The notes beneath the pieces were generated by a model that ran no database searches, was not told the origin of the DNA, and was given only the letters and a program-made list of their open reading frames with translations. Of a DNA stretch of 64,000 nucleotides, positions 1 through 64,000 are shown one piece after another (position 1 is the first letter of the stretch; each line of letters opens with the position of its first letter). The position numbers and the translations under genes were made by a program. The DNA comes from Lachnospiraceae bacterium. Lineage in GTDB: Bacteria; Bacillota; Clostridia; Lachnospirales; Lachnospiraceae. The DNA lies in contig JAGAQJ010000022.1 in the NCBI GenBank assembly GCA_017622845.1, positions 26,364-90,363 of the forward strand, in the 5' to 3' direction.

Positions 1-1
1 T

Positions 2-3000
2 GATAAAGTTATGGATAACGAAGCATATAAGGGTCACGGACTGACCGCAGATGAGATTATGCAGCAGGCGTCAAATTCTGACGCCCATACCCAAAAAGAC
101 TTTATGATAGTGATGTCTTCGTGCGTTTCAGGGGAAGACCTTCAGAAGATGCAGGATGAAGGCTTCCGCCCGGGAAGCACAGACGTAGAGACTTATGTAA
201 ATATCGTAGATAAGATAAAGGTAACGCTGGCACAGGCAGGAGTTGAGGTCGCAGGCTACAATGATGACCTGGACGTGGAGACAATTGAACAGATAACAGG
301 AAGCAAAGTGGATGCCAATGAGCTGGTGGATAAGCTTTCAGACGCATTGCAAAAAAATGACATACCTGTCACAAACGAAAATATTACAGAGCTGGTAAAG
401 GCTGTTATGGAGGCATCAGGCATCGGAGAGCTGTCAGAAGATGCCATAAAGTATCTGGTGGTAAACCGGAAGGCGCCCACGATAGAAAATATTTATAAAG
501 CACAGTACTCGAGCGCTGACAGTATCAGACAGTCACAGGGCTACTACAGCGAAGGCGTGGGAAATTACGGAAAATATTACGCCAGGAAAGCGGACAGCAT
601 CAACTGGGATAATCTGAAAAATCAGTTGGAAGCAGTCGTAAAGCAGGCAGGGCTTGATGCGAATCAGGACATGAAGGCACAGGCAATAGAGAATGCAAAG
701 TGGCTTGTGGAATCAGGAATTGAGCTGAATGCCGGGAATCTTACGATGGTTACGGCGCTCAAAAATCTGCCGCTTCCTATGAATCAGAGCGATATCGCGG
801 ATTTGTGTGTTGCAGCTATGGAAAACGGCAAGTCGCCCACAAAGGCAGATATGACAGGTGAACAGTCTGTCGTGCAGCAGGCGCAGGAGGTTAAGGAACA
901 GGTTGAGCAGATATCGGATGAAGCAGTCCGCATGGTTGCTGACTCCGGTAAGGATATGAATATCAAAAATCTGTCACAGGCTCAAAAGCAGCTTGAGGAA
1001 CAGACGGTAAGCGCGGCAGACCGGAATGCGTCAACGGATAACGCTTCTCTGAATGGAGCTTCCGCAGAGGACGCTTCCTTAAAAGAGGTACAGGCAAGAC
1101 GGCAGCTCGAAGAAATCAGACTTATCATGACTGAGGAAGCAAACAGGCATTTGTTAAAGGCAGGCATTTCGATTGATACGACAGAGCTTTCAACACTTGT
1201 GGAGGCATTAAAAACAGCGGAGAGCAGAATCAAAGCGTCGCTGTTCCAGGGTGCGGATGCTGCTGAGAATACGCAGCGGGCACTGATATATGAGGAGACG
1301 CTGACAAAGACAAAAGAGCTTGCAGACATGCCGGCAGCCGTACTTGGGAAGCTGATGTCAAGCGTGCGCAGCAGTACGCTTCTTCACATACATGAGGCAG
1401 GAAAGGAGCTGCAAAACGAGCTTCAGCAGAATGACGGACAAAATTCAACTCAGAATCAGCAGGGCAGGGCGCAGGAAGCATATGAGACTCTGATGACAGA
1501 GCCGAGAAAAGATTTGGGAGACAAGATTACAAAAGCCTTCCGGAACATTGATGACATTCTGACAGACATGGGACTGGAGACAAACGAGGCAAACAGGCGC
1601 GCAGTGAGAATTCTCGGCTACAACAGCATGGATATCACAGAAGAAAATATCAATACTGTCAAAGCGGCGGACAGTCAGGTAACCTCCGTCATCAGCAGAA
1701 TGACTCCGGCAGCCACGCTTCAGATGATACGAGAGCAGAAAAATCCTCTTGAAATGACGATGGAGGAGCTGGACGAATACCTTAACAGCAAGGAGTCAGA
1801 GCCGACAGCCGATGCGGAAAAATATTCAAAATTCCTGCAGAGACTTGACAGGAGTAAAGGCATCAGCGAGGAGGAACGTGAAGCCTATATCGGTATTTAC
1901 AGAATGTTCCGCCAAATTGAGAAATCGGACGGAGCAGTGATTGGAAGCCTTGTAGCAGCAGGTGCGCAGATGAATTTCAAGAATATGCTCTCCGCGGTGA
2001 GGACAGCAGCCGGAAAAAATATGGATGTGCGCATAGATGACGGGTTTGGCGGTCTTGAAAGCCTCATAACAAAGGGAAAGGCAATTGATGAGCAAATCAA
2101 TACAGGTTATCAGAATTCTGCTGAAAGCAGTTCCGAAGAGCAGGATACACAGGAACAGGAAAAATACTATGCAAGACGTTCCGGTGAGATTAATGATGAG
2201 CTTGCCAATAAGACAGACCTTGAGAGACTTGACAGTACGAGGATTACGGCTGAAACCACAATGGAACAGTTTGCAGATACACTAAAAATGACACGGGTGT
2301 CAGAAAACAGCGAAGCTGCCAGACAGGAAAGAGCAGAAAACCTCAAGAATTTTCAGAATACTATGCATGAGGCGGAGCAAATCGATGAGCAGATTATTGA
2401 GTCGCTGATAGCATATGGGCAGCCGATTAGCGTCGATAACATACAGGCAGCTTCCATGCTGATATTTGAAAGAGGCTCTCTTTTCAGACAGGTGATATCT
2501 AATTCCGTTTCAACAGAAAATGCAGACGAGTCGCCAGAGGCAGTGTCAGACAGCGATGATGGGGATAACGCAGTATTGGAGCAGGCAGATCATTTTGTGG
2601 AGAGCCTGAGTGATACGAAGCAGGCGCAAATGACCTATCAGGAGCTTATCAGTGAAGCGAACAAAGCAGTTGAGAGCATGATGTATGCAGGCGGTGCTTC
2701 GCGTCTTGACGTAAAGGCAGCAAAAGCATTATACAAGGGCTTGTCGCTTGCAGGAAATCTGGCAAGAGAGGAAAACTACGAGGTTCCCATGAATATTAAG
2801 GGTGAAATTACCTCGGTCAATCTGAAAATATACCATAATGCGTCGCAGGTCGGAAAGGTTGCCGTGACGCTTGATACAGAGAAGCTCGGAAAAGTTGCGG
2901 CGGAGTTTGATGTTACGGCAAACCGCATATCGGGAATGGTTGTATATGAGAACAAGGCAGAGAAGACAGAATTGGAACAGCTTGAGCAGCAGGTAAGAGC

Positions 3001-3178
3001 GGAGCTTACTGCAAATGGAGAAAAGCAAGTCAGCATTAGTCTGGTACATACAAAGTCTGTTGACTTAAACAAATTCGGACAGGACAGGTCGGCAGGCAAT
3101 ACGGAGGTGCAGACTCCAACCAGTGAGCTTTATCAGACTGCAAAGGCATTTTTAACAGCACTCAAAGAAATTGCCTGA
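2..3178 (+). CDS. Large flagellar-locus protein, DUF6240-like, FliK-like C-terminus (5' partial)
   Basis: The reading frame is open to the left edge of the window, so the gene probably begins upstream; the first visible ATG is at 11. The visible product (about 1055 residues) is acidic, Gln/Glu/Ala-rich and built of repeated helical segments, with no signal peptide or membrane segment. Near residues 930-1010 it carries a pattern of alternating strands (VNLKIYH, GKVAVTLDTEKLGKVAAEF) followed by a helix, which resembles the C-terminal domain of hook-length control protein FliK. It lies 31 bp upstream of flagellin, probably in one transcript. Lachnospiraceae often have a long DUF6240 protein next to flagellin genes; assignment to that family is from memory of its N-terminal pattern (AYKGHG, GYDDDL-like). 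The FliK-like role is inferred. Confidence 0.72.
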   Translation, partial: DKVMDNEAYKGHGLTADEIMQQASNSDAHTQKDFMIVMSSCVSGEDLQKMQDEGFRPGSTDVETYVNIVDKIKVTLAQAGVEVAGYNDDLDVETIEQITGSKVDANELVDKLSDALQKNDIPVTNENITELVKAVMEASGIGELSEDAIKYLVVNRKAPTIENIYKAQYSSADSIRQSQGYYSEGVGNYGKYYARKADSINWDNLKNQLEAVVKQAGLDANQDMKAQAIENAKWLVESGIELNAGNLTMVTALKNLPLPMNQSDIADLCVAAMENGKSPTKADMTGEQSVVQQAQEVKEQVEQISDEAVRMVADSGKDMNIKNLSQAQKQLEEQTVSAADRNASTDNASLNGASAEDASLKEVQARRQLEEIRLIMTEEANRHLLKAGISIDTTELSTLVEALKTAESRIKASLFQGADAAENTQRALIYEETLTKTKELADMPAAVLGKLMSSVRSSTLLHIHEAGKELQNELQQNDGQNSTQNQQGRAQEAYETLMTEPRKDLGDKITKAFRNIDDILTDMGLETNEANRRAVRILGYNSMDITEENINTVKAADSQVTSVISRMTPAATLQMIREQKNPLEMTMEELDEYLNSKESEPTADAEKYSKFLQRLDRSKGISEEEREAYIGIYRMFRQIEKSDGAVIGSLVAAGAQMNFKNMLSAVRTAAGKNMDVRIDDGFGGLESLITKGKAIDEQINTGYQNSAESSSEEQDTQEQEKYYARRSGEINDELANKTDLERLDSTRITAETTMEQFADTLKMTRVSENSEAARQERAENLKNFQNTMHEAEQIDEQIIESLIAYGQPISVDNIQAASMLIFERGSLFRQVISNSVSTENADESPEAVSDSDDGDNAVLEQADHFVESLSDTKQAQMTYQELISEANKAVESMMYAGGASRLDVKAAKALYKGLSLAGNLAREENYEVPMNIKGEITSVNLKIYHNASQVGKVAVTLDTEKLGKVAAEFDVTANRISGMVVYENKAEKTELEQLEQQVRAELTANGEKQVSISLVHTKSVDLNKFGQDRSAGNTEVQTPTSELYQTAKAFLTALKEIA

Positions 3179-3209
3179 GTGAAAAGGATACAGGAAAAGA
3201 GGACAACAT

Positions 3210-4874
3210 ATGAGAATTAATTATAATGTTTCATCAATTATAGCAAGAAATGCATTGAATAATAACGATATGAGACTGTCAAACTCTACCCAGAGGTTAT
3301 CGAGCGGATATAAAATCAACAGTGCGGCAGATGATGCGGCAGGACTTGCCATAGCGAGAAAGATGAACGCGCAGATTAAGAGTCTGCAGCAGGCAAACAA
3401 AAACTCCAATGACGGACTTTCTGTTGTAAACACTGCTGACGGCGCAATGGCGGAAATGCACGATATTCTGCAGAGAATGAATGAGCTTGCGGTTCAGTCT
3501 GCAAACGGTACCAACTCCGATTCGGACAGAGAGCAGATTCAAAAGGAAATTGACGAGCTGGTAGAGGAGATGGACAGAATTGCAGATACTACACAGTTTA
3601 ACGCGCAGAATCTTCTGGATGGAAGCTTTGCCTATAAGGGTTTTACCAATACAGAGAATGTTAAAGTGATGTCGTACAGCGAAGGTGTGGCAAGCGGTAC
3701 TTATGCCATCGGTATGCTGACCTATTATCATTATGAAGATACCATTACTTACGCAAATCAGGAGAAGGAAGTGAAACACAAGGAACGCTACGAGGCAAGC
3801 AGCCCGGATGATGTGCAGAAGATGCTGGTTACAAGCACCTCTGTCAGCCAGTATGCAGCCATTGACGGCATTAAAGCTTTTCCGGAAGGCTCTAAGGTAA
3901 TTCTGGAAGACGAGAATATTGTTATAAAGGCTGAGAATGACTTTGAAATAAAAATCACCATGAACAGCCGTGAGCCGATAAACACAGGCATCACGACCAC
4001 GACAGTCGCATCCAATATTACCGTCAACAATTATCGCAATGTTATAGTGGAGAATACTGCCACCAATGAGCGCTACAATATCTCAGAGCTGAATATTTAT
4101 GAGGAAGAGGACGAAAACGGCAATATAACCAGTAAGTGTTATACCAGCATTGAGGATGATAATGGCAGGGATTTGCGGGATGATTTTGCGGGGCTGTTTG
4201 AGAAGCAGTATCCGGATTGCGATATCGAAATTACAAATCTAAGCTACAGCAACGGACAATTCACAGTAGAGTTTGTACCGACAGATTTGAAAACAAATAC
4301 TACCTTGCAGCCGGAGACACTTACCTTTGAGCTTTATCAGGAGAAAAACGAGTACGGCAATGTTGTAGATACAAAGACTCTGGACGATTATTGGTATTCA
4401 ACGACAGAGACGAGGAAGACAACCTATACACTTGGTCAGAACAGTGCAGATGACTGCATTGCCTTAAATATGACAGGCATGGGTGCAATGAAGATTCAGG
4501 TTGGAGCAAACGAAGGGCAGCAGATTGAGATAGAAATTCCGGCGCTCAATACCGTTAATCTGGGAATAGACGACCTTGATGTCAGCACGGAGGATTCGGC
4601 AACTGAGGCAATTGATATCATAGGCAATGCGATTAACCAGTTATCCGGCGTGCGGGCAAAGATTGGCGCGATTTCAAATCGTATCGAGCATACGATTACA
4701 AACCTCAATACAACGGAAGAAAACATGACAGCCTCCTACTCGCGCATCATGGATGTGGATATGGCGACAGAGATGACAGAGTATTCTACGGTACAGGTAC
4801 TTGTTCAGGCTTCAACCTCCATGCTTGCACAGGCAAATGAGAGACCGCAGCAGGTACTGCAGCTTTTACAGTAA
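3210..4874 (+). CDS. fliC: Flagellin
   Basis: Flagellar filament subunit. The N-terminal D0/D1 region (about residues 1-140) has the canonical start MRINYNVSSIIARNAL and the motif LSSGYKINSAADDAAGLAI. The C-terminal D1/D0 region (about 460-554) contains NRIEHTITNLN and ends in the helical repeat found in flagellins (STSMLAQANERPQQVLQLLQ). Between them is a long non-conserved domain of about 300 residues, rich in Thr, Asn and acidic residues, probably the surface-exposed D2/D3 part; at 554 residues the protein is about twice the length of a minimal Firmicutes flagellin. An RBS (AGAGGA) lies just upstream of the ATG. No sigma-28-like promoter was seen in the 31 bp before it, so transcription may come from further upstream. 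FliS follows. Confidence 0.97.
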   Translation: MRINYNVSSIIARNALNNNDMRLSNSTQRLSSGYKINSAADDAAGLAIARKMNAQIKSLQQANKNSNDGLSVVNTADGAMAEMHDILQRMNELAVQSANGTNSDSDREQIQKEIDELVEEMDRIADTTQFNAQNLLDGSFAYKGFTNTENVKVMSYSEGVASGTYAIGMLTYYHYEDTITYANQEKEVKHKERYEASSPDDVQKMLVTSTSVSQYAAIDGIKAFPEGSKVILEDENIVIKAENDFEIKITMNSREPINTGITTTTVASNITVNNYRNVIVENTATNERYNISELNIYEEEDENGNITSKCYTSIEDDNGRDLRDDFAGLFEKQYPDCDIEITNLSYSNGQFTVEFVPTDLKTNTTLQPETLTFELYQEKNEYGNVVDTKTLDDYWYSTTETRKTTYTLGQNSADDCIALNMTGMGAMKIQVGANEGQQIEIEIPALNTVNLGIDDLDVSTEDSATEAIDIIGNAINQLSGVRAKIGAISNRIEHTITNLNTTEENMTASYSRIMDVDMATEMTEYSTVQVLVQASTSMLAQANERPQQVLQLLQ

Positions 4875-4912
4875 TCCTATATGTGTGCTTTTTATACGCA
4901 CATGATGCATTG

Positions 4913-4930
4913 GGCAGGCGCAGACCTGCC
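4913..4930 (+). other. Small hairpin between flagellin and fliS
   Basis: GGCAGG and CCTGCC form a 6-bp stem with a 6-nt loop. There is no T-run after it, so it is more likely an mRNA-stability or processing hairpin than a terminator. It could help set a higher flagellin-to-FliS ratio; that is inference. Confidence 0.4.
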
Positions 4931-4956
4931 TGATGAATGGAAAGGTCAGGGATAAC

Positions 4957-5433
4957 ATGACAAAGGAAATGAAACAGATTTTTACAAGACGCATTACGCA
5001 GGCAAACCGCACGCAGTTGGTAGTCGTGGTGTATGATATGCTGTTAGCTTATCTTGAAGAGGGCATGAAAGCATATGAGACGGACAATAAACAGGAATTT
5101 GACAGAAACCTGAATCTTGCCAGAAGCTGCATTGCAGAGCTTAGAAGCAGCTTGAATTTTGAGTATGATTTGTCAAAAAATCTTTTTTCCATTTATGCAT
5201 TTGCCGACCGCGAGCTTGCCGGCGACATTTATGGTGCAAAGACAGATAATATTGATGCAATCATCAAAATGTTTCAAAAGCTGCGGGACGCATACCACAC
5301 GATAAGCAAGGAAGATGACTCAGAACCGCTTATGGAGAATATTCAGGACGTATATGCAGGCTACACCTACGGAAAAACAGATGTCAATGAAAGTCTTGTA
5401 AACTATGGAGCACAGAGAGGCTACTGCGTGTAG
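4957..5433 (+). CDS. fliS: Flagellar export chaperone FliS
   Basis: Cytoplasmic chaperone that binds the disordered C-terminus of flagellin and prevents premature polymerisation. The product is an all-helical protein of about 158 residues with the FliS pattern (TRRITQANRTQLVVVVYDMLL, EGMKAYETDNKQEFDRNLNLARSCIAEL, YIYAFADRELA-like). The ATG at 4957 is preferred over the in-frame ATG at 4933 because AAAGGTCAGGG precedes it, whereas the upstream one has only the hairpin 4913-4930 before it. It is 82 bp downstream of flagellin and ends just before a strong terminator. It is somewhat longer than the usual 125-135 residues because of a C-terminal tail of unknown role. Confidence 0.93.
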   Translation: MTKEMKQIFTRRITQANRTQLVVVVYDMLLAYLEEGMKAYETDNKQEFDRNLNLARSCIAELRSSLNFEYDLSKNLFSIYAFADRELAGDIYGAKTDNIDAIIKMFQKLRDAYHTISKEDDSEPLMENIQDVYAGYTYGKTDVNESLVNYGAQRGYCV

Positions 5434-5442
5434 CATTCATCT

Positions 5443-5481
5443 GTTTCGTCCGGCATTGATTCAGGCAATGCCGGACGAAAC
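5443..5481. terminator. Bidirectional terminator between fliS and yaaL-like gene
   Basis: A perfect 16-bp inverted repeat (GTTTCGTCCGGCATTG and its complement) with a 7-nt loop sits between two convergent genes. T-rich sequence is poor on the + side, but the strength and placement make a terminator or transcription-collision barrier the best reading. Confidence 0.75.
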
Positions 5482-5485
5482 TGCG

Positions 5486-5803
5486 TTATACAAGCGGCTG
5501 CTGGCAGGTTAAGGCTTCTGCCTCATATAGTTCGGGGGTGTCAGAACAATATTCCTCATATAGCTGCATTTGCTCCGCCTGCTGAAGCAGAAAGCGGTAG
5601 CGCTTCAGGGCAGAATTTACCTCATATATATAACAGTCTATCAGGTCGGGGTCTGTCACATTATCAAAGCCGGAGTAAGCTGTTTCAAGTGCGCATTGTG
5701 TTTTGCGGATGTCGGCAAGCAGCATATCGCGCGGTGTAAGAGGTGCGGAATCCGTGTTAACCGCCGGATTAAGTATACCTTTCAGACTGAAATATGTTTT
5801 CAT
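5486..5803 (-). CDS. YaaL-like DUF2508 family protein
   Basis: Small helical protein of about 105 residues. The central stretch (ADIRKTQCALETAYSGFDNV, then TDPDLIDCYIYEVNSALKRY) is the signature of the DUF2508/YaaL family, where a TDPDLID-type motif precedes a helix with regularly spaced aromatic residues. The family's function is not known to me; in other Firmicutes it sits near recR and sigma-K processing genes. The start at 5803 is chosen because AAAGGAC precedes that ATG by 8 nt; longer in-frame starts exist but lack an RBS. The gene faces fliS across a strong hairpin, so it is not part of the flagellar operon. C-terminal residues 80-105 are not conserved-looking. Confidence 0.75.
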   Translation of the reverse strand: MKTYFSLKGILNPAVNTDSAPLTPRDMLLADIRKTQCALETAYSGFDNVTDPDLIDCYIYEVNSALKRYRFLLQQAEQMQLYEEYCSDTPELYEAEALTCQQPLV

Positions 5804-5937
5804 AGGGATGTCCTTTCTCACTTTCATGATAATTATAGTTAATGGAATGCAGTGATATCCTGTTATCATTAGTATAGATAAGAACAGGAAAAATTATGCA
5901 TTCCATACAAAAAATAATATCATTTTATATATCAAAC

Positions 5938-5963
5938 ACAGCGCCAGTGAACACTGACGCTGT
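5938..5963 (-). terminator. Hairpin, possible terminator
   Basis: ACAGCG-CAGTG pairs with CACTG-CGCTGT around a short loop. On the minus strand it is followed by TGTTTGATATA. A very similar hairpin (GCGTCAG...CTGGCGC followed by TTTT) occurs at about 62538-62563, so it may be a recurring terminator sequence. The gene it would terminate is not evident. Confidence 0.4.
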
Positions 5964-6020
5964 CTGCCTGAGAGCGGTAAGGTTACTTGTAATTTATGGG
6001 AATCAGCACTGCCTGTTTCG

Positions 6021-6048
6021 CCATCTGCTGCGTTGTCGTCAATCGCCG
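6021..6048. repeat. Short dispersed repeat, copy 1
   Basis: The stretch CCATCTGCTGCGTTGTCGTC followed by AATCGCCG recurs nearly unchanged at 56186-56215, both in non-coding DNA. Its function is unknown. It may be the end of a larger dispersed element. Confidence 0.55.
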
Positions 6049-6079
6049 TATCCACCGCTTCTTCATATGTCATAATCCG

Positions 6080-6425
6080 GTAACAGTTCAGCCGTATGGA
6101 TTATTTTAATCAGGACGAAGGTCGGCAGTCGTATGCCGCCCTTCTGTGTACTGACAACAGTTCGATTTTATGGTTTCACTGAACAGAAGACGGCAGATAG
6201 TATCCTGCAGGGTGCTTGGTGGAGAATGGTGATATTTCTTTATACGATGATACATGCAACAGGTTGGAGACGGAGGCATGGACGCCGACTCGAGCCGGCG
6301 CCGTTTTCATTAGAAAGCCTTGATTCATCGTATTAGGAAATTCCCATTTGAAACCAATGGCAGCCGGAGGGATACTATCTGCCGTTTTCGTCCGGATAGG
6401 AATGCATAAAAGGCTGAACTGTTAC
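6080..6425 (+). mobile_element. MITE-like element, family 1, long form, 8-bp target duplication
   Basis: The 346-bp segment begins GTAACAGTTCAGCC and ends with the exact complement GGCTGAACTGTTAC. It is flanked by a perfect 8-bp direct repeat ATAATCCG (6072-6079 and 6426-6433). The interior encodes no credible protein; a 67-codon ORF in it shares a motif (CVLTTV.FYGF.EQKTA) with another copy at about 22136-22190, which reflects the repeat itself. The last 140 bp recur in inverse orientation at 63861-64000. It lies just upstream of the tad promoter. It is a non-autonomous transposable element by structure; the transposase family is unknown. Confidence 0.85.
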
Positions 6426-6537
6426 ATAATCCGTGCAAAGGTTTATATCAAAATTTACAAATAATTTAAAATATTGTCTATAAAAATGTGAAAATGTCAC
6501 AATAAAAAAATAGTTGTGCTAATTTTTACATTTCGAG

Positions 6538-6565
6538 TGGACAATATTTTTTTAATTGCTATAAT
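6538..6565 (+). promoter_or_regulatory. Promoter of the tad/flp operon
   Basis: TGGACA at 6538-6543, a 16-bp spacer, and an extended -10 element TGCTATAAT (TATAAT at 6560-6565). The expected start is near 6572, giving a leader of about 120 nt that holds a short hairpin (TGCAGCA...TGCTGCA, about 6626-6655) before the first gene. The flanking 250 bp are strongly AT-rich. Confidence 0.7.
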
Positions 6566-6694
6566 CATAAAATGTCAGGTGGAGGAAAGCAGTCTGGCAG
6601 TCAACCGGTTTTCGGTAATATAATCTGCAGCATTTTGTTTCATTCATTGCTGCAATATCCCAAACAATAATTGTAATAAGGAAGGACGTAAAAT

Positions 6695-7195
6695 ATGGGA
6701 ATTCTCATAGGTGTGTTTTGTGCTGCCGTTTTTTGCGACTGGCGTTTTTACAGAATCCCAAATCTATGTATTGCTGTCGGAGCAGCATCAGGATTTTATA
6801 TGACATATGTGTCATATTCTGTTCCAGGTCTTCTGGAAACAGCATCAAGTATGCTTTTGATTTTTATGGCATTCTATCCGTTTTATCTGTTAGGAGGGAT
6901 TGGTGCAGGTGATGTGAAGCTTTTTATGATGATGTGCTGCTATGCAAGAGGTGGGATGCTGATTCGCTATCTGCTTGTCACAATGATTTTGGCATCAGTG
7001 ATGTCCGCATTGAAAATGCTCTTGTTTGCAGAGAGCAGGAAGCGTCTTTTCTATCTGGGAAGATATTTGAGGAAAGCAGTGCTTACCGGAGCGATTGATA
7101 CATATCAGATTGATAAGACACAAAAAAGATGTCTGATACGCTTATCCATACCTGCATTCATCAGTCTGCTGCTCATGTGCACTGGCGTGTATTAG
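6695..7195 (+). CDS. Prepilin peptidase, A24 family (TadV/CpaA-like), first copy
   Basis: Integral membrane aspartic protease that cleaves the leader of Flp pilin and pseudopilins. The two catalytic Asp motifs are visible: FCDWRFYRIPN near residue 15 and GGIGAGDVKLF near residue 72. About five hydrophobic segments span the 166 residues, the usual size for TadV-type peptidases that lack the methylase domain. AAGGAAGG lies before the ATG. It is the first gene of the tad operon. A second, shorter A24 peptidase lies at 14949-15380 in the same locus, so the two may divide pilin and pseudopilin substrates (inference). Confidence 0.9.
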   Translation: MGILIGVFCAAVFCDWRFYRIPNLCIAVGAASGFYMTYVSYSVPGLLETASSMLLIFMAFYPFYLLGGIGAGDVKLFMMMCCYARGGMLIRYLLVTMILASVMSALKMLLFAESRKRLFYLGRYLRKAVLTGAIDTYQIDKTQKRCLIRLSIPAFISLLLMCTGVY

Positions 7196-7243
7196 CACAG
7201 CAGCATCCTGACAGCAGACTGCCGACAATAAAGGAGGAATACA

Positions 7244-8266
7244 GTGATTATGGGTACAAGACAATTTGCCGTCTGTGATAATGACAGAGAGTATCTGAGA
7301 ATGTTTCAGGCATACCTGCAGAAGCAAAATCCGGCTGATTATGAAATCGTAGTATTTGACACCGTTAATCAGGCATTAGCGGCAAGCTGTGAGAATGCTT
7401 TTGAAATACTGCTGGTCGGAGAAAAGATTTATGACAAGAATGTCATAAAAATAAAAGCGACAAAGGTTTTTATCCTGCAGGAGGACGGACTCAGCGGTAT
7501 TACGCAATACAGTATGATTGCAAAATATCAGTCAATGGAAAAACTGATTGCGCAGGTGTTGGATGAGTTTGCACTGGACGACAGCTTTAACAGTGTGGGG
7601 AGATGCGGAAAAAATAAAACTAGCCTTTTGAGCTTTTATGCTCCTGACAGACAGAAAGGACAGAGTGCAGCAGCGCTTGGTGCGGCGCAGGTGTTGGCAG
7701 ATATGGGAAATAAGGTGTTATATATCAATCTTCTGCCCTTTACCGGATTTGAGGAGCTTTTGCGGACAAGCTATGAGTCTGATGTAACAGATTTCCTGTA
7801 TTTTGTACTGAATCATTCAGACAAACTGCTCTATAAGCTCAACAGCATCAAGCAATGTGTGCATGGAGTGGACTATCTGCCGCCTGTGCTGGATTATGCG
7901 GACCTGCTGCACATCAGTGGGCAAGACTGGGAGCGTATGATGGACACGCTTTTGTACAGCAGCGATTATACCCATATTGTGATGGATTTATCGGAGACCT
8001 GTCAGGGCTTTTACCATATATTAGGCAGAAGCGACAGAATTTATCTTTTAACGGATTGCGACACGTCATATGGGAGAGCGATGCTGTCCCACTACAAAAA
8101 GCTTTTAAAAGAAAAAGATTATGGAGTGCTGCTGGACAATTCCATAGAGTTTTCGCTTCCAAGCGGCTGGGAGCATCATAGTGAAAGGCTGGAAAACATT
8201 TCAGTGTCTCCGGTTGGCGTCTGCATGAAGGGCGTGCTTGACATGTGCGGAATGTGTGAAAAATAA
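7244..8266 (+). CDS. TadZ/CpaE-like pilus localisation protein
   Basis: Cytoplasmic 340-residue protein with an N-terminal receiver-like half (about 1-115) lacking a clear phospho-acceptor, and a C-terminal MinD/ParA-like half. The P-loop is degenerate: where deviant Walker A would read KGGVGKT it has DRQKGQSAAALG (around 140), followed by a typical strand VLYINL. TadZ proteins with reduced P-loops are known to mark the pole for Tad assembly. The GTG at 7244 is the start because AAGGAGG sits 6 nt upstream; ATG at 7250 is the alternative. It lies between a prepilin peptidase and the TadA ATPase, the usual place. Confidence 0.82.
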   Translation: MIMGTRQFAVCDNDREYLRMFQAYLQKQNPADYEIVVFDTVNQALAASCENAFEILLVGEKIYDKNVIKIKATKVFILQEDGLSGITQYSMIAKYQSMEKLIAQVLDEFALDDSFNSVGRCGKNKTSLLSFYAPDRQKGQSAAALGAAQVLADMGNKVLYINLLPFTGFEELLRTSYESDVTDFLYFVLNHSDKLLYKLNSIKQCVHGVDYLPPVLDYADLLHISGQDWERMMDTLLYSSDYTHIVMDLSETCQGFYHILGRSDRIYLLTDCDTSYGRAMLSHYKKLLKEKDYGVLLDNSIEFSLPSGWEHHSERLENISVSPVGVCMKGVLDMCGMCEK

Positions 8267-8354
8267 ATGACGAGGTAGTTTTGCATGGTTTGATATTTGT
8301 GGCAGGAAGTCGTAGGGCTGAATTGCTGTGCCTTTGGCAGGAGTGGAGATTCAT

Positions 8355-9632
8355 ATGAGCAGATATGAGGAATGTAAACGCTGTATTCTTGATGTCATAA
8401 GGGAGAAAATCGACCTCTCAAGAGAAGTCGAAGATACAGAGATACAGGATATGGTTGATGAGCTGGTCGTCAGCACAGGCAGAAAGTACGCCTTGTCTTT
8501 GAAAGAAAGGCAGGAGCTTGGAAAAAGTGTATTTCATTCGATACGCAAGCTGGATATTCTGCAGGAGCTTGTAGACAGCAGCGAAGTGACAGAGATTATG
8601 ATTAACGGAACGGAGAGCATTTTTATTGAGAAGGCAGGGCGCATCTGTCAGTGGGATAAGCGCTTTGAGACAAAAGAAAAGCTTGAAAATGTGATACAGC
8701 AGATTGTTGCAAAATGCAATCGTGTAGTGAATGAAGCATCACCCATTGTTGATGCCAGACTGGAAAATGGTTCGCGTGTCAATATCGTACTGGCTCCGGT
8801 AGCGTTAAACGGTCCTATTGTCACAATTCGAAGATTTCCGGATACGCCAATAACCATGGAGGATTTGATAAGCTATGGTTCCATCACAAGACAGGCGGCA
8901 GAGGAGCTGAAAAGACTTGTCGTTGCAGGCTATAACATAGTCATCAGCGGAGGAACAGGCTCAGGGAAGACAACATTTTTGAATGCATTGTCACATGATA
9001 TTCCGAAGACAGAGCGCATTATTACGATAGAGGACTCGGCGGAGCTGCAGTTACAGGAGATTCCCAATCTGGTGCGGCTTGAGACGAGAAATGCAAATGC
9101 AGACGGTGCAAAGGCAATCACCATACGCGACCTGATTAAATCAGCCCTGCGTATGAGACCGGACCGCATTATTGTCGGGGAAGTCAGAGGAAGTGAGGCG
9201 ATAGACATGCTTCAGGCATTGAATACCGGACACGATGGTTCCTTAAGCACCGGACATGCTAATTCGTCAAAGGATATGCTGACCCGTTTAGAGACGATGG
9301 TTCTTATGGGAATGGACCTTCCGCTGACGGCAGTAAGACGTCAGATTGCTTCCGGAGTAGATATTATTGTCCACCTTGGCAGATTGAGAGACAAGTCAAG
9401 ACGTGTCCTTGAAATCACGGAAGTATTGGGATTTGAAAAGGAAGAAATCCGGACAGCGCCGCTTTATGAATTTCAGGAATCCGGCGAGCAAAACAGCATC
9501 GTAATGGGTGAGCTTGTTAAGGTAAATGTGCTGGCACATACAGGGAAGCTTAGGGCTTCTGGAATTAATGAAACAATCTACAGCAAAATGGAGAATAAAG
9601 ATGAAGCAGATTCATTGCAGGAAAAATATTAG
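8355..9632 (+). CDS. tadA: TadA/CpaF secretion ATPase
   Basis: Hexameric type II/IV secretion ATPase that drives Flp pilus assembly. With the start at 8355 (GGAG 6 nt upstream; a GTG 27 bp earlier has no RBS) the product is 425 residues. Visible motifs: EVTEIMINGT, GSRVNIVLAPVALNGP, RRFPDTPI, Walker A GGTGSGKT at about 199-206, Asp box TIEDSAELQL, Walker B LRMRPDRIIVGEVRG, and the His box TGHDGSLSTGHANS. Length and motif order fit the family. The last 32 bp overlap the tadB start, indicating translational coupling. Confidence 0.96.
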   Translation: MSRYEECKRCILDVIREKIDLSREVEDTEIQDMVDELVVSTGRKYALSLKERQELGKSVFHSIRKLDILQELVDSSEVTEIMINGTESIFIEKAGRICQWDKRFETKEKLENVIQQIVAKCNRVVNEASPIVDARLENGSRVNIVLAPVALNGPIVTIRRFPDTPITMEDLISYGSITRQAAEELKRLVVAGYNIVISGGTGSGKTTFLNALSHDIPKTERIITIEDSAELQLQEIPNLVRLETRNANADGAKAITIRDLIKSALRMRPDRIIVGEVRGSEAIDMLQALNTGHDGSLSTGHANSSKDMLTRLETMVLMGMDLPLTAVRRQIASGVDIIVHLGRLRDKSRRVLEITEVLGFEKEEIRTAPLYEFQESGEQNSIVMGELVKVNVLAHTGKLRASGINETIYSKMENKDEADSLQEKY

Positions 9633-10404
9633 TATCAGAGAAAACAGGAGCAGGCTGCCTCCTGAGACGGATTACGCAAGTTATAAGCTAAGCAGACAGG
9701 AAACTGTTGTACATCTTTTGCTTGGAGCTGCGTTTATAGCGGTAATAAGTCGGCTTTTTTATGACAGCATCATTGCATGGTTACTGATGATGCCCTTTGT
9801 CTTTCTTTCCATAAAGGATAAGAGCAAAGCGCTGTGCCGAAAGCGAAAACGTGCATTGGAAGCTGCGTTTCGGGAGGTAATTCTTAGCGTATCCGCAAAC
9901 CTTCAGGCAGGCTACAGCGTGGAAAATGCATTCCGTGAGGCATACAAGGATATTGTAATTTTATTTGGAAAAGAGTCATTGATGGCAGAAGAACTGCGTC
10001 TTATATTAAGAAAGCTGGACAACAATGAGCAGCTGGAAGCGGCATTGCGGAATCTGGCGGAAAGAAGCGGTGTACAGGACATCAAAGATTTTGCAGACAT
10101 ATTTCAGATTGCAAAAAGAGGGAGCGGAAATATCCGCAGCATTATAGCAAACACTGCGGATATTATCGGCGGCAAGCAGGAGGTCAGGAGAGAGATTGAG
10201 ACGGTGGTCAGTGAAAAGAAATTAGAGCAGCAGATTATGAGATATATACCGTTTCTGATTATGATTTACATTTCCTTTACCACAAAGGGGTATTTTGAAA
10301 GCCTGTATCACAATCCGCCGGGCTGGCTGATTGCGACAGTATCCTTGATTGTATATGCTGCTGCGTGCCGTTTGTCTGATGCAATTTTAGACATAGAGAT
10401 ATAA
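9601..10404 (+). CDS. tadB: TadB-like pilus inner-membrane platform protein
   Basis: Type II secretion F-domain protein of the Tad platform. The soluble domain (about 75-210) contains the family pattern VSANLQAGYSVENAFREAY and KRGSGNIRSIIANTADII; hydrophobic segments lie near 45-75, 220-240 and 245-262. The ATG at 9601 is preferred (GGAG a few bases upstream, overlapping the tadA end by 32 bp), giving 267 residues; the longer upstream reading has no basic or hydrophobic start that fits. TadC follows 21 bp downstream. Confidence 0.88.
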   Translation: MKQIHCRKNISIRENRSRLPPETDYASYKLSRQETVVHLLLGAAFIAVISRLFYDSIIAWLLMMPFVFLSIKDKSKALCRKRKRALEAAFREVILSVSANLQAGYSVENAFREAYKDIVILFGKESLMAEELRLILRKLDNNEQLEAALRNLAERSGVQDIKDFADIFQIAKRGSGNIRSIIANTADIIGGKQEVRREIETVVSEKKLEQQIMRYIPFLIMIYISFTTKGYFESLYHNPPGWLIATVSLIVYAAACRLSDAILDIEI

Positions 10405-10425
10405 ATCAGGAAGGAGGTGATATTT

Positions 10426-11772
10426 TTGGGAGAAGTGCTTGGGAGATGGCTGTATAAAAGACTGGAACATATGGGGACAAAAACCGGCAGAATTTTATAT
10501 AACAATGCTGTCAGGGAGGATTTGCAGACCTTAGAGCCTGCAGGAAATACAGCAAAAAGACAGAAGGAGTATGTGATTAAAAAGCTTTCCATCTGTATTA
10601 CAATTGTGGTTTTCGGTGTGATTTTTTCGGTTGCTTTGTGGATAAAAGAAGGAATCGGGACAAGGATTGTTGATAACTGCCTTAGCCGTAATCCATATGG
10701 TGAGGGCACAAGGCACGTCACACTGGCAGCAGATGATGGTGAACATACCTATGATATTTCTGTTGACCTTGAGGAAAAATCTTATACACAGGAGGAGCTG
10801 GCAAAGCTGGCGCAAACGGCAGTTCCTGTTCTGGAAGACTGCATTCTGGGCAGAAATCAGAGCTTTGACAAAGTGGAGTATGATATGAAGCTTGCAGAAA
10901 GCCTTGAGAATTATCCGTTTGACATAAGGTGGCGCGTTGATGAGGAATATATGGATTATGAAGGCAGGCTTGTAAAAGACAAGCTGGAGACTCCTCAGCT
11001 TATGGAACTGACAGCAGTATTAACTTGTGAGACATTCGAGCTGGAACACTGCATGGCAATCAGAATATACAGTAAGGCGGAGCAGCCCGGACAGTCAGAG
11101 CTGATAGCAAGACAGGTATGTGACGCGGAGAGCATCAGCCGTGAGTCGGAAAATATGGCACTTCCGTCAGAAATTGGGAATCGGAGGATTAGCTGGAGTT
11201 ATCAAAGAGATTATAACGGACTGCTGTTTCTGGCAGTGACTCCAATCCTGGCAGTATTTGTATTTCTTAGTCGTGACAGGGACTTACACCGGCAGGTTGA
11301 GGATAGAAAGGAACAAATGTGCATGGATTATCCTGAGATTGTAAGTGAGCTTGCATTATTGATAGGAGCAGGAATGGCAGTGCCGAATGCATGGAATAAG
11401 ATTGCAGAGGATTATAAGAGCAAAAGAAATCAGAACGGAAGAAAAAGATATGCTTATGAAGAGATGCTTTTGACAGTCTATGAGATGAAGAGCGGCGTCA
11501 CGCAGGCAGAAGCATATGAACATTTTGGACGGCGGTGCCGCATTTCGAGCTATAACAAGCTTTCTGCCATACTGTCACAAAATATAAAAAAGGGAGCAGG
11601 AAGTCTTCCGCAATTGCTTAGAGAGGAAGCATCAGCCGCCTTTGAGGAGAGAAAGCATGCGGCGAGAAAATTAGGGGAGAAGGCAGGAACAAAGCTGCTG
11701 GTCCCAATGATGATGCTGTTGGGAATCACAATGGTTATGATTATGGTTCCTGCATTCAAAACTTTACTGTAG
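10426..11772 (+). CDS. TadC-like platform protein with large extracytoplasmic insert
   Basis: The start is the TTG at 10426, 8 nt after AAGGAGG; the nearby GTG at 10417 overlaps that RBS. The 448-residue product has a hydrophobic segment near 55-75 (ICITIVVFGVIFSVALWI), then about 200 mostly polar residues (80-265), then TM near 265-285 and a C-terminal F-domain (about 300-420: SELALLIGAGMAVPNAWNKI, KKGAGSLPQLLREE) with a last TM (LVPMMMLLGITMVMIMVPAF). The C-terminal half is TadC-like. The insert between the first two membrane segments is absent from standard TadC (about 300 residues) and should lie outside the cell or across the membrane. Confidence 0.8.
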   Translation: MGEVLGRWLYKRLEHMGTKTGRILYNNAVREDLQTLEPAGNTAKRQKEYVIKKLSICITIVVFGVIFSVALWIKEGIGTRIVDNCLSRNPYGEGTRHVTLAADDGEHTYDISVDLEEKSYTQEELAKLAQTAVPVLEDCILGRNQSFDKVEYDMKLAESLENYPFDIRWRVDEEYMDYEGRLVKDKLETPQLMELTAVLTCETFELEHCMAIRIYSKAEQPGQSELIARQVCDAESISRESENMALPSEIGNRRISWSYQRDYNGLLFLAVTPILAVFVFLSRDRDLHRQVEDRKEQMCMDYPEIVSELALLIGAGMAVPNAWNKIAEDYKSKRNQNGRKRYAYEEMLLTVYEMKSGVTQAEAYEHFGRRCRISSYNKLSAILSQNIKKGAGSLPQLLREEASAAFEERKHAARKLGEKAGTKLLVPMMMLLGITMVMIMVPAFKTLL

Positions 11773-11947
11773 TCAGAAAGAAGCCGGATGCAGAAGCAAA
11801 ATCCATAAAATTGAATAATGTTTGAGAGGCGCTTATGCCAAGGACAGGTATGCCTGCGCCAAGACAGGAAATAGAGAAACTAATATAACAAAAACAGAAT
11901 CATAAAAATAGAAAAAGTAATTCAAAGAGAAGAAAGGAAATATTAAC

Positions 11948-12115
11948 ATGAGAAATTTCAAAAGCTTTATAAAAGAAGAAGACGGAATGGGAACAGTCGA
12001 AATTGTGCTGATTATGGTTGTGCTTATCGCGCTTGTAGCGCTTTTTAAGGACAGCATCAAAAAGTTGGTGGAAACAATTCTGAAAAAGATTTCAACAAAT
12101 GCAAATAAAATATAA
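11948..12115 (+). CDS. flp: Flp-type pilin (type IVb), 55 residues
   Basis: Short gene, 55 codons, with GAAAGGAAAT before the ATG. The product has a basic/acidic leader ending in EDG, then MGTVEIVLIMVVLIALVALF, a hydrophobic helix, and a short charged tail. This is the Flp prepilin layout: the prepilin peptidase would cut after Gly13, leaving Glu at mature position +5. It is the probable major subunit of the pilus. It sits right after the platform genes and before the pseudopilins. A GC-rich inverted repeat (GGCGC...GCGCC at about 11827-11860) in the 175-bp upstream spacer could protect or separate the pilin mRNA. Confidence 0.92.
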   Translation: MRNFKSFIKEEDGMGTVEIVLIMVVLIALVALFKDSIKKLVETILKKISTNANKI

Positions 12116-12128
12116 GCGGTAGAAGCAA

Positions 12129-13607
12129 ATGGTTACAAGGTTCAGGTTATTAAAAAAAGCTGAAGGAGCATACCTGACTGTATACCTTTCCCTGATATTC
12201 GGCATTGTCCTGTCGCTGCTGCTTGCTCTGATTGAGGGAGCAGCGATAGGAGCTGTCAGGGCGCAGGCAGAGCTTGTGGCTGACTTGGGGCTGGATTCCG
12301 TTTTTGCAGAGTATCACAGAGAAATTCTTAATCAATATGAGTTGTTTTTTATTGATTCTTCATATGGCGGCGCCAATGGAGGTGTGGGTATGGTGGAAGC
12401 ACATTTATCTGATTATATGAGCTATAATATGAATCCTGAAAAAGAATTGCTGATGCTGGGAGAAGAGACATTGTTGAAATTGGAGAATCCCTATCTGGAA
12501 ATTCAGGAGGTATCTTATGCGAGCGATGATGATTGTATGGTATGGAAAGCACAGGCAGTTGCATATATGAAAGCAGTCTATGGAGGGGATATCATTTCAA
12601 GAGTAAAGGAACATATGGATACAGTCGAAAGCAATGGACTTACGGATAGGGATGTGGCGGCTGAGGTGTCAGAGCAGAAAAGGAAGTTTGAGGAGGCACT
12701 GGCTGAAAATCAAATCATAGAGTTTGGCGGAGAAAGTGAGGAGGGTTATTCTTATCAGAAGGTGTCAGGTGTGTTTGATGAGCTGATAGGGGGAGGCCTG
12801 CTGATGCTGGTGCTTCCTCAAGATGATACGGTTTCGGGTGCAATAATGGATGAAGGTCCTTACTTTTCAAGCCGTATGAAAAATGGAAAAATCAATCAGG
12901 GCATCGGACTTCATGAGGGAATGGAGCGTCCCGACGGAATGATAGAGGAACTGATATATGGAGAGTATTTGATGAAAATGTGCGGCTGCTACACACAGCC
13001 AAAAGAACAGGGGCTTCTGAAATACCAGATTGAATACATTTTATATGGGAAAAACAGTGATGCAGCAAACCTTAGAAGCAGCGTCGAACTTTTATTTGGA
13101 CTTCGGGCAGCATCAAATCTGACCAGCATATTTATGGATTCGAAGAAAAAATCAGAGGCGGAAGCAGCGGCGACTGCGCTGTGCAGTCTGCTGGCTGTTC
13201 CGCAGCTCTCAGAAGCGCTGACTGCAATCTTAATAAGTGTGTGGGCGCTTGCGGAGGCAGCGGTAGATGTACATCAGCTTTTAGACGGAGGAAGAGTTCC
13301 TCTTACGAAAAAAAATCATGAGTGGAATACCAGTCTGACTGGTTTGTTCAGCGGAAACCTGTTTGGCGGAGGTAAAAATATGACAGGTCTGTCATATCAG
13401 GATTACCTGAGAGTGTTCTTAGGAATTATGGATAAAAATGACAAAGCAGTGAGAAGTCTTGATGTTGTGGAAATGGATATCAGGCAGACCGAAGGAAACG
13501 AAAGCTTTCGAATAGACAGATGCATTGATTTCATGAAGGTGAACTTTGGCTTTGCAGATTCGTCAGGGCATGACTTTGTGTTTCAGAAAAGGATGTGTTA
13601 TGAGTAA
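12129..13607 (+). CDS. Tad-locus DUF5702-like pseudopilin/TadG-like protein
   Basis: A 492-residue protein with a single N-terminal hydrophobic segment (YLTVYLSLIFGIVLSLLLAL) after a short basic leader, then a long extracytoplasmic region. The pattern after the helix (IEGAAIGAVRAQAELVADLGLDSVFAEYHREILNQYELFFID) is characteristic of DUF5702 proteins found in Firmicutes Tad loci, which occupy the position of TadG. It begins 13 bp after the pilin gene. A second hydrophobic stretch lies near 345-370. Its role in the pilus tip or anchoring is inferred from position only. Confidence 0.8.
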   Translation: MVTRFRLLKKAEGAYLTVYLSLIFGIVLSLLLALIEGAAIGAVRAQAELVADLGLDSVFAEYHREILNQYELFFIDSSYGGANGGVGMVEAHLSDYMSYNMNPEKELLMLGEETLLKLENPYLEIQEVSYASDDDCMVWKAQAVAYMKAVYGGDIISRVKEHMDTVESNGLTDRDVAAEVSEQKRKFEEALAENQIIEFGGESEEGYSYQKVSGVFDELIGGGLLMLVLPQDDTVSGAIMDEGPYFSSRMKNGKINQGIGLHEGMERPDGMIEELIYGEYLMKMCGCYTQPKEQGLLKYQIEYILYGKNSDAANLRSSVELLFGLRAASNLTSIFMDSKKKSEAEAAATALCSLLAVPQLSEALTAILISVWALAEAAVDVHQLLDGGRVPLTKKNHEWNTSLTGLFSGNLFGGGKNMTGLSYQDYLRVFLGIMDKNDKAVRSLDVVEMDIRQTEGNESFRIDRCIDFMKVNFGFADSSGHDFVFQKRMCYE

Positions 13608-13821
13608 ACAGCAGATATCTGCAAGTTCGTGTACTGTCTGATAGAAATCTGAGAAAAACTCTGCAAAATCATTTTATTGGCAAGGCATAGTAAAGAAGAG
13701 ATGCAGCAAAAAATCAGCGATACACAAAGAAGGAATAGGAGGATGTTCTTTGGAATGTTGTAGTTTGGATGCAGACATTAAAAATATGCAGTATAAAAAT
13801 ATATGTAAGAAGGGAGGAGCC

Positions 13822-14676
13822 ATGCTCTCTGTATTAAATCAATTACATCACAAAACTTCAGCACAAAAAAGAATGTCCTCCTGTTCCTTTGACGGCATGA
13901 AAGCCAGTATGACAGTGGAGGCGTGCTTTGTTCTGCCATTTTTCCTCTTTGCATTTCTGAATATGATATCAATCATAGAGTTGTACCGACTGCAGGGCAA
14001 CATGTCTGCTGCTATGCATGCTGCGGCAAAAGAAATGGCAGTATACGGCTATGAGTATCAGGAAATCAAGGGTTCACCGGCAGGCGTTGCAGAGTCTCTT
14101 GGACTTACTTATCTGTATGCTTCCAATCAGGTAAAAAGAAGGCTTGGGACAGACTATCTTGACAGTTCTCCGATAGCAGGAGGCGCTTCCTCAATAAGCT
14201 GGTTGAAATCCTCTGTTATGCAGGAGAATGATTGTATTGATCTTGTTGCAGAGTATCGGATACAACCGCCTGCTGCGATAGTCGGTTACCATGAACGGTT
14301 CCTATATAACAGAATCCGCACAAGAGCGTGGACCGGTTATGATAATACCGAAGGCAGTGGAGACAATACCGGAGAGGAAATCGTGTACATCACACCGGAG
14401 GGGAAGGTATATCACAAGACGAGAGGATGTACATATTTGAAACAGTCGTTGTCAGCAGTGGATATGAGCTTTATGGAAACAGAGCGCAATCAAAATGGTC
14501 AAAAGTACTATCCTTGTGAAGAATGCGGAGCTGCCTGTAAGGATACTGTGTATATTTCAAATTATGGAAATAAGATGCACTCCTCACTAAGCTGCAGTAA
14601 GCTAAAAAGGACAATTCTTGCAGTGCCGATATCGCAGACGGAAGGGAGAGCGCCGTGCAGTAAATGCGGCAGGTAA
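13822..14676 (+). CDS. TadE-like pseudopilin with two C-terminal Cys/His repeats
   Basis: The ATG at 13822 follows GGGAGGAG; an earlier in-frame start at 13750 has no better signal. The product (284 residues) has a TadE-type leader and helix, MTVEACFVLPFFLFAFLNMI, where T-V-E is the processing context. The last 95 residues hold two tandem modules of the form VYI...G-K-x-H...C-x-x-L-K...P-C-x-x-C-G (about 185-238 and 239-284). Such H-C-C-C modules resemble metal-binding Ada-like motifs found in secreted nucleases and lipoproteins. Their presence on a pseudopilin is unusual and suggests an extracellular metal- or ligand-binding tip (inference). Confidence 0.8.
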   Translation: MLSVLNQLHHKTSAQKRMSSCSFDGMKASMTVEACFVLPFFLFAFLNMISIIELYRLQGNMSAAMHAAAKEMAVYGYEYQEIKGSPAGVAESLGLTYLYASNQVKRRLGTDYLDSSPIAGGASSISWLKSSVMQENDCIDLVAEYRIQPPAAIVGYHERFLYNRIRTRAWTGYDNTEGSGDNTGEEIVYITPEGKVYHKTRGCTYLKQSLSAVDMSFMETERNQNGQKYYPCEECGAACKDTVYISNYGNKMHSSLSCSKLKRTILAVPISQTEGRAPCSKCGR

Positions 14677-14775
14677 AATTCGTCTGCTTTTGCAACGACG
14701 CAAAAAATGTATAATCCGACATCTTATGAATGGGCAGGGCTGAACTGTCACATATTGATAACAGTTTTGTAAAAG

Positions 14776-14908
14776 GTAATTGTTCAGTACAGCACTACGC
14801 ACTTGCTGCGGAGTGCGTGAGAATGTGTCAATTGCGTTAGGCATCAAGTCACCAAGAAGTGGTTTTGCATGACTTGATGACGTAACTATGAGGGTACTGA
14901 ATAGTTAC
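14776..14908 (+). mobile_element. MITE-like element, family 2, 8-bp target duplication
   Basis: The 133-bp element starts GTAATTGTTCAGTAC and ends GTACTGAATAGTTAC, imperfect inverted repeats, between exact 8-bp direct repeats TGTAAAAG (14768-14775 and 14909-14916). Inside are two hairpins: GCACT...AGTGC and CATCAAGTCA...TGACTTGATG (10-bp perfect arms). It lies inside the tad operon, 40 bp upstream of the second prepilin peptidase start. Other copies: 21506, 54087 and 62584. Confidence 0.88.
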
Positions 14909-14948
14909 TGTAAAAGAAAGATAGGATAGATAAGAAAGGAGTCATGAT

Positions 14949-15380
14949 ATGAATCATATGATATACGACGTGTTTATTGTGGTAATAGGCATTCTGATTT
15001 TTGTGGCAGGAATTACAGATATCAGAAAAAAACAGATTAACAGAGGGTTTCTGCTGGTATTAATGCTGGTGTGTTTTGCAGCAATTCCGTTTAAAGAAGA
15101 TTCAGGCATATTTGATGCAGTGGGCGGATTTCTGATAGGATTGTGCGCGATAGGCATATCCATGATGAGCAGGGAACAGATAGGAAGGGGTGATGGGCTT
15201 GTCATTGCAGCTATTGGGCTGGTGCTTGGAGTGCGCAGATGTATGACAGCAATATTTGCAGCTTCCTTTATTATGTGCATGATAGCAATTGTAGTATTGC
15301 TTCTAAAAAGAGGAAACAGGCATACACGGCTTCCGTTTTTGCCGGCTGTATTTGTAGGGTATGTATTATGCGCCGGATAA
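14949..15380 (+). CDS. Prepilin peptidase, A24 family, second copy
   Basis: A 143-residue membrane protein with the two A24 aspartates: GITDIRKKQINRG (about residue 25) and IGRGDGLVIAAIG (about residue 80). Four hydrophobic segments are visible. It is shorter than the copy at 6695 and only distantly similar. AAGGAG precedes the ATG. It overlaps the next gene by 13 bp, showing co-translation with a TadE-like pseudopilin, which may be its special substrate (inference). A family 2 mobile element separates it from the upstream part of the operon. Confidence 0.87.
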   Translation: MNHMIYDVFIVVIGILIFVAGITDIRKKQINRGFLLVLMLVCFAAIPFKEDSGIFDAVGGFLIGLCAIGISMMSREQIGRGDGLVIAAIGLVLGVRRCMTAIFAASFIMCMIAIVVLLLKRGNRHTRLPFLPAVFVGYVLCAG

Positions 15381-15889
15381 ATATTTTCTTAAGGAAAAAG
15401 CTTTTCACATTATTCGCATTACAACGAAGAAGAGTCGGGCGTCATGATAAAAGATATGAAAGCGCATATTTTACTGTGGAAGCAGCGCTGATTTTTCCAA
15501 CGGTAATGCTTTTTACGGCAGTAATGATATTTTTGGCTTTTTACAGCTATGACAGGTGCATATTAGAGCATAGTGCATATGAGGCAGCGCTTAGAGGGAC
15601 AGGCAGTCATATCAAAACAGCCGAAGAAGCATATACACAGGCACGTACGGCAGCAGGCAGGCTTGTGGAAGAAAAGCTGTTTGCTGTAAAAGACTTTCAT
15701 TACAGTATCTCAGTAGAAGCCAATCATGTGACAGTAAGCTATCACTGTATTGTGAATATGCCTTTTGTCACATGGCTTACGGAATATGTATCTGATGTGG
15801 ATATGGCGCTTGATATCAGCCGAAGTGCAAACAGAAACCGACCGCCAAGAACGATTCGTGACTGCAGGATAATTAATAATGGAATATAA
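15368..15889 (+). CDS. TadE-like pseudopilin
   Basis: The ATG at 15368 lies inside the end of the prepilin peptidase gene. The 173-residue product has a basic leader (MRRINIFLRKK), then YFTVEAALIFPTVMLFTAVMIFLAF, the TadE-type class III signal and helix, then a conserved-looking extracytoplasmic part (ILEHSAYEAALRGTGS). It is likely processed by the adjacent peptidase and built into the pilus base or tip. The last 80 bp of the gene are the first of three tandem repeat units that continue into non-coding DNA (15810-16048). Confidence 0.83.
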   Translation: MRRINIFLRKKLFTLFALQRRRVGRHDKRYESAYFTVEAALIFPTVMLFTAVMIFLAFYSYDRCILEHSAYEAALRGTGSHIKTAEEAYTQARTAAGRLVEEKLFAVKDFHYSISVEANHVTVSYHCIVNMPFVTWLTEYVSDVDMALDISRSANRNRPPRTIRDCRIINNGI

Positions 15890-16048
15890 GCTGAATCTCA
15901 GCAAAAGCGCAGAAAAACCGACCACAAGAACAATACGCGGCAGCAGGAAAATAAAAAACGGAGGATAAGCTGAATCTCAGCAAAAGCGCAGAAAAACCGA
16001 CTGACAAGAACAATACGCGGCAGCAGGAAAATAAGTAATGGAGGATAA
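15810..16048 (+). repeat. Three tandem ~80-bp repeats at the 3' end of the TadE-like gene
   Basis: Units at about 15810-15889, 15890-15968 and 15969-16048. Units 2 and 3 are almost identical (shared GCTGAATCTCAGCAAAAGCG and AAGAACAATACGCGGCAGC). Unit 1, the coding end of the upstream gene, is a diverged version of the same sequence. Unit 3 supplies the AATGGAGGATAA ribosome-binding site of the FHA gene. The array looks like local duplication of a gene-end plus RBS. Confidence 0.85.
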
Positions 16049-16050
16049 AA

Positions 16051-17544
16051 TTGAAACAGGAGATACCGAATATAAGCTATGAGAGAAGTATGAATCATAA
16101 TTATCTGATTTTGAGCACCTGTGATTATTTTGGAAAAAAAGATGCCGGATGCAGGGATTACCGTACAAAAATGCTTTTGGAAAACCAAATTCCGGGCTTG
16201 CTGCCCGTGACACACAGACAGATAAATGGGGAGAGCAGATATTATTATGAGATTAATTCTCTGCAGTCATTAGACAGGCTTTATGATAAAAACGGGCTTG
16301 GGTATGATGCGCTTAGAAGGCTGCTGTTTGGATGCGTAAGCCTGTTTGACAGGCTTGAGGAATACTTGCTCGATGGCTCGCAGATTATCATAAAGCCGGA
16401 ACTGATTTATATGAATGTGGATAAAATGGAACCGTATTTTGTCTGCTATCCTGAATATGAAGGTGATGTGCGGCTCGGCTTTATGGAATTTATTGATATG
16501 CTGCTTACCAGGCTTGACCATACAGATGAACAGGCAGTTATGATTGGGTATCAGGTATACAGATATACCAGAAATCCTAATTATGTCATAAGTGAGGTAG
16601 CACGTATCATAGAGTCGGATATTGTAACAATGACAAAGAAAGAACCAAGTCTGCAGAAGTATTCCGCTGATGAACAAGAGATTTCTTCAACAAAGAAAAG
16701 CTGTTATGCTGTATATACAGATAACAGATATATTCAGGAAGAGGATTTATACTATAAGCCGAAGAGAGAAGAGATTTATGAGGAAGAGGAACAACAGTCA
16801 GAAAAAAATAGTCAAAAAACAAAAGCAAAAAATATAGCCGATTTGGCGGGTGGGACATTCTGTGTCTTTGTATCCTTGTGTGCAGGTATTATTATACTGG
16901 GAGCCAGAGTTTTAAAAACCTTTCAGTTAAGTGAAAGCAATGAGCTGTATTTATATGGGGCGCTGGGTATGGCAATGATGGCAGCTGCTTTGTTTTTTTC
17001 CTGTTATATCAAGAAAAGAAAACAGGATAAAGAGTTGGAAAGGCTGAGAGATAACGGGGATACGGATTGCTGCTGTGATAAGGAACCGCTGGATGAGGAA
17101 TATGAATATTTCAAAAGCAGAGAATCAGTTCAAAAGAAGCAGAATATAAAGGAAACAGCGGAAAAAGTGTCTATTAGCAGAAGTGCTTCACATAGAAGTG
17201 TTTTACGGGAATCATATGATGATACGGAATGTCTGGGAGGGCAGAGTGTGGAGGAAAGAGTGCTGTGCGGCAGAATAAATGGAAAGGAAGTCAGCGTTTC
17301 TCTGGATAAACTTCCGATGATTGTAGGGAAACTGCCAAGTGTATCGGATTTTGTTATAAATGACACGGCTGTCAGTAAAATGCATGCACGCTTTGAGGAG
17401 CATGATGGAAAAGTTTATGTGTGTGATTTAAACTCAACCAACGGAACCGTGCGGAATGGGGTTTTGCTGGGAGTGAATCAGTCTGTAGCGCTGGAACCGG
17501 GGGACAGGCTCAGATTTGGCAGAACGTGTTTTACATACTGTTAA
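16051..17544 (+). CDS. Membrane protein with C-terminal FHA domain (DUF6382-like N-terminus)
   Basis: The start is TTG at 16051, after GGAGGATAAAA. The 497-residue product has an N-terminal cytoplasmic domain (about 1-190, beginning YERSMNHNYLILS) of the DUF6382 type, a charged linker, two hydrophobic segments (about 265-290 and 300-322), a second linker, and a C-terminal FHA domain (about 410-497) with VGKLPS, VSKMHARF and NSTNGTVRNG, the phosphothreonine-binding pattern. It closes the tad operon. An FHA protein here suggests control of the pilus by Ser/Thr phosphorylation, but no kinase is in the window. DUF6382 naming is from memory. Confidence 0.82.
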   Translation: MKQEIPNISYERSMNHNYLILSTCDYFGKKDAGCRDYRTKMLLENQIPGLLPVTHRQINGESRYYYEINSLQSLDRLYDKNGLGYDALRRLLFGCVSLFDRLEEYLLDGSQIIIKPELIYMNVDKMEPYFVCYPEYEGDVRLGFMEFIDMLLTRLDHTDEQAVMIGYQVYRYTRNPNYVISEVARIIESDIVTMTKKEPSLQKYSADEQEISSTKKSCYAVYTDNRYIQEEDLYYKPKREEIYEEEEQQSEKNSQKTKAKNIADLAGGTFCVFVSLCAGIIILGARVLKTFQLSESNELYLYGALGMAMMAAALFFSCYIKKRKQDKELERLRDNGDTDCCCDKEPLDEEYEYFKSRESVQKKQNIKETAEKVSISRSASHRSVLRESYDDTECLGGQSVEERVLCGRINGKEVSVSLDKLPMIVGKLPSVSDFVINDTAVSKMHARFEEHDGKVYVCDLNSTNGTVRNGVLLGVNQSVALEPGDRLRFGRTCFTYC

Positions 17545-17568
17545 TCAGGGCAGATGGCTAATTCCTAT

Positions 17569-17598
17569 TTGACAATATAATTCGGATTGAGATATACT
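17569..17598 (+). promoter_or_regulatory. Promoter upstream of rhomboid gene
   Basis: TTGACA at 17569-17574, an 18-bp spacer and TATACT at 17593-17598, a good sigma-A match. It gives a leader of about 95 nt before the GTG at 17698, so the rhomboid gene is probably a separate transcription unit from tad. Confidence 0.65.
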
Positions 17599-17697
17599 CT
17601 TCATACAACAAGATATTCATTTCGCCTGTGGTCTATGTGCGTCCGCACAGCCTGTGGAAAGCGATGTTCAGCTACACTCTAAGGAGGAATAAAATCG

Positions 17698-18309
17698 GTG
17701 AATGAGGAAAACGTATTAACATGGAGAGACTATTACGTCACTTTACTGATTCTTTTTGCAAATATAATTGGATTCATTTTATGTACACAAATGGGTGAAG
17801 TAGTGTATAATGTTGGTAGTATGAATGCAGAAAAGATTCTTGCGGACGGACAGTATTACAGACTGCTGTCTTCCATGTTTCTGCATGCGGATATCGGGCA
17901 TATTGTCAGCAACATGATTTTTCTGGCAGGGCTTGGCCAGATGATTGAGCATGCGATTGGTCATGCCGGATTTGCAGTGCTGTATCTGCTTTCCGGACTC
18001 GGTGCAGGTATCTGTTCCATGTTTTATTCTGTTATTACAGGGGAGCTGTACAATTCAGTCGGTGCAAGCGGTGCTGTATTTGGGCTTATCGGAGCGCTCT
18101 TTATTCTTGTGGTAGTTCATAACGGAACCTTTGGAAGTGTTTCTATAGGCAGGCTTGTTTTTGCAGTTGCTTATATGATCTATACCGGCGCAAATTCCGA
18201 GAGCGTTGACAACGCGGCACATGTCGGAGGATTGGTGTGTGGAATACTGATTATGGCAGTTATGAATGTTATTATGGTGTTCCGCAAGCCATATCATGTT
18301 CAAAAATAG
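17698..18309 (+). CDS. Rhomboid family intramembrane serine protease
   Basis: Six-TM membrane protease of 203 residues. Catalytic Ser124 lies in GASGAVFG and catalytic His175 in NAAHVGGLVCG; the L1-loop pattern (YYRLLSSMFLHADIGHIVSNM) with conserved HxxxN is also clear. The GTG at 17698 follows AAGGAGGA. Located directly after the tad locus, it might act on pilus or surface proteins, but this is only positional. An imperfect hairpin (ATGCGC...GCGCAT, 18346-18385) follows the stop and may end the transcript. Confidence 0.93.
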   Translation: MNEENVLTWRDYYVTLLILFANIIGFILCTQMGEVVYNVGSMNAEKILADGQYYRLLSSMFLHADIGHIVSNMIFLAGLGQMIEHAIGHAGFAVLYLLSGLGAGICSMFYSVITGELYNSVGASGAVFGLIGALFILVVVHNGTFGSVSIGRLVFAVAYMIYTGANSESVDNAAHVGGLVCGILIMAVMNVIMVFRKPYHVQK

Positions 18310-18484
18310 GCTGCTGTTTACCCGTACATCAAAGTAGAGAGAATCATGCGCCAAAATGCTTGTTCTTTAGCAATTTTGTGCGCATAAACAGTGCTGTTTA
18401 CGTCTCAGGCAGCAAAATCAGACAGGGCGTGAACAAAAATAGTTACAATGATAAAGTAATAATATCAATGGGAGGATACAGAGG

Positions 18485-19474
18485 GTGAAAATTAACATTT
18501 ATTATGGTGGAAGAGGTCTGATCGGCGATCCGACATTATATGTGTTAAACAAGATACAGGAGGTACTTCATGAACTGAATGTTAATGTGGAACGGTATGA
18601 TTTATACGAGTTTAAGAACAATATTGTGACACTTCCGCAGACCTTAAAGGATTCTGACGGTGTGATATTGGCAACGACAGTAGAATGGTACGGCATCGGC
18701 GGATATATGCAGCAGTTTTTGGATGCCTGCTGGCTGTACGGAGATAAGGAAAGAATATCCAAGACATATATGTGCCCGATTGTCATGTCCACTACGTATG
18801 GTGAAAGAGACGCCATGATGAGCCTGACAGAGGCATGGGAAATTCTTGGAGGCCGTCCGGTAACAGGAATCTGCGGATATGTTGCAGATGTGTCAGAACT
18901 GGAGCAGAATACAGGCTATGCAAGAGTGATAGAAAAACGTACAGAGGATATGTACCGATCTATTAATCAAAAGATACCAGTATTTCCAAACAGCAATCAG
19001 GCAGTAAAACAAAAGATTTCGTTTACACAGAGTTTGAATCTGACACCGCAGGAAGCAGAGCAGCTGTCTGAGCTTGCCAGTGATGATTTATATGTACAGA
19101 AACAAAAGGAAGATATTCAAGAGCTTGCCAGCATGTTTAAAGACCTTCTGAATGTCAAGGAGCCTGACAATGATATGTTTTTGCAGGCCTTAAAGGATCA
19201 TTTTCGCCCGCAGCCCGGATTTCGTGCGGTGTACAAATTTAATATATCCGAATCAAAAAAACCGCTTATCGTAAAAGTGGATCAGGCAAAGATGGAGTGC
19301 TATTATGGTGAGACTGACAGCTTTGATGTGGAAATGCAGATATCTGCGGATATTATGAATGAGATTGTACAGGGGCGTATGACTTTCCAAAGAGCATTTA
19401 TGTCAGGCGATATGAAAATGAAGGGCGATTTCAAGGTGCTTCGAACATTGGATTTAATTTATGTATTTTTGTAG
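18485..19474 (+). CDS. Flavodoxin-fold oxidoreductase fused to SCP2 domain
   Basis: The N-terminal part (about 1-165: INIYYGGRG, ATTVEWYGIGGYMQQFLD, MCPIVMSTTYGE) has a flavodoxin/NADPH-dependent FMN reductase fold, with WYG in the place of the substrate/FMN loop. After a helical linker, the C-terminal part (about 228-329: PQPGFRAVYKFNIS, MQISADIMNEIVQGRMTFQRAFMSGDMKMKGD) is an SCP2 sterol-carrier-like lipid-binding domain. The fusion is known in clostridia but its substrate is not. The start GTG follows GGGAGGATACAGAGG. It stands alone between the rhomboid and HIT genes. Confidence 0.82.
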   Translation: MKINIYYGGRGLIGDPTLYVLNKIQEVLHELNVNVERYDLYEFKNNIVTLPQTLKDSDGVILATTVEWYGIGGYMQQFLDACWLYGDKERISKTYMCPIVMSTTYGERDAMMSLTEAWEILGGRPVTGICGYVADVSELEQNTGYARVIEKRTEDMYRSINQKIPVFPNSNQAVKQKISFTQSLNLTPQEAEQLSELASDDLYVQKQKEDIQELASMFKDLLNVKEPDNDMFLQALKDHFRPQPGFRAVYKFNISESKKPLIVKVDQAKMECYYGETDSFDVEMQISADIMNEIVQGRMTFQRAFMSGDMKMKGDFKVLRTLDLIYVFL

Positions 19475-19633
19475 ATTACAACAGCAGGCTTATGGAGGCA
19501 GATATGGGGCAGCCATTACGATATCCTTTACCTTGACAGGGAGTGGGCAGTAAATTGGCTGGTACAAGCTGCTAAGTTATAAACAGGCAGGGCTGGGTAC
19601 AATAGTAAAATGTAATAGAATGGAGATTAAAAG

Positions 19634-20044
19634 ATGAAAGACGAAAACTGTATTTTTTGTAAAATTGCAAACGGTGAGATACCATCAAGGACTTTATTTG
19701 AGGACGATGACTTTAGGGTCATCCTTGATTTGAATCCGGCAACAAAAGGACATGCATTGATTTTACCTAAGAATCATTACAAAAACCTGTATGAAATTGA
19801 AGATGAAACGGCTTCAAAAGTACTTCCTCTTGCAAAGAAAATGGTGATAACCATGACAGAAAAGCTTGGGTGCGACGGTTTCAATTTGATTCAGAATAAC
19901 AATGAGGTGGCAGGGCAGACAGTATTTCATTTCCATATGCATCTAATTCCAAGATACAATGATGACAATCAGAATTTTGTGATGAAGCCGAATGAGATGT
20001 CGGGGGAAGAACTCGATGCAGTCAGGGATAAGATTGTAAAATAA
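19634..20044 (+). CDS. HIT family nucleotide hydrolase/transferase
   Basis: A 136-residue Hint-like histidine-triad protein with the motif HFHMHLIPR (His99, 101, 103). The N-terminal CIFCKIANGEIPS carries two cysteines, often a zinc site with a His in this family. It would hydrolyse adenosine 5'-phosphoramidate-type nucleotides in the cytoplasm; the physiological substrate is unknown. ATGGAG precedes the ATG. It converges with murG across a long hairpin. Confidence 0.95.
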   Translation: MKDENCIFCKIANGEIPSRTLFEDDDFRVILDLNPATKGHALILPKNHYKNLYEIEDETASKVLPLAKKMVITMTEKLGCDGFNLIQNNNEVAGQTVFHFHMHLIPRYNDDNQNFVMKPNEMSGEELDAVRDKIVK

Positions 20045-20164
20045 GCAGAACAGTTTGATATATCAATTATACTTGCCGATTATGCACGAAAGGACAAATG
20101 ATGAATCAATACCGCTGGGCAGCTGAATAAAATACGCAGGCAAGATATCCGGAAAAAGGAGTGG

Positions 20165-20282
20165 TTCAGCCATGCCCATTCATAAGTTGTCGGGCGTCCG
20201 CCCTATAGAAATGATTGTACAACCTGACCTTAGTGAGAAGCTCTCACGGTCATTTTGTACAATTATTCCTGCATGGCTGAAC
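20165..20282. terminator. Nested long hairpin between HIT gene and murG
   Basis: Several nested inverted repeats: GTTCAGCCATGC with GCATGGCTGAAC as outer arms, ATTGTACAA (20214-20222) with TTGTACAAT (20255-20263), TGACC with GGTCA, and GTGAGA-AGC-TCTCAC (20233-20247) at the tip. It separates convergent genes, so bidirectional termination is likely. The outer arms share GTTCAGCC with the family 1 mobile elements, so it could also be a remnant of one; no target duplication was found. Confidence 0.6.
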
Positions 20283-20314
20283 GGCTGCTTTCATATAGCT
20301 GCAGGCTGAATTTT

Positions 20315-21400
20315 TTATTTGCTTTTTAAAGATTTTTGAGCTGCGGCCTCTTCGATTAAATCTGCAATCGTATCAATGGAATCTCTTATTTTGCTGTTTT
20401 GCATGGCATCAATATAAGTCTGCCTTGTAAAGTACAGTTCATGTACTTTTTCTGTCAATGTGACAGCAGTGAGATAATCCTCATCAGCAACCATGGAAAA
20501 GCCTTGTGCTTCGAAACTCTTTGCATTTAAAATCTGGTCGCCGCGGCTTGCATGGGCAGGAAGCGGTATCAAAAGACTCGGCTTCCTGAGAGCCAGAAGC
20601 TCACAAATGGCATTAGCGCCGGCGCGTGATATGACAATATCAGCCATTGCAAACAAATCTTTTAAATCTTCCTTGACGTATTCAAACTGCTTGTAGCCTT
20701 TGGTGCTGAGCAGCAGATTATCTATCTTTTCCTTGCCGCAGATATGCACAATCTGAAAATCTTCAAGAAGCTTTGGAAGCGCTTCGCGAACCAGCTTATT
20801 CACGCCGGCAGCGCCAAGACTTCCGCCAATGACCATGATGACGGGCTTTGCAGTATGAAAGCCGCACATCTCCAAGCCTTTTTGCCTGCTTCCTTTGGTC
20901 AGCTCCTCACGGATGGGTGAGCCGGTAAGCACTGCTTTTTCGGCAGGAAGCTTCTGCATCGTTTCAGGGAAATTGCAGCAGACCTTCCAGGCAACGGGAA
21001 TGCACAGGTTGTTGGCAAGTCCCGGGGTCATGTCGGATTCGTGGATAATACATGGAATTTTTAAGGAAGCGGCGGCACGGACAACAGGCACGCTCACAAA
21101 TCCCCCTTTACTGAACACGACATCCGGTTTTAATGTTTTCAGGATTTTTTTAGCCTCTGCAAATCCCTTGATTACACGAAAAGGATCGCTGAAATTTTTA
21201 ACATCAAAATACCTTCTGAGCTTTCCTGTAGAAATGCCGTAATATGGAATATGATAATCTTCCATCAGCTTTTTCTCAATGCCGTCATAGGAGCCGATAT
21301 AATGGATGTCATAGCCCATGCTCTTAAGCTTGGGGAACAGAGCAATATTTGGAGTCACATGACCGGCAGTACCGCCGCCGGTAAAGACGATGCGTTTCAT
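20315..21400 (-). CDS. murG: UDP-GlcNAc transferase MurG (lipid II synthesis)
   Basis: Peripheral membrane glycosyltransferase adding GlcNAc to lipid I to form lipid II. The 361-residue length is normal. Visible: N-terminal glycine-rich loop FTGGGTAGHVTPN, KGGFVSVPVVRAA, IHESDMTPGLANN, VIGGSLGAAGVN, and the UDP-GlcNAc-binding region ISRAGANAICELLALRKPSLLIPLP...RGDQ. It stands alone, convergent with the HIT gene and not within a dcw cluster. RBS GGAGGC lies upstream of the ATG on the minus strand. Confidence 0.97.
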   Translation of the reverse strand: MKRIVFTGGGTAGHVTPNIALFPKLKSMGYDIHYIGSYDGIEKKLMEDYHIPYYGISTGKLRRYFDVKNFSDPFRVIKGFAEAKKILKTLKPDVVFSKGGFVSVPVVRAAASLKIPCIIHESDMTPGLANNLCIPVAWKVCCNFPETMQKLPAEKAVLTGSPIREELTKGSRQKGLEMCGFHTAKPVIMVIGGSLGAAGVNKLVREALPKLLEDFQIVHICGKEKIDNLLLSTKGYKQFEYVKEDLKDLFAMADIVISRAGANAICELLALRKPSLLIPLPAHASRGDQILNAKSFEAQGFSMVADEDYLTAVTLTEKVHELYFTRQTYIDAMQNSKIRDSIDTIADLIEEAAAQKSLKSK

Positions 21401-21505
21401 AATTAAAAGCCTCCGCTTCTTTATTTATAATAATAGTATATTCAAAATTTCTTCTGCAACAAAAGCAATAAAAAACTTTTTTATTTCCTGCTGTATTTAT
21501 TTTTA

Positions 21506-21633
21506 GTAATTGTTCAGTACAGCACTACGCACTTGCTGCGGAGTGCGTGAGAATGCGTAAATTGCGCCAGGAATCAAGTCACCGAGAAGTGGTTTTGCAT
21601 GACTTGATGACGTAACTATAAGGATATAGTTAC
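21506..21633 (+). mobile_element. MITE-like element, family 2
   Basis: A copy of about 128 bp starting GTAATTGTTCAGTAC with the same interior as 14776-14908 and a slightly eroded right end (ATATAGTTAC). Flanks TATTTTTA and GATTTTTA match at 7 of 8 positions. It ends 5 bp from the stop of the TSCPD gene, so its hairpins would lie in that gene's 3' transcript. Confidence 0.82.
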
Positions 21634-21638
21634 GATTT

Positions 21639-21893
21639 TTACCCTGAAATAGACTGCTGCTTATATTGCTCCAGTGCGCGCGCAAGCTGGTCAGGACAAG
21701 AAGTATTTTTAAAACCGCATTTGATTCCCTTAAGCTTCGAGATGGCATCGTCAACCTTCATACCGCAGACAAGAGCTGATATTCCCTTTAGATTTCCGTT
21801 GCAGCCGCCGGTAAATGCCACTGATTTTATTGTATCTCCCTCAACTTCAAAATCAATAAGCTGAGAGCATGTGCCGCTTGTTTTATATTTCAT
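21639..21893 (-). CDS. TSCPD domain protein
   Basis: An 84-residue protein with the namesake motif NTSCPDQLA near the C-terminus and FTGGCNGNLKGISALVCG in the middle. This short stand-alone form (TIGR03905 type) is common in Clostridia; the same domain occurs at the end of some ribonucleotide reductases. The conserved cysteines suggest metal or redox chemistry. Its function is not known. The ATG is preceded by AAGGTAAGG. The 3' end abuts a family 2 mobile element. Confidence 0.85.
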   Translation of the reverse strand: MKYKTSGTCSQLIDFEVEGDTIKSVAFTGGCNGNLKGISALVCGMKVDDAISKLKGIKCGFKNTSCPDQLARALEQYKQQSISG

Positions 21894-21960
21894 AGCTTAC
21901 ACCTTACCTTTCGTATTAGTCTAAAAAGATTTTATCAGTCTAAACAAGTGAAGTCAATAA

Positions 21961-22255
21961 GTAACTGTTCCGCACAGCACTTTGCATTTGCTGTAAAGTG
22001 CATGGAAAATACACACTTTGTCGGGTACATGCCTCCACGCAGCATTTTGTAAATTGAGGGTATCCGTAATGATATAAGTGGTGGAGCGTTATGCCGGCAA
22101 AGAAAAGGGATATCACAGGGAGCAGTTCGGTCTTATGGATTTGTGTACTGACAACTGTTGCGTTTTATGGTTTCAATGAGCAGAAAACGGCAGCCGGAGG
22201 GATACTATCTGCCGTTTTCGTCCGGATAGGAATGCATAAAAGGCTGAACTGTTAC
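21961..22255 (+). mobile_element. Chimeric or decayed MITE-like element (family 2 left end, family 1 right end)
   Basis: The left end GTAACTGTTCCGCACAGCAC with GCATTTGCTG matches the family 2 start; the right 70 bp (GGAGGGATACTATCTGCCG through GGCTGAACTGTTAC) match family 1 at 6360-6425. The middle (about 22136-22190) also matches family 1. No target duplication remains (GTCAATAA versus CATCACAG). It lies between the TSCPD gene and the nadA promoter. Confidence 0.65.
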
Positions 22256-22282
22256 CATCACAGCACAAAAAAACAAAATAGT

Positions 22283-22310
22283 CATTACAACTGTCTTGTC
22301 AGGTGTAATG
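22283..22310 (+). promoter_or_regulatory. Candidate NiaR operator upstream of nadA
   Basis: An inverted repeat with 11-bp arms matching at 10 positions: CATTACAACTG, a 6-bp spacer, CAGGTGTAATG. It covers the -35 element of the nadA promoter, and the operon it precedes encodes NiaR. The core TGTC-TTGTCA resembles what I recall of the NiaR motif, but I could not check this. Confidence 0.65.
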
Positions 22311-22324
22311 ATATATGTTATACT
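22296..22324 (+). promoter_or_regulatory. nadABC-niaR promoter
   Basis: TTGTCA at 22296-22301, a 17-bp spacer, and TATACT at 22319-22324. The transcript would begin near 22331, leaving a leader of about 200 nt before nadA that contains the long hairpin at 22377-22433. Confidence 0.7.
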
Positions 22325-22376
22325 GCAACAAATACCGGTATATTATGAATAATGTACACGAAAGCAATGAGGAGTG

Positions 22377-22433
22377 CCGGCTGCTGCCTGGCAAAACGGC
22401 AGCCTGCAGATGCTTTTGCCAGGCAGCAGCCGG
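22377..22433 (+). other. 20-bp perfect hairpin in the nadA leader
   Basis: The arms CCGGCTGCTGCCTGGCAAAA (22377-22396) and its exact complement (22414-22433) enclose a 17-nt loop. A second small hairpin GGGC-GAA-GCCC follows at about 22437. There is no T-run, so it is not a simple terminator. It may be a repeat-derived sequence or an mRNA stability element. Confidence 0.7.
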
Positions 22434-22476
22434 ATAGGGCGAAGCCCGTGAACAGTGACACTGCGAAGTACATGAT

Positions 22477-22496
22477 ATCACGAGCGGCGAATGGCG
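22477..22496 (+). repeat. Short repeat shared with 61859-61878
   Basis: ATCACGAGCGGCGAATGGC occurs here and again upstream of the decayed nitroreductase. Both copies lie in leaders just before genes, and both are preceded by a TGCGAAGT-like stretch. Function unknown. Confidence 0.5.
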
Positions 22497-22534
22497 ATAT
22501 ACAATATACCGAATGGATAAAACGGAGGGTAAGC

Positions 22535-23443
22535 ATGACAAAACAAGAAGAAATTTCGATGCTGAAAAAGGAAAAGGATGCAGTGCTTCTGGCACACTAC
22601 TACGTCTGTCCTGAGGTTCAGGAGATTGCCGATTACATAGGAGATTCGTATTTCTTAAGTAAAAAGGCTGTGGATATGCCGCACAAGACAATTGTTTTCT
22701 GCGGAGTATCGTTTATGGGAGAGAGCGCAAAGCTCTTAAATCCTGAGAAAACGGTGTTAATGCCTGACGCTGGGGCAGATTGCCCGATGGCGCATATGGT
22801 GTCTGAGGAGACTGTGAAAAGAGCAAGAGCACAATATGAGGATTTAGCGGTTGTATGCTACATTAACTCGACAGCCAAGATTAAATCATGGTCTGATGTC
22901 TGCGTAACCTCTGCAAATGCGGTAAAGATTGTTAAAAATTTGCCAAATAAAAATATTTTGTTTATACCAGATAGGAATCTGGCACATTTTGTGGCAGAAC
23001 AGGTGCCGGAGAAAACTTTTATCTACAATGAGGGATACTGTCCGGTGCATGAGCACATGAAGGCGGAGGAAATCAAGGAGCTTAAAAATATGCATCCGAT
23101 GGCAAAGGTACTGGTGCACCCCGAATGCAACAGTGAGATTTTAAAGCTTGCTGATTATATTGGTTCGACCAGCGGCATTATTGATTTTGCAAAAAACAGC
23201 CCCGATAAAGAATTTATTATCGGAACAGAATCGGGAGTCCGCTATGCCTTGCAGAAGACAAGACAAGACGCTGAATTTTTCTTCCCTAAGACAGAGCCGA
23301 TCTGTACAGATATGAAAAAGGTAACATTGGATAACATCATCGAGGTACTGAAAAACGGCAGCAATGAAGTAACAGGAAGCAATCAGCAGACTGACGATGC
23401 GGCTAAGCAGACGCTTACAAGGATGCTTGAACTTGCAAAATAA
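22535..23443 (+). CDS. nadA: Quinolinate synthase NadA
   Basis: [4Fe-4S] enzyme that condenses iminoaspartate with dihydroxyacetone phosphate to quinolinate, the second step of de novo NAD synthesis. The ATG at 22535 follows GGAGGG; upstream in-frame codons run through the leader hairpin and are not likely coding. The 302-residue product has LLAHYYVCPEVQEIADYIGD, the cluster-binding context CGVSFMGESAK, MPDAGADCPMAHM, VHPECNSEI and IIGTESGVRY, all characteristic of NadA. First gene of the operon nadA-nadB-nadC-niaR. Confidence 0.96.
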   Translation: MTKQEEISMLKKEKDAVLLAHYYVCPEVQEIADYIGDSYFLSKKAVDMPHKTIVFCGVSFMGESAKLLNPEKTVLMPDAGADCPMAHMVSEETVKRARAQYEDLAVVCYINSTAKIKSWSDVCVTSANAVKIVKNLPNKNILFIPDRNLAHFVAEQVPEKTFIYNEGYCPVHEHMKAEEIKELKNMHPMAKVLVHPECNSEILKLADYIGSTSGIIDFAKNSPDKEFIIGTESGVRYALQKTRQDAEFFFPKTEPICTDMKKVTLDNIIEVLKNGSNEVTGSNQQTDDAAKQTLTRMLELAK

Positions 23444-23507
23444 GCAGGGTAAAGTGATGTTGCTGTTCAGACAGGACTTAGCATTTACGGATAAGTCTGT
23501 CGGAGAA

Positions 23508-23646
23508 TATATTATAAAAAGCAAGGACAGCTTTATATAATCAGATGCACGGAGCAAAGGATAACTTTTGATAAGCTATATTATAAAAAGCAAAGGACAG
23601 CTTTATATAATCAGATGCACGGAGCAAAGGATAACTTTTGATATGC
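23508..23646 (+). repeat. Two tandem ~69-bp repeats between nadA and nadB
   Basis: Units 23508-23576 and 23577-23646 are almost identical (TATATTATAAAAAGC, then GACAGCTTTATATAATCAGA, then GCACGGAGCAAAGGATAAC), differing by one inserted A and one substitution near the end. The start of a third unit (TATATT) follows. The repeat contains -10-like TATAAT/TATATT strings, so it could duplicate a weak promoter. Confidence 0.85.
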
Positions 23647-23715
23647 TATATTGCAGGCATGCTGCCGGAGCAGGGTACAGTAACATTCAGCTATGGAAAG
23701 GGCATGGTTATAAAG

Positions 23716-24906
23716 ATGACAAAAGAATTGTATTATGATGTAGTCATTGCCGGATGCGGCGTGGCAGGGCTTTACACAGCGCTTTCCCTGCCGCGAAACA
23801 CAAACATTCTCATGCTGTCAAAGGAGGATATTGCAAGCTGCGACTCGATGCTTGCACAAGGCGGTATCTGTGTCCTTCGTGATGAAAATGACTTTGATGC
23901 GTATTTTGAAGATACGATGCGGGCAGGCCACTATGAAAATCGAAAAGAGAGTGTGGAAATCATGATTCATTCCAGCAGAGATATTATCAATCATCTGTTG
24001 GAGTTAGGGGTGCGCTTTGAGAAAAATGAGGACGGAAGCCTTGCCTACACAAGAGAGGGAGCGCACTCAAAACCTAGAATCTGTTTTCACAAGGATATTA
24101 CAGGCGAGGAAATTACAACTACCTTGCTGTCGCATGTAAAAAAGCTTGAAAATGTCACAATTATGGAGTACACGACGATGACAGATATTATTGAGAAAGA
24201 TGGCATCTGTATCGGAATGAAAGCAATGACAAAGGATAAGGACCTCCTGTACATATATGCCTCTGATACGGTTATGGCGACAGGAGGAATCGGCGGACTC
24301 TATGAACATTCCACCAATTTTCCGCTGCTGACAGGAGATGCCTGCCGCATTGCCAGGGAGCATGGAGTAGCGCTTGAGCATATGGATTATGTGCAGATAC
24401 ACCCTACCTGCCTGTACAGCACAAAGCCGGGAAGAAGCTTTTTGATTTCGGAGTCTGCAAGAGGCGAGGGTGCGATTATACTGAATCATAAGGGGGAACG
24501 ATTTGTGGACGAGCTGCTTCCGAGGGACGTGGTGACAGAAGCAATCGAAAAGGAAATGGAGAAGGAAGGCACCCGGTATGAGTACCTCTCTTTTGAAAAA
24601 GTGCCGGAGAACATTATTAAAGAACATTTTCCTAATATTTATCAAAAATGTCTTGAGGAGGGCTATGATTTGCTCAAGGAGCCGATTCCTATTGTACCGG
24701 CGCAGCATTATTTTATGGGAGGTGTCCATGTTGACAGGGATTCACAGACGACAATGGAGCATTTGTACGCAGTAGGAGAGACAAGCTGCAATGGTGTCCA
24801 TGGCAAGAACAGACTTGCCAGCAACAGTTTGCTGGAAAGCCTTGTATTTGCAAGACGTGCAGCGGCAAAAATAAGTAATTATACAAAGGAATCGATTAAA
24901 AGCTGA
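23716..24906 (+). CDS. nadB: L-aspartate oxidase NadB (short form)
   Basis: FAD enzyme oxidising L-aspartate to iminoaspartate for NadA. It has the FAD-binding start VVIAGCGVAGLYTALSL, the loop SMLAQGGI, HSKPRICFHKDITGEEI, VMATGGIGGLYEHSTN, VQIHPTCLY, and the C-terminal FAD contact GRLASNSLLESLVFARRAA-like motif. At about 396 residues it lacks the C-terminal helical domain of the 510-540-residue NadB of E. coli; such short forms are known in clostridia. The start is uncertain: ATG at 23716 or 23704, with GGAAAGGG upstream. Confidence 0.93.
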   Translation: MTKELYYDVVIAGCGVAGLYTALSLPRNTNILMLSKEDIASCDSMLAQGGICVLRDENDFDAYFEDTMRAGHYENRKESVEIMIHSSRDIINHLLELGVRFEKNEDGSLAYTREGAHSKPRICFHKDITGEEITTTLLSHVKKLENVTIMEYTTMTDIIEKDGICIGMKAMTKDKDLLYIYASDTVMATGGIGGLYEHSTNFPLLTGDACRIAREHGVALEHMDYVQIHPTCLYSTKPGRSFLISESARGEGAIILNHKGERFVDELLPRDVVTEAIEKEMEKEGTRYEYLSFEKVPENIIKEHFPNIYQKCLEEGYDLLKEPIPIVPAQHYFMGGVHVDRDSQTTMEHLYAVGETSCNGVHGKNRLASNSLLESLVFARRAAAKISNYTKESIKS

Positions 24907-24969
24907 ATGCAGTATTGAAAACCAAAGACTTATAGTAACAAAAACCAAATTGAGAAAGGAAGAATAAAA

Positions 24970-25824
24970 ATGAACCCAATTACAATGCAGCTTGTGGCTG
25001 ATAAATACATTAAAATGGCATTAGAGGAGGATATCAATAACGAGGATGTGTCAACCAATGCTGTGATGCCGGAATATAAAAAAGGTGAGGTACAATTGAT
25101 TTGTAAGGAAGACGGCATCATTGCCGGGCTTCAGATTTTTGAACGCGTATTCACACTGCTTGACCCTGACACAAAGGTTGCCTTTAAGGTAAAAGACGGC
25201 GATGAGGTCAAAAAAGGCGAGCTTTTGGCAGTTGTCACGGGTGATATCCGTGTCCTTCTTTCCGGTGAGCGCACAGCACTGAATTATCTGCAGCGTTTAA
25301 GCGGCATTGCGACGTATACGCACAATGTGGCAAAGCTTTTGGAGGGAACAAAGACGAAGCTTCTTGACACCAGAAAGACAACTCCCGGTATGCGTGTGTT
25401 TGAAAAATACGCAGTACGTGTAGGAGGAGGATGCAATCACAGATACAATCTGTCAGACGGGGTTCTGCTGAAGGATAATCATATTGATGCCGCAGGCGGC
25501 GTCAAGCAGGCAGTTGAGGCGGCAAGAGCATATGCACCGTTTGTGAGAAAGATTGAGGTGGAGACAGAAAACCTTGATATGGTAAAAGAGGCAGTAGAAG
25601 CAGGAGCGGATATTATCATGCTTGACAACATGACACCCGAGGTAATGGCAGAGGCAGTCCGCATCATAAACGGCAGGGCAGAGACAGAGTGCTCCGGCAA
25701 TATCACAAAGGAAAATATTAATACAATTACAAGCTTGGGCGTAGACTATGTATCAAGCGGTGCGCTGACACATTCTGCTCCGATATTGGATATTAGTCTG
25801 AAGCATTTGAAGGTTTTAGTGTAA
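24970..25824 (+). CDS. nadC: Nicotinate-nucleotide pyrophosphorylase (carboxylating) NadC
   Basis: Converts quinolinate and PRPP to nicotinate mononucleotide with loss of CO2. The 284-residue product shows ALEEDINNEDVSTNAV, SGERTALNYLQRLSGIAT, the signature LLDTRKTTPGMRVFEKYAVRVGGGCNHR, LLKDNHI and DIIMLDNMTPE. GAAAGGA precedes the ATG. It lies 63 bp after nadB and 27 bp before niaR. Confidence 0.97.
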   Translation: MNPITMQLVADKYIKMALEEDINNEDVSTNAVMPEYKKGEVQLICKEDGIIAGLQIFERVFTLLDPDTKVAFKVKDGDEVKKGELLAVVTGDIRVLLSGERTALNYLQRLSGIATYTHNVAKLLEGTKTKLLDTRKTTPGMRVFEKYAVRVGGGCNHRYNLSDGVLLKDNHIDAAGGVKQAVEAARAYAPFVRKIEVETENLDMVKEAVEAGADIIMLDNMTPEVMAEAVRIINGRAETECSGNITKENINTITSLGVDYVSSGALTHSAPILDISLKHLKVLV

Positions 25825-25851
25825 ACAGTGAAGCAATGAAGGGAGAGCACG

Positions 25852-26406
25852 ATGGAGAAGGAATTGACTGGAACTGAGAGAAGAAAGCTGCTGCTATCCA
25901 TGATGAGACAATCAAAAATTCCCATGTCTGGCAGTGCTCTGGGTAAGAAAACAGGTGTAAGCCGTCAGGTTGTCGTACAGGATATAGCGCTCCTTCGCAC
26001 AGAAGGATATCCCATTATGTCCACAACCAAAGGGTACTATCTGGAGGAGCCGGACAGCAATCAGAGTGTGCGTACTATCAAGGTATTTCACACCAATGAA
26101 CAGGTGGAGGACGAACTTAATACAATTGTCGACCTTGGAGGGACTGTGCTTGATGTGATGGTCAATCACAGAGCTTACGGAAAAATGTCTGCTGCATTAA
26201 ATATCAAAAGCAGGCGGGATGTGCAGACCTTTGTGGACAATATTAACTCGGGAAAATCAACACCCCTGCTGAACGTTACCTCAGGCTATCATTTTCATAA
26301 AATCAGTGCGGACAATGAGGATATTCTGGATGAGATTGAGGAGGCGCTTGCCCAAAAGGGATATCTTGCAGAGCTTCTGCCTTATGAGGAGGATATTAGG
26401 GAATAA
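25852..26406 (+). CDS. niaR: NAD biosynthesis repressor NiaR
   Basis: Transcription factor of 184 residues. The N-terminal winged helix (about 8-62: LLSMMRQSKIPMSGSALGKK, VSRQVVVQDIALLRTEGYPI) is followed by a 3H domain (about 80-175) with its histidines in VNHRAYG and SGYHFHKI, which bind metal and sense nicotinate. It ends the nad operon and probably represses it; a palindrome over the nadA -35 box is the candidate site. Confidence 0.93.
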   Translation: MEKELTGTERRKLLLSMMRQSKIPMSGSALGKKTGVSRQVVVQDIALLRTEGYPIMSTTKGYYLEEPDSNQSVRTIKVFHTNEQVEDELNTIVDLGGTVLDVMVNHRAYGKMSAALNIKSRRDVQTFVDNINSGKSTPLLNVTSGYHFHKISADNEDILDEIEEALAQKGYLAELLPYEEDIRE

Positions 26407-26462
26407 TGCAGCTGTTCGTAATGCTTGCTGACAACTTTCCGGTATTCAAATGGAGGTGCGAT

Positions 26463-27434
26463 ATGTTAAAAAAATATTTTATTATCTTATTAATAATTAT
26501 TTTGAGCGCAGTGCTGATATCATGCCGGAAAGAAAGCTCTTTGAAATGTTCCTACCCGTTAAAACAGATTATGATGTGTGATGCAGAAACGGGATGGGCG
26601 CTAAGCATAGAAAATGAAATCCTTTTTACACAGAACGGTATAGAAAATTTTAAGCCGATAAAACAGATGACAGATATCAACGAGTATACAGATGGTTTTA
26701 TGAGTGCTTCATTTCTTGATGAACAGACGGCATATGTAACCTATTTTGCACCGGGTAATGAGTATTTGGCTGTAGAATACACAAGGAATGGCGGAGATGA
26801 TTGGAACCAGACCTTAATAAAGTATGCAAATTATGCTCAAATTTGTGATGCCGGAAGTGCTTTTATTAGTTTTGCAGATGATAAAAACGGATATCTTTTG
26901 TATTGTTCGACACCAAGTCTTGGACAAATGACAAAGCTGTTATTTTATACAAAAGATGGGGGAGAAAATTTTCTGTTTGCGGGGAATTTGACGGACAAGA
27001 TTGAAGGATACCCACAGGGAGTAACATTTGCAAACGAAAAAATCGGATATATTGCAGTAACATATCACGGAAATGCTCATTACATGTATATGACATCAGA
27101 CGGAGCAGAAACCTGGGAAAGCATAGAGGTGTCTGCCCAGAGCGAGAAGGTCAATTATATAGATGGGTTTTCTCCCGTTTTTTCTGCCCGGAATAAGCAA
27201 GAGGGAATGCTGGTATTAAAGGAAGTATCAGGGGAGCAGACAACATATAAAGCTTTTCTTACAAGCGACATGGGAAACACATGGGAGGAAAAAGGAGAGA
27301 TAACATGCAGTTCCTTGCTTGGTTATTCCCTGGTCAGCAATGCGCAGTTTTACCTGATTGATGGGATGGGGAGCGTACAAGCCATAGGGCATCAGGAGAG
27401 CCTGAAACAAGCAAAAAAGAATCTGGTAAAATAA
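26463..27434 (+). CDS. Lipoprotein with beta-propeller (BNR/Ycf48-like) repeats
   Basis: The ATG at 26463 follows GGAGGTG. The 323-residue product starts MLKKYFIILLIIILSAVLISC, a lipoprotein signal peptide with lipobox LISC. The rest holds repeated Asp-box-like units (NGGDDWNQT, KDGGENFLFAG, SDGAETWESI, SDMGNTWEEKG) of the kind seen in sialidase/Ycf48 propellers. No catalytic residues of a sialidase were recognised. It is between niaR and a convergent histidine kinase, with 4 bp separating the stops, and might be co-transcribed with niaR. Function unknown. Confidence 0.75.
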   Translation: MLKKYFIILLIIILSAVLISCRKESSLKCSYPLKQIMMCDAETGWALSIENEILFTQNGIENFKPIKQMTDINEYTDGFMSASFLDEQTAYVTYFAPGNEYLAVEYTRNGGDDWNQTLIKYANYAQICDAGSAFISFADDKNGYLLYCSTPSLGQMTKLLFYTKDGGENFLFAGNLTDKIEGYPQGVTFANEKIGYIAVTYHGNAHYMYMTSDGAETWESIEVSAQSEKVNYIDGFSPVFSARNKQEGMLVLKEVSGEQTTYKAFLTSDMGNTWEEKGEITCSSLLGYSLVSNAQFYLIDGMGSVQAIGHQESLKQAKKNLVK

Positions 27435-27438
27435 TAGC

Positions 27439-29157
27439 CTATTCTTTGTTTAAGCTTGTGTTAATTTTGACAAGAACGTAAGTTCCCATTCCCTTTGTGC
27501 TATGAAAAGTAAGTCCATAATCTGCTCCATAATATAACTGGATTCTCTGATGTACATTTTTCACGCCATATCCGTTACTGCTTTTTGTAAGAATCTGGCT
27601 GCATTCTTCTTCAGACATTCCGCACCCATTGTCCATGATTTTGAAAAAAATATCCTGATTTTCCTGATAGCAGGAAACAGACAAGATTGCTTTTCCGGGA
27701 AGCTCACGATGGTCAAGACCATGAATGATGGCATTTTCTGCAAGAGGCTGAATCAACAAATTAGGAATCGAATAGTCCAATATACTGTTATCAATGTCAT
27801 ATATTACATCAAAAGATTGTGAATGCATCATCTGCTGAATCGCAATATAGGATTTTGTGTTTTCCAATTCAGAGGCAATGGTAGTTATTTGCTGGCCTTT
27901 GTTCAGCATGGTTCTGTAAAAGGTTGAGAGAAGCCTTGCCATTTGGCTGATATCGTTTTGACCGGCGATAATTGCCTTGCTGTTTATCAGGGAAAGGCTG
28001 TTGTACAGAAAATGAGGATTGATTTGGGATTGGAGAATTTCAATCTCATATTTCTGCTGTCTGATTTTGGAAAGAAGGACTTCATTTACCAGATTGTTTA
28101 AGGTATATACCATTTTTTTAAAGGAACAAATCAATTGTCCGATTTCGTCTGTGCTGTTAGAGAAAATTTCAATTTCGTAATTTCCCTGTTCTACCTGCTC
28201 CATACTTGAAGATAGTTTTTCAATTGGTAAGACAATAATTTTTGAAAGCAAGGTGCTTATAAAGAATATAAGAACAATGCATAACAGAATCATAGCTAAA
28301 ACAACATAAGTAATATTAATGGCAGCGGCAGATATGGAATGGGCAGGTCGGCAGAGGAAGGCAGTCCAACCGAAATTGGACAAGGTTTCCGTTTTTGTAA
28401 TGTAATCGGAAGGTTCATCATTTAAAAGAAGATCAAGTGATATTTCAGAATCGGAATATCGCTCATCTAAATTGGTATACTGATACATCTGTCCGCCTGA
28501 TGAATCAGTCAGCAGAAATCCATAATTATTCTGAAAAAGATTATTTGCCGAAAGCATGGTGGATTCAAAATTAATAGTCATACAAATAATGCTGGTATAC
28601 GGTACATAATTATAGTGCATCTGGCAGATGAGATAGATAGTTTGTCCATCTTCAGACAGGGAAAAAAATGGTGAAGTGGTACTGCAGGCCTGCTCGAACC
28701 ATTTTTTTCCCTGAGCGTCTGTAAGGGGACGCAGAGTATTGCCATGAGGATAGATGTAGGTTTCCGTATAGATAGTAATTGCTGTAATGTCTGTGTTGAG
28801 AGACCGAATGGTTAAAAATAAAGGATCAATGGTGTCACGGTAAGTTAAATACATCTCAAAATTGGAATCATATTTTTGGGAAAGTGCAAGACGGATATTT
28901 TCATTCCATGTAATCAGATTCATTGTAGAAAGATAGGAATCTAATTTATAATCCAATTGCATGACTTCCTGGTGAAGAGTTTCCTGAATAGCGGTTTCTT
29001 CACGCTCAATGAGCAAAGACCTCATTTTTGTATACGCAAATAATCCTAGTAAAGCAATAGGAATTAAGCTTATGACCATGCTGACTGTAATAATTTTTTT
29101 CTGAAATTTTAAGTTTCTAAATTTTTGTTTGAAACGTTTCATCTTAAGACACCTCAT
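27439..29157 (-). CDS. YesM-type sensor histidine kinase
   Basis: Membrane kinase of 572 residues: TM near 20-40, an extracellular dCache-like sensor (about 45-270), TM near 275-305, HAMP (about 305-360), His_kinase domain with QSQINPHFLYNSLSLINS (phospho-accepting His in NPHFLYN) and HATPase with NLLIQPLAENAIIHGL and DNGCGM. This class regulates carbohydrate uptake in Firmicutes. The start overlaps the regulator stop by ATGA, so the pair is coupled; an internal ATG at 29142 after GAGGTG is an alternative. It is divergent from the dextran operon that it probably controls. Confidence 0.93.
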   Translation of the reverse strand: MRCLKMKRFKQKFRNLKFQKKIITVSMVISLIPIALLGLFAYTKMRSLLIEREETAIQETLHQEVMQLDYKLDSYLSTMNLITWNENIRLALSQKYDSNFEMYLTYRDTIDPLFLTIRSLNTDITAITIYTETYIYPHGNTLRPLTDAQGKKWFEQACSTTSPFFSLSEDGQTIYLICQMHYNYVPYTSIICMTINFESTMLSANNLFQNNYGFLLTDSSGGQMYQYTNLDERYSDSEISLDLLLNDEPSDYITKTETLSNFGWTAFLCRPAHSISAAAINITYVVLAMILLCIVLIFFISTLLSKIIVLPIEKLSSSMEQVEQGNYEIEIFSNSTDEIGQLICSFKKMVYTLNNLVNEVLLSKIRQQKYEIEILQSQINPHFLYNSLSLINSKAIIAGQNDISQMARLLSTFYRTMLNKGQQITTIASELENTKSYIAIQQMMHSQSFDVIYDIDNSILDYSIPNLLIQPLAENAIIHGLDHRELPGKAILSVSCYQENQDIFFKIMDNGCGMSEEECSQILTKSSNGYGVKNVHQRIQLYYGADYGLTFHSTKGMGTYVLVKINTSLNKE

Positions 29158-30266
29158 GATTTTGACTCTCCCTGCCGGAAACGCTCCGGTGTTGTGCCAA
29201 ACAATTTTTGAAAGCTCTTGCAGAAGTAAGAGGTATTTGGGTAGCCTACAGCCTGACTGATATCAGTAACTTTCATATTTGTATTCAGTAAAAGTTCCTG
29301 TGCTTTTTCCATCCGAATCTGCTTAATGTATTTGTTGAGGGTACAGCCTGTAATCTGGGCAAATACATTACTCAGGTAATTGGGATTCAGATAAACTAAA
29401 TCCGCCAGAGTATTTAAGGTCAGGTCCTCCCTATAGTGCATACGGATATATTGCTGTACCTGATATATGGCATAATTGGGGGCATTTTGCTCCTGCTCAA
29501 ACGCTTTCACAACAAGTGATAAATAGGATTCAATCAGCTTGACGATATCAGAAAAATGGCGGAAGCTGTAGATTTCCTTGGCAGCATTCTGCAGGCATTC
29601 ATCAGACTGTGTGGGAATCGCAGAAATGAGCATTTTCAATAGTGTGGTACATACATAACGGATATAAATGTGTGAAAGATTCGGAATATCAGCATATTGC
29701 TCCAGCAGAGTGTGTACATGCATTGATAATTGTTCCGGCTGTTTCATTTTAATAGCTGCCTCGATATTGCGCAGCATAAGGTTTGTAGTATCATCGATGG
29801 ATATTTGCTCAGAACTTTCGGCTGGCAATTCACGGACAACATCATGAAAATGTTCCTCAATGTATTGTTCTGATTTGGAAAACTCAAGTTTGTGTGAATC
29901 CAGCCGGCTGACTATTTCCATTATAATTTTATGAAATTCAGTGGGATCTACAGGCTTTAAAATATAATTCACAGCCTTTAGCGACAAGGCAGCCTTTACA
30001 TACGAAAAGTCATCATACCCGCTGAAGAATAATACTTCAATATCGGGATTTTTTTCTTTGACTGTGCTGACAAGGTCAATGCCGTTTATGAAAGGCATTT
30101 GGATATCGGATAATAAAACATCTACATGATTGCTTGTCAGCAGTTCTAAAGCATCACGTCCGTTGGGAGCCTCCAGAATATGAAATGTATATTCAAAATC
30201 CTTTAATAAAAAGCGGATAAGGGTGCGCTCATCTGTTTCATCGTCCGCAATTAATAATGTATACAT
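29154..30266 (-). CDS. YesN-type response regulator, AraC family
   Basis: The receiver domain (1-120) has acidic residues DDE at 8-10, phospho-acceptor Asp54 (LLSDIQMPFINGID) and the conserved Lys in YILKPVD. A helical linker of about 140 residues leads to a C-terminal AraC-type double HTH (about 268-368: YLSNVFAQITGCTLNKYIKQ, VTDISQAVGYPNTSYFCKSF). It is coupled to the downstream kinase gene and lies divergent to the first solute-binding gene, with 208 bp between. Likely activator of both solute-binding-protein promoters, which share a conserved 69-bp block. Confidence 0.94.
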   Translation of the reverse strand: MYTLLIADDETDERTLIRFLLKDFEYTFHILEAPNGRDALELLTSNHVDVLLSDIQMPFINGIDLVSTVKEKNPDIEVLFFSGYDDFSYVKAALSLKAVNYILKPVDPTEFHKIIMEIVSRLDSHKLEFSKSEQYIEEHFHDVVRELPAESSEQISIDDTTNLMLRNIEAAIKMKQPEQLSMHVHTLLEQYADIPNLSHIYIRYVCTTLLKMLISAIPTQSDECLQNAAKEIYSFRHFSDIVKLIESYLSLVVKAFEQEQNAPNYAIYQVQQYIRMHYREDLTLNTLADLVYLNPNYLSNVFAQITGCTLNKYIKQIRMEKAQELLLNTNMKVTDISQAVGYPNTSYFCKSFQKLFGTTPERFRQGESKS

Positions 30267-30355
30267 ACAAAAACTCCTCTTTTCATGAAGTATTTTACTG
30301 TTCAGGAGTGATTATAGCATAGAAAAAATGCAGGTACAATCGGCTCAAAATGAAG

Positions 30356-30424
30356 AACTGTAAAATGTTTCATAAATATGAAAAATGTTATATTTACTCC
30401 TTTAAGCACAAAATTATATACTAA
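30356..30424 (+). promoter_or_regulatory. Conserved promoter block of solute-binding gene 1
   Basis: A 69-bp block starting AACTGTAAAATGTTT and ending TATATACTAA is closely matched, without gaps, at 38223-38291 upstream of the second binding-protein gene. TATACT near the end is a -10 candidate; the conserved upstream part (AACTGTAAAATG, TGTTATATTTACT) is a candidate regulator site. No good -35 is seen, as expected for an activated promoter. Confidence 0.7.
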
Positions 30425-30474
30425 GTTTATCAACGTTGCAACGGTTCGGTAAATTAATGATGGAGGATACAGAG

Positions 30475-32163
30475 ATGAACAAAGGTTTTATATTTAAGCT
30501 GACAGAAATAGCAGCTGTTTCCCTTTTACTGTCAATGACTGGCTGCTCTTCAAAGGAAACACCGACAAACACGCAGGAAAAAGAGACTGCAGGCAGCAGC
30601 GAAGAAGGAACGACAGCAGCTTCTGCGTATACAGTATCTATGGGAAGACAGACGCTGCAGAACGTTACCTTTCCGGATGGGGATACTTACGAGGATAATG
30701 CATATATCAGAATGGCGGAAAAGGAGTTAAACATAGACATTATAGATGAATTTGAAGCAAACGGAGATGACTATGACAGACAGGTTTCCCTTGCTTTATC
30801 GGCAGGAGAGATTCCGGATATCATGAAGGTAGTAAGTCTGGATGAACTGCAGGAACTTTATGAGAATGATTTGATTGCAGATTTGACAGATGTTTATGAG
30901 GAATATGCAAGCGACTACCTGAAATCACTTTATGATTCTTATGAAGGAAGAGCGATAGCGAACGTGACAATTGACGGCAAAATGATGGCGCTGCCCGGAA
31001 CAAACGGGGATGCAGGTCCGAGCATCGTATGGATTCGAAGCGACTGGATGGAGCAGCTTGGACTGAGCATTGATGAGGATAATGACAATTGTATCACAAT
31101 AGAAGATTTGGAAATGGTTGCAAAAGAGTTTATGGATAAGAATCCTGAAAATGCAGAAAACGTGGTGGGCATTGCATTTGCACCGTGGCTGACAAGCAGT
31201 GATCCGGATGGTACATTCAGTATGAATTCAATCGCGTATGCATTAGGTGCATTTCCAAAAACATGGATGGAGAAAGATGGAACTGTAATTTATGGCTCCA
31301 CTACAGAGGAGATGAAGCAGGCCCTTACATTGGTTTCCGGATGGTTTCAGAATGGAATTCTTGATCCGCAGGTCGGAACAAGAACCTGGGATGATATTAC
31401 AGCGCTCCTGGCAAACGGACAATGCGGAATTACCTTTGGTACATGGCATATTCCTGACTGGCTGCTGAATAATGTTTATGCACTGAATAATAATGCGGTA
31501 TTTGAGGCGTATACTTTGATGGACGCAAATGGAAAGGTAAACTGTAAGCACAATGATGCCACAAGCGGATATATTGTTGTAAGTAAAGAATTTGAGCATC
31601 CTGAAGTGGCAATACAGATTGCGAATCTGTTTTATGATGAACTTGTAAATTCACGGGAACTTTTGGAGGAGTATCCGGAAGTAGCGGATTATGTAGCAAA
31701 TGGTGTGGACGGTTCCAGCAGACCTTTTAATATTGAAGTAAATTCGTATACTTCCCTTTTGGATGACTATGCGAATCTGAAACAATGCTTAAACGGTGAA
31801 ATTACTGTTGACGAAGTAAAGACTTCTGAGCAGCGGTCAAATGCAACCAGCATTTTAGCATATCTGGAAGGAAATGGCGATGCTACCGGATGGTCAAAAT
31901 ACCACTCAAGATCAAAAGGTGTGGAGTTGATTCAATCTTTAACCGAGAATGATCAGTTTAACTGGCTGACTCCTGTTTTCCCGCAGACAACGCCTACAAT
32001 GGAGACAAACCTTGCGAATCTTGATAAGCTGGAGGAAGAAAGCTTTATTAAAATGGTAACCGGCGAGATCGATGTGGAAAGCGGTTTTGAGCAGTTTGTG
32101 ACATCATGGAATGACCAGGGAGGCGCTCAGATTATTAAAGAGATTTCAGAACAATTACAGTAG
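30475..32163 (+). CDS. ABC sugar transporter solute-binding lipoprotein 1
   Basis: The ATG at 30475 follows GGAGG. The 562-residue product has a lipoprotein signal (LLLSMTGC, Cys lipidated), then a low-complexity linker and a type-1 extracellular solute-binding fold of the LipO/YtcQ kind (YTVSMGRQTLQNVTFPDGD, LALSAGEIPDIMKV, LIADLTDVYEEYASD). It is about three-quarters or more identical by eye to the protein at 38338. In a locus with GH66, GH13_31 and GH31 enzymes its ligand is probably isomalto-oligosaccharides or dextran fragments. It is followed by a hairpin and two permeases. Confidence 0.92.
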   Translation: MNKGFIFKLTEIAAVSLLLSMTGCSSKETPTNTQEKETAGSSEEGTTAASAYTVSMGRQTLQNVTFPDGDTYEDNAYIRMAEKELNIDIIDEFEANGDDYDRQVSLALSAGEIPDIMKVVSLDELQELYENDLIADLTDVYEEYASDYLKSLYDSYEGRAIANVTIDGKMMALPGTNGDAGPSIVWIRSDWMEQLGLSIDEDNDNCITIEDLEMVAKEFMDKNPENAENVVGIAFAPWLTSSDPDGTFSMNSIAYALGAFPKTWMEKDGTVIYGSTTEEMKQALTLVSGWFQNGILDPQVGTRTWDDITALLANGQCGITFGTWHIPDWLLNNVYALNNNAVFEAYTLMDANGKVNCKHNDATSGYIVVSKEFEHPEVAIQIANLFYDELVNSRELLEEYPEVADYVANGVDGSSRPFNIEVNSYTSLLDDYANLKQCLNGEITVDEVKTSEQRSNATSILAYLEGNGDATGWSKYHSRSKGVELIQSLTENDQFNWLTPVFPQTTPTMETNLANLDKLEEESFIKMVTGEIDVESGFEQFVTSWNDQGGAQIIKEISEQLQ

Positions 32164-32171
32164 ACCGCAAA

Positions 32172-32202
32172 ATACAGCCATGTCTGGGCGGCATGGCTGT
32201 AT
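32172..32202 (+). other. Hairpin after solute-binding gene 1
   Basis: ATACAGCCATG and CATGGCTGTAT form an 11-bp stem with a 9-nt loop, 8 bp after the stop and without a T-run. A near-identical hairpin follows the second binding-protein gene (40064-40091). It probably stabilises the binding-protein mRNA or partly terminates, giving more binding protein than permease. Confidence 0.7.
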
Positions 32203-32253
32203 GAAATCTTAACATGTAAATGATTGTACATAATTGCAGAATGGAGATTTCTT

Positions 32254-33174
32254 ATGGAAGGTATCAAAAATAAAAAAAGATCATCAGTAAAAAGACGCTC
32301 TGAATTGTCATATCATTTTATGGTATTTCCCGGGTTATTTTTCCTGATTTTGTTTAGTTATATTCCTATGGTTGGCGTTATCATGGCATTTCAGGATTTT
32401 GTTCCGGCCAAGGGATTGTTCGGGTCGGAGTTTGTTGGTTTGAAGCACTTTATCTATATGTTCCAATTGCCGGATATCGGGAAGATCATTAGAAACACAG
32501 TAGTAATTGCACTTGGAAAAATGATATTAGGAATGATCATTGCCATTGCATTTGCAATATTGCTGAATGAAATCCGCATAAAATTTATGAAAAAAACTGT
32601 TCAGACAATCGTTTATCTCCCCCATTTCTTGTCATGGGTTGTATTGGCATCTGTAGTTACAAATCTGTTTGGACTGGACGGCTCTGTAAATCAGATTTTT
32701 ACTTCTATCGGGCTTGATAAAATTAATTTTCTTGGAAGCAGCAAGGCGTTTCCATGGTTAATTATAGGAACAGACGTTTGGAAAGAGTTTGGTTATAGCT
32801 CTGTTGTATATCTTGCTGCAATCACATCCATTGATCCGGGTTTGCATGAAGCAGCAACAATGGATGGAGCTTCATGGTGGAAGCGGGTATGGAATGTGAC
32901 AATACCCGGAATGCTGCCGATTATTCTTTTGATGACCGCTATGAATCTAACCAGTATACTCAGTGCGGGGTTTGATCAGATTTATAACTTATATTCACCG
33001 ATTGTATATGAGACAGGTGATGTATTGGATACCTATGTATACCGTATCGGATTGGTAGGAAGGCAATATAGTTTTGGTGCAGCAGTAGGTCTATGCCGTT
33101 CTGTGGTAGGAATGGTGCTTCTTTTGTCGGCAAATTCATTGACAAAGAAGCTGACGGATCAGAAGATTTTTTAG
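32254..33174 (+). CDS. ABC sugar transporter permease 1 (LplB-like)
   Basis: Six-TM permease of about 306 residues. It has the EAA loop EAATMDGASWWKRVWNVTIPGM that contacts the ATPase and the family start FMVFPGLFFLILFSYIPMVG. The ATG at 32254 follows ATGGAG; an earlier in-frame start lacks an RBS. The next permease starts 12 bp downstream after AGGAGG. No ATPase gene is nearby; the MsmX-type ATPase at 57443 is the likely partner. Confidence 0.93.
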   Translation: MEGIKNKKRSSVKRRSELSYHFMVFPGLFFLILFSYIPMVGVIMAFQDFVPAKGLFGSEFVGLKHFIYMFQLPDIGKIIRNTVVIALGKMILGMIIAIAFAILLNEIRIKFMKKTVQTIVYLPHFLSWVVLASVVTNLFGLDGSVNQIFTSIGLDKINFLGSSKAFPWLIIGTDVWKEFGYSSVVYLAAITSIDPGLHEAATMDGASWWKRVWNVTIPGMLPIILLMTAMNLTSILSAGFDQIYNLYSPIVYETGDVLDTYVYRIGLVGRQYSFGAAVGLCRSVVGMVLLLSANSLTKKLTDQKIF

Positions 33175-33186
33175 GAGGTGAACCGG

Positions 33187-34080
33187 ATGGTTGAGAATAA
33201 AAGTTTTCATTCCAAGGTGAGGGTGACAGTTATATATGGCATTGTATTATTGCTGGGTATTAGCTGTCTGCTTCCATTGCTCAATATTTTGGCAATTTCA
33301 TTTAGCGGAAGCGCTGCTGTGTCTGCAAACAGAGTCGGTGTGCTTCCCGTTGATTTCACATTGACTGCTTATAATAAAATCCTCTCTGATAGTCAGTTTT
33401 GGCATTCCTTTATGATTTCAGTAATCAGAGTTGCTCTTGCGCTGATTCTTAATCTTGCAGTAACCGTACCCATGGCCTATGCGATGACGAAAAGCAAAAA
33501 AGAATTTCGCGCCAGAAATATTTATATGAACCTGTTGATTTTTGCAATGCTGTTCAATGGAGGAATGATACCCACTTATATTTTAGTGAGAAATCTGGGA
33601 TTATTGAATACGATCTGGGCATTGGTACTGCCGGGTGCGCTTCCTATTTTTAATGTTATTCTGCTGATGAATTTCTTTTTAGGGATTCCAAAATCCTTGG
33701 AGGAAGCAGCATTAATAGATGGCGCTAATCCCTTTCAAGTCCTGCTTAAAATTATGATACCTTGTGCCAAACCGTGTCTGGCAACGGTATCCTTGTTTAG
33801 TATCGTGGGAAGCTGGAATGATTTTTTCAGCGGACTGATTTATATGCAGAAAGTGGATAAGTACCCAATCATGACTTACATACAATCCCTGAATGTGGAT
33901 ATTCAGGAACTGCTTAAAAGCGGCGCGTCAAGCAGTACGCTGGAAAATGTAACGGAGCTTTCCAACAGGAACCTGAATGCAGCCAAAATTGTCGTGGCAG
34001 TAATTCCTCTTTTGATGATTTACCCAATACTGCAGAAATATCTGATTACCGGAATGGTAATGGGCTCTGTAAAGGAATAG
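33187..34080 (+). CDS. ABC sugar transporter permease 2 (LplC/YtcP-like)
   Basis: Permease of 297 residues with six hydrophobic segments and the EAA motif EEAALIDGANPFQVLLKIMIP. The ATG at 33187 lies 8 nt after AGGAGG, which itself overlaps the stop region of permease 1. It pairs with the preceding permease to form the channel. GH66 follows 18 bp after the stop, so enzyme and transporter are co-transcribed. Confidence 0.93.
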   Translation: MVENKSFHSKVRVTVIYGIVLLLGISCLLPLLNILAISFSGSAAVSANRVGVLPVDFTLTAYNKILSDSQFWHSFMISVIRVALALILNLAVTVPMAYAMTKSKKEFRARNIYMNLLIFAMLFNGGMIPTYILVRNLGLLNTIWALVLPGALPIFNVILLMNFFLGIPKSLEEAALIDGANPFQVLLKIMIPCAKPCLATVSLFSIVGSWNDFFSGLIYMQKVDKYPIMTYIQSLNVDIQELLKSGASSSTLENVTELSNRNLNAAKIVVAVIPLLMIYPILQKYLITGMVMGSVKE

Positions 34081-34098
34081 GAACGGATAACAGTAAAA

Positions 34099-36012
34099 AT
34101 GAAAAGAAACAGGAAAAAATGGAGCGTTGCAGGGATTTGCGTTTTGCTCATTACTTTTGCAGTAATAATTGGTTTCCATGTAAACAGCAGGAGAGGAAAA
34201 TACGAAGTGGGGCAATTGGAAATTGTTATTGACGGATCAGATAAAGCAAGATATTTTCCGGGAGAACAAGCAGTAATAACAGCGACTGCCAGAAATTTAC
34301 TGCAGGAGAAGGCTGATCATATTCTGCTGAAAATGGACGTATACCATTTGGAACAGGCAGTATATTCACAGCAGCAAAGTCTTGTTTTTGAACCGGAAGA
34401 AGACAGGAAGGTATCTTTGACCTGGCAGGCGCCGGAGACGGATTATCAGGGTTATTTAATCTGTTTGGAATTGACAGATGACAAAGGGAATGTTATTGCA
34501 GGGGACACGATAGGCATTGATGTTTCCTCTGACTGGGTAAAGTTTCCGCGATATGGATATTTGTGTAATTACGGAGAAGAGGAAAACACGGAAGAAAAAA
34601 TTGCCCGGATGAACCGGTATCACATCAATGCTATTGAATATTATGACTGGCACGCTCTGCATCATGAACCGCTGCCGGAGGATATTACCAAACAGTCGCT
34701 TGGAGTATGGGAAGACTGGTCAGGACGCAGAATTTATGGAGAAACTGTAAAGAATTATATTGACAATGCCCATGACAGGAATATGGTCAATATGGCATAT
34801 AACATGATTTATGCCGGAACAGACAGCTTTGTAAAGGATTCCGATGGAAATCCCACAGAAGCGGCAGACTGGCAGATTTACTTTGCACCGGATAACGAAC
34901 GGGGTGAAGGAGTGTTTACATTTCAGATGGGTTCCTCCCCCTCAGGGAATGGAAATCTGTATTTCATGAATCCTTTGAATCCCTCATGGCAGGAATATAT
35001 CTTTTCACAGGAGAATCATGTTTTTGAGGTGCTTGATTTTGACGGATGGCATGGCGATACCGTAGGTGACTGGGGAAAGATGACAGATGCTTTCGGGAAT
35101 CCGCTAGGGGTTGGAGAGCAGGGAGAGCCGATTTATGAGGTGAAAGAGACTTACAGGCAGTTTTTGAATGCTGCGAAGGAAGCTTTGGGCGGGCGTTATT
35201 TATCTTTTAATCCGGTAGGAGCACAAGGGATAAATCAGGTGAATACAAGTAATGCAGATGTCCTTTATACAGAATTTTGGCCATGGGATCAGGACAGAAA
35301 CGGAGAGCTGTATGATACATATCAGTCTTTGGTAACAGAAGTCGAGAGGACAATGGAAGAAAGTAAACCGTACTCTATTGATGAAAAGGGTAAATCGCTT
35401 GTAGTCAAAGCATATATCAATTATTACAAGACTACGGGAACAATGAATGCTCCAGGCGTACTGCTATGCGATGCAGCAGTATATGCAGCAGGGGGTTCAA
35501 GGCTCGAAATAGGAAACGGAAACAATATGCTTCATGTAGAATATTACCCGGATGATGCTATTCCCATGGGCGATGTGCTGCAGGAGTATATGGTAAAGAT
35601 GGCAGACTTTACGGTGGCTTATGAAAATCTTTTAAGGGATGGGCAGTTTACGACAGAAAACAGAGTGGAAATTGCAGATTATCAAGTGAGCAAAGACGGG
35701 CAGAGCGATACAATATGGGCATATACCAGAACGGATCAGATACATGAAATTCTTCATCTGATTAATCTGCTCGGAACAGATAACGAATGGCGTGATGAGA
35801 GAGGAAAAAAAGAAGCCCCGATATATGCAGAAGATTTAAAAGTAAAGTATTATACAGATAAAGAGATTACGCAGGTTTATATGGCTTCCTTCTCTTATGA
35901 GGATGGCAGGAGCATAGAATTGTCATTTGAAGAAGGGGAAGATTTAAACGGCAGATATATTGAATTTGCTGTTCCTGCGCTGGAATATTGGTGTATGGTT
36001 TACATGAAGTAA
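34099..36012 (+). CDS. GH66 dextranase/cycloisomalto-oligosaccharide transferase-like enzyme
   Basis: A 637-residue protein with an N-terminal basic stretch and one hydrophobic segment (about 9-27) that anchors or exports it. A beta-sandwich-like N-domain is followed by the GH66 catalytic barrel: FDGWHGDTVGDWG (about 314-326; Asp320 the probable nucleophile), YTEFWPW with Glu392 the probable acid/base, and VVKAYINYYK. GH66 members cut alpha-1,6-glucan. The product would act outside the membrane, upstream of oligosaccharide import. No large CITase-specific insertion was recognised, so dextranase is the more likely activity (inference). Confidence 0.87.
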   Translation: MKRNRKKWSVAGICVLLITFAVIIGFHVNSRRGKYEVGQLEIVIDGSDKARYFPGEQAVITATARNLLQEKADHILLKMDVYHLEQAVYSQQQSLVFEPEEDRKVSLTWQAPETDYQGYLICLELTDDKGNVIAGDTIGIDVSSDWVKFPRYGYLCNYGEEENTEEKIARMNRYHINAIEYYDWHALHHEPLPEDITKQSLGVWEDWSGRRIYGETVKNYIDNAHDRNMVNMAYNMIYAGTDSFVKDSDGNPTEAADWQIYFAPDNERGEGVFTFQMGSSPSGNGNLYFMNPLNPSWQEYIFSQENHVFEVLDFDGWHGDTVGDWGKMTDAFGNPLGVGEQGEPIYEVKETYRQFLNAAKEALGGRYLSFNPVGAQGINQVNTSNADVLYTEFWPWDQDRNGELYDTYQSLVTEVERTMEESKPYSIDEKGKSLVVKAYINYYKTTGTMNAPGVLLCDAAVYAAGGSRLEIGNGNNMLHVEYYPDDAIPMGDVLQEYMVKMADFTVAYENLLRDGQFTTENRVEIADYQVSKDGQSDTIWAYTRTDQIHEILHLINLLGTDNEWRDERGKKEAPIYAEDLKVKYYTDKEITQVYMASFSYEDGRSIELSFEEGEDLNGRYIEFAVPALEYWCMVYMK

Positions 36013-36091
36013 GTGCGGCAAAAAGATGTAAAACAGACATTGTTTCGGAAACTGTATGAGGCTGGAATGTATTGGAAGGGTCGGTGTTCGC

Positions 36092-38188
36092 ATGAAGAGA
36101 AAGAGAAAAGACAATACAGGTTCAAAGAGAAAAAGAAGCATTAAAGGAACATTGATGAAAGCATTTTTAGTTCCCATTTTATTAATTGTCATACTGGGAA
36201 CGGTTTCTTATATTACGGCTTCAGATACAATTCAATCAAAAGTGGAAGAATCATCGAAGAGCAATGTATTAGCTATGAGCATGTATTGCGACCTGCTTTT
36301 GAACAATGTATCATCGAAATCGCTGGAAAAGGTAACCGGAAGCACTATGACTTCCTATTATGAAGCTTTTTTTAAACAGAGCGGGGCTGAAGGAACGAAA
36401 TTATGGAATGATGCGAAGACTGACCTTATCCAGACTTGTGCAAGTGTAAGCTATATTTATAGTTATCATATCATACCGGAAAAAGGAGAGCCGATAACTT
36501 CCTCTTCTCAGAAAATGGGAAAAAACGCATATCAGGAATTTATGGAGTCGAACGAAGGAAAAACAATCACAGAGCAAAATTTAAAGAAAGGCTGGTTTGG
36601 ATATCACTCATGGATTGATGAGGAATTATCGATATCAGATGACAGATATGCGCTGACTTACATTCAGAGGTTTTCAAGTGCGAATACATATCTTGTTTTA
36701 GATGTTAAAATGGAAACAGTGGATGAGATATTGGCACGGATTGATCTGGGGAATCATGCAATAAAAGCATTGATATCACCGGACGGAAGAGAAGTTGTCC
36801 GTATCCAGCAGGAAGACGGAGATATCAAATATGAACAAAATGATGGCGAAAACGTTTTTTTAGATAAAGATTTTTATATAGAAAGCAGAAATGCAGAAGA
36901 GGGCTGTAAGTATGTAGAAGCAGCAGGAAAAAAATATTTATATGTGTATGCTCCTGTGGGAAATACAGGAGTCATGCTGTGCGGATTGGTTCCGCAGGAA
37001 AATATTGTTGGTGAAATACTTTTTATTCGGAATTTAAGCATTTTTATGGTTGTGCTTGCCGCCATTATTGCATTTATCATTGGCAGTAAAATAGCATCCG
37101 GCATAGGAAGTACAGTGCATGATGTGACAAAAAGTCTGAATGAAGTCGCCAAGGGAGATTTTACGCAGGTCTTTCAGGTAAAGAGGAAGGATGAATTTCA
37201 GATTTTATCCAAAGGGCTGAACGATATGCTATCGGGCATGAAGTCTATCATTGAAAATATGCGTAAGTTTGGAAACGGTGTAGTAGAAATGGCAGACGAA
37301 GCGGCTGAGCAGTCGAATGTGCTGAAAGATGCTATAAAAGATATTTCAATCGCAGTGGATGAAGTGACAGACGGAATGCAGGATCAGGTCGGCGTGGTAG
37401 AAACAGGAAATAACAAAATGGCTGAATTTGCGGAAAAAATAAGAAATGTCTGCGATAAAGCGGAAAATATGGAAGATACAATTTATAAAACGACTGAGGC
37501 TGCAAAACAGGGAGATGAAATCGTAAATGATTTACATGGAAAATCTGAGCTTACAATAGAAATTACCAAGACGCTTGTCATGCAAATCAATAATGTTCAG
37601 CAGAAATCTTCCGAAATCGAAAGTTTTGTGACAATCATAAATAATATTGCGGAACAGACGAACTTATTGTCTTTGAATGCTTCCATCGAAGCAGCACACA
37701 CAGGCGAAAAGGGACGGGGATTTGCGGTAGTTGCGGAAGAAATCAGGAAACTTGCTGACGAATCCATGCAGGCAGGAAAACGTATCAAAGAGGTTGCAGG
37801 TAATGTTGTCATGCTGACCGAGCAGACAACCTCCGCAGCGAAAGAAGCAGAAACCATTATTTTTTCACAGACAGACTTGCTCGAAGAAGCGGTAAACGTA
37901 TTCAGTAAGATAAATAACTGCGTAGAAGTGCTGATAGACGGAATAAAAAATATTGCCGGAAGTATACAGGAAGTAGACCGCGAAAAAGAACAGATACAGG
38001 AAGTCATTGATAATGTTTCGGCTGTTTCAGAGCAGACAGCAGCAGCCATGGGGGAGATTATGGCTGCTTTGGATGGACAGGTTAAGACAGTCGCGGAGTT
38101 GGCAGATGAGATTACGTTACTTAAGGAAGATGCAGTTAAGCTGGATCAGATGATTGATAAATTTAAAACAACAGAAAAGTTACATTAA
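36092..38188 (+). CDS. Methyl-accepting chemotaxis protein in the dextran operon
   Basis: Start at 36092 (GGAAGGG upstream); the ATG at 36056 has no RBS. The 698-residue product has a highly basic N-terminus (MKRKRKDNTGSKRKR), TM near 25-45, an extracellular dCache-like sensor (about 50-300), TM near 305-330, HAMP (KEVAKGDFTQ-like), and the signalling tip NNIAEQTNLLSLNASIEAAHTGEKGRGFAVVAEEIRKLA, with IEAAHTGE replacing the usual IEAARAGE. Its position between GH66 and a second binding-protein gene suggests that it senses the operon's substrate, directly or through the binding proteins. Confidence 0.93.
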   Translation: MKRKRKDNTGSKRKRSIKGTLMKAFLVPILLIVILGTVSYITASDTIQSKVEESSKSNVLAMSMYCDLLLNNVSSKSLEKVTGSTMTSYYEAFFKQSGAEGTKLWNDAKTDLIQTCASVSYIYSYHIIPEKGEPITSSSQKMGKNAYQEFMESNEGKTITEQNLKKGWFGYHSWIDEELSISDDRYALTYIQRFSSANTYLVLDVKMETVDEILARIDLGNHAIKALISPDGREVVRIQQEDGDIKYEQNDGENVFLDKDFYIESRNAEEGCKYVEAAGKKYLYVYAPVGNTGVMLCGLVPQENIVGEILFIRNLSIFMVVLAAIIAFIIGSKIASGIGSTVHDVTKSLNEVAKGDFTQVFQVKRKDEFQILSKGLNDMLSGMKSIIENMRKFGNGVVEMADEAAEQSNVLKDAIKDISIAVDEVTDGMQDQVGVVETGNNKMAEFAEKIRNVCDKAENMEDTIYKTTEAAKQGDEIVNDLHGKSELTIEITKTLVMQINNVQQKSSEIESFVTIINNIAEQTNLLSLNASIEAAHTGEKGRGFAVVAEEIRKLADESMQAGKRIKEVAGNVVMLTEQTTSAAKEAETIIFSQTDLLEEAVNVFSKINNCVEVLIDGIKNIAGSIQEVDREKEQIQEVIDNVSAVSEQTAAAMGEIMAALDGQVKTVAELADEITLLKEDAVKLDQMIDKFKTTEKLH

Positions 38189-38222
38189 TGAAGGTATGAT
38201 AATGTCACAATTATGTTGTAAA

Positions 38223-38291
38223 AACTGTAAAATGTTTTATGAATGTGTAAATTGTTATATTTACTTTAGTGAGTGTCAAAATATATACTAA
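38223..38291 (+). promoter_or_regulatory. Conserved promoter block of solute-binding gene 2
   Basis: This 69-bp block aligns without gaps to 30356-30424 (shared AACTGTAAAATGTTT, TGTTATATTTACT and ATATACTAA). It probably drives the second binding-protein gene and the two glycosidases under the same regulator. Confidence 0.7.
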
Positions 38292-38337
38292 TTACATAAA
38301 CACTGTAGCAGACAAGCAAATTTATGGAGGGAAACTT

Positions 38338-40053
38338 ATGAAGAGAAGTTTTTTTACAAAGCTGATGAGTATTGTAGCAGCGGCATCATTGGTATTAACG
38401 GCAACAGCATGTTCTTCAAAGGATACACCATCAGACAGCAGTAATGTGGGAGGAACAGCATCAGACACTGGCAGTACGGAAAAGGTATCGTCAGATGCCG
38501 CCGAAGAACGGGGTACAATTCATGTTTCAATGGGCAGACAGACATTGCAGAATGTTACATTTCCGGATGGGGATACCTATGAAGACAATGCCTATGTAAG
38601 AATGACGGAGAAAGAGCTTAATATAGACATTACAGATGAATTTGAGGCAAACGGTGAGGATTATGACAGACAGATTTCTCTTGCGTTATCGGCGGGAGAA
38701 ATTCCTGACATGATGAAAATCGGGAGTCTGGACATATTAAAGGAACTTTATGAAAATGATTTGATCGCGGATTTGACACAGGTTTATGATGAATATGCAA
38801 GTGATTATCTCAAATCACTTTATGATTCCTATGATGGCAGAGCACTGGCGAATGTAACCCTTGATGGAAAAATGATGGCATTGCCCGGAACAAGCGGTGA
38901 CAATGGTCCGAGCATAGCATGGATTCGGAGTGACTGGCTGGATCAGATTGGACTTGATATTGATGAAGATCAGGACGGGTGTATCAAAATAGAAGATTTG
39001 GAGACAGTGGCAAGGGCTTTTATGGATAAAAATCCTGCAAACGTAGATAATGTAGTCGGTATTGCCTTTGCACCATGGCTGACAAGCGGCGATCCGGACG
39101 GCACATTCAGTATGAATTCCATAGCATATGCATTGGGTGCATTTCCTAAGACATGGATGGAAAAAGACGGAAATGTAATTTATGGGTCCACTACAGAAGA
39201 AATGAAGCAAGCTCTTTCTGTAGTCTCAGGATGGTTCCAGGAGGGGATTCTTGATCCGCAGGTTGGAACAAGAACATGGGATGATATTACAGCTCTTTTG
39301 GCGAACGGACAGTGTGGCATTGCCTTTGGTGTATGGCATATTCCCGGCTGGCTGCTGAGCAATGTATATGCCTTAAACGATCAGGCGACATTTGAACCAT
39401 ATGTCGTGGAAGATGCAAATGGAATGATTAACTGCAAGCATAATGACGCGACTGGTGGGTATATTGTTGTGAAAAAGGATTTTTCCAATCCGGAACTGGC
39501 GATTCAGATTGCAAATCTGTTTTACGATACGCTGGTAAACGACGCATCGCTCTTGGAGAAATATCCGGAAGTAAAAAATTATGTTACAAATGGTGTTGAC
39601 GGCTCCAGCAGACCATTTAATATTGAAGTCAACTCCTATACATCCCTTCTGGATGACTATGTGGAAATGGTAAAAGGTATTAACAATGAGTTGGCGCTGG
39701 AGGATGTAAGCACGCTGGAAACTCGCACGAATATTCCTGCTATCCAGAGATACTTAGAGGGCGATGTGGATGCCGACAACTGGTCGAGATATCACTGTAG
39801 ATTAAAGGGGGTGGGTCTGATTCAATCCGTGACAGAGAATAACAAGTTTGTATGGGTTACCCCTATTTTCCCGAAAACTACTTCCACTATGGAAACAAAT
39901 TGGGCAAACCTGGAAAAGCTGGAGGAAGAAACATTTATTAAAATTGTAACAGGCGATATTGATGTTGAGAGCGGTTTTGATCAGTTTGTGACAGACTGGA
40001 ATGCTCAGGGCGGCGCTCAGATTATAAAAGAAATTTCAGAACAAGTGCAATAG
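38338..40053 (+). CDS. ABC sugar transporter solute-binding lipoprotein 2
   Basis: A 571-residue paralogue of the protein at 30475. GGAGGG precedes the ATG. Its signal peptide ends LVLTATAC (lipobox), followed by a Ser/Thr-rich linker. The mature parts match over long stretches (MGRQTLQNVTFPDGDTYEDN, YALGAFPKTWMEKDG, GVDGSSRPFNIEVNSYTSLL), while the signal peptide and linker differ. It has no permeases of its own and presumably shares the pair at 32254-34080. Small changes may adapt it to a different oligosaccharide length. Confidence 0.92.
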   Translation: MKRSFFTKLMSIVAAASLVLTATACSSKDTPSDSSNVGGTASDTGSTEKVSSDAAEERGTIHVSMGRQTLQNVTFPDGDTYEDNAYVRMTEKELNIDITDEFEANGEDYDRQISLALSAGEIPDMMKIGSLDILKELYENDLIADLTQVYDEYASDYLKSLYDSYDGRALANVTLDGKMMALPGTSGDNGPSIAWIRSDWLDQIGLDIDEDQDGCIKIEDLETVARAFMDKNPANVDNVVGIAFAPWLTSGDPDGTFSMNSIAYALGAFPKTWMEKDGNVIYGSTTEEMKQALSVVSGWFQEGILDPQVGTRTWDDITALLANGQCGIAFGVWHIPGWLLSNVYALNDQATFEPYVVEDANGMINCKHNDATGGYIVVKKDFSNPELAIQIANLFYDTLVNDASLLEKYPEVKNYVTNGVDGSSRPFNIEVNSYTSLLDDYVEMVKGINNELALEDVSTLETRTNIPAIQRYLEGDVDADNWSRYHCRLKGVGLIQSVTENNKFVWVTPIFPKTTSTMETNWANLEKLEEETFIKIVTGDIDVESGFDQFVTDWNAQGGAQIIKEISEQVQ

Positions 40054-40063
40054 GCGATGAATT

Positions 40064-40091
40064 ATAGCCATGTCAGGGCGGCATGGCTGTA
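40064..40091 (+). other. Hairpin after solute-binding gene 2
   Basis: ATAGCCATG pairs with CATGGCTGT (one G-U) around a 9-nt loop, at the same place and nearly the same sequence as the hairpin 32172-32202 after the paralogous gene. The duplication therefore included the 3' flank. Confidence 0.65.
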
Positions 40092-40130
40092 TTAAATCTG
40101 TAGGAAAATAGAAGGGAGCATGTTTTAAAG

Positions 40131-41750
40131 ATGGACAGTAAATGGTGGAAAAATGCAGTAATTTATCAGATTTATCCCCGTAGTTTTGCAGACAGCAATG
40201 GGGATGGCATAGGAGATTTGCAAGGAATTATTTCAAAGCTGGATTATTTGGAAAAGCTTGGAATAGATGCAGTCTGGCTCTCTCCGGTATGTAAGTCTCC
40301 ACAGGATGACAATGGGTATGACATTTCCGATTATCAGGATATTGACCCTATGTTCGGTACTCTGAGGGATATGGAGGAGCTGATTGAAGAAGCAGGAAAA
40401 CACCATATACGCATCATTATGGATTTAGTACTGAATCATTCCTCGGATGAACACGATTGGTTTCAGGAAGCAAAAAAGAGCAGGGAAAATCCCTATCACG
40501 ATTATTATGTCTGGCGGGATGGTGTAGAAGGAGTACTCCCCAATAATATGAGAGCGGCTTTCGGCGGCTCGGCATGGGAATGGGTTCCTGAAGTGCAGCA
40601 GTATTATTTCCATCAGTTTTCTGTAAAACAGCCGGATTTAAATTGGGAGAATCCAAAGCTGCGCCGGGAAATTTATGATATGATTAACTGGTGGATCGGA
40701 AAAGGCGTAGGCGGTTTCAGATTGGATGTCATCGATCAGATTGCAAAGGAACCGGATAAAATGATCACAAATAACGGCCCCCGCCTTCACGAGTACTTAA
40801 GGGAATTGAGTCAGGAGACTTTCCAGAAAGCTGATTTGGTTACAGTAGGAGAAGCGTGGGGTGCGACGACAGAACTTGCAAAACTGTACAGCAATCCTGA
40901 TAACAGTGAGCTGTCCATGGTATTCCAATTCGAGCATATATGTTTAGACCAGATGGAAGGAAAAGAGAAATGGGACTTAGCGCCATTGCCTTTTATGAAA
41001 TTGAAAGAGGTGTTCAACCGCTGGCAGACAGAGCTGCATGAGAAAGGCTGGAACAGCCTGTTTTGGAATAATCACGATCTGCCCAGAATCGTTTCACGCT
41101 GGGGAAATGATGGGGAGTACCGGATAGAATCGGCAAAAATGCTGGCAATTCTCCTGCATGGAATGCAGGGAACGCCATATATATATCAGGGCGAAGAACT
41201 TGGAATGACCAATGTAGCGTATGGAATAGAAGAATACCGTGATATTGAAACCGTGAATCTATATAAGGAACGTTTGGAAAAGGGCTATAAGGAAGAAGAA
41301 ATCATGCGTTCCATTCATGCAAAAAGCCGTGATAATGCAAGAACACCGATGCAGTGGACCAGTGGAGAAAATGCAGGATTTACTGATGGAAAGCCGTGGA
41401 TTAAGATTAACCCGAATTACAGGGAAATCAATGCCGAGAGACAGATAGACGATGAGAATTCCGTTTTTAGATGCTATCAACAACTGATCCGCTTCCGCAA
41501 GGCATATCCTGTATTTGCAGACGGAGATTTCCGGATGCTGCTCATGGACGATGAGAACATATTTGCCTATACCAGAACGAATGAGGATTCTCAGCTTCTT
41601 GTGGTTTGCAATTTTTATGATCAGACTGTCAGATGTCCATTGGAAGAACCGGATGCTTCTATGAAACTGCTTATCAGTAATTATAAAGATGCAGACCATA
41701 CAATGGTTCTGCGTCCTTATGAGGCAAGAATGTATTTGAAGGAAAAATAA
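40131..41750 (+). CDS. GH13 oligo-1,6-glucosidase/alpha-glucosidase
   Basis: Cytoplasmic 539-residue enzyme of the GH13_31 type. Visible: YQIYPRSFADSNGDGIGDLQ, MDLVLNHSSDEH, nucleophile Asp199 in GGFRLDVIDQI, acid/base Glu241 in VTVGEAWGAT and Asp316 in FWNNHDLPR. The DVIDQ sequence in region II is typical of enzymes that prefer alpha-1,6 bonds. AAGGGAGC precedes the ATG. It would hydrolyse imported isomalto-oligosaccharides. It follows the second binding-protein gene by 77 bp. Confidence 0.93.
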   Translation: MDSKWWKNAVIYQIYPRSFADSNGDGIGDLQGIISKLDYLEKLGIDAVWLSPVCKSPQDDNGYDISDYQDIDPMFGTLRDMEELIEEAGKHHIRIIMDLVLNHSSDEHDWFQEAKKSRENPYHDYYVWRDGVEGVLPNNMRAAFGGSAWEWVPEVQQYYFHQFSVKQPDLNWENPKLRREIYDMINWWIGKGVGGFRLDVIDQIAKEPDKMITNNGPRLHEYLRELSQETFQKADLVTVGEAWGATTELAKLYSNPDNSELSMVFQFEHICLDQMEGKEKWDLAPLPFMKLKEVFNRWQTELHEKGWNSLFWNNHDLPRIVSRWGNDGEYRIESAKMLAILLHGMQGTPYIYQGEELGMTNVAYGIEEYRDIETVNLYKERLEKGYKEEEIMRSIHAKSRDNARTPMQWTSGENAGFTDGKPWIKINPNYREINAERQIDDENSVFRCYQQLIRFRKAYPVFADGDFRMLLMDDENIFAYTRTNEDSQLLVVCNFYDQTVRCPLEEPDASMKLLISNYKDADHTMVLRPYEARMYLKEK

Positions 41751-41856
41751 ACATACGTTTTTGCATCAAGGCGCTATATTGAAATAAAAACAGAATGATC
41801 GGCATCTGCAGGACAGAAGGCAGATGCCAGTCATATTGTGCAGAAAGGGTATCAAA

Positions 41857-44253
41857 ATGAAAGAATATTATCAGATACAGACCAAGCCTGTGTGCAGGAA
41901 AGAAAATATAGTAGAAGGTGCCTCTTACCGAATCAGCATATTAACCGCAGGCCTTATCAGGCTGGAATATGCGGAACATGGCATATTTGAAGACAGACCG
42001 ACACAGATTGTATGGAACAGGGACTTGGGAGCATGTGATTTTCAAGTATCGGATAAAGAAGATTTTCTGGAAATTATTACAGACAGAATTCATCTTTATT
42101 ATAATAAGAAGCGTTTTAGTTCTGAGGGGCTATTTATTGAAGTGGAGGGAGGATTTCTTTCATCCGAAAAAGTATGGCATTATGGGGATAATGCTATACT
42201 GCCTGAAGAAGATAAGCTTTACGGAACAACAAGGACTCTTGACGGTGCAGACGGAGCCATACCTCTTGACGGGGGACTCATTGCCATGACAGGGTATGCA
42301 CTGTTGGATGACAGCAATTCTCTGGTCATCAGGGAGGATGGCTTTGTAGAGAAGCGTAAAGAACAGGAAGAGGATTTATATTTTTGGGGATATGGTACAG
42401 ATTACCTGACCTGTGTTCAGGATTTCTACAGATTATGCGGGACAACGCCGATGATTCCCAGATATGCACTTGGAAACTGGTGGAGCAGATACCATAAATA
42501 TACAGAAGAAAGCTATCGTGAATTGATGGAGCGCTTTTCCTCAGAGAAAATTCCTTTCTCTGTAGCAGTCATTGATATGGACTGGCATCTGGTAGATGTA
42601 GAGGAAGAGTACGGAAGCGGCTGGACCGGATATACATGGAATCGGGAGTTGTTTCCGAACCCTGCCGGTTTCCTTGCATGGCTTCATGAACGGGGACTTC
42701 ATGTTACCTTAAATGTGCATCCTGCAGATGGGGTACGGGCTTATGAAGAAATGTATGAAGTTATGGGGAAAGCATTGGGAATGAATGAGGAAGATATAAA
42801 GAACAAGCTTCCGATTGCTTTTGATGTGTCGGACGAGAAATTTATGGAAGCTTACTTTACATACCTGCATCATCCACAGGAAGAAGCAGGCGTTGATTTT
42901 TGGTGGATAGACTGGCAGCAGGGAAACGCATCAAAGCTTGAGGGCATGGATCCGCTGTGGATGCTGAATCATTATCATTTTCTGGACAACGGACGGGACG
43001 GAAAGCGGCCTATGACATTTTCAAGATATGCGGGACCGGGAAGTCATCGTTATCCGATTGGTTTCTCGGGAGATACAATCATATCATGGAAATCCCTTGA
43101 TTTTCAACCCTACTTTACAGCATCAGCCTCCAACATCGGCTATGGCATGTGGAGTCATGACATCGGCGGCCATACGAATGGCACAAGAGACGATGAGCTA
43201 ATCGGAAGGTGGGTGCAGTTTGGGGTTTTCTCGCCTATTATGCGTCTGCATTCGACCAATAATCAGTTTTGCTCTAAAGAGCCATGGAGATACAGGCTGG
43301 AAATACGCACTGTGATGGAAGAATTTTTAAGGCTGCGCCACAGAATGCTTCCGTATCTGTACACGATGAATTACAGGCAGTATGCAGAGGGAATCCCTAT
43401 GATTCTGCCAATGTATTATCTGTATCCAAGGGAGCGTGAAGCATATGAAGTGCCTAACCAATATCTGTTTGGCAGTGAAATGATGGTGGCGGCAGTTACA
43501 ACTCCATGTATCAAGAGTCTGCGTATGGCGAAGACAGCGGTATGGATTCCCGCAGGAGAGTGGTACGATATTTTTACAGGGCTGCGTTATCACGGCGGCA
43601 GGAAAATGAACTTGTACCGTGATATCACTTCCATTCCGGTACTGGCAAGAGCTGGGGCTGTAATTCCATTTCAGGATGATTATATGGAAAATGCAGGAGA
43701 GAATCCCAAACAGCTTCATATCTATGTTTATACGGGAGAGGATGGTGATTTTACTTTATATGAGGATGACAATATCACTATCGGTTACCAGAAAGAAAAG
43801 TGCGTGAAAACACGCTATAGATGGCAGGAGAAAGAGGGCTGTTTTTCAATCTGCAGTGCAGAAGGAAAGGCAGACCTGATTCCGGAAAAAAGAGATTATA
43901 TCATTACTTTCTGCGGAATAAAGGATGCACAGGTTATAGGAAAAGTGATGTCAGATGGCAGCAGTACAGAGCTTGCTGTGGAGAGGAAAGAAAATGTTCG
44001 TGTTCTTATGAAAGATGTGTCTGTAAATGAGACTGTATCTTTGTACCTGAAAGAGATCGTACATACGGAAAATGAGATTTCTGACAGATGTTTTCAGATT
44101 TTAGACCGTGCAGAGATCGACAATAATTTAAAAGATAATATCTTTAACCTGATTGAAGCACAGCCGGAGAAAACGCTTCTGCTGCATAGCCTGCAGGCAA
44201 TGGAGCTAAACGATGATTTATATGATGCATTGTCAGAAATCATCACTGCCTGA
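41857..44253 (+). CDS. GH31 alpha-glucosidase
   Basis: A 798-residue enzyme without signal peptide. Start at 41857 after AAAGGG. The GH31 signature is FWWIDWQQG with nucleophile Asp352, and the acid/base region is GFSGDTIISW (Asp406). RHRMLPYLYTMNYRQY is also typical. It probably acts with the GH13 enzyme on intracellular alpha-glucosides. The last 50 residues (SDRCFQILDRAEIDNNLKDN onward) are a helical extension that I do not recognise. It ends the dextran locus; spmA begins 111 bp later. Confidence 0.92.
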   Translation: MKEYYQIQTKPVCRKENIVEGASYRISILTAGLIRLEYAEHGIFEDRPTQIVWNRDLGACDFQVSDKEDFLEIITDRIHLYYNKKRFSSEGLFIEVEGGFLSSEKVWHYGDNAILPEEDKLYGTTRTLDGADGAIPLDGGLIAMTGYALLDDSNSLVIREDGFVEKRKEQEEDLYFWGYGTDYLTCVQDFYRLCGTTPMIPRYALGNWWSRYHKYTEESYRELMERFSSEKIPFSVAVIDMDWHLVDVEEEYGSGWTGYTWNRELFPNPAGFLAWLHERGLHVTLNVHPADGVRAYEEMYEVMGKALGMNEEDIKNKLPIAFDVSDEKFMEAYFTYLHHPQEEAGVDFWWIDWQQGNASKLEGMDPLWMLNHYHFLDNGRDGKRPMTFSRYAGPGSHRYPIGFSGDTIISWKSLDFQPYFTASASNIGYGMWSHDIGGHTNGTRDDELIGRWVQFGVFSPIMRLHSTNNQFCSKEPWRYRLEIRTVMEEFLRLRHRMLPYLYTMNYRQYAEGIPMILPMYYLYPREREAYEVPNQYLFGSEMMVAAVTTPCIKSLRMAKTAVWIPAGEWYDIFTGLRYHGGRKMNLYRDITSIPVLARAGAVIPFQDDYMENAGENPKQLHIYVYTGEDGDFTLYEDDNITIGYQKEKCVKTRYRWQEKEGCFSICSAEGKADLIPEKRDYIITFCGIKDAQVIGKVMSDGSSTELAVERKENVRVLMKDVSVNETVSLYLKEIVHTENEISDRCFQILDRAEIDNNLKDNIFNLIEAQPEKTLLLHSLQAMELNDDLYDALSEIITA

Positions 44254-44364
44254 GATCAATCTTGGACAGCAGAGCCGCAAAATTAAGAATTGTTCATAGA
44301 GAATAGTGCCGATTCTGTGCGCATACAATAAACTGACAGGATAATATAAAGAAGGTTCTATCCA

Positions 44365-45000
44365 ATGATGAATTATATCTGGGGCGGTATGCTGGTCATA
44401 GGAATTGTTTATGGTGTAATAACAGGAAATATGCAGGCAGTGACAGATGCCGTGCTTGAATCCTCGAAGGAGGCAGTAACGCTGGGAATTTCGATGCTGG
44501 GAATCGTGGCATTCTGGACAGGATTGATGGAGGTGGCAGGTGAAGCCGGAGTTATCGAGAGTCTCACAAAACTTATCTCGCCGTTTATGCGTTTTCTGTT
44601 TCCTAAAATTCCAAAAGGCCACAGGGCATGGGATTCTCTGTCTGCAAACTTTGTAGCAAATATTTTAGGGCTTGGCTGGGCAGCTACTCCGGCTGGTCTG
44701 CGCGCCATGTCCGACCTGGAACAGCTTGAACGCGAGCGCGGAAACAGCGAGTATACGGAACCGTCCGCAAATGGCATAGAATGCTGTGCAGCCAGAACAG
44801 CCAGTGATGAGATGTGCACCTTTCTTGTGATGAACATCTCGTCGCTGCAGTTAATACCGGTAAATATCATTGCCTACCGCAGTCAGTATGGAAGCGCCAA
44901 TCCGGCAGGCATCATAGCGCCTGCGATTGCGGCAACGTTTTTCAGTACGGTGGTGGCGGTGGTGTATTGTAAAATTATGGATAGGGAGCGGAGAGTATAA
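44365..45000 (+). CDS. spmA: Spore maturation protein A
   Basis: Membrane protein of 211 residues with the nucleoside-recognition (Gate) domain. Visible features: TLGISMLGIVAFWTGLMEVA, FPKIPKGHRAWDSLSANFVA, NILGLGWAATPAGL and NISSLQLIPVNIIAYRSQYG, all typical of SpmA, which is needed for spore core dehydration. Normally spmB follows directly; here it is found 6.3 kb downstream at 51256. A convergent chemoreceptor gene ends 6 bp after the spmA stop with no room for a terminator. Confidence 0.93.
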   Translation: MMNYIWGGMLVIGIVYGVITGNMQAVTDAVLESSKEAVTLGISMLGIVAFWTGLMEVAGEAGVIESLTKLISPFMRFLFPKIPKGHRAWDSLSANFVANILGLGWAATPAGLRAMSDLEQLERERGNSEYTEPSANGIECCAARTASDEMCTFLVMNISSLQLIPVNIIAYRSQYGSANPAGIIAPAIAATFFSTVVAVVYCKIMDRERRV

Positions 45001-45006
45001 TGTTTT

Positions 45007-47196
45007 CTATTTCCTACCCGACTTCAAGGTAATAAAAGAGTTGACAATTTCATCTTCTGCAACAGATGCAAACTGCAGTCCTTCCACCACCTGATTCAGT
45101 TTGCCCATCTGTCTTGAAATTTCAGACATCTTTGCCTGTGCAGCATCCCTGCTGTCCTTTCCGGCTTTGACAGCTTCATGGCTCATTTCAGTCATGCTGT
45201 CCGCTTTTTCCTTTACATTTCCGATTAGCCCGTTCTGCTCTTTCATCATTGCATACACCTCTGAGATGGCTGCCGAGACATTTGTTACCAGTTTCATAGC
45301 GTCTACGCCCTGCCGTGTCAGAGACGTGCTGGTATCAACATTCCGGTGAATCATTTCCATACATTCGTTTGTATGTTGTACATCTCCCTGTATCTCCCAG
45401 ACCAGCTTTCCGATACTTTCCGCCGCGGACTGTGTATTCTCCGAAAGCGTCTTAATCTCATCAGCTACCACAGCGAACCCTTTTCCTGCGTCCCCGGCTC
45501 TTGCGGCTTCAATGCCCGCATTTAAGGAAAGCAGCTTTGTCTGTCTGTTAATACTGGAAATCGTATTTACAATATCGGAAATCTGAGCTGACTTTGTTTC
45601 CAGCTCTCTTATGGTTTGGATTGAGGTTTTTACTGTTTTCTCCAGCTTTTCGATAGAGGACAAAACCTCCCGGGTCAGCTTTTCGGCATCATAAGACGCA
45701 CTTTCATCTTTTGTCTTTTCCTGTATTTCCCTGACCATTTCCTCCAGTTCCACACTCTTTTCAAAGGAACCGGTTACTCTTGTGATTTCCGTCTGCATTT
45801 GCGTCAGCAAATCATTTTGTCTTGTTGTGCTGTCAGAGAGGATTCCCAATTTTTCCTCCACGTCTGTCACATGGCTCGCTATCCGCTTCGATGCATGCGC
45901 CACCTGCTTCACTGTCCGCTTGGAACTCCCTGCCGATACACTGATGCTGTCTATCATATGCATCTGATTGCTGATAAATTTATTGAACCATGTGCGAAGC
46001 TCCCCAATCTCATTTTTGGCATTGTCGTCCAGACGCCTGGTCAGATCGCCTTCTCCCTCCGCAACTCCCTGAATCAGCTTTGTTGTGTTCACCAGAGGTT
46101 TCTGAATCATTTCCCTGATAAGAAAAGTACTGCCTCCAAAAATAGTAAATACTGCAAGAAGGCTTCCTGCCAGATAAGGCAGAGGCGTGCAGTGAATCAC
46201 GAATTGTTCGATACCAATGCCGAGAAGACTGCATATAAAAATAAAGAACGGAACGACTCTGTGCAGCTTATGGAATTTGTATATCTCCGCGATATCGCCT
46301 TCACACATCATTCCCCACACCTCATCGGAATGCGGCGGTACAATCGTAACACCCTTGCCGCCTACCGGAATATGACGGTAATCCGGATATCCCGGCCAAC
46401 AGTCAAGATTGCTTCCGTTTTTAATCGTTGCTGCAACACCAGGATGCAGCTCTTTTGTTGCAGGATCGTGAAATAGGATTTCAAATTCCGTGTGCTTCTC
46501 GATTTTTACAGTTCCCCATTTCTTCGTCCTGACACCGTCTTTCAGATTTTCTCCCAGCGTAAACGTTTTATCTTCAAACCGGCTCCTTGAAATGGCAGTT
46601 CCCATAGGAATGCCGCGGTTATTTCTGATCATAAAAAGATAATTGTCTCCGGACTCCTTATAAACATGCGTATCCTCATCCTGAATAACATTGCACATGT
46701 CATCATTAAAGTATCTGACACATAAAAGCCGCCACGCTCCCTGACCCTTCAAGGGGATTGAAAACAATAGGGTTACTTCGTCATGAAATACGCGGTCTCT
46801 TGTAGGCAGATCAAGGGTTGCCTCATCGATATAGGGTCCATACATATAAGGAAGTCCTTCCTTTCCCTTGGCAATGCCGGGAAGAAAAGAATAGTCCCTT
46901 CCGATATGCCCTTTGTAAGATGAGTCTTTTACCATTCCTTTTTCATCGACCAGAAAGCACTCGATGACTTCGGCATAAGCATGATAAAGCTCTGTAAGTA
47001 CCTGTTCCATATTGGTGTTTTCATTATCAATGACAGAGGAGATTTCCTTCTCCATCACTTCAATTTTCATCCACTGCTCCTTAAACCAGCTCTCCAGCGC
47101 CTTTTTCCGTCTTGCCGCAATGCCGTCAAAAACGGTTTCCGCTTCTGATTTTCTGTCGTGGTTCCATAAATACAAATACCTTTCCTTCAATCCCAT
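45007..47196 (-). CDS. Methyl-accepting chemotaxis protein with cytoplasmic-looking N-terminal sensor
   Basis: Start at 47196 (GAGGAGG 8 nt upstream); ATG at 47202 is too close to the RBS. The product (729 residues) has no N-terminal membrane segment; residues 1-310 form a Cache-like sensor region ([49 protein letters not shown]). Two adjacent hydrophobic segments (about 316-336 and 343-368) follow, then HAMP ([20 protein letters not shown]) and the signalling tip ([20 protein letters not shown] with [15 protein letters not shown]). By this topology the sensor would be inside the cell. It is convergent with spmA and splits it from spmB. Confidence 0.9.
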
Positions 47197-47208
47197 ATTC
47201 ATGCCTCC

Positions 47209-47418
47209 TCAGTTCAAGACATTTTTCACTCTCTTATTGCATGCCTGTGCCGCTTTGGCGGTAGATTCCTCTGCACGGGTCTGTGCAATCAAGCAGGAGA
47301 ATGTTCTTTGCTCCTGCTCGCTGCGCCGGACATCCGTCAGCTCTGCTGACAATCTTTCCCATGGTGTCCATGCGCATAGAAAAAGGCGCTTTGCATATGC
47401 AAAACGCCTTTGTTTCAA
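47209..47418 (-). other. Leader region of the chemoreceptor with hairpin and 69-codon ORF
   Basis: A TTG-started frame of 69 codons ends at the RBS of the chemoreceptor gene (stop overlaps TGAGGAGG). It is rich in Arg, Ala and Cys. It has no RBS I trust. Its first codons lie in a strong inverted repeat (47382-47411, AAAGGCG-TTTGCAT and complement), which on the minus strand is followed by a T-run. It may be a non-coding leader or repeat rather than a gene; compositional features do not decide. Confidence 0.3.
47382..47411. terminator. Inverted repeat, terminator-like on both strands
   Basis: Arms of 15 nt (AAAGGCGCTTTGCAT and ATGCAAAACGCCTTT) with one mismatch and no loop to speak of; minus-strand exit reads CCTTTTTCT. 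It lies in the 394-bp gap between the chemoreceptor and the SEC-C gene and could insulate them or attenuate the chemoreceptor transcript. The remaining gap (47420-47596) shows nothing else that I can support. Confidence 0.55.
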
Positions 47419-47596
47419 TGGAAAATATCTTATCTGATTTTTGAACTAAAATTTTATTGAATTATATATTAAAAAATGGAAAGTGTCAAGGCTTATATAA
47501 GTTGTCAGGACAAAAAGAATGTGATAGAATTCTGGCAGGAAGCAAGTGTATACAGGATGAATTGACCCGACTGGTCAAGAAAGGCGAAGCAATTAC

Positions 47597-48904
47597 ATGG
47601 AGACTGTTAAAAATTCAATTGATGATATTACTTATTATAATTCAATATTTCCGCAGAAGTCATTGGAGAATATAATCCGGCACAAGGATGAAGCACGTCC
47701 CTTCCTTTATGAGGCTCTGGAAAAAGCAGTGGAGGAAAGAGATGATTTGGAAGAAGACTATGGGCTTCATTTTTATGCATTGTTTTTATTCGGTGAGTTT
47801 CGGGATAAGGAAGCTTTTCCCAAAATAATGGAGCTGGTGATGCAGCCTTCTGAGGTTTTGGATTATCTGATTGGCGATTTGGTAACAGCAGACCTGCCGG
47901 ATATTCTCTATAATACCTATAATGGCAATTTGGAACTGCTGAAGCAGGCGGTTTGGGATGAAGGAACGGATGATTATGCCAAAAGCGCGGTACTCGAGGT
48001 AATGGGACAGCTCTATTTGGACCACATACTGGCAGAGGAGGACTGGAAGAAATTTGCCAGGGAAATTGTGTATGACGAGAATACCATCGGGGATGTTGTG
48101 TATATGGAACTGGCTGATGTAATCTGCAGATGCCATATGAGAGAGCTGTTGCCGGAAATCCGTCATTTGTATCAGAGAGGGCTGATAGATGAAGCTGCTA
48201 TCGGGGATTACAGCGATTGCGTAGATGAGATGTTCTGGTACAGGGAAAGCGATCAGGACATCTGCAAAAAATCCGTAAATACCATACAGACGTTAAAGCA
48301 CTGGGCGATGTTCGAGGATAATAAGGAAGGCTCGGCGGCCAAGGCGGATCTCGATAAGCTCCTGAAGGAAATGAAGAGAGAAGCCAATTCCGCCGGGAAG
48401 AAAATCAAAATCGGAAGAAATGATCCATGTTTCTGCGGAAGCGGTAAGAAATATAAGCTTTGCTGCATGAACAAGCCCAAAACGGAACTGGATATGGTTG
48501 AGAGTGAGCAGGAACGGATAAAATATTTGAAAAAGTATCCGGAGCTTACAGCACAAAAGCAGGAAGGCAGAATATACCTTGATGATTTTTATGATGCGGA
48601 GAGCATAGAAATTGATAAACTGCTCTATCTGGGATTGCGGAAACGTCCGCATTTTCCAGGGCTGTCAAACTGGCAGGAGGACGACAACAGAAGAAAGCGC
48701 CTGTACCTTTGGAACGCTTTCTTAAAATTCCGGGAAAAGGCTGAGAGGGAAGGCATCAAAACCTTTGAGGAATATGATGCGAAATATTTCATACATTATC
48801 AGTGTCATGAATGGTTTGGTGTGCTGCTGGAACTGCTGAAGAAAAACAAAGACTCCGATAAGTGTAAGGAAGTCAGGAACATGCAGCAGAGCATGCTGAA
48901 ATAA
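47597..48904 (+). CDS. DUF1186-like protein with SEC-C zinc motif
   Basis: A 435-residue cytoplasmic protein. The N-terminal part (about 1-250) is an all-helical HEAT-like domain of the DUF1186 type (HFYALFLFGEFRDKEAFPKI, LITADLPDIL-like). At about 272-292 is a SEC-C zinc-binding motif, GRNDPCFCGSGKKYKLCC (C-x-C-x8-C-C). The C-terminal 140 residues are helical and not recognised. SEC-C occurs at the end of SecA and in many proteins of unknown role. The start is weakly supported (GAAAGGCGAAG upstream). It is followed 15 bp later by a secreted protein gene. Confidence 0.75.
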   Translation: METVKNSIDDITYYNSIFPQKSLENIIRHKDEARPFLYEALEKAVEERDDLEEDYGLHFYALFLFGEFRDKEAFPKIMELVMQPSEVLDYLIGDLVTADLPDILYNTYNGNLELLKQAVWDEGTDDYAKSAVLEVMGQLYLDHILAEEDWKKFAREIVYDENTIGDVVYMELADVICRCHMRELLPEIRHLYQRGLIDEAAIGDYSDCVDEMFWYRESDQDICKKSVNTIQTLKHWAMFEDNKEGSAAKADLDKLLKEMKREANSAGKKIKIGRNDPCFCGSGKKYKLCCMNKPKTELDMVESEQERIKYLKKYPELTAQKQEGRIYLDDFYDAESIEIDKLLYLGLRKRPHFPGLSNWQEDDNRRKRLYLWNAFLKFREKAEREGIKTFEEYDAKYFIHYQCHEWFGVLLELLKKNKDSDKCKEVRNMQQSMLK

Positions 48905-48919
48905 CAGATAACGGAGCAT

Positions 48920-50221
48920 ATGATGTATCAGGAAAGCAAAATGTATTTTTTAAAAACCATTGTAAAAATGCTGGCAGGAGTATTGATAGCGCTGCTCATA
49001 ACAGGAATAACGGACATTCACACGCAAGCGGCAGAAGAGAAGCCCCAAAACGGCGCAAAGACCCGCACTGTAAGAGAAGCACAGCAGTATGTGATTGCCA
49101 AGGACGGCACAGGGGATTTTGCCACGATTCAGGAGGGTGTCGATTATGCACAGGACGGAGACACACTTCTCATTTATCCCGGAACCTACACAGAGGAAGT
49201 GCAGGTGATGAATAAGGAAATCAATATTGTCGGCGTTGACAGGGATTTATGCATACTAAGGTACGACACAACATTTTACCGGAAAGTGCCGCTTACCATA
49301 GCAATAGGAAAAGTAGAGAACCTTACCATCTACGGCATGAATAGCGGAGAGGAACAGCAAGGACCTACCGAGGAGGAAATTGCTCTTATTAATGCGGAGC
49401 TTGTCGGCGATAGCTGGGACAGACAGAAAAATTATACAGGTTATGCAGTGCATATTGACCAGAACTGCCTGTATGGTAAAAGCATGTGTTTTGAGAACTG
49501 CCGCGTGATATCCGAAAACAATCATTGTGTTGGAATCGGCGCCAGAGGCAGCAGCACTGTCAGGTTTGAAAACTGCGAGCTGATATCAAGAGGAGGCGGA
49601 AGCTGTATCTTCATGCATGACCCGACCTCTCCGGAGGTCAGCGGCGAGACCGCTCTGGTAATGAAAGACTGCAGCCTGACAAGCTATCTCTGCCCTTATG
49701 TGATGACCTTTCAGTCGCTTCTTCCTTCACATAATTCTATGCATCTTACTTTTCAGAACACAAAGGTGCATGCAATCGCATATGCCGAGAGCAGCAGTTA
49801 TGTGTCTGACAATGTCAATACAGGTTTTGACGTGGAAACACTATCCATGCTGGAAAAGGCAGGCGTGCTGTACAACACAGGCTTCAAAAGTACGGCAGCA
49901 GTGCTTGTGCACAGCATGCAGCTTAAGGACAGCTTAGATTATATGGAAACGCTTGAAACAGCTTCTGAAACAGGGGATTATACAAAGGTGGAATCAATCA
50001 GCCTTCCGGAGGGAATCACTTATATAGATACCGAAATAAACAATCATTACGAAAACGTGCAGACAGCAGCATTTTCTGCCAAACATCAGGTAATTGCGAT
50101 ATATAATGCAGACCGTCAGCCTGCGAATGGCTGGTGCGGTCTAAGCAATGCCATCCTGACAGCGGACAGTTACGGAAATACTCTGGTGGAAATGAACGCA
50201 GTTGTCAGCGCAGCGCCGTAA
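48920..50221 (+). CDS. Secreted beta-helix protein, pectinesterase-like
   Basis: A 433-residue protein with a signal peptide (hydrophobic core VKMLAGVLIALLITGITDI, likely cut after TQA). The mature part starts VIAKDGTGDFATIQEGVDYA, the opening motif of pectin methylesterases (KDGSGDF.TI..A), then GDTLLIYPGTYTEEVQV and beta-helix rungs. The conserved catalytic QD/D/R set of pectinesterases was not found convincingly (for example GDSWDRQKNYTG stands where activity motifs would be), so it may be a non-pectin carbohydrate-binding or inactive relative. ATG at 48941 after AGGAAAG is an alternative start. Its end overlaps the convergent LytTR gene by 17 bp. Confidence 0.72.
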   Translation: MMYQESKMYFLKTIVKMLAGVLIALLITGITDIHTQAAEEKPQNGAKTRTVREAQQYVIAKDGTGDFATIQEGVDYAQDGDTLLIYPGTYTEEVQVMNKEINIVGVDRDLCILRYDTTFYRKVPLTIAIGKVENLTIYGMNSGEEQQGPTEEEIALINAELVGDSWDRQKNYTGYAVHIDQNCLYGKSMCFENCRVISENNHCVGIGARGSSTVRFENCELISRGGGSCIFMHDPTSPEVSGETALVMKDCSLTSYLCPYVMTFQSLLPSHNSMHLTFQNTKVHAIAYAESSSYVSDNVNTGFDVETLSMLEKAGVLYNTGFKSTAAVLVHSMQLKDSLDYMETLETASETGDYTKVESISLPEGITYIDTEINNHYENVQTAAFSAKHQVIAIYNADRQPANGWCGLSNAILTADSYGNTLVEMNAVVSAAP

Positions 50222-50954
50222 TATCCTCGTACAGGGGACAGCGCTTTACCCGTGAATGCTGAAAGCGTTCGTTGAGAATTTTGTAATATTCATATCTGCT
50301 GATGCGCAGCTTTTCCCCTGTGGTGAGAGCTACATAATCCCGGTTATAGCCTGCGATGTATTTGGCATTGACCAGATAGGATTTATGGATACGAAGAAAC
50401 ATGCCGTTCTTGTGCCGGATAAGCCGTTCTACCACATCAAGCTTCTGGTAGAAGGTATCTCGGTATTCACCGGAAACAACATGGGTGCGTCTTCCTTCCG
50501 ATGCAAAGTAGTGAATTTCGCTGATAGGGATATGGATATAGTCAGGTCTTACATAGTATGAAAAGGAATCCCCATCATCAAGAGCTGCCTCGTATGCCGA
50601 AGCGGCATACGACCACAGGTGTTTCCTGCTTGCATCCGGCATGACATACATCGGTTCAAGCAGCACGTCTTCTGTCTGAGGCACATAACTGCGGCTTTTT
50701 TTGACAATGATAATTAAATTTTTGTTTTCTCTTCTGGCGGCAATTGCAGCTTTGCGCATCAGACCGTTTTCACCCTCAAGGTCGCAAAAGAGAATATCGG
50801 GACAATTGCAGGGAATGCACTGCAGCAGCTCATGTGCGCTGCGAAAGCAGGTGAAGGCTATTGAAATACCTTTCTGACGGAAGCACTGCCGGATTTCACT
50901 TGTCATAAAATCCAGCTCATCCTCCCGTTCCCAGCAAAATGCAAATTGAATCAT
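50205..50954 (-). CDS. LytTR-family response regulator
   Basis: A 249-residue protein; start at 50954 after AGGAGG. The N-terminal receiver-like domain (1-115) has an acceptor-like Asp in ILFCDLEGENG but lacks the usual paired acidic residues at the start (it has CWERED). The C-terminal LytTR domain (about 140-240) shows IPISEIHYFASEGRRTHVV, FLRIHKSYLVNAKYI and the typical closing motif LTTGEKLRISRYEYYKI. No histidine kinase is adjacent. It may control neighbouring surface genes. Its stop lies inside the convergent beta-helix gene. Confidence 0.87.
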   Translation of the reverse strand: MIQFAFCWEREDELDFMTSEIRQCFRQKGISIAFTCFRSAHELLQCIPCNCPDILFCDLEGENGLMRKAAIAARRENKNLIIIVKKSRSYVPQTEDVLLEPMYVMPDASRKHLWSYAASAYEAALDDGDSFSYYVRPDYIHIPISEIHYFASEGRRTHVVSGEYRDTFYQKLDVVERLIRHKNGMFLRIHKSYLVNAKYIAGYNRDYVALTTGEKLRISRYEYYKILNERFQHSRVKRCPLYEDITALR

Positions 50955-50987
50955 AACAATAACTCCTCCTAAAACCGATTTATTTTT

Positions 50988-51018
50988 GTAATCGAAAGTC
51001 ATAAGGCTGAACGATTAC
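50988..51018 (+). repeat. Remnant of a family 1 mobile-element end
   Basis: ATAAGGCTGAACGATTAC matches the family 1 right end (ATAAGGTTGAACTGTTAC); GTAATCG upstream and CGATTAC at the end form a short inverted repeat. It sits in the 301-bp gap between the LytTR gene and spmB. The rest of that gap contains an AT-rich stretch (about 51070-51120) but no promoter I would defend. Confidence 0.5.
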
Positions 51019-51255
51019 GAATTTTCTAATACTGCACGGCGGCTCAAAAGCAGCATGTGCCGCACTGATATTAGACAATATATACTGAAATTTTACAAAA
51101 ACATATAGGATATTCGCACTAAAAATGCAGCTTTTTAGCGTGCTGATGTCCTTATGTCTGAGAAATAGCGGACTCAAAACTTATTGCGCCGGCAGAACAT
51201 AATCAAAAAACATCAGAATATATATAATATAAAGCAGGCTTTTAGGAGCAGAATT

Positions 51256-51786
51256 ATGACCCATATATCAAATATGCTGATTCCGGCATTGATTTTCTAT
51301 ATTGTTGCCATGGGACTGTCGCAGAAAAAGGATATCTATGCCTGTTTTACAAAAGGGGCAAAGGATGGCATGAAAACAGTGGCAGGGATTGTTCCGACGC
51401 TGATTGGTCTGATGATTGCGGTGGGAGTGCTCAGGGCATCCGGTTTTCTGGAATTTGCAGGCAGTGTAATTGGGCGTGTGATTGCAGGCTTTGCCGGAGA
51501 TTTTCCAAACGAACTGGTATCGCTGTTTGTAGTCAAGCTGTTTTCTGCTTCTGCGGCTACAGGACTGGCGATTGACATTTTCAAGGAATATGGCACAGAC
51601 TCCTTTGCAGGCCTTACGACTTCGCTTGCACTTGCAAGTACGGAGACTGTTTTCTACACCATGTCAGTATATTTTATGGCGGCAAAGGTTACAAAGACAA
51701 AATGGACACTGGCAGGAGCGCTATTGTCAACCTTCTCAGGATTACTGGCAAGCCTCGTGATAGCGGGGATTATGACACATACGTAA
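51256..51786 (+). CDS. spmB: Spore maturation protein B
   Basis: Membrane protein of 176 residues, normal SpmB length. Start at 51256 after AGGAGC. It shows ALIFYIVAMGLSQKKDIYACFTKGAKDG, VPTLIGLMIAVGVLRASGFL and the Gate-domain pattern LASTETVFYTMSVYFMAAKV. It acts with SpmA in the spore. It lies 6.3 kb from spmA, while in most sporulating Firmicutes the two overlap or adjoin, so it needs its own promoter here. Confidence 0.93.
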   Translation: MTHISNMLIPALIFYIVAMGLSQKKDIYACFTKGAKDGMKTVAGIVPTLIGLMIAVGVLRASGFLEFAGSVIGRVIAGFAGDFPNELVSLFVVKLFSASAATGLAIDIFKEYGTDSFAGLTTSLALASTETVFYTMSVYFMAAKVTKTKWTLAGALLSTFSGLLASLVIAGIMTHT

Positions 51787-51877
51787 ATGATTCCGTGCTC
51801 TGACGAGGTAAGGGATAGATATACTATAACTACAAATATAACTATAAACCCTTTTAGATAAAGGGAGGTAAACAGAT

Positions 51878-52273
51878 GTGTATGTAAAAAGAGTATACTA
51901 TGATAATTTAAAAAAAGGAAATGATTTTGGAACGGAAATAGAATTACCCGGTTGGGAAGATATAGAAGGACTTATTAATAAAATGGATGGAAAAGTCGTT
52001 ACTCAAATGATAATGGACAATGGGAATGAAGACAATTACTTTTGCATCGGTGGGGGAAATGAAGGTCTTTATAATGTTTTTATATCAGAAAATGATAGCG
52101 AAATAGTTTGGAGCTTAGTTACTGACAATAATTTAAAAGTTTGCTGATTAGTTACAGGCGGACAAGAAGGAGAATTTGAAGGAAGATTGTGTGTACCGAT
52201 TGAAATGGTAAAGAAGGCTGCTGAATATTATTATGAAAATGGTAAAAAATGTAATGACTATACATGGGAGTGA
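51878..52273 (+). pseudogene. Imm1-family immunity protein, interrupted by in-frame TGA
   Basis: GGGAGG sits 9 nt before a GTG start. The first 89 codons end in VTDNNLKVC, then TGA at 52145-52147; reading continues in the same frame for 41 codons (LVTGGQEGEFEG ... NDYTWE) to TGA at 52271. Joined, the 131-residue product has the Imm1 layout: an early GWEDIEGLINKMDG helix, the FCIGGGNEGLYNVFIS strand pair, a late VTGGQ, and a terminal helix ending in TWE. It would neutralise a polymorphic toxin. No toxin gene is adjacent, so it looks like an orphan, decayed cassette in unusually AT-rich DNA. Confidence 0.8.
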
Positions 52274-52310
52274 TGATATTGAAAAATGAAACAGTATTGT
52301 TTACCGGACA

Positions 52311-52363
52311 ACGACTGCCGCCCTTCGTCCTGATTAAAATAATCCATAAGCCTGAAAGGTTAC
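52311..52363 (+). repeat. Truncated family 1 mobile-element end
   Basis: CTTCGTCCTGATTAAAATAA and TCCATAAG match the right part of the element at 61691-61790 and the complement of the left end at 6080; the terminus is eroded to CCTGAAAGGTTAC. No left end was found. Confidence 0.6.
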
Positions 52364-52441
52364 CAAATATTAAAAAAATATAAAGAAATGAATTGATTAA
52401 TAGTGGGATAAGTACTATAATTTTGGTGGAATAATAAAAAG

Positions 52442-52499
52442 AGCGGCGAAAACACTTTTGACTGAATAGGCTCATAAAAGGTGTGCTCCGCCGCTTTTA
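52442..52499 (+). terminator. Long hairpin terminator before the response regulator gene
   Basis: AGCGGCG (52442-52448) pairs with CGCCGCT (52489-52495), with an inner stem ACACTTTT/AAAAGGTGT, and TTTTATT follows. It probably ends transcription from the immunity-gene side. Confidence 0.65.
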
Positions 52500-52545
52500 T
52501 TGCGCAGACAGATTTGTGAATCTGCAAAAAGAGGTAGGTTTTTGC

Positions 52546-53313
52546 GTGAACAGAATATTAATTGTGGAACCTGAATTTGAACTGGCGGAAAAGCTCTGCA
52601 GGTCATTTTCAGATGCAGAGACACAGGCGCTCAGCTGCGGCACGATGGAGGCAGCGGATGCCTTGCTGAAAAGGGAAAAATATCAAATGGTTATTGTCGA
52701 TACAAAGCTTCCTGACGGGGACGGGCATGACCTGATTTCTGACCTGGGACTTGGAGTTTATTTGTCGGAAAATCCGGTAATTATTGCCATTGTGCCAAAT
52801 AACAGGAGACCTGAGCTGACAGATTTGAACGAGCAGGGGATAACCGACTTCATCACAAAGCCGTTTAGTACAGCAGTGCTGAAGGCAAAGGTCTGCACCC
52901 ATTTCCGGAGAAGGAAAAAGGACAGCAGCTTTCATGCGAGTGAACGATTTGAGGCGACTGGCTCCGGGACCCCAAGCAGTATCAGCGGAGAGCATAGGGT
53001 TGCAACAGATGCTTATGTGTTTGATTTTGATGCGGAGGAATACAGCCTTGCAGGCAATACAGTAAAGCTGAACAGCCTGGAACAATGCCTGCTGCGGACC
53101 CTGGTGGAAAATAAAGGCATCGTGCTGAAGAGAAAGGCTCTGACTGAAAAACTCAGCTCGGAAAGCAGAATCATGGTAAATGAGTTTATGCTTTCCCAGC
53201 TGGTCCGGTCTCTTGTTGATAAATTAATCGCACATAATTATATTAAGACGATTTACGGCATAGGTTATATATGGGAGGACTCAGAAGAGAATCCCCAAAA
53301 CGGCCGCGGTTGA
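52546..53313 (+). CDS. OmpR-type response regulator (orphan)
   Basis: The start is GTG at 52546 after GAGGTAGG. The 255-residue product has a receiver domain with E8/E10 in place of the usual acidic pair, phospho-acceptor Asp52 (VIVDTKLPDGDG) and the conserved Lys in FITKPFS; then a polar linker of about 40 residues and a winged-helix DNA-binding domain (about 165-245) with KLNSLEQCLLRTLVENKGIV and the closing TIYGIGYIWE. No kinase gene is adjacent. Its targets are unknown. Confidence 0.87.
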   Translation: MNRILIVEPEFELAEKLCRSFSDAETQALSCGTMEAADALLKREKYQMVIVDTKLPDGDGHDLISDLGLGVYLSENPVIIAIVPNNRRPELTDLNEQGITDFITKPFSTAVLKAKVCTHFRRRKKDSSFHASERFEATGSGTPSSISGEHRVATDAYVFDFDAEEYSLAGNTVKLNSLEQCLLRTLVENKGIVLKRKALTEKLSSESRIMVNEFMLSQLVRSLVDKLIAHNYIKTIYGIGYIWEDSEENPQNGRG

Positions 53314-53528
53314 GTATGCAATTCATGCAGAAACATATCGGCGGGCACAGGTGTTTTGCAGAAAATACTAATGAATTACTTAAAAAAAGGGCTTTTTTCG
53401 TTAAAAAGACGGTTTTTGGCATCTCACAAAAATTTTGCTTAAAAATCATTGACTTTTTTAACGAAAAGACGGAAAATAATGCATGGTTTATGGTGTAGGA
53501 ATGTTTCAGGTTTACGGAGGGATTTGGT

Positions 53529-53783
53529 GTGTTAAGAAAAGAAATTATTGTAAAAAACATTGAGAAGCAGTACGATCATCCATTGGCGGAAATCGTGCAG
53601 ATTGCAAGCCAGTATAAGAGTGAAATTCTCTTAGAATATGATAAGTACAGAATCAATGCCAAAAGCATCATGGGAATTATCGCATTTAACCCTTCGGAGG
53701 GAATGAATGTCACAATCGCTGCCAATGGAAATGATGAAAGTGAAGCGGTTGATGCACTTGAAAAGTTCTTTATTTGTGAATAA
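53529..53783 (+). CDS. HPr-like protein without His15 (Crh-like)
   Basis: An 84-residue HPr-fold protein; GTG start 8 nt after GGAGGG. In family numbering position 15 is Tyr, where HPr has the PTS phospho-histidine; a His is present at position 17 instead (QYDHPLAE versus GLHARPAA). Ser46 and its context NAKSIMGI are intact. This is the pattern of Bacillus Crh, which cannot take part in sugar phosphotransfer but is phosphorylated on the serine by HPr kinase and serves as CcpA co-effector. A regulatory role in carbon catabolite control is the best inference. A promoter candidate (TTGACT...AATAAT) lies at about 53448-53477. Confidence 0.83.
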   Translation: MLRKEIIVKNIEKQYDHPLAEIVQIASQYKSEILLEYDKYRINAKSIMGIIAFNPSEGMNVTIAANGNDESEAVDALEKFFICE

Positions 53784-53797
53784 GATTGTTGATTGGG

Positions 53798-53829
53798 ACA
53801 CAGGCTTGCGATACAGCCTGTGTTTTTTT
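53798..53829 (+). terminator. Rho-independent terminator of the HPr-like gene
   Basis: ACACAGGCT (53798-53806), an 8-nt loop, AGCCTGTGT (53815-53823) and a run of six further Ts. It is a textbook terminator 15 bp after the stop. The following 250 bp to the mobile element contain only AT-rich DNA and an element remnant at 53981. Confidence 0.93.
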
Positions 53830-53980
53830 GATGCACAGACCCGGATAAGCCTGTGGGATACTGTCTGCAGTTTTCTGTTCATCGAAAGCAAAAAACTGTG
53901 TTAATAACAAATAAACTTTACTGTATTTAGAAATCTAAAACAATAAATAATGGCAAGCTTTAAGATGGATAACAAGCAGT

Positions 53981-54005
53981 AATATCCATACGGCTGAACT
54001 GTTGC
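53981..54005 (+). repeat. Remnant of a family 1 mobile-element end
   Basis: ATCCATACGGCTGAACTGTTGC matches the complement of the left end of the 6080-6425 element (TCCATACGGCTGAACTGTTAC). No partner end was found. Confidence 0.55.
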
Positions 54006-54086
54006 CAATTAGCATTTATTTTCAAATATTTGAAACATAAAATATACAATTATATAAATTTGTGGTATATTTATTAAGGAAACAAC

Positions 54087-54219
54087 ATAATTGTTCAGTA
54101 CAGCGCTGCGCACTTGCTGCGGAGTGCGTGAGAATGCATCAAGTGCATTAGGCATCAAGTCACCACGAAGTGGTATTGCATGACTTGATGCTCGTAACTA
54201 TGGGTTACTGAATCGTTAC
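54087..54219 (+). mobile_element. MITE-like element, family 2
   Basis: A 133-bp copy with TTGTTCAGTACAGCGCTGCG at the left and TACTGAATCGTTAC at the right. Flanks GAAACAAC (54079-54086) and GAAACAAT (54220-54227) agree at 7 of 8 positions. The interior palindromes (GCACT...AGTGC; CATCAAGTCA...TGACTTGATG) are intact. It lies 109 bp upstream of the acetyltransferase start. Confidence 0.85.
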
Positions 54220-54327
54220 GAAACAATTCAGAAGCTGAGGAATATCATGTTATAAGAACAGAGTGGACCGTAATATGACAGCAGGTCAGCAGATACGAAG
54301 CCGGCAGTTTAAAGACAGAAGGGAAGC

Positions 54328-54843
54328 TTGAAATTGGAATTTGGACGAAGAACCAGAGGAAACGTGCTTAAGCCTGTGCGGATTATGGTAAGGCCGGCAT
54401 ACCGTGAAGAATGGGATGATGCCATGGCGCTTGCATGGCGCACCTTTATGAAGTTTGAGGCAAAGGATTATACGCCTGAGGGGATTGAGAGCTTCCGGGA
54501 TTTTATTACGGATACAGTGCTTCACAGAATGTTTGTGATGGGTGCATACCAGCTTTTTGGGGCTTATGATAATGGTAAGATGGTAGGAATGATAAGTCTT
54601 CGAAATGAGACGCACATATCACTGCTTTTTGTAGACGAGAAGTACCACAGAATCGGGATTGGCAGAAGGCTCATAGAGTATGTGAGCGATTATGTGCTCA
54701 ATGAGGAGGGGCACCGCCTGATAACGGTGAATGCAGCGCCCTACGCAACCGGTTTTTACCATCGTGTCGGTTTTATCGATACCGATACGGAGCAGACCAA
54801 TGACGGAATCCGGTATACGCCGATGGAGCGCAGCATCACATAA
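54328..54843 (+). CDS. GNAT family acetyltransferase
   Basis: A 171-residue protein with one GNAT domain: MVRPAYREEWDDAMALAWRT at the start, GKMVGMISLRN, LFVDEKYHRIGIGRRLIEYV (acetyl-CoA pyrophosphate loop R-x-x-G-I-G-R) and ATGFYHRVGFIDTD. The annotated start is TTG at 54328 after AGAAGGGAAG; ATG at 54385 is an alternative that would remove 19 residues outside the domain. The substrate is unknown. It precedes the HD-GYP gene by 49 bp and may be co-transcribed with it. Confidence 0.85.
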   Translation: MKLEFGRRTRGNVLKPVRIMVRPAYREEWDDAMALAWRTFMKFEAKDYTPEGIESFRDFITDTVLHRMFVMGAYQLFGAYDNGKMVGMISLRNETHISLLFVDEKYHRIGIGRRLIEYVSDYVLNEEGHRLITVNAAPYATGFYHRVGFIDTDTEQTNDGIRYTPMERSIT

Positions 54844-54892
54844 TGAGGAAGATACAAAAGCATTATAGATTAACAAATAGAGGGGTGGAACG

Positions 54893-56146
54893 ATGGCAGT
54901 AGAATACATTACAAGCCGGAATATGGTAAATCTGATTCAGGAGACGCTCAGACTGATAAATAAGCCAATGGAGCAGCACTGTATCAGAGTGAGCTACATT
55001 ATGTCAAAAATGCTGGAGACAAGAGGTTCCTATGAAAAATATGAGCTGGCTGACTGGATGGTGCTTGCCATGCTTCATGATGTCGGCGCCTTCAAGACGG
55101 ACGATGTGCGCATGCAGCTTACTTTTGAGACAAAAAATCCGCTGCCGCATTCCGTATACGGCTATTTGTTTCTGAAATATTTATCTCCGCTTGAGGAGCA
55201 GTCTAAGATGATCTTGTACCATCATATGGATTACAGCAAGACGAAAGATATGGATTACAGATACCGGTATGAGATGGAAGTTTTAAAAGTGGCGGAGATT
55301 ATGGATATTTGGCAGCGGGCCTTCAAAGAGAAGTTTGACTATACTTTGATTAATAAATATGCAGGCACGAAGTTTGACCCCGAGGTGTGCAGCCTGCTTG
55401 CCGATACGGTAGAGGAGCATGATATTTTTACGAAACTGAATGACCTCAGCTACAAGCAGGAATATGACGACAGCCTTGAATATGTGCTGCTGTCCGATGA
55501 TGAGAAAGAAAAATATCTCAAGATGCTCATGTACTGCACCGGACTAAAGGACGAGCAGATGGTGTCAGAGACGGTGGCTACCGTGTATGTGTGCAGGGAG
55601 CTTGGAAGGAAGCTTAAGCTCAGCGAGTATGACAAAAATGAAGTGTACTATGCGGCGCTGCTCCATGATATCGGCATGCTTGCGCTTCCCACAGAATTAC
55701 TGCAGGCGCCGAGAAACCTGAACGATGAGGAAAAAAATCTGATAAAAACGCATGTTGAGCTTATGGAAAAGACACTTGAAAACAAGCTCTCCAAAGAAAT
55801 TATCAAGGTGGCGGCAGCGCATCATGAGCGTTTTGACGGAAGCGGATATCCGAGGGGGCTTAAGGGCAGCAGAATGGGAAGCAAGGAAGCGATTCTGCAG
55901 ATATCCGAGCAGGTTGTCAATACAATGGAGCCTAAGCCGTACAGAGCCGCCCGCACCAGACAGGAGATTATAGATGATCTGAACAACGGCATTATATCAG
56001 GTAAGTACGATGCGATAGTAGCAGATACCTTTTTGAAAAATTATGATGAAATCATGGATAAGGCAGCACAGAAGGCAGAGACAGCGCTGGTGACGCACCA
56101 GAAGCTTCTGCGCAATTATAATCAGGTCTATAAGAGCCTGGTATAA
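54893..56146 (+). CDS. Tandem HD/HD-GYP phosphodiesterase-like protein
   Basis: A 417-residue cytoplasmic protein with two HD domains. The N-terminal one (about 20-150) keeps H...HDVG...HH but lacks a GYP motif. The C-terminal one (about 215-385) is a full HD-GYP domain: LLHDIGMLALP, KTHVELMEKTL, AAHHERFDGSGYPRGLKG, and QISEQVVNTMEPKPYR. Such domains hydrolyse cyclic di-GMP. No receiver domain is present. It could link c-di-GMP levels to motility or pili encoded elsewhere in the window (inference). GAGGGGTGG precedes the ATG. Confidence 0.87.
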   Translation: MAVEYITSRNMVNLIQETLRLINKPMEQHCIRVSYIMSKMLETRGSYEKYELADWMVLAMLHDVGAFKTDDVRMQLTFETKNPLPHSVYGYLFLKYLSPLEEQSKMILYHHMDYSKTKDMDYRYRYEMEVLKVAEIMDIWQRAFKEKFDYTLINKYAGTKFDPEVCSLLADTVEEHDIFTKLNDLSYKQEYDDSLEYVLLSDDEKEKYLKMLMYCTGLKDEQMVSETVATVYVCRELGRKLKLSEYDKNEVYYAALLHDIGMLALPTELLQAPRNLNDEEKNLIKTHVELMEKTLENKLSKEIIKVAAAHHERFDGSGYPRGLKGSRMGSKEAILQISEQVVNTMEPKPYRAARTRQEIIDDLNNGIISGKYDAIVADTFLKNYDEIMDKAAQKAETALVTHQKLLRNYNQVYKSLV

Positions 56147-56185
56147 CCCATTTTAATGAACCTTACATTTGGCTTGCCTGAATTT

Positions 56186-56215
56186 CCATCTGTTGCGTTG
56201 TCGTCAATCGACGCC
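56186..56215. repeat. Short dispersed repeat, copy 2
   Basis: CCATCTGTTGCGTTGTCGTC followed by AATCGACGCC, matching 6021-6048. It lies in the 245-bp gap between the HD-GYP and DUF624 genes. The rest of that gap holds an AT-rich promoter-like stretch near 56300-56375. Confidence 0.55.
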
Positions 56216-56391
56216 GCCGCCGCTACGCCTCATTCCTTCGCCTTGCAGACTGAAAATTTATCCTGCACCAAACATATAGGTAATTAAAAACGGATGATAC
56301 TGGTGTAAAAATTTAATAGTTTATTTGTTGAAAAGATACAGAAGAAATCATATAATACTCCTTATATGAAAATTGAGAGGAGAGTTACATT

Positions 56392-57180
56392 ATGTTTAAA
56401 CTTGACAGCCCGTTAATGAACTTTTTGAATAAGGTTGCGGATATTATGATACTGAATATTTTATTTATCATTTTCAGCATCCCGGTATTTACAATCGGCG
56501 CTTCCTTTTCGGCGGCATATTATATGGGCTTTAAGATGGTAAAGGACGAGGAAACCTACATTATAAAGGGATTTTGGAAGGCCTTCAGGGAGAATTTCAA
56601 GCAGTCGATGATTATCTGGCTGATGATACTTGCGGTTGCAGTAGTTCTGGGACTTGACTACCGCATCATTGCATATTCCGGTATTGAGTTTGCTGACTGG
56701 ATGAAAATTGCCATGGTGACAGTGACTATCGTAGTGCTTATGGGTGTCGTATTTATATTTCCGCTTCAGGCGCGCTTTACAAACAGCGTGAAGAATACGA
56801 TTAAAAATGCGTTTTTGATGGCGCTTTCCCACCTTCCGACTTCTTTTCTGCTGATTGTGGTTTATGCCGTACCGGTTGTAATTTTGTACTTTATACCACA
56901 GGCTTTGCCGGCGCTTTTTCTGCTGTCATTCGGACTGATTATTTATTTCAAGTCTTTTCTCCTCCTCCGCGTATTTAAGAAATATGAGGAGGCGCTTGTG
57001 GCAAAAGACGAGGAAGCGGGCGAAGAAGATCCTGACAGTGGCATATTTGCCGAAAGCGACCGCATGGAAAGCGGACAAAATGGTACAGTTGACGAAAAAA
57101 CCATGCCGGCCAAGGTGTTCCGGGACGGAAAATTTGTTGAAGTGTCTGAAAACAACGAAAACAATCGCGAAATAGAGTAA
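56392..57180 (+). CDS. DUF624 (YesL-like) membrane protein
   Basis: A 262-residue membrane protein with about five hydrophobic segments. The N-terminus LDSPLMNFLNKVADIMILNI and then FTIGASFSAAYYMGFKMVKD with FWKAFRENFKQS are typical of the DUF624/YesL family, which is often encoded near ABC sugar transporters and YesMN systems. The C-terminal 60 residues are acidic and cytoplasmic. GAGAGGAG precedes the ATG. Its function is unknown; the family link to sugar transport is known context only. Confidence 0.85.
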   Translation: MFKLDSPLMNFLNKVADIMILNILFIIFSIPVFTIGASFSAAYYMGFKMVKDEETYIIKGFWKAFRENFKQSMIIWLMILAVAVVLGLDYRIIAYSGIEFADWMKIAMVTVTIVVLMGVVFIFPLQARFTNSVKNTIKNAFLMALSHLPTSFLLIVVYAVPVVILYFIPQALPALFLLSFGLIIYFKSFLLLRVFKKYEEALVAKDEEAGEEDPDSGIFAESDRMESGQNGTVDEKTMPAKVFRDGKFVEVSENNENNREIE

Positions 57181-57236
57181 AAACAGACGTTGCGCTTCGT
57201 CAATCTGTACAGCATAACGTAGACAAGTTAAGCAAG

Positions 57237-57291
57237 TTGCTCACCGAACATGATAATTTGCAGAATTATATATGTCCGGTGAGCAATTTTT
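57237..57291 (+). terminator. Terminator after DUF624 gene
   Basis: TTGCTCACCG (57237-57246) pairs with CGGTGAGCAA (57277-57286), inner ACAT/ATGT, then TTTTT. The 150 bp that follow contain a weak -10 (TATACT, 57351-57356) for msmX. Confidence 0.85.
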
Positions 57292-57442
57292 ACATAAGGA
57301 TAGAAAAATCTTTGTGGATTTATGGCATAGCATTTTCAGGCGTTTTATTCTATACTAAATACATGTTAAAAATAATCAGCTGAGAGATGACGTGAATCCT
57401 CAGCAGGCACAAAACTATCAAATTTTGGGAGGCAGTTAAAAA

Positions 57443-58555
57443 ATGGCAAGTTTATCATTAAAGAACGTTTGCAAAGTTTATCCTAACGGATTTGAAGCCG
57501 TTAAGAATTTCAACCTTGAGATCGCTGATAAGGAGTTCATCATCTTCGTTGGACCTTCTGGATGCGGTAAGTCTACTACCCTTCGTATGATTGCTGGTCT
57601 TGAGGATATCTCTTCAGGCGAGTTAAAGATTGGCGACAGAGTTGTTAACGATGTTGAGCCGAAGGACAGAGATATCGCGATGGTATTCCAGAACTACGCT
57701 CTGTATCCTCATATGTCAGTATATGACAATATGGCATTCGGTCTTAAGTTAAGAAAAGTTCCGAAGAACGAGATTGACAAGATGGTTAAGGAAGCAGCTA
57801 AGATTCTTGACTTAACAGCACTCCTTGACAGAAAGCCGAAGGCTTTGTCAGGTGGTCAGAGACAGCGTGTTGCCATGGGGCGTGCTATCGTTCGTAATCC
57901 TAAGGTATTCCTTATGGATGAGCCTCTTTCAAACCTGGATGCTAAGCTCCGTGTACAGATGCGTATTGAGATCGCTAAGCTGCATCAGAGACTTGGTACA
58001 ACCATCATCTACGTTACACATGACCAGACAGAGGCTATGACTCTTGGTACACGTATCGTAGTTATGAAAGACGGTGTTGTTCAGCAGGTAGATACACCGC
58101 AGAACTTGTATGAGAAGCCGCAGAACTTATTCGTAGCAGGATTCATGGGTTCACCGCAGATGAACTTCATTGATGCTACAGTAGAAGTTAAGGGCGATAC
58201 AGCAAACTTAAAGGTAGCAGGACTTTCTATTCCTCTTCCTCCAGCTAAGTCTAAGAAGCTCATCGACGGCGGATACAACGGAAAGACCGTTACATTCGGT
58301 ATCAGACCTGAGGATATCTATGATTCACAGATGATGGTAGAGGCTAAGGCTGAGAGCACATTCGAGACAACAATTCGTGTATACGAGCTGCTTGGTGCAG
58401 AAGTATTCTTATATGCTGATTTAGCTGAGTTCCCGATCACAGCAAGAGTTGATCCCAGAACAACAGCAAGACCTGGCGATAAGGTTAAGTTTGCAATTGA
58501 CGTTGAGAAGATTCATGTATTCGACAAGGAAACAGAGAAGATTATCACAAACTAG
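57443..58555 (+). CDS. msmX: MsmX/UgpC-type ABC transporter ATPase
   Basis: A 370-residue sugar-transporter ATPase. Walker A GPSGCGKST (37-45), Q-loop MVFQNYALYPHMSV, signature LSGGQRQRVAMGRAI, Walker B VFLMDEPLSNLDA, H-loop YVTHDQTEAM, and a C-terminal MalK-like regulatory domain (about 240-370: FGIRPEDIY). As a stand-alone gene it fits the shared ATPase that serves several carbohydrate importers, including the permeases at 32254-34080, which lack one. Codon use differs from its neighbours (strong preference for TTC, AAC, GTT, TCT, CGT), a sign of high expression. It has its own terminator. Confidence 0.95.
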   Translation: MASLSLKNVCKVYPNGFEAVKNFNLEIADKEFIIFVGPSGCGKSTTLRMIAGLEDISSGELKIGDRVVNDVEPKDRDIAMVFQNYALYPHMSVYDNMAFGLKLRKVPKNEIDKMVKEAAKILDLTALLDRKPKALSGGQRQRVAMGRAIVRNPKVFLMDEPLSNLDAKLRVQMRIEIAKLHQRLGTTIIYVTHDQTEAMTLGTRIVVMKDGVVQQVDTPQNLYEKPQNLFVAGFMGSPQMNFIDATVEVKGDTANLKVAGLSIPLPPAKSKKLIDGGYNGKTVTFGIRPEDIYDSQMMVEAKAESTFETTIRVYELLGAEVFLYADLAEFPITARVDPRTTARPGDKVKFAIDVEKIHVFDKETEKIITN

Positions 58556-58572
58556 TCAACATATCAAAAATT

Positions 58573-58604
58573 ACCCCCGAGGGATTTCCGCTCGGGGGTT
58601 TTTG
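58573..58604 (+). terminator. Rho-independent terminator of msmX
   Basis: ACCCCCGAG (58573-58581), a 9-nt loop, CTCGGGGGT (58591-58599) and TTTTT. It is 17 bp after the stop and very GC-rich in the stem. Confidence 0.95.
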
Positions 58605-58628
58605 TTATGCGCTTTTTGCAAATTTCGA

Positions 58629-58657
58629 TTGAAACTGTGTTCAAATTCATATAAGAT
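58629..58657 (+). promoter_or_regulatory. Promoter of the CdaR-type regulator gene
   Basis: TTGAAA at 58629-58634, a 17-bp spacer and TAAGAT at 58652-58657. It gives a leader of about 50 nt before the ATG at 58715. Confidence 0.6.
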
Positions 58658-58714
58658 ATAGATAGTAAGTCGTTGCAAACATTGTGAAAGATGGGGAATG
58701 CAGGAGGTTAGGAT

Positions 58715-59800
58715 ATGATTTCAAATCAGATCATTCAGACGAGTATTGATGAGTTAAAGGCGATTACAAAGGTTGACTTGTGCGTAATTGATATGGAGGG
58801 AATCACGGTGGCATCTACATTTGACAGCAGAGATGTATCACAGGAGCTGGTGCAGAATTTTGTCACCTCACCTGCTGACAGTCAGATTGTCGGCGGATAC
58901 CACATGTTGAAAGTTTTAGAGGACGGCGATGTGCTTTATGTTCTGATATCAAAAGGTCAGGGCGCTGATGCCTATATGATTGGCAAAGTGGCAGTAAGCC
59001 AGATACAGAATCTTGTCATTGCATACAAGGAGCATTTTGACAAAAATAATTTCTTTCAAAATCTGCTGCTTGATAATCTGCTGCTTGTCGATATCTACAA
59101 TCGGGCAAAGAAGCTTCGTATAGAGCCGGAGGTTCCCAGAGTTGTATATCTGATTGAGGCGCAGAATGACAAAGATAATATTTCCATGGAAATGTTAAAG
59201 AATATATTTGGCGAGCAGCCGGGATGTTATCTGACAGCCGTGGAGCAGAAAAACATTATTTTGATCAAAGATGTCAGCTCGATGGATGCTTATCAGGAAG
59301 TGGAGCAGACAGCACAAGTGATCGTGGACATGCTCAATTCCGAGGCGATGCTGATTGCCAAGGTAGCCTATGGAACGATCGTAAGCGAGCTTAAGGAGGT
59401 TTCAAAGTCGTATAAGGAGGCAAAGATGGCGCTTGATGTGGGAAAGATTTTCTACATGGAGAAGGCAATCAATGCTTACAATACACTTGGCATCGGACGG
59501 CTGATTTACCAGCTCCCGATTAATCTGTGCCGCATCTTTATGAGGGAGATTTTCGGTGACAATATTCCCGATGATTTAGATGATGAGATTCTTACCACAG
59601 TGCAGAAGTTCTTTGACAACAACTTAAATGTGTCAGAGACCTCAAGACAGCTGTTTGTACACAGAAATACATTAGTATACCGAATTGAGAAGCTTCACCA
59701 GTCGACAGGACTTGACATCAGAAAATTTGATGATGCACTGACCTTTAAGATTGCGCTGATGGTTGTAAATTACATGAAATATATCGATTCACTGGAATAG
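58715..59800 (+). CDS. CdaR/PucR-type transcriptional regulator
   Basis: A 361-residue regulator. The N-terminal region (about 1-110: ISNQIIQTSIDELKAITKVD, CVIDMEGITVAST) is a sugar-diacid-recognition-like sensor; the middle (about 140-270) is a degenerate GGDEF-like domain (VAYGTIVSELKEVSKSYKEA); the C-terminus (about 300-355) is the PucR/CdaR helix-turn-helix NLNVSETSRQLFVHRNTLVY with RIEKLHQSTGLDI. Location straight after msmX is common in Lachnospiraceae, so it may regulate msmX or sugar use; that is inferred. AGGAGG precedes the ATG. Confidence 0.88.
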   Translation: MISNQIIQTSIDELKAITKVDLCVIDMEGITVASTFDSRDVSQELVQNFVTSPADSQIVGGYHMLKVLEDGDVLYVLISKGQGADAYMIGKVAVSQIQNLVIAYKEHFDKNNFFQNLLLDNLLLVDIYNRAKKLRIEPEVPRVVYLIEAQNDKDNISMEMLKNIFGEQPGCYLTAVEQKNIILIKDVSSMDAYQEVEQTAQVIVDMLNSEAMLIAKVAYGTIVSELKEVSKSYKEAKMALDVGKIFYMEKAINAYNTLGIGRLIYQLPINLCRIFMREIFGDNIPDDLDDEILTTVQKFFDNNLNVSETSRQLFVHRNTLVYRIEKLHQSTGLDIRKFDDALTFKIALMVVNYMKYIDSLE

Positions 59801-59850
59801 AAGAAGTCTATTTATTGACTGCCTCTCTTCGTCCTGTTCAAAATAAACCG

Positions 59851-59908
59851 CCAGACTGTTTTTTTCATAAAACCGATTCTGTGGACATACATTGAAATAA
59901 CAGTCTGG
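59851..59908 (+). other. Distant inverted repeat after the CdaR-type gene
   Basis: CCAGACTGTT (59851-59860, followed by TTTTT) and AACAGTCTGG (59899-59908) are perfect 10-bp complements with a 38-nt gap. It may act in termination. Just upstream, CTCTTCGTCCTGTTCAAAAT is weakly like the interior of family 1 elements. Confidence 0.4.
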
Positions 59909-59992
59909 TACAGCATTGTCTTTGTATTGGCGCAGCGCTGCACCAGCCAAATGCAATCATTTCTATAGAACGGACGGTGGGAGGTTTTCTGT

Positions 59993-60871
59993 ATGCAGTT
60001 TTTCTATATAGATTACATGAACAATGGAAAAAAGGAGCGCAATATCGGATTTTTACGGGTAGAAAATGACGGAATCAGCGTAGGACTGAGAGGAGTACCG
60101 GCGCAGTGCGGCGAACGATGCAAGGTGTATGCGGTTAATGTTGATGAGGAAAGGATTCTAATGGGTGAAGTCCCTGTAAAGTCGGGATATGGAATGGAGA
60201 AACTGCGATGGAATCATAAAATGGATTTCACGCGGTGCATGATAATTGAGATACCGCTCTATGGAAACAGAAAGGGCGTATGTGTGCTGAGGGGGCGTCC
60301 GGATACTGTGCAGATGCATCAGCCAAGGGATATTGACAGCAGCATGAGACAGGAACAGAACATGCAGGCAGTTGCATATCGTGCTGAGGAAAACAACAGT
60401 AAAAAGAGTGTACGGAATACGGAAACCAAAGAGCAGTTATGCAGTAACAAAAATTCTCAAGACACCGGTAAGCTGGAATGCGCGGATATTTATGAGGAGA
60501 TATTGGAGGATAAGTGGCAGCAGCTTTTAAAGTTGTATCCGCAAGTACATATTTGTCCTGAAGCACAGAGCATTTTAATCAGACCAAAAGATGCGGTCAT
60601 ACTGACCGGAAAATATCATGAACTTGCGACAAATTCGTTTGTGCTGCATGCATACTATAATTACAGGCAATTACTTTTGTTTCGGTATATGCAGAATCCC
60701 GTCCGCTATTATCTTGGCGTGCCGGGAGTGTATTACGAGAGAGAACAACGAATTGCACAAATGTTTGGGTTCGAAGGCTTCGAAAATGGTGAAGCCCGTA
60801 TGCAGAAAGATGCAGACAGGAAGGTGTACAAGGGCTGTTTTGGCTACTATATGAAGCGCGTGGAAATATAG
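59993..60871 (+). CDS. DUF6128-like protein of unknown function
   Basis: A 292-residue soluble protein. The N-terminal part (about 1-100) reads as a beta-rich domain (FFYIDYMNNGKKERNIGFLR, GISVGLRGVP, CKVYAVN). A polar, low-complexity linker (about 105-160) follows. The C-terminal part (about 180-292) has FVLHAYYNYRQLLLFRY, YYLGVPGVYYEREQRIAQMFGF and ends GCFGYYMKRVEI, a pattern I associate with DUF6128 in Lachnospiraceae. I do not know the function. GGGAGG lies 10 nt before the ATG. Confidence 0.7.
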   Translation: MQFFYIDYMNNGKKERNIGFLRVENDGISVGLRGVPAQCGERCKVYAVNVDEERILMGEVPVKSGYGMEKLRWNHKMDFTRCMIIEIPLYGNRKGVCVLRGRPDTVQMHQPRDIDSSMRQEQNMQAVAYRAEENNSKKSVRNTETKEQLCSNKNSQDTGKLECADIYEEILEDKWQQLLKLYPQVHICPEAQSILIRPKDAVILTGKYHELATNSFVLHAYYNYRQLLLFRYMQNPVRYYLGVPGVYYEREQRIAQMFGFEGFENGEARMQKDADRKVYKGCFGYYMKRVEI

Positions 60872-60927
60872 GCACTTCTGCTTTTGCCAAACTGTGTTGT
60901 TTTAAAATGAGCGATATGTGACAGGCT

Positions 60928-61638
60928 TTAAATACCTCGCAGCATGACATTCGGTATCAACGGTTTGCAAAGCGCGGCATAGGCTCTAAGTGTTTCTTCA
61001 TCATGGGCATGAAAGCCAGGGCAAAGGACTCCTTCACTGTCTGTGTAGGACTGTAGGAAATACGCTTCGGCACCTGCAATCCACTCAGATATGACACACA
61101 TGTCATTTTCTTCGTGAAGCTCTTGGACAATCGTTGTGCGGAATTCGTAGGGAATCCGCTTCTGAGTCATCAGCAGTTGTATAGAAGCGTGAATCGGGGA
61201 TAAATCAAAGCTGGCGGCCTGATCCGGTGCAAGACCAATCGTAATTCCATATTTATCCGGTGAATTTTTGATGTCCATGGCACAGTAATCAATCAGCCCG
61301 TCATGGATAAGCGCTTGAAGCATATCCGGATTCGTTCCGTTTGTGTCAAGCTTTACGAGATAGCCAAGCTCCTTGATGCGCCTGATAAATTCCGGCAAAT
61401 CAGAATACAGAGTGGGTTCCCCTCCGGTAATGCATACGCCAGTGAGGACATGGCATCTTTTTTTCAGAAAGGAAAACAATTCATTATCTGTGACAGGAGT
61501 GATTGACTCGCTTTTTCGTACAATGTCTTTGTTATGGCAGTACGGACAGCGGAAATTGCAGCCTCCGGTAAACAAGGTGGCTGCGACTCTGTTTGGATAA
61601 TCAAGCAGGGTAGTTTTATTCAGACCTAATATGAGCAT
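60928..61638 (-). CDS. nrdG: Radical-SAM anaerobic ribonucleotide reductase activating protein
   Basis: A 236-residue glycyl-radical-activating enzyme of the NrdG2 type; start at 61638 after GGAGG (an upstream in-frame ATG at 61683 lacks one). The [4Fe-4S]/SAM motif is CNFRCPYCH (C-x3-C-x2-C), followed by ITGGEPTLYSDLPEFIRRIK and KLDTNGTNPDML. NrdG2 activates class III ribonucleotide reductase under anaerobiosis. The nrdD partner is not in this window, so a different glycyl-radical target cannot be excluded. Confidence 0.87.
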   Translation of the reverse strand: MLILGLNKTTLLDYPNRVAATLFTGGCNFRCPYCHNKDIVRKSESITPVTDNELFSFLKKRCHVLTGVCITGGEPTLYSDLPEFIRRIKELGYLVKLDTNGTNPDMLQALIHDGLIDYCAMDIKNSPDKYGITIGLAPDQAASFDLSPIHASIQLLMTQKRIPYEFRTTIVQELHEENDMCVISEWIAGAEAYFLQSYTDSEGVLCPGFHAHDEETLRAYAALCKPLIPNVMLRGI

Positions 61639-61690
61639 AGAGAAAACCTCCGGTGGTTGCGGCTTGTTTCTGAGAGCAGGCATTTTTGAG

Positions 61691-61790
61691 GTAACCGTTC
61701 AGCCTTCCAGTTATTAACAGCCGGACGAAAACGGCAGATAACTGCTGCCTTTCGTCCTGGCTAAAATAATCCATAAGGTTGAACTGTTAC
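61691..61790 (+). mobile_element. MITE-like element, family 1, short form, 8-bp target duplication
   Basis: Exactly 100 bp from GTAACCGTTCAGCCTT to AAGGTTGAACTGTTAC, flanked by perfect 8-bp direct repeats TTTTTGAG (61683-61690 and 61791-61798). Nearly the whole element is palindromic (AGCCGGACGAAA...TTTCGTCCTGGCT), so it can fold into one long hairpin. It lies in the 5' flank of the nrdG-like gene. Confidence 0.9.
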
Positions 61791-61858
61791 TTTTTGAGTG
61801 GCACTGCAAAGCTCATGATATAATGAGCGTTAGCGAGTCGGAACATGCGAAGTCTGCT

Positions 61859-61878
61859 CATCACGAGCGGCGAATGGC
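61859..61878 (+). repeat. Short repeat shared with 22477-22496
   Basis: Second copy of ATCACGAGCGGCGAATGGC. Immediately after it is a perfect 10-bp inverted repeat ATCATGAATC-TCT-GATTCATGAT (61880-61902) that overlaps a TATAAT (about 61901-61907), a plausible regulated promoter of the following, now decayed, gene. Confidence 0.5.
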
Positions 61879-61955
61879 AATCATGAATCTCTGATTCATG
61901 ATATAATATAAAAAAGAAAAAATCAATACAGAGATGGAGGTTGATTTGAAGAGTG

Positions 61956-62091
61956 GTAACCGTTTAGTCCAGAGGTTTGTACTTGTTGCAAAACTCGTTA
62001 GAAAACGCAGCGGCTGAAAGACTCAAGGCACCACAAGGTGGTTCTGCATGTCTTTCGTCCTGTAACAGAAAGCCGAAGGCTGAACTGTTTC
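61956..62091 (+). mobile_element. MITE-like element, chimeric family 1/2
   Basis: A 136-bp segment from GTAACCGTTTAGTCC to AAGGCTGAACTGTTTC. Flanks GAAGAGTG (61948-61955) and GATGAGTG (62092-62099) match at 7 of 8. The interior GGCACCACAAGGTGGTTCTG resembles the family 2 palindrome, while CTTTCGTCCT and the right end are family 1. It lies between a GATGGAGG RBS-like site and the nitroreductase remnant. Confidence 0.75.
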
Positions 62092-62099
62092 GATGAGTG

Positions 62100-62499
62100 A
62101 TGTTTTATGCAGCAAGCGCAAGGGGAGGCCAGAGTTCTATCATCATCCAAGTGACCAAGCAAAAGCTTCGAGATGAGATTGTTAAGCTCAACTGCAGGAT
62201 AGGCGGGGGACGAAGGTTTTAATTTGTTTTATGGCGCTCCGGCGATGCTGATTGTATTGGCAAAAATGGATTGGACGAACCGTGTATATGACGGAAGCCT
62301 GGTCATGGGAAACCTTATGCTGGCAGCCCATGAACTGGGAATTGGAAGCTGCTGGATACACAGGGCTAAGGAGGAGTTTGAAACCGAATGGGGCAAAGAA
62401 CTGTTAAGCTCCCTTGGAATTGAGGAAGAGTATGAGGGAATCGGGCACTGTGCGCTTGGGTACGTAATTTTTATTTTTTTCTCCGAAATACTTCAATAG
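62100..62499 (+). pseudogene. Nitroreductase remnant, truncated and frameshifted
   Basis: Two frames together read as one nitroreductase: first FYAASARGGQSSIIIQVTKQ and KLRDEIVKLN (62100-62215), then after a shift near 62217 FNLFYGAPAMLIVLAKMDW, VYDGSLVMGNLMLAAHELGI, GSCWIHRAKEEFE and IGHCALGYV. These are the central and C-terminal motifs of the FMN nitroreductase family (about 170 residues). The N-terminal 30-odd residues (the RRS-R-F region) are missing and the tail after GYV is replaced by unrelated hydrophobic codons. Mobile elements lie on both sides (61956-62091 and 62584-62717). Confidence 0.85.
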
Positions 62500-62537
62500 T
62501 ATGCAAAAAAGATGCATTGTTGTTATATAATGATTTC

Positions 62538-62563
62538 AGCGTCAGCGTATACTGGCGCTGTTT
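62538..62563 (+). terminator. Hairpin terminator after the nitroreductase remnant
   Basis: CAGCGTCAG...CTGGCGCTG (one G-U pair) followed by TTTT. Similar to the hairpin at 5938-5963. Confidence 0.6.
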
Positions 62564-62583
62564 TACAGAATTGTAAACATATC

Positions 62584-62717
62584 GTAATTGTTCAGTACAG
62601 CGCTGCGCACTTGCTGCGGAGTGCGTGAGAATGCGTAAATTGCGTGAGGTATCAAGTCACCGCGAAGTGGTTTTGCATGACTTGATGCTCGTAACGATGA
62701 GGGTACTGAATCGTTAC
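62584..62717 (+). mobile_element. MITE-like element, family 2, 8-bp target duplication
   Basis: A 134-bp copy from GTAATTGTTCAGTAC to GTACTGAATCGTTAC between exact 8-bp repeats AACATATC (62576-62583 and 62718-62725). Internal hairpins intact. Its right end is 43 bp before the ATG of the next gene, so it sits in or next to that gene's promoter. Confidence 0.92.
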
Positions 62718-62759
62718 AACATATCATTATAAATAAAATTGAGTCAAGGGAGTATTCAA

Positions 62760-63794
62760 ATGAAGATAAAATCAAGGATTACGTTAATGCTCGGCATCAG
62801 TGTACTGGCACTGTCTGTTTCAGGATGTCAGAAGAACACCGTTGATGAGGAGGAGGATGCAGTCGAAGCACAGACAGATGACGAAGAGACAGTCGGAACC
62901 CGGACAGATGAGACGGGCACAGAGACAGCAGAAACCCGGACAGATGAGGAGGATGCAGCCGAAGCACAGGAGGCATCAGCTCCGGAAAATGCAGAACAGG
63001 AGCGTATGGAGCTGTCCCGGGACACATTTTACGAGGCGGCATCGAAGTGGCATGATCTGCCGGACGAAGATATCAATGTGATGTTTCAGAAGGTCAGGGA
63101 CAGCGGAATATTGGACATGGAAAACAGATATCTTACCGGCGCGGCAATCAATGATTACGATGCAAACGGCATAACGGACATGATCGTGTGCCTGTATGAG
63201 GAGAAGGAAGATGCAGAGCCTTATTCCGATGGCTGCCTGTATCTTTTTATGAATGATGACACGCCGTATTACATATATGATGATTTCTGCTGCTACTGTT
63301 TTGGTGCCATATTTGGTGATTTTGGCGCAGATATCGACAATGACGGAAACACGGAGATTGTTTTCTGTGTGCAGGGGACGGGCTGTGGCGGAGCAGGCGA
63401 CTGCCAGAAATTTGTGCTGAAATATCGGGATGGCAGAATCGAACGTATGGAGCTTCCCAATGATTTTATTGATGATGCATACGACTGCGGTCTGACAGTG
63501 CAGATAGAAAAAGACACACAAAAAGGCAGTTACAGCGCTTACTGCCCATATCTGGATGATACAATTGTATTTGATGCAGAGGAGAATGAGGAAGACTGGG
63601 ATGGCGGAAACTGCAGAGGATACTTCCTGCTGGATACGATGGAATATGACGGAAGACAGCTGCTTGTGGGATATGAATATCTATATGCAGGTTACATTGC
63701 AAACGGAGCAGGCACTGCCGTGTTTGTGTTTGACTGGGATGAGAACGGCAAGGCATATGTCCGGGATTGGGAAATTCAGACTGGTAATGAGTAG
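62760..63794 (+). CDS. Acidic lipoprotein with Asp-rich EF-hand/FG-GAP-like repeats
   Basis: AAGGGAG precedes the ATG at 62760. The 344-residue product has a lipoprotein signal (MLGISVLALSVSGC), then about 65 residues of Glu/Thr/Asp-rich linker with an imperfect repeat (TDEETVGTRTDE, TAETRTDEEDAAEAQ). The globular part has two calcium-binding-loop-like motifs, INDYDANGITDMIV and ADIDNDGNTEIVF, of the type in FG-GAP/VCBS propellers, plus several cysteines (DFCCYCFGA, GTGCGGAGDC). It is anchored outside the membrane. Function unknown. Confidence 0.78.
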   Translation: MKIKSRITLMLGISVLALSVSGCQKNTVDEEEDAVEAQTDDEETVGTRTDETGTETAETRTDEEDAAEAQEASAPENAEQERMELSRDTFYEAASKWHDLPDEDINVMFQKVRDSGILDMENRYLTGAAINDYDANGITDMIVCLYEEKEDAEPYSDGCLYLFMNDDTPYYIYDDFCCYCFGAIFGDFGADIDNDGNTEIVFCVQGTGCGGAGDCQKFVLKYRDGRIERMELPNDFIDDAYDCGLTVQIEKDTQKGSYSAYCPYLDDTIVFDAEENEEDWDGGNCRGYFLLDTMEYDGRQLLVGYEYLYAGYIANGAGTAVFVFDWDENGKAYVRDWEIQTGNE

Positions 63795-63860
63795 TTGAGA
63801 AGTGATTGTCTTTCGTATATCAGTCCGGAGAGAGTTATGCGTTAAAATGCTTATTGCAAA

Positions 63861-64000
63861 GTAACAGTTCAGCCTTTTATGCATTCCTATCCGGACGAAA
63901 AAGGCTGAGAGTATCCCGCCAACTGCCATTGGTTCCGAATGGGAATTTCCTAATATGATGAATTAAGGCTGTCTAATGAAGACGGAGCCGGCTCGAGTCG
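63861..64000 (-). mobile_element. MITE-like element, family 1, long form (truncated by window edge)
   Basis: Starts GTAACAGTTCAGCCTTTTAT and, read on the minus strand, matches the last 140 bp of the element at 6080-6425 (including GACTCGAGCCGGC, AGGAAATTCCCATT and CCAATGGCAG). The other end is outside the window, so a target duplication cannot be checked. It lies 66 bp after the lipoprotein stop; the bases between hold nothing that I recognise. Confidence 0.8.

Follow-up and report, generated by a model that had tools for sequence, protein, structure and literature searches.

Four hairpin-forming repeats in a Lachnospiraceae genome probably belong to a miniature transposable element with IS66-type ends

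Hairpin-forming repeats that lie between genes pose the question of whether they work as RNA in the transcripts that contain them or are mobile DNA that happens to be transcribed. The 64,000-nucleotide stretch of Lachnospiraceae DNA analysed here (the window) holds four such repeats, which a first-pass annotation had placed at 14776, 21506, 54087 and 62584. All four were confirmed at these coordinates and are the top four matches in the window to a covariance model (CM) of the element. We consider it probable (roughly 0.7) that they are copies of a non-autonomous MITE of about 134 bp, with a conserved palindromic core, whose movement depends on transposases of the IS66 family (those with GTWAC..TTCA ends) acting in trans. 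The copies in the window and the parts of the first are located as follows.

14776..14908, + strand: element copy 1, 133 bp, in a tad-type operon (CM 146.4 bits)
14768..14775, no strand: left target duplication TGTAAAAG of copy 1, an exact match to 14909-14916
14909..14916, no strand: right target duplication TGTAAAAG of copy 1, exact
14792..14816, + strand: hairpin 1 of copy 1, with 10-bp arms, loop CTTGC and one purine-purine mismatch (from fold and covariation)
14842..14879, + strand: hairpin 3 of copy 1, with outer arms of 10-11 bp (from fold and covariation)
14882..14908, + strand: right-end unit of copy 1, 27 bp, GTAACTAT...ATAGTTAC, an alternative to terminus pairing
21506..21633, + strand: element copy 2, with a remodelled right end; flanks TATTTTTA and GATTTTTA, 7/8 (CM 111.4 bits)
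54087..54219, + strand: element copy 3; flanks GAAACAAC and GAAACAAT, 7/8 (CM 131.2 bits)
62584..62717, + strand: element copy 4; flanks AACATATC and AACATATC, exact (CM 145.9 bits)
61956..62091, + strand: older copy of a sister subfamily, right end GTAACAG..GAAGGCTGAACTGTTTC (CM 90.1 bits)
21961..22092, + strand: decayed relative of the element (CM 41.5 bits)

As the annotation had it, exact 8-bp duplications flank the copies at 14776 and 62584, and duplications matching at 7 of 8 positions flank those at 54087 and 21506. Its account of the ends needs some amendment. The inverted ends GTAAYNRTTCAGTAC are common to the copies and the start GTAAT stands for the others, but the copy at 54087 begins ATAAT, and the boundaries said to be common to all four are not kept by the copy at 21506, whose right end is shortened and remodelled (21506-21633). 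Both internal palindromes exist, the first of them imperfect through a conserved purine-purine mismatch. The settings are largely as described: the copy at 14776 lies between two genes of the tad-type operon, one without a Pfam match and one for a type IV leader peptidase that is followed by a TadE-like gene, and the copies at 54087 and 62584 each lie ahead of a + strand coding region. The copy at 21506 lies just past the stop of a TSCPD gene and is antisense to both neighbours, this gene and a murG-like one.

Further repeats occur in the window. Just ahead of copy 1, GGGCTGAACTGTCAC at 14737-14751 looks like what is left of a sister-subfamily right end, and downstream of copy 1 in the tad-type operon repeats spaced about 79-80 bp occupy 15845-16048. 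Another repeat family (6145-6425 and 22142-22255) shares the IS66-type terminus GGCTGAACTGTTAC and has a different interior; its copy at 6.1 kb carries an Rfam match to TwoAYGGAY RNA (6217-6356, 48.2 bits) within the inverted repeat CGGCAGATAGTATCC/GGATACTATCTGCCG, and this match splits blocks that are contiguous in the copy at 22 kb. A third family (ACTGCCGCCCTTCGTCCTG...) is found at 61741-61790, 52314-52363 and 59818-59867, with one copy ending GTTGAACTGTTAC.

Read from left to right, the element consists of an end box with TTCAG, hairpin 1, a partly conserved linker, hairpin 3 and the right-end unit. The terminal inverted repeats form 12 end pairs, with 90.2% of cells paired. Of 124 distinct sequences, 115 served for one parse of the interior and for the pair counts by class in hairpin 1; those set aside were four own copies whose ends are rearranged and further sequences that are too short or too long. 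Hairpin 1 has arms of 9-10 bp and a short loop, which reads CTTGC or TTTAC in 32 of the 49 genus and 23 of the 53 family representatives parsed; of the 32 own-class rows that have letters at its mismatch, 31 show A-G or G-G. Hairpin 3 mostly has outer arms of 10-11 bp, a short inner stem with a GAA triloop (31/37 own copies, 38/43 genus copies parsed, 32/54 family representatives) and an unpaired TTTTGCA on its 3' side (19/37 own and 29/43 genus copies). Some stretches were retrieved through an exact match to the hairpin-3 pattern, and these supply 34 of the 103 GAA triloops in the 115-sequence parse; in them, conservation of the triloop, the bulge and the outer stem follows from the retrieval itself.

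Besides the two palindromes there is a third hairpin, formed by the right end of the element. Of 54 family representatives, 52 have a right-end unit of 26-31 bp, with 27 and 30 as the commonest lengths; the end box, here in its third copy, opens the unit, and the right terminus closes it. The inner box matches the right terminus of its own element at a mean of 6.54 of 7 positions, against 5.48 after random exchange of termini between the 54 elements (0/1000 shuffles as high, under the same best-position rule). Five weak CM matches among the 91 from other genera described below are left out of the right-end-unit, parsing and other-genera orientation counts.

The genome to which the window belongs (3.6 Mb in 76 contigs) gives 41 blast matches to the element, and a 15-base end pattern allowing at most one mismatch occurs 65+72 times there, against 3+0 times for the reversed control. 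Among 44 near-full copies, a count from which a length filter on the right end excludes the copy at 21506, 16 have duplications of 8/8 and 10 of 7/8 (0.05% and 0.6% in a between-copy control), and 29 match at 6 or more of 8 positions (2.7% between copies). Exact duplications of 6, 7 or 9-12 bp were absent from these 44 copies; 8 bp alone is seen. At the operon junction occupied by copy 1, the upstream gene is present in 34 relatives, and 19 of these loci were compared. The element is absent from the junction in all 18 relatives in which both genes were found; in the nineteenth no homologue of the next gene turned up, and the 150 bp inspected there are without the element. One of the 19 loci, L305 from genome G004, does contain a copy, which scores 105 where the remaining 18 loci score 23-37; it lies at G004:C49:53525-53662, about 0.95 kb beyond the end of the upstream gene and away from this junction. 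The element has the features of a MITE: short, inverted-ended and multicopy, with a duplication of fixed 8-bp length, and absent at the one orthologous site tested.

Its distribution extends well beyond this genome. By blast, 27 of 38 genomes of the genus, which may be the one GTDB calls Acetatifactor, match the element, the window's genome included. The exact hairpin-3 pattern retrieved 97 stretches from a collection of named genomes; the carriers among the 80 of these listed are Lachnospiraceae bacteria and bins, two named Lachnospiraceae species, Mediterraneibacter agrestimuris and Hominisplanchenecus murintestinalis, and 'Bacterium 1xD42-87'. The cultured strain M. agrestimuris DSM 111629 accounts for 16 of these 80 loci. 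The covariance model, built from an alignment (A4) of 50 distinct copies in which six of 54 representatives were omitted and two window copies added, matches 64 of 397 sampled family genomes in 56 of 334 genera (window's genome included, at most eight matches scored per genome). Raising this limit to 150 gives 33 matches in G334, 45 in G403, 48 in G004 and 47 in G028. In other genera the model makes 91 matches in 84 loci, with duplications of 8/8 in 42 and of 7/8 in 21 (control 0.06% and 0.29%), that is 63/91 at 7-8 of 8 against 0.35%. Nearly every full match listed is about 130-148 bp long; in a core-match set of 81, 17 could not be delimited. Rfam gave no match on the window elements or in 18 loci of relatives, and among the matches listed from the open-licence literature no title or abstract opening describes the element.

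The annotation had proposed a covariance analysis of the stems, with an absence of compensatory changes to count against its reading. Such changes are present across subfamilies (122 and 143 cells in two structures, against 43 and 47 when shuffled) and hardly occur within the own class. With the ends, hairpin 1 and hairpin 3 as the structure, 92.5% of cells in alignment A4 are paired and 122 have changed on both sides, compared with 43.2 in shuffles (0/500 as high) and 16-32 when the structure is slid along the alignment; 16 pairs carry a both-side change, against 10.4 in shuffles (1/500 as high). When the right-end hairpin replaces the pairing of the ends, 93.0% of cells are paired and 143 changed on both sides (shuffles 47.4, slid 14-32), in 14 pairs against 9.5 (6/500). 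Relatedness is lost in the shuffle control. It is kept in the slid control, which is biased in favour of a structure derived from the sequences. Both-side changes in the hairpins separate subfamilies and are scarce within the own class: four such cells were found in 33 own-class copies (five own copies from other subfamilies being omitted) and 19 in 60 sister-class copies. With so few in the own class, the four window copies alone would not have revealed the covariation.

Covariation of this kind might be purely mutational, with replication template switching between the arms keeping the palindromes perfect and no selection on structure. Template switching can produce compensatory change (PMC8794818), the stems are nearly pure Watson-Crick, and in hairpin 1 of the sister class the both-side changes (11) outnumber the G-T plus A-C cells (8). 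In hairpin 1 of the own class, by contrast, 18 single-side changes (G-T plus A-C) stand against no both-side change, and the length and the unpaired loop, linker and bulge parts are kept across genera, for which correction between arms is insufficient by itself; we think this origin unlikely. We give much the same weight to the annotation's reading, by which the hairpins, once transcribed, would serve the host operon as RNA elements (in processing, stability or insulation) and be selected for doing so. What stands of it is that copies lie between genes, mostly in the same direction as those genes, and that their structure is conserved; the covariation between subfamilies and unpaired parts such as the GAA triloop, at the frequencies given above, would fit it as well. 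Strand-specific folding adds nothing beyond composition. Of 50 representatives, 41 fold better on the + strand, yet the strand difference is as large after shuffling (-5.4 against -5.6 kcal/mol; z difference p=0.13), so the better folding of this strand reflects composition, and we rejected the asymmetry as a sign of RNA. G-T exceeds A-C in the hairpins read on the + strand, by 37:23 in the own class (p=0.09) and 24:14 in the sister class (p=0.14), or 61:37 when pooled (nominal p=0.02, hairpins only, uncorrected for shared ancestry); hairpin parsing, which maximises Watson-Crick pairs and undercounts both kinds, gives 10:7 and 12:4. This is a weak lean of the + strand towards RNA, and C-to-T change on the coding strand of transcribed DNA would yield a G-T excess too. 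Against selection on RNA, about 3% of the paired cells in the two core hairpins (1 and 3) are G-U (29/978), compensated hairpin cells within the own class number the four already mentioned, and the four window copies adjoin unrelated genes.

Orientation seemed at first sight to favour the RNA reading more strongly. Copies co-directional with both neighbours outnumber antisense ones by 24 to 5 among 40 own copies, by 32 to 7 among 55 copies from named genomes and by 38 to 16 in other genera, or by 80:26 (75%) over all sets without duplicates, with neighbouring genes called as longest open frames, uncurated. The right ends of co-directional copies lie a median of 56 and 39 bp ahead of the next start in two sets, and one of 99 copies lies inside a long open frame. 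The target itself is asymmetric, however: purines occupy the first two bases of the duplication at frequencies of 0.70 and 0.65 in antisense copies (n=20), and of 0.77 and 0.74 in copies with divergent or convergent neighbours (n=31). These 31 copies carry no information on orientation. The motif that they yield, with background regions from the window and the exact-hairpin-3-pattern loci, predicts 61% co-directional copies from the duplication only (p=0.0009 for the excess), 72% when widened by 4 bases on either side (p=0.23) and 87% with 32 bases (p=1.0). Since target preference predicts 61-87% and 75% is seen, orientation neither shows nor excludes selection on RNA, and the 56:12 bias in own and named genomes was not counted as evidence for it; a motif learned from all copies is circular and was set aside. 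In two copies that were scanned there was no terminator-like site. Very improbable, finally, is a REP- or REPIN-like element moved by a tyrosine (RAYT) transposase. The element is likewise short, palindromic, intergenic, multicopy and hairpin-forming, yet it has paired inverted ends and clear target duplications, and REP and REPIN elements are not known to have target duplications. Like the element, REPINs are miniature mobile DNA with hairpins in ssDNA or mRNA (PMC3116915); they differ from it in being tied to RAYT transposases, whereas the element has 8-bp duplications and ends of IS66 type.

The trans-mobilised MITE that we prefer rests on these ends, GTWACNNTTCA[GC]. According to the IS66 literature, IS66 elements make 8-bp duplications and have typical ends GTAAGCG (PMC11946415), and their ends begin GTAA, or GTTA in one clade (PMC11946415, PMC12898284); within the ISBst12 group, ISDge4 is bounded by GTGACTACTCAGCA and GTAACTGCTCAGCA and shows a repeat of 8 bp (PMC12898284). 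The 8-bp duplication and GTAA-type start of the element agree with IS66. Identity extends over about 11-12 bp, against IS66 terminal repeats of 20-30 bp, and the typical GTAAGCG is unmatched. Within 1.5 kb of the genus loci no convincing paired IS66 ends were seen, only half sites at L108 and L110; wider flanks combined with a duplication test did find paired ends in genus loci. Six IS66 elements of the genus and family have 8/8 duplications, with ends GTTACTGTTCAC (L127, L137), GTTACTTTTCAC (L131, L136), GTTACAGTTCAC (L146) and GTTACCATTCAC (L143), all of the GTTAC..TTCAC type. Half sites GTAAC(T/A)(A/G)TTCAG adjoin IS66 genes or fragments at L151, L152, L108, L110 and L150/L155. The genes at L151 and L152 (481 and 487 aa, with L108 85% identical to L151) are each a single ORF, which suggests membership of the ISBst12 group. 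At L152 both ends are present (1824 bp), without a duplication (2/8). At L110 we also noted a stretch of 441 bp (483-923) with GTAACAGTTCAG inverted ends, a piece of an IS66 transposase gene and no duplication (3/8), possibly an IS66 deletion derivative.

Both IS66 end types occur around the same element core, with GTTACTGTTCAC ends in other genera (L347, L377, L358, L359). The three G334 elements listed have the left ends GTAACTACTCAGCA, GTAACTGTTCAGCA and GTATCTGCTCAGCA; in elements L431 (left end GTAACTACTCAGCA), L440 and L447 of this genome, hairpin 3 is larger and the ends are close to those given for ISDge4 of Deinococcus (PMC12898284). In genomes with both the element and IS66, the ends agree in the GTWACNNTTCA core only, so no exact IS66 partner has been identified, and 12 of 22 genomes picked for IS66 relatives give no element match. 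The core was absent from the interior of all 11 IS66 elements with both ends seen; four CM matches in 35 IS66 loci all lie outside these 11, and one relative of the element directly adjoins an IS66 (L136). In the draft of the window's genome no IS66 transposase was found with PF03050, with the L151 protein (E<=1e-10) or with profile A2 (E<=1e-40 only), and there is no same-ended IS66 partner there, the transposase search having covered the IS66 family. The failure to find an IS66 transposase in this genome and the location of the best-matched ends in other genomes count against mobilisation by IS66 in trans.

Right-end units also occur apart from whole elements. The window's genome has 75 with at most three mismatches (0 in the control), of which 29 were examined as possibly solitary; 25 of the 29 have no recognisable hairpin-3 start behind them, and several of these run on into the interiors of other subfamilies. 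Flanking duplications of at least 6/8 accompany 6 of the 25 (one 8/8, two 7/8 and three 6/8), whereas the control gives 1.3% at 6/8 and 0 at 7-8. Solo units of 27 bp that are flanked by target duplications do exist. They may have formed by deletion between the GTAAC boxes of the left end and the inner position, or the unit may itself be a minimal moving form. Whole elements also form head-to-tail arrays with identical 8-bp spacers (L373 1156-1535, L170 101-524).

Among described elements, the ISBst12 group of IS66 resembles the element in its ends GTAACTG..CAG, and ISDge4 has an 8-bp duplication and the end GTAACTGCTCAGCA (PMC12898284); unlike this group, the element is without a transposase gene, and its palindromic core is absent from the 11 two-ended IS66 elements. 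MITEPsy1 is likewise about 100 bp long, with inverted ends, a target duplication and no transposase, but its duplication is 4 nt, and ISPsy2, whose ends are almost the same, is its likely parent (PMC3189936). For our element no parent was found in the window's genome, and its internal structure is conserved across 56 genera. By description, bcr1-bcr3 of Bacillus cereus are also similar, being MITE-like and often located in UTRs and operons (PMC3446304).

We propose that an IS66-family transposase supplied in trans by another element recognises the ends. Its source may be the single-ORF ISBst12-like group or the GTTACTGTTCAC-ended group. The element would enter AT-rich intergenic sites with purines opening the duplication, leaving copies behind. 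Its core, comprising hairpins 1 and 3 with the partly conserved loop and linker, is retained, as is the right-end unit of 27-30 bp, while the outer ends switch between two IS66 types. We predict that the core is needed at the DNA level for mobilisation, through folding or protein binding; the weak G-T excess of 61:37 points away from such a role. The transcribed hairpins in operons would then be a tolerated by-product.

An ordinary MITE is a shrunken copy of its parent, whereas this element has a palindromic core of its own. Non-autonomous elements generally arise as by-products of a single parent and do not last long. A more tentative idea, to which we give clearly less weight than to trans-mobilisation in general, is that the element represents an independent lineage of structured mobile DNA, distributed across an entire bacterial family, with its core under selection, its ends swapped to suit whichever IS66 transposase is available and its right end of 27-30 bp self-mobile. 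If this is true, structure kept over 56 genera with ends tracking different transposases would mark a long-lived parasite of a transposase family. IS66 transposition is poorly characterised, and the element would provide a natural test of the use of folded DNA in it. Covariation and co-directional placement in operons, usually taken to indicate RNA function, can come from transposon structure and target preference.
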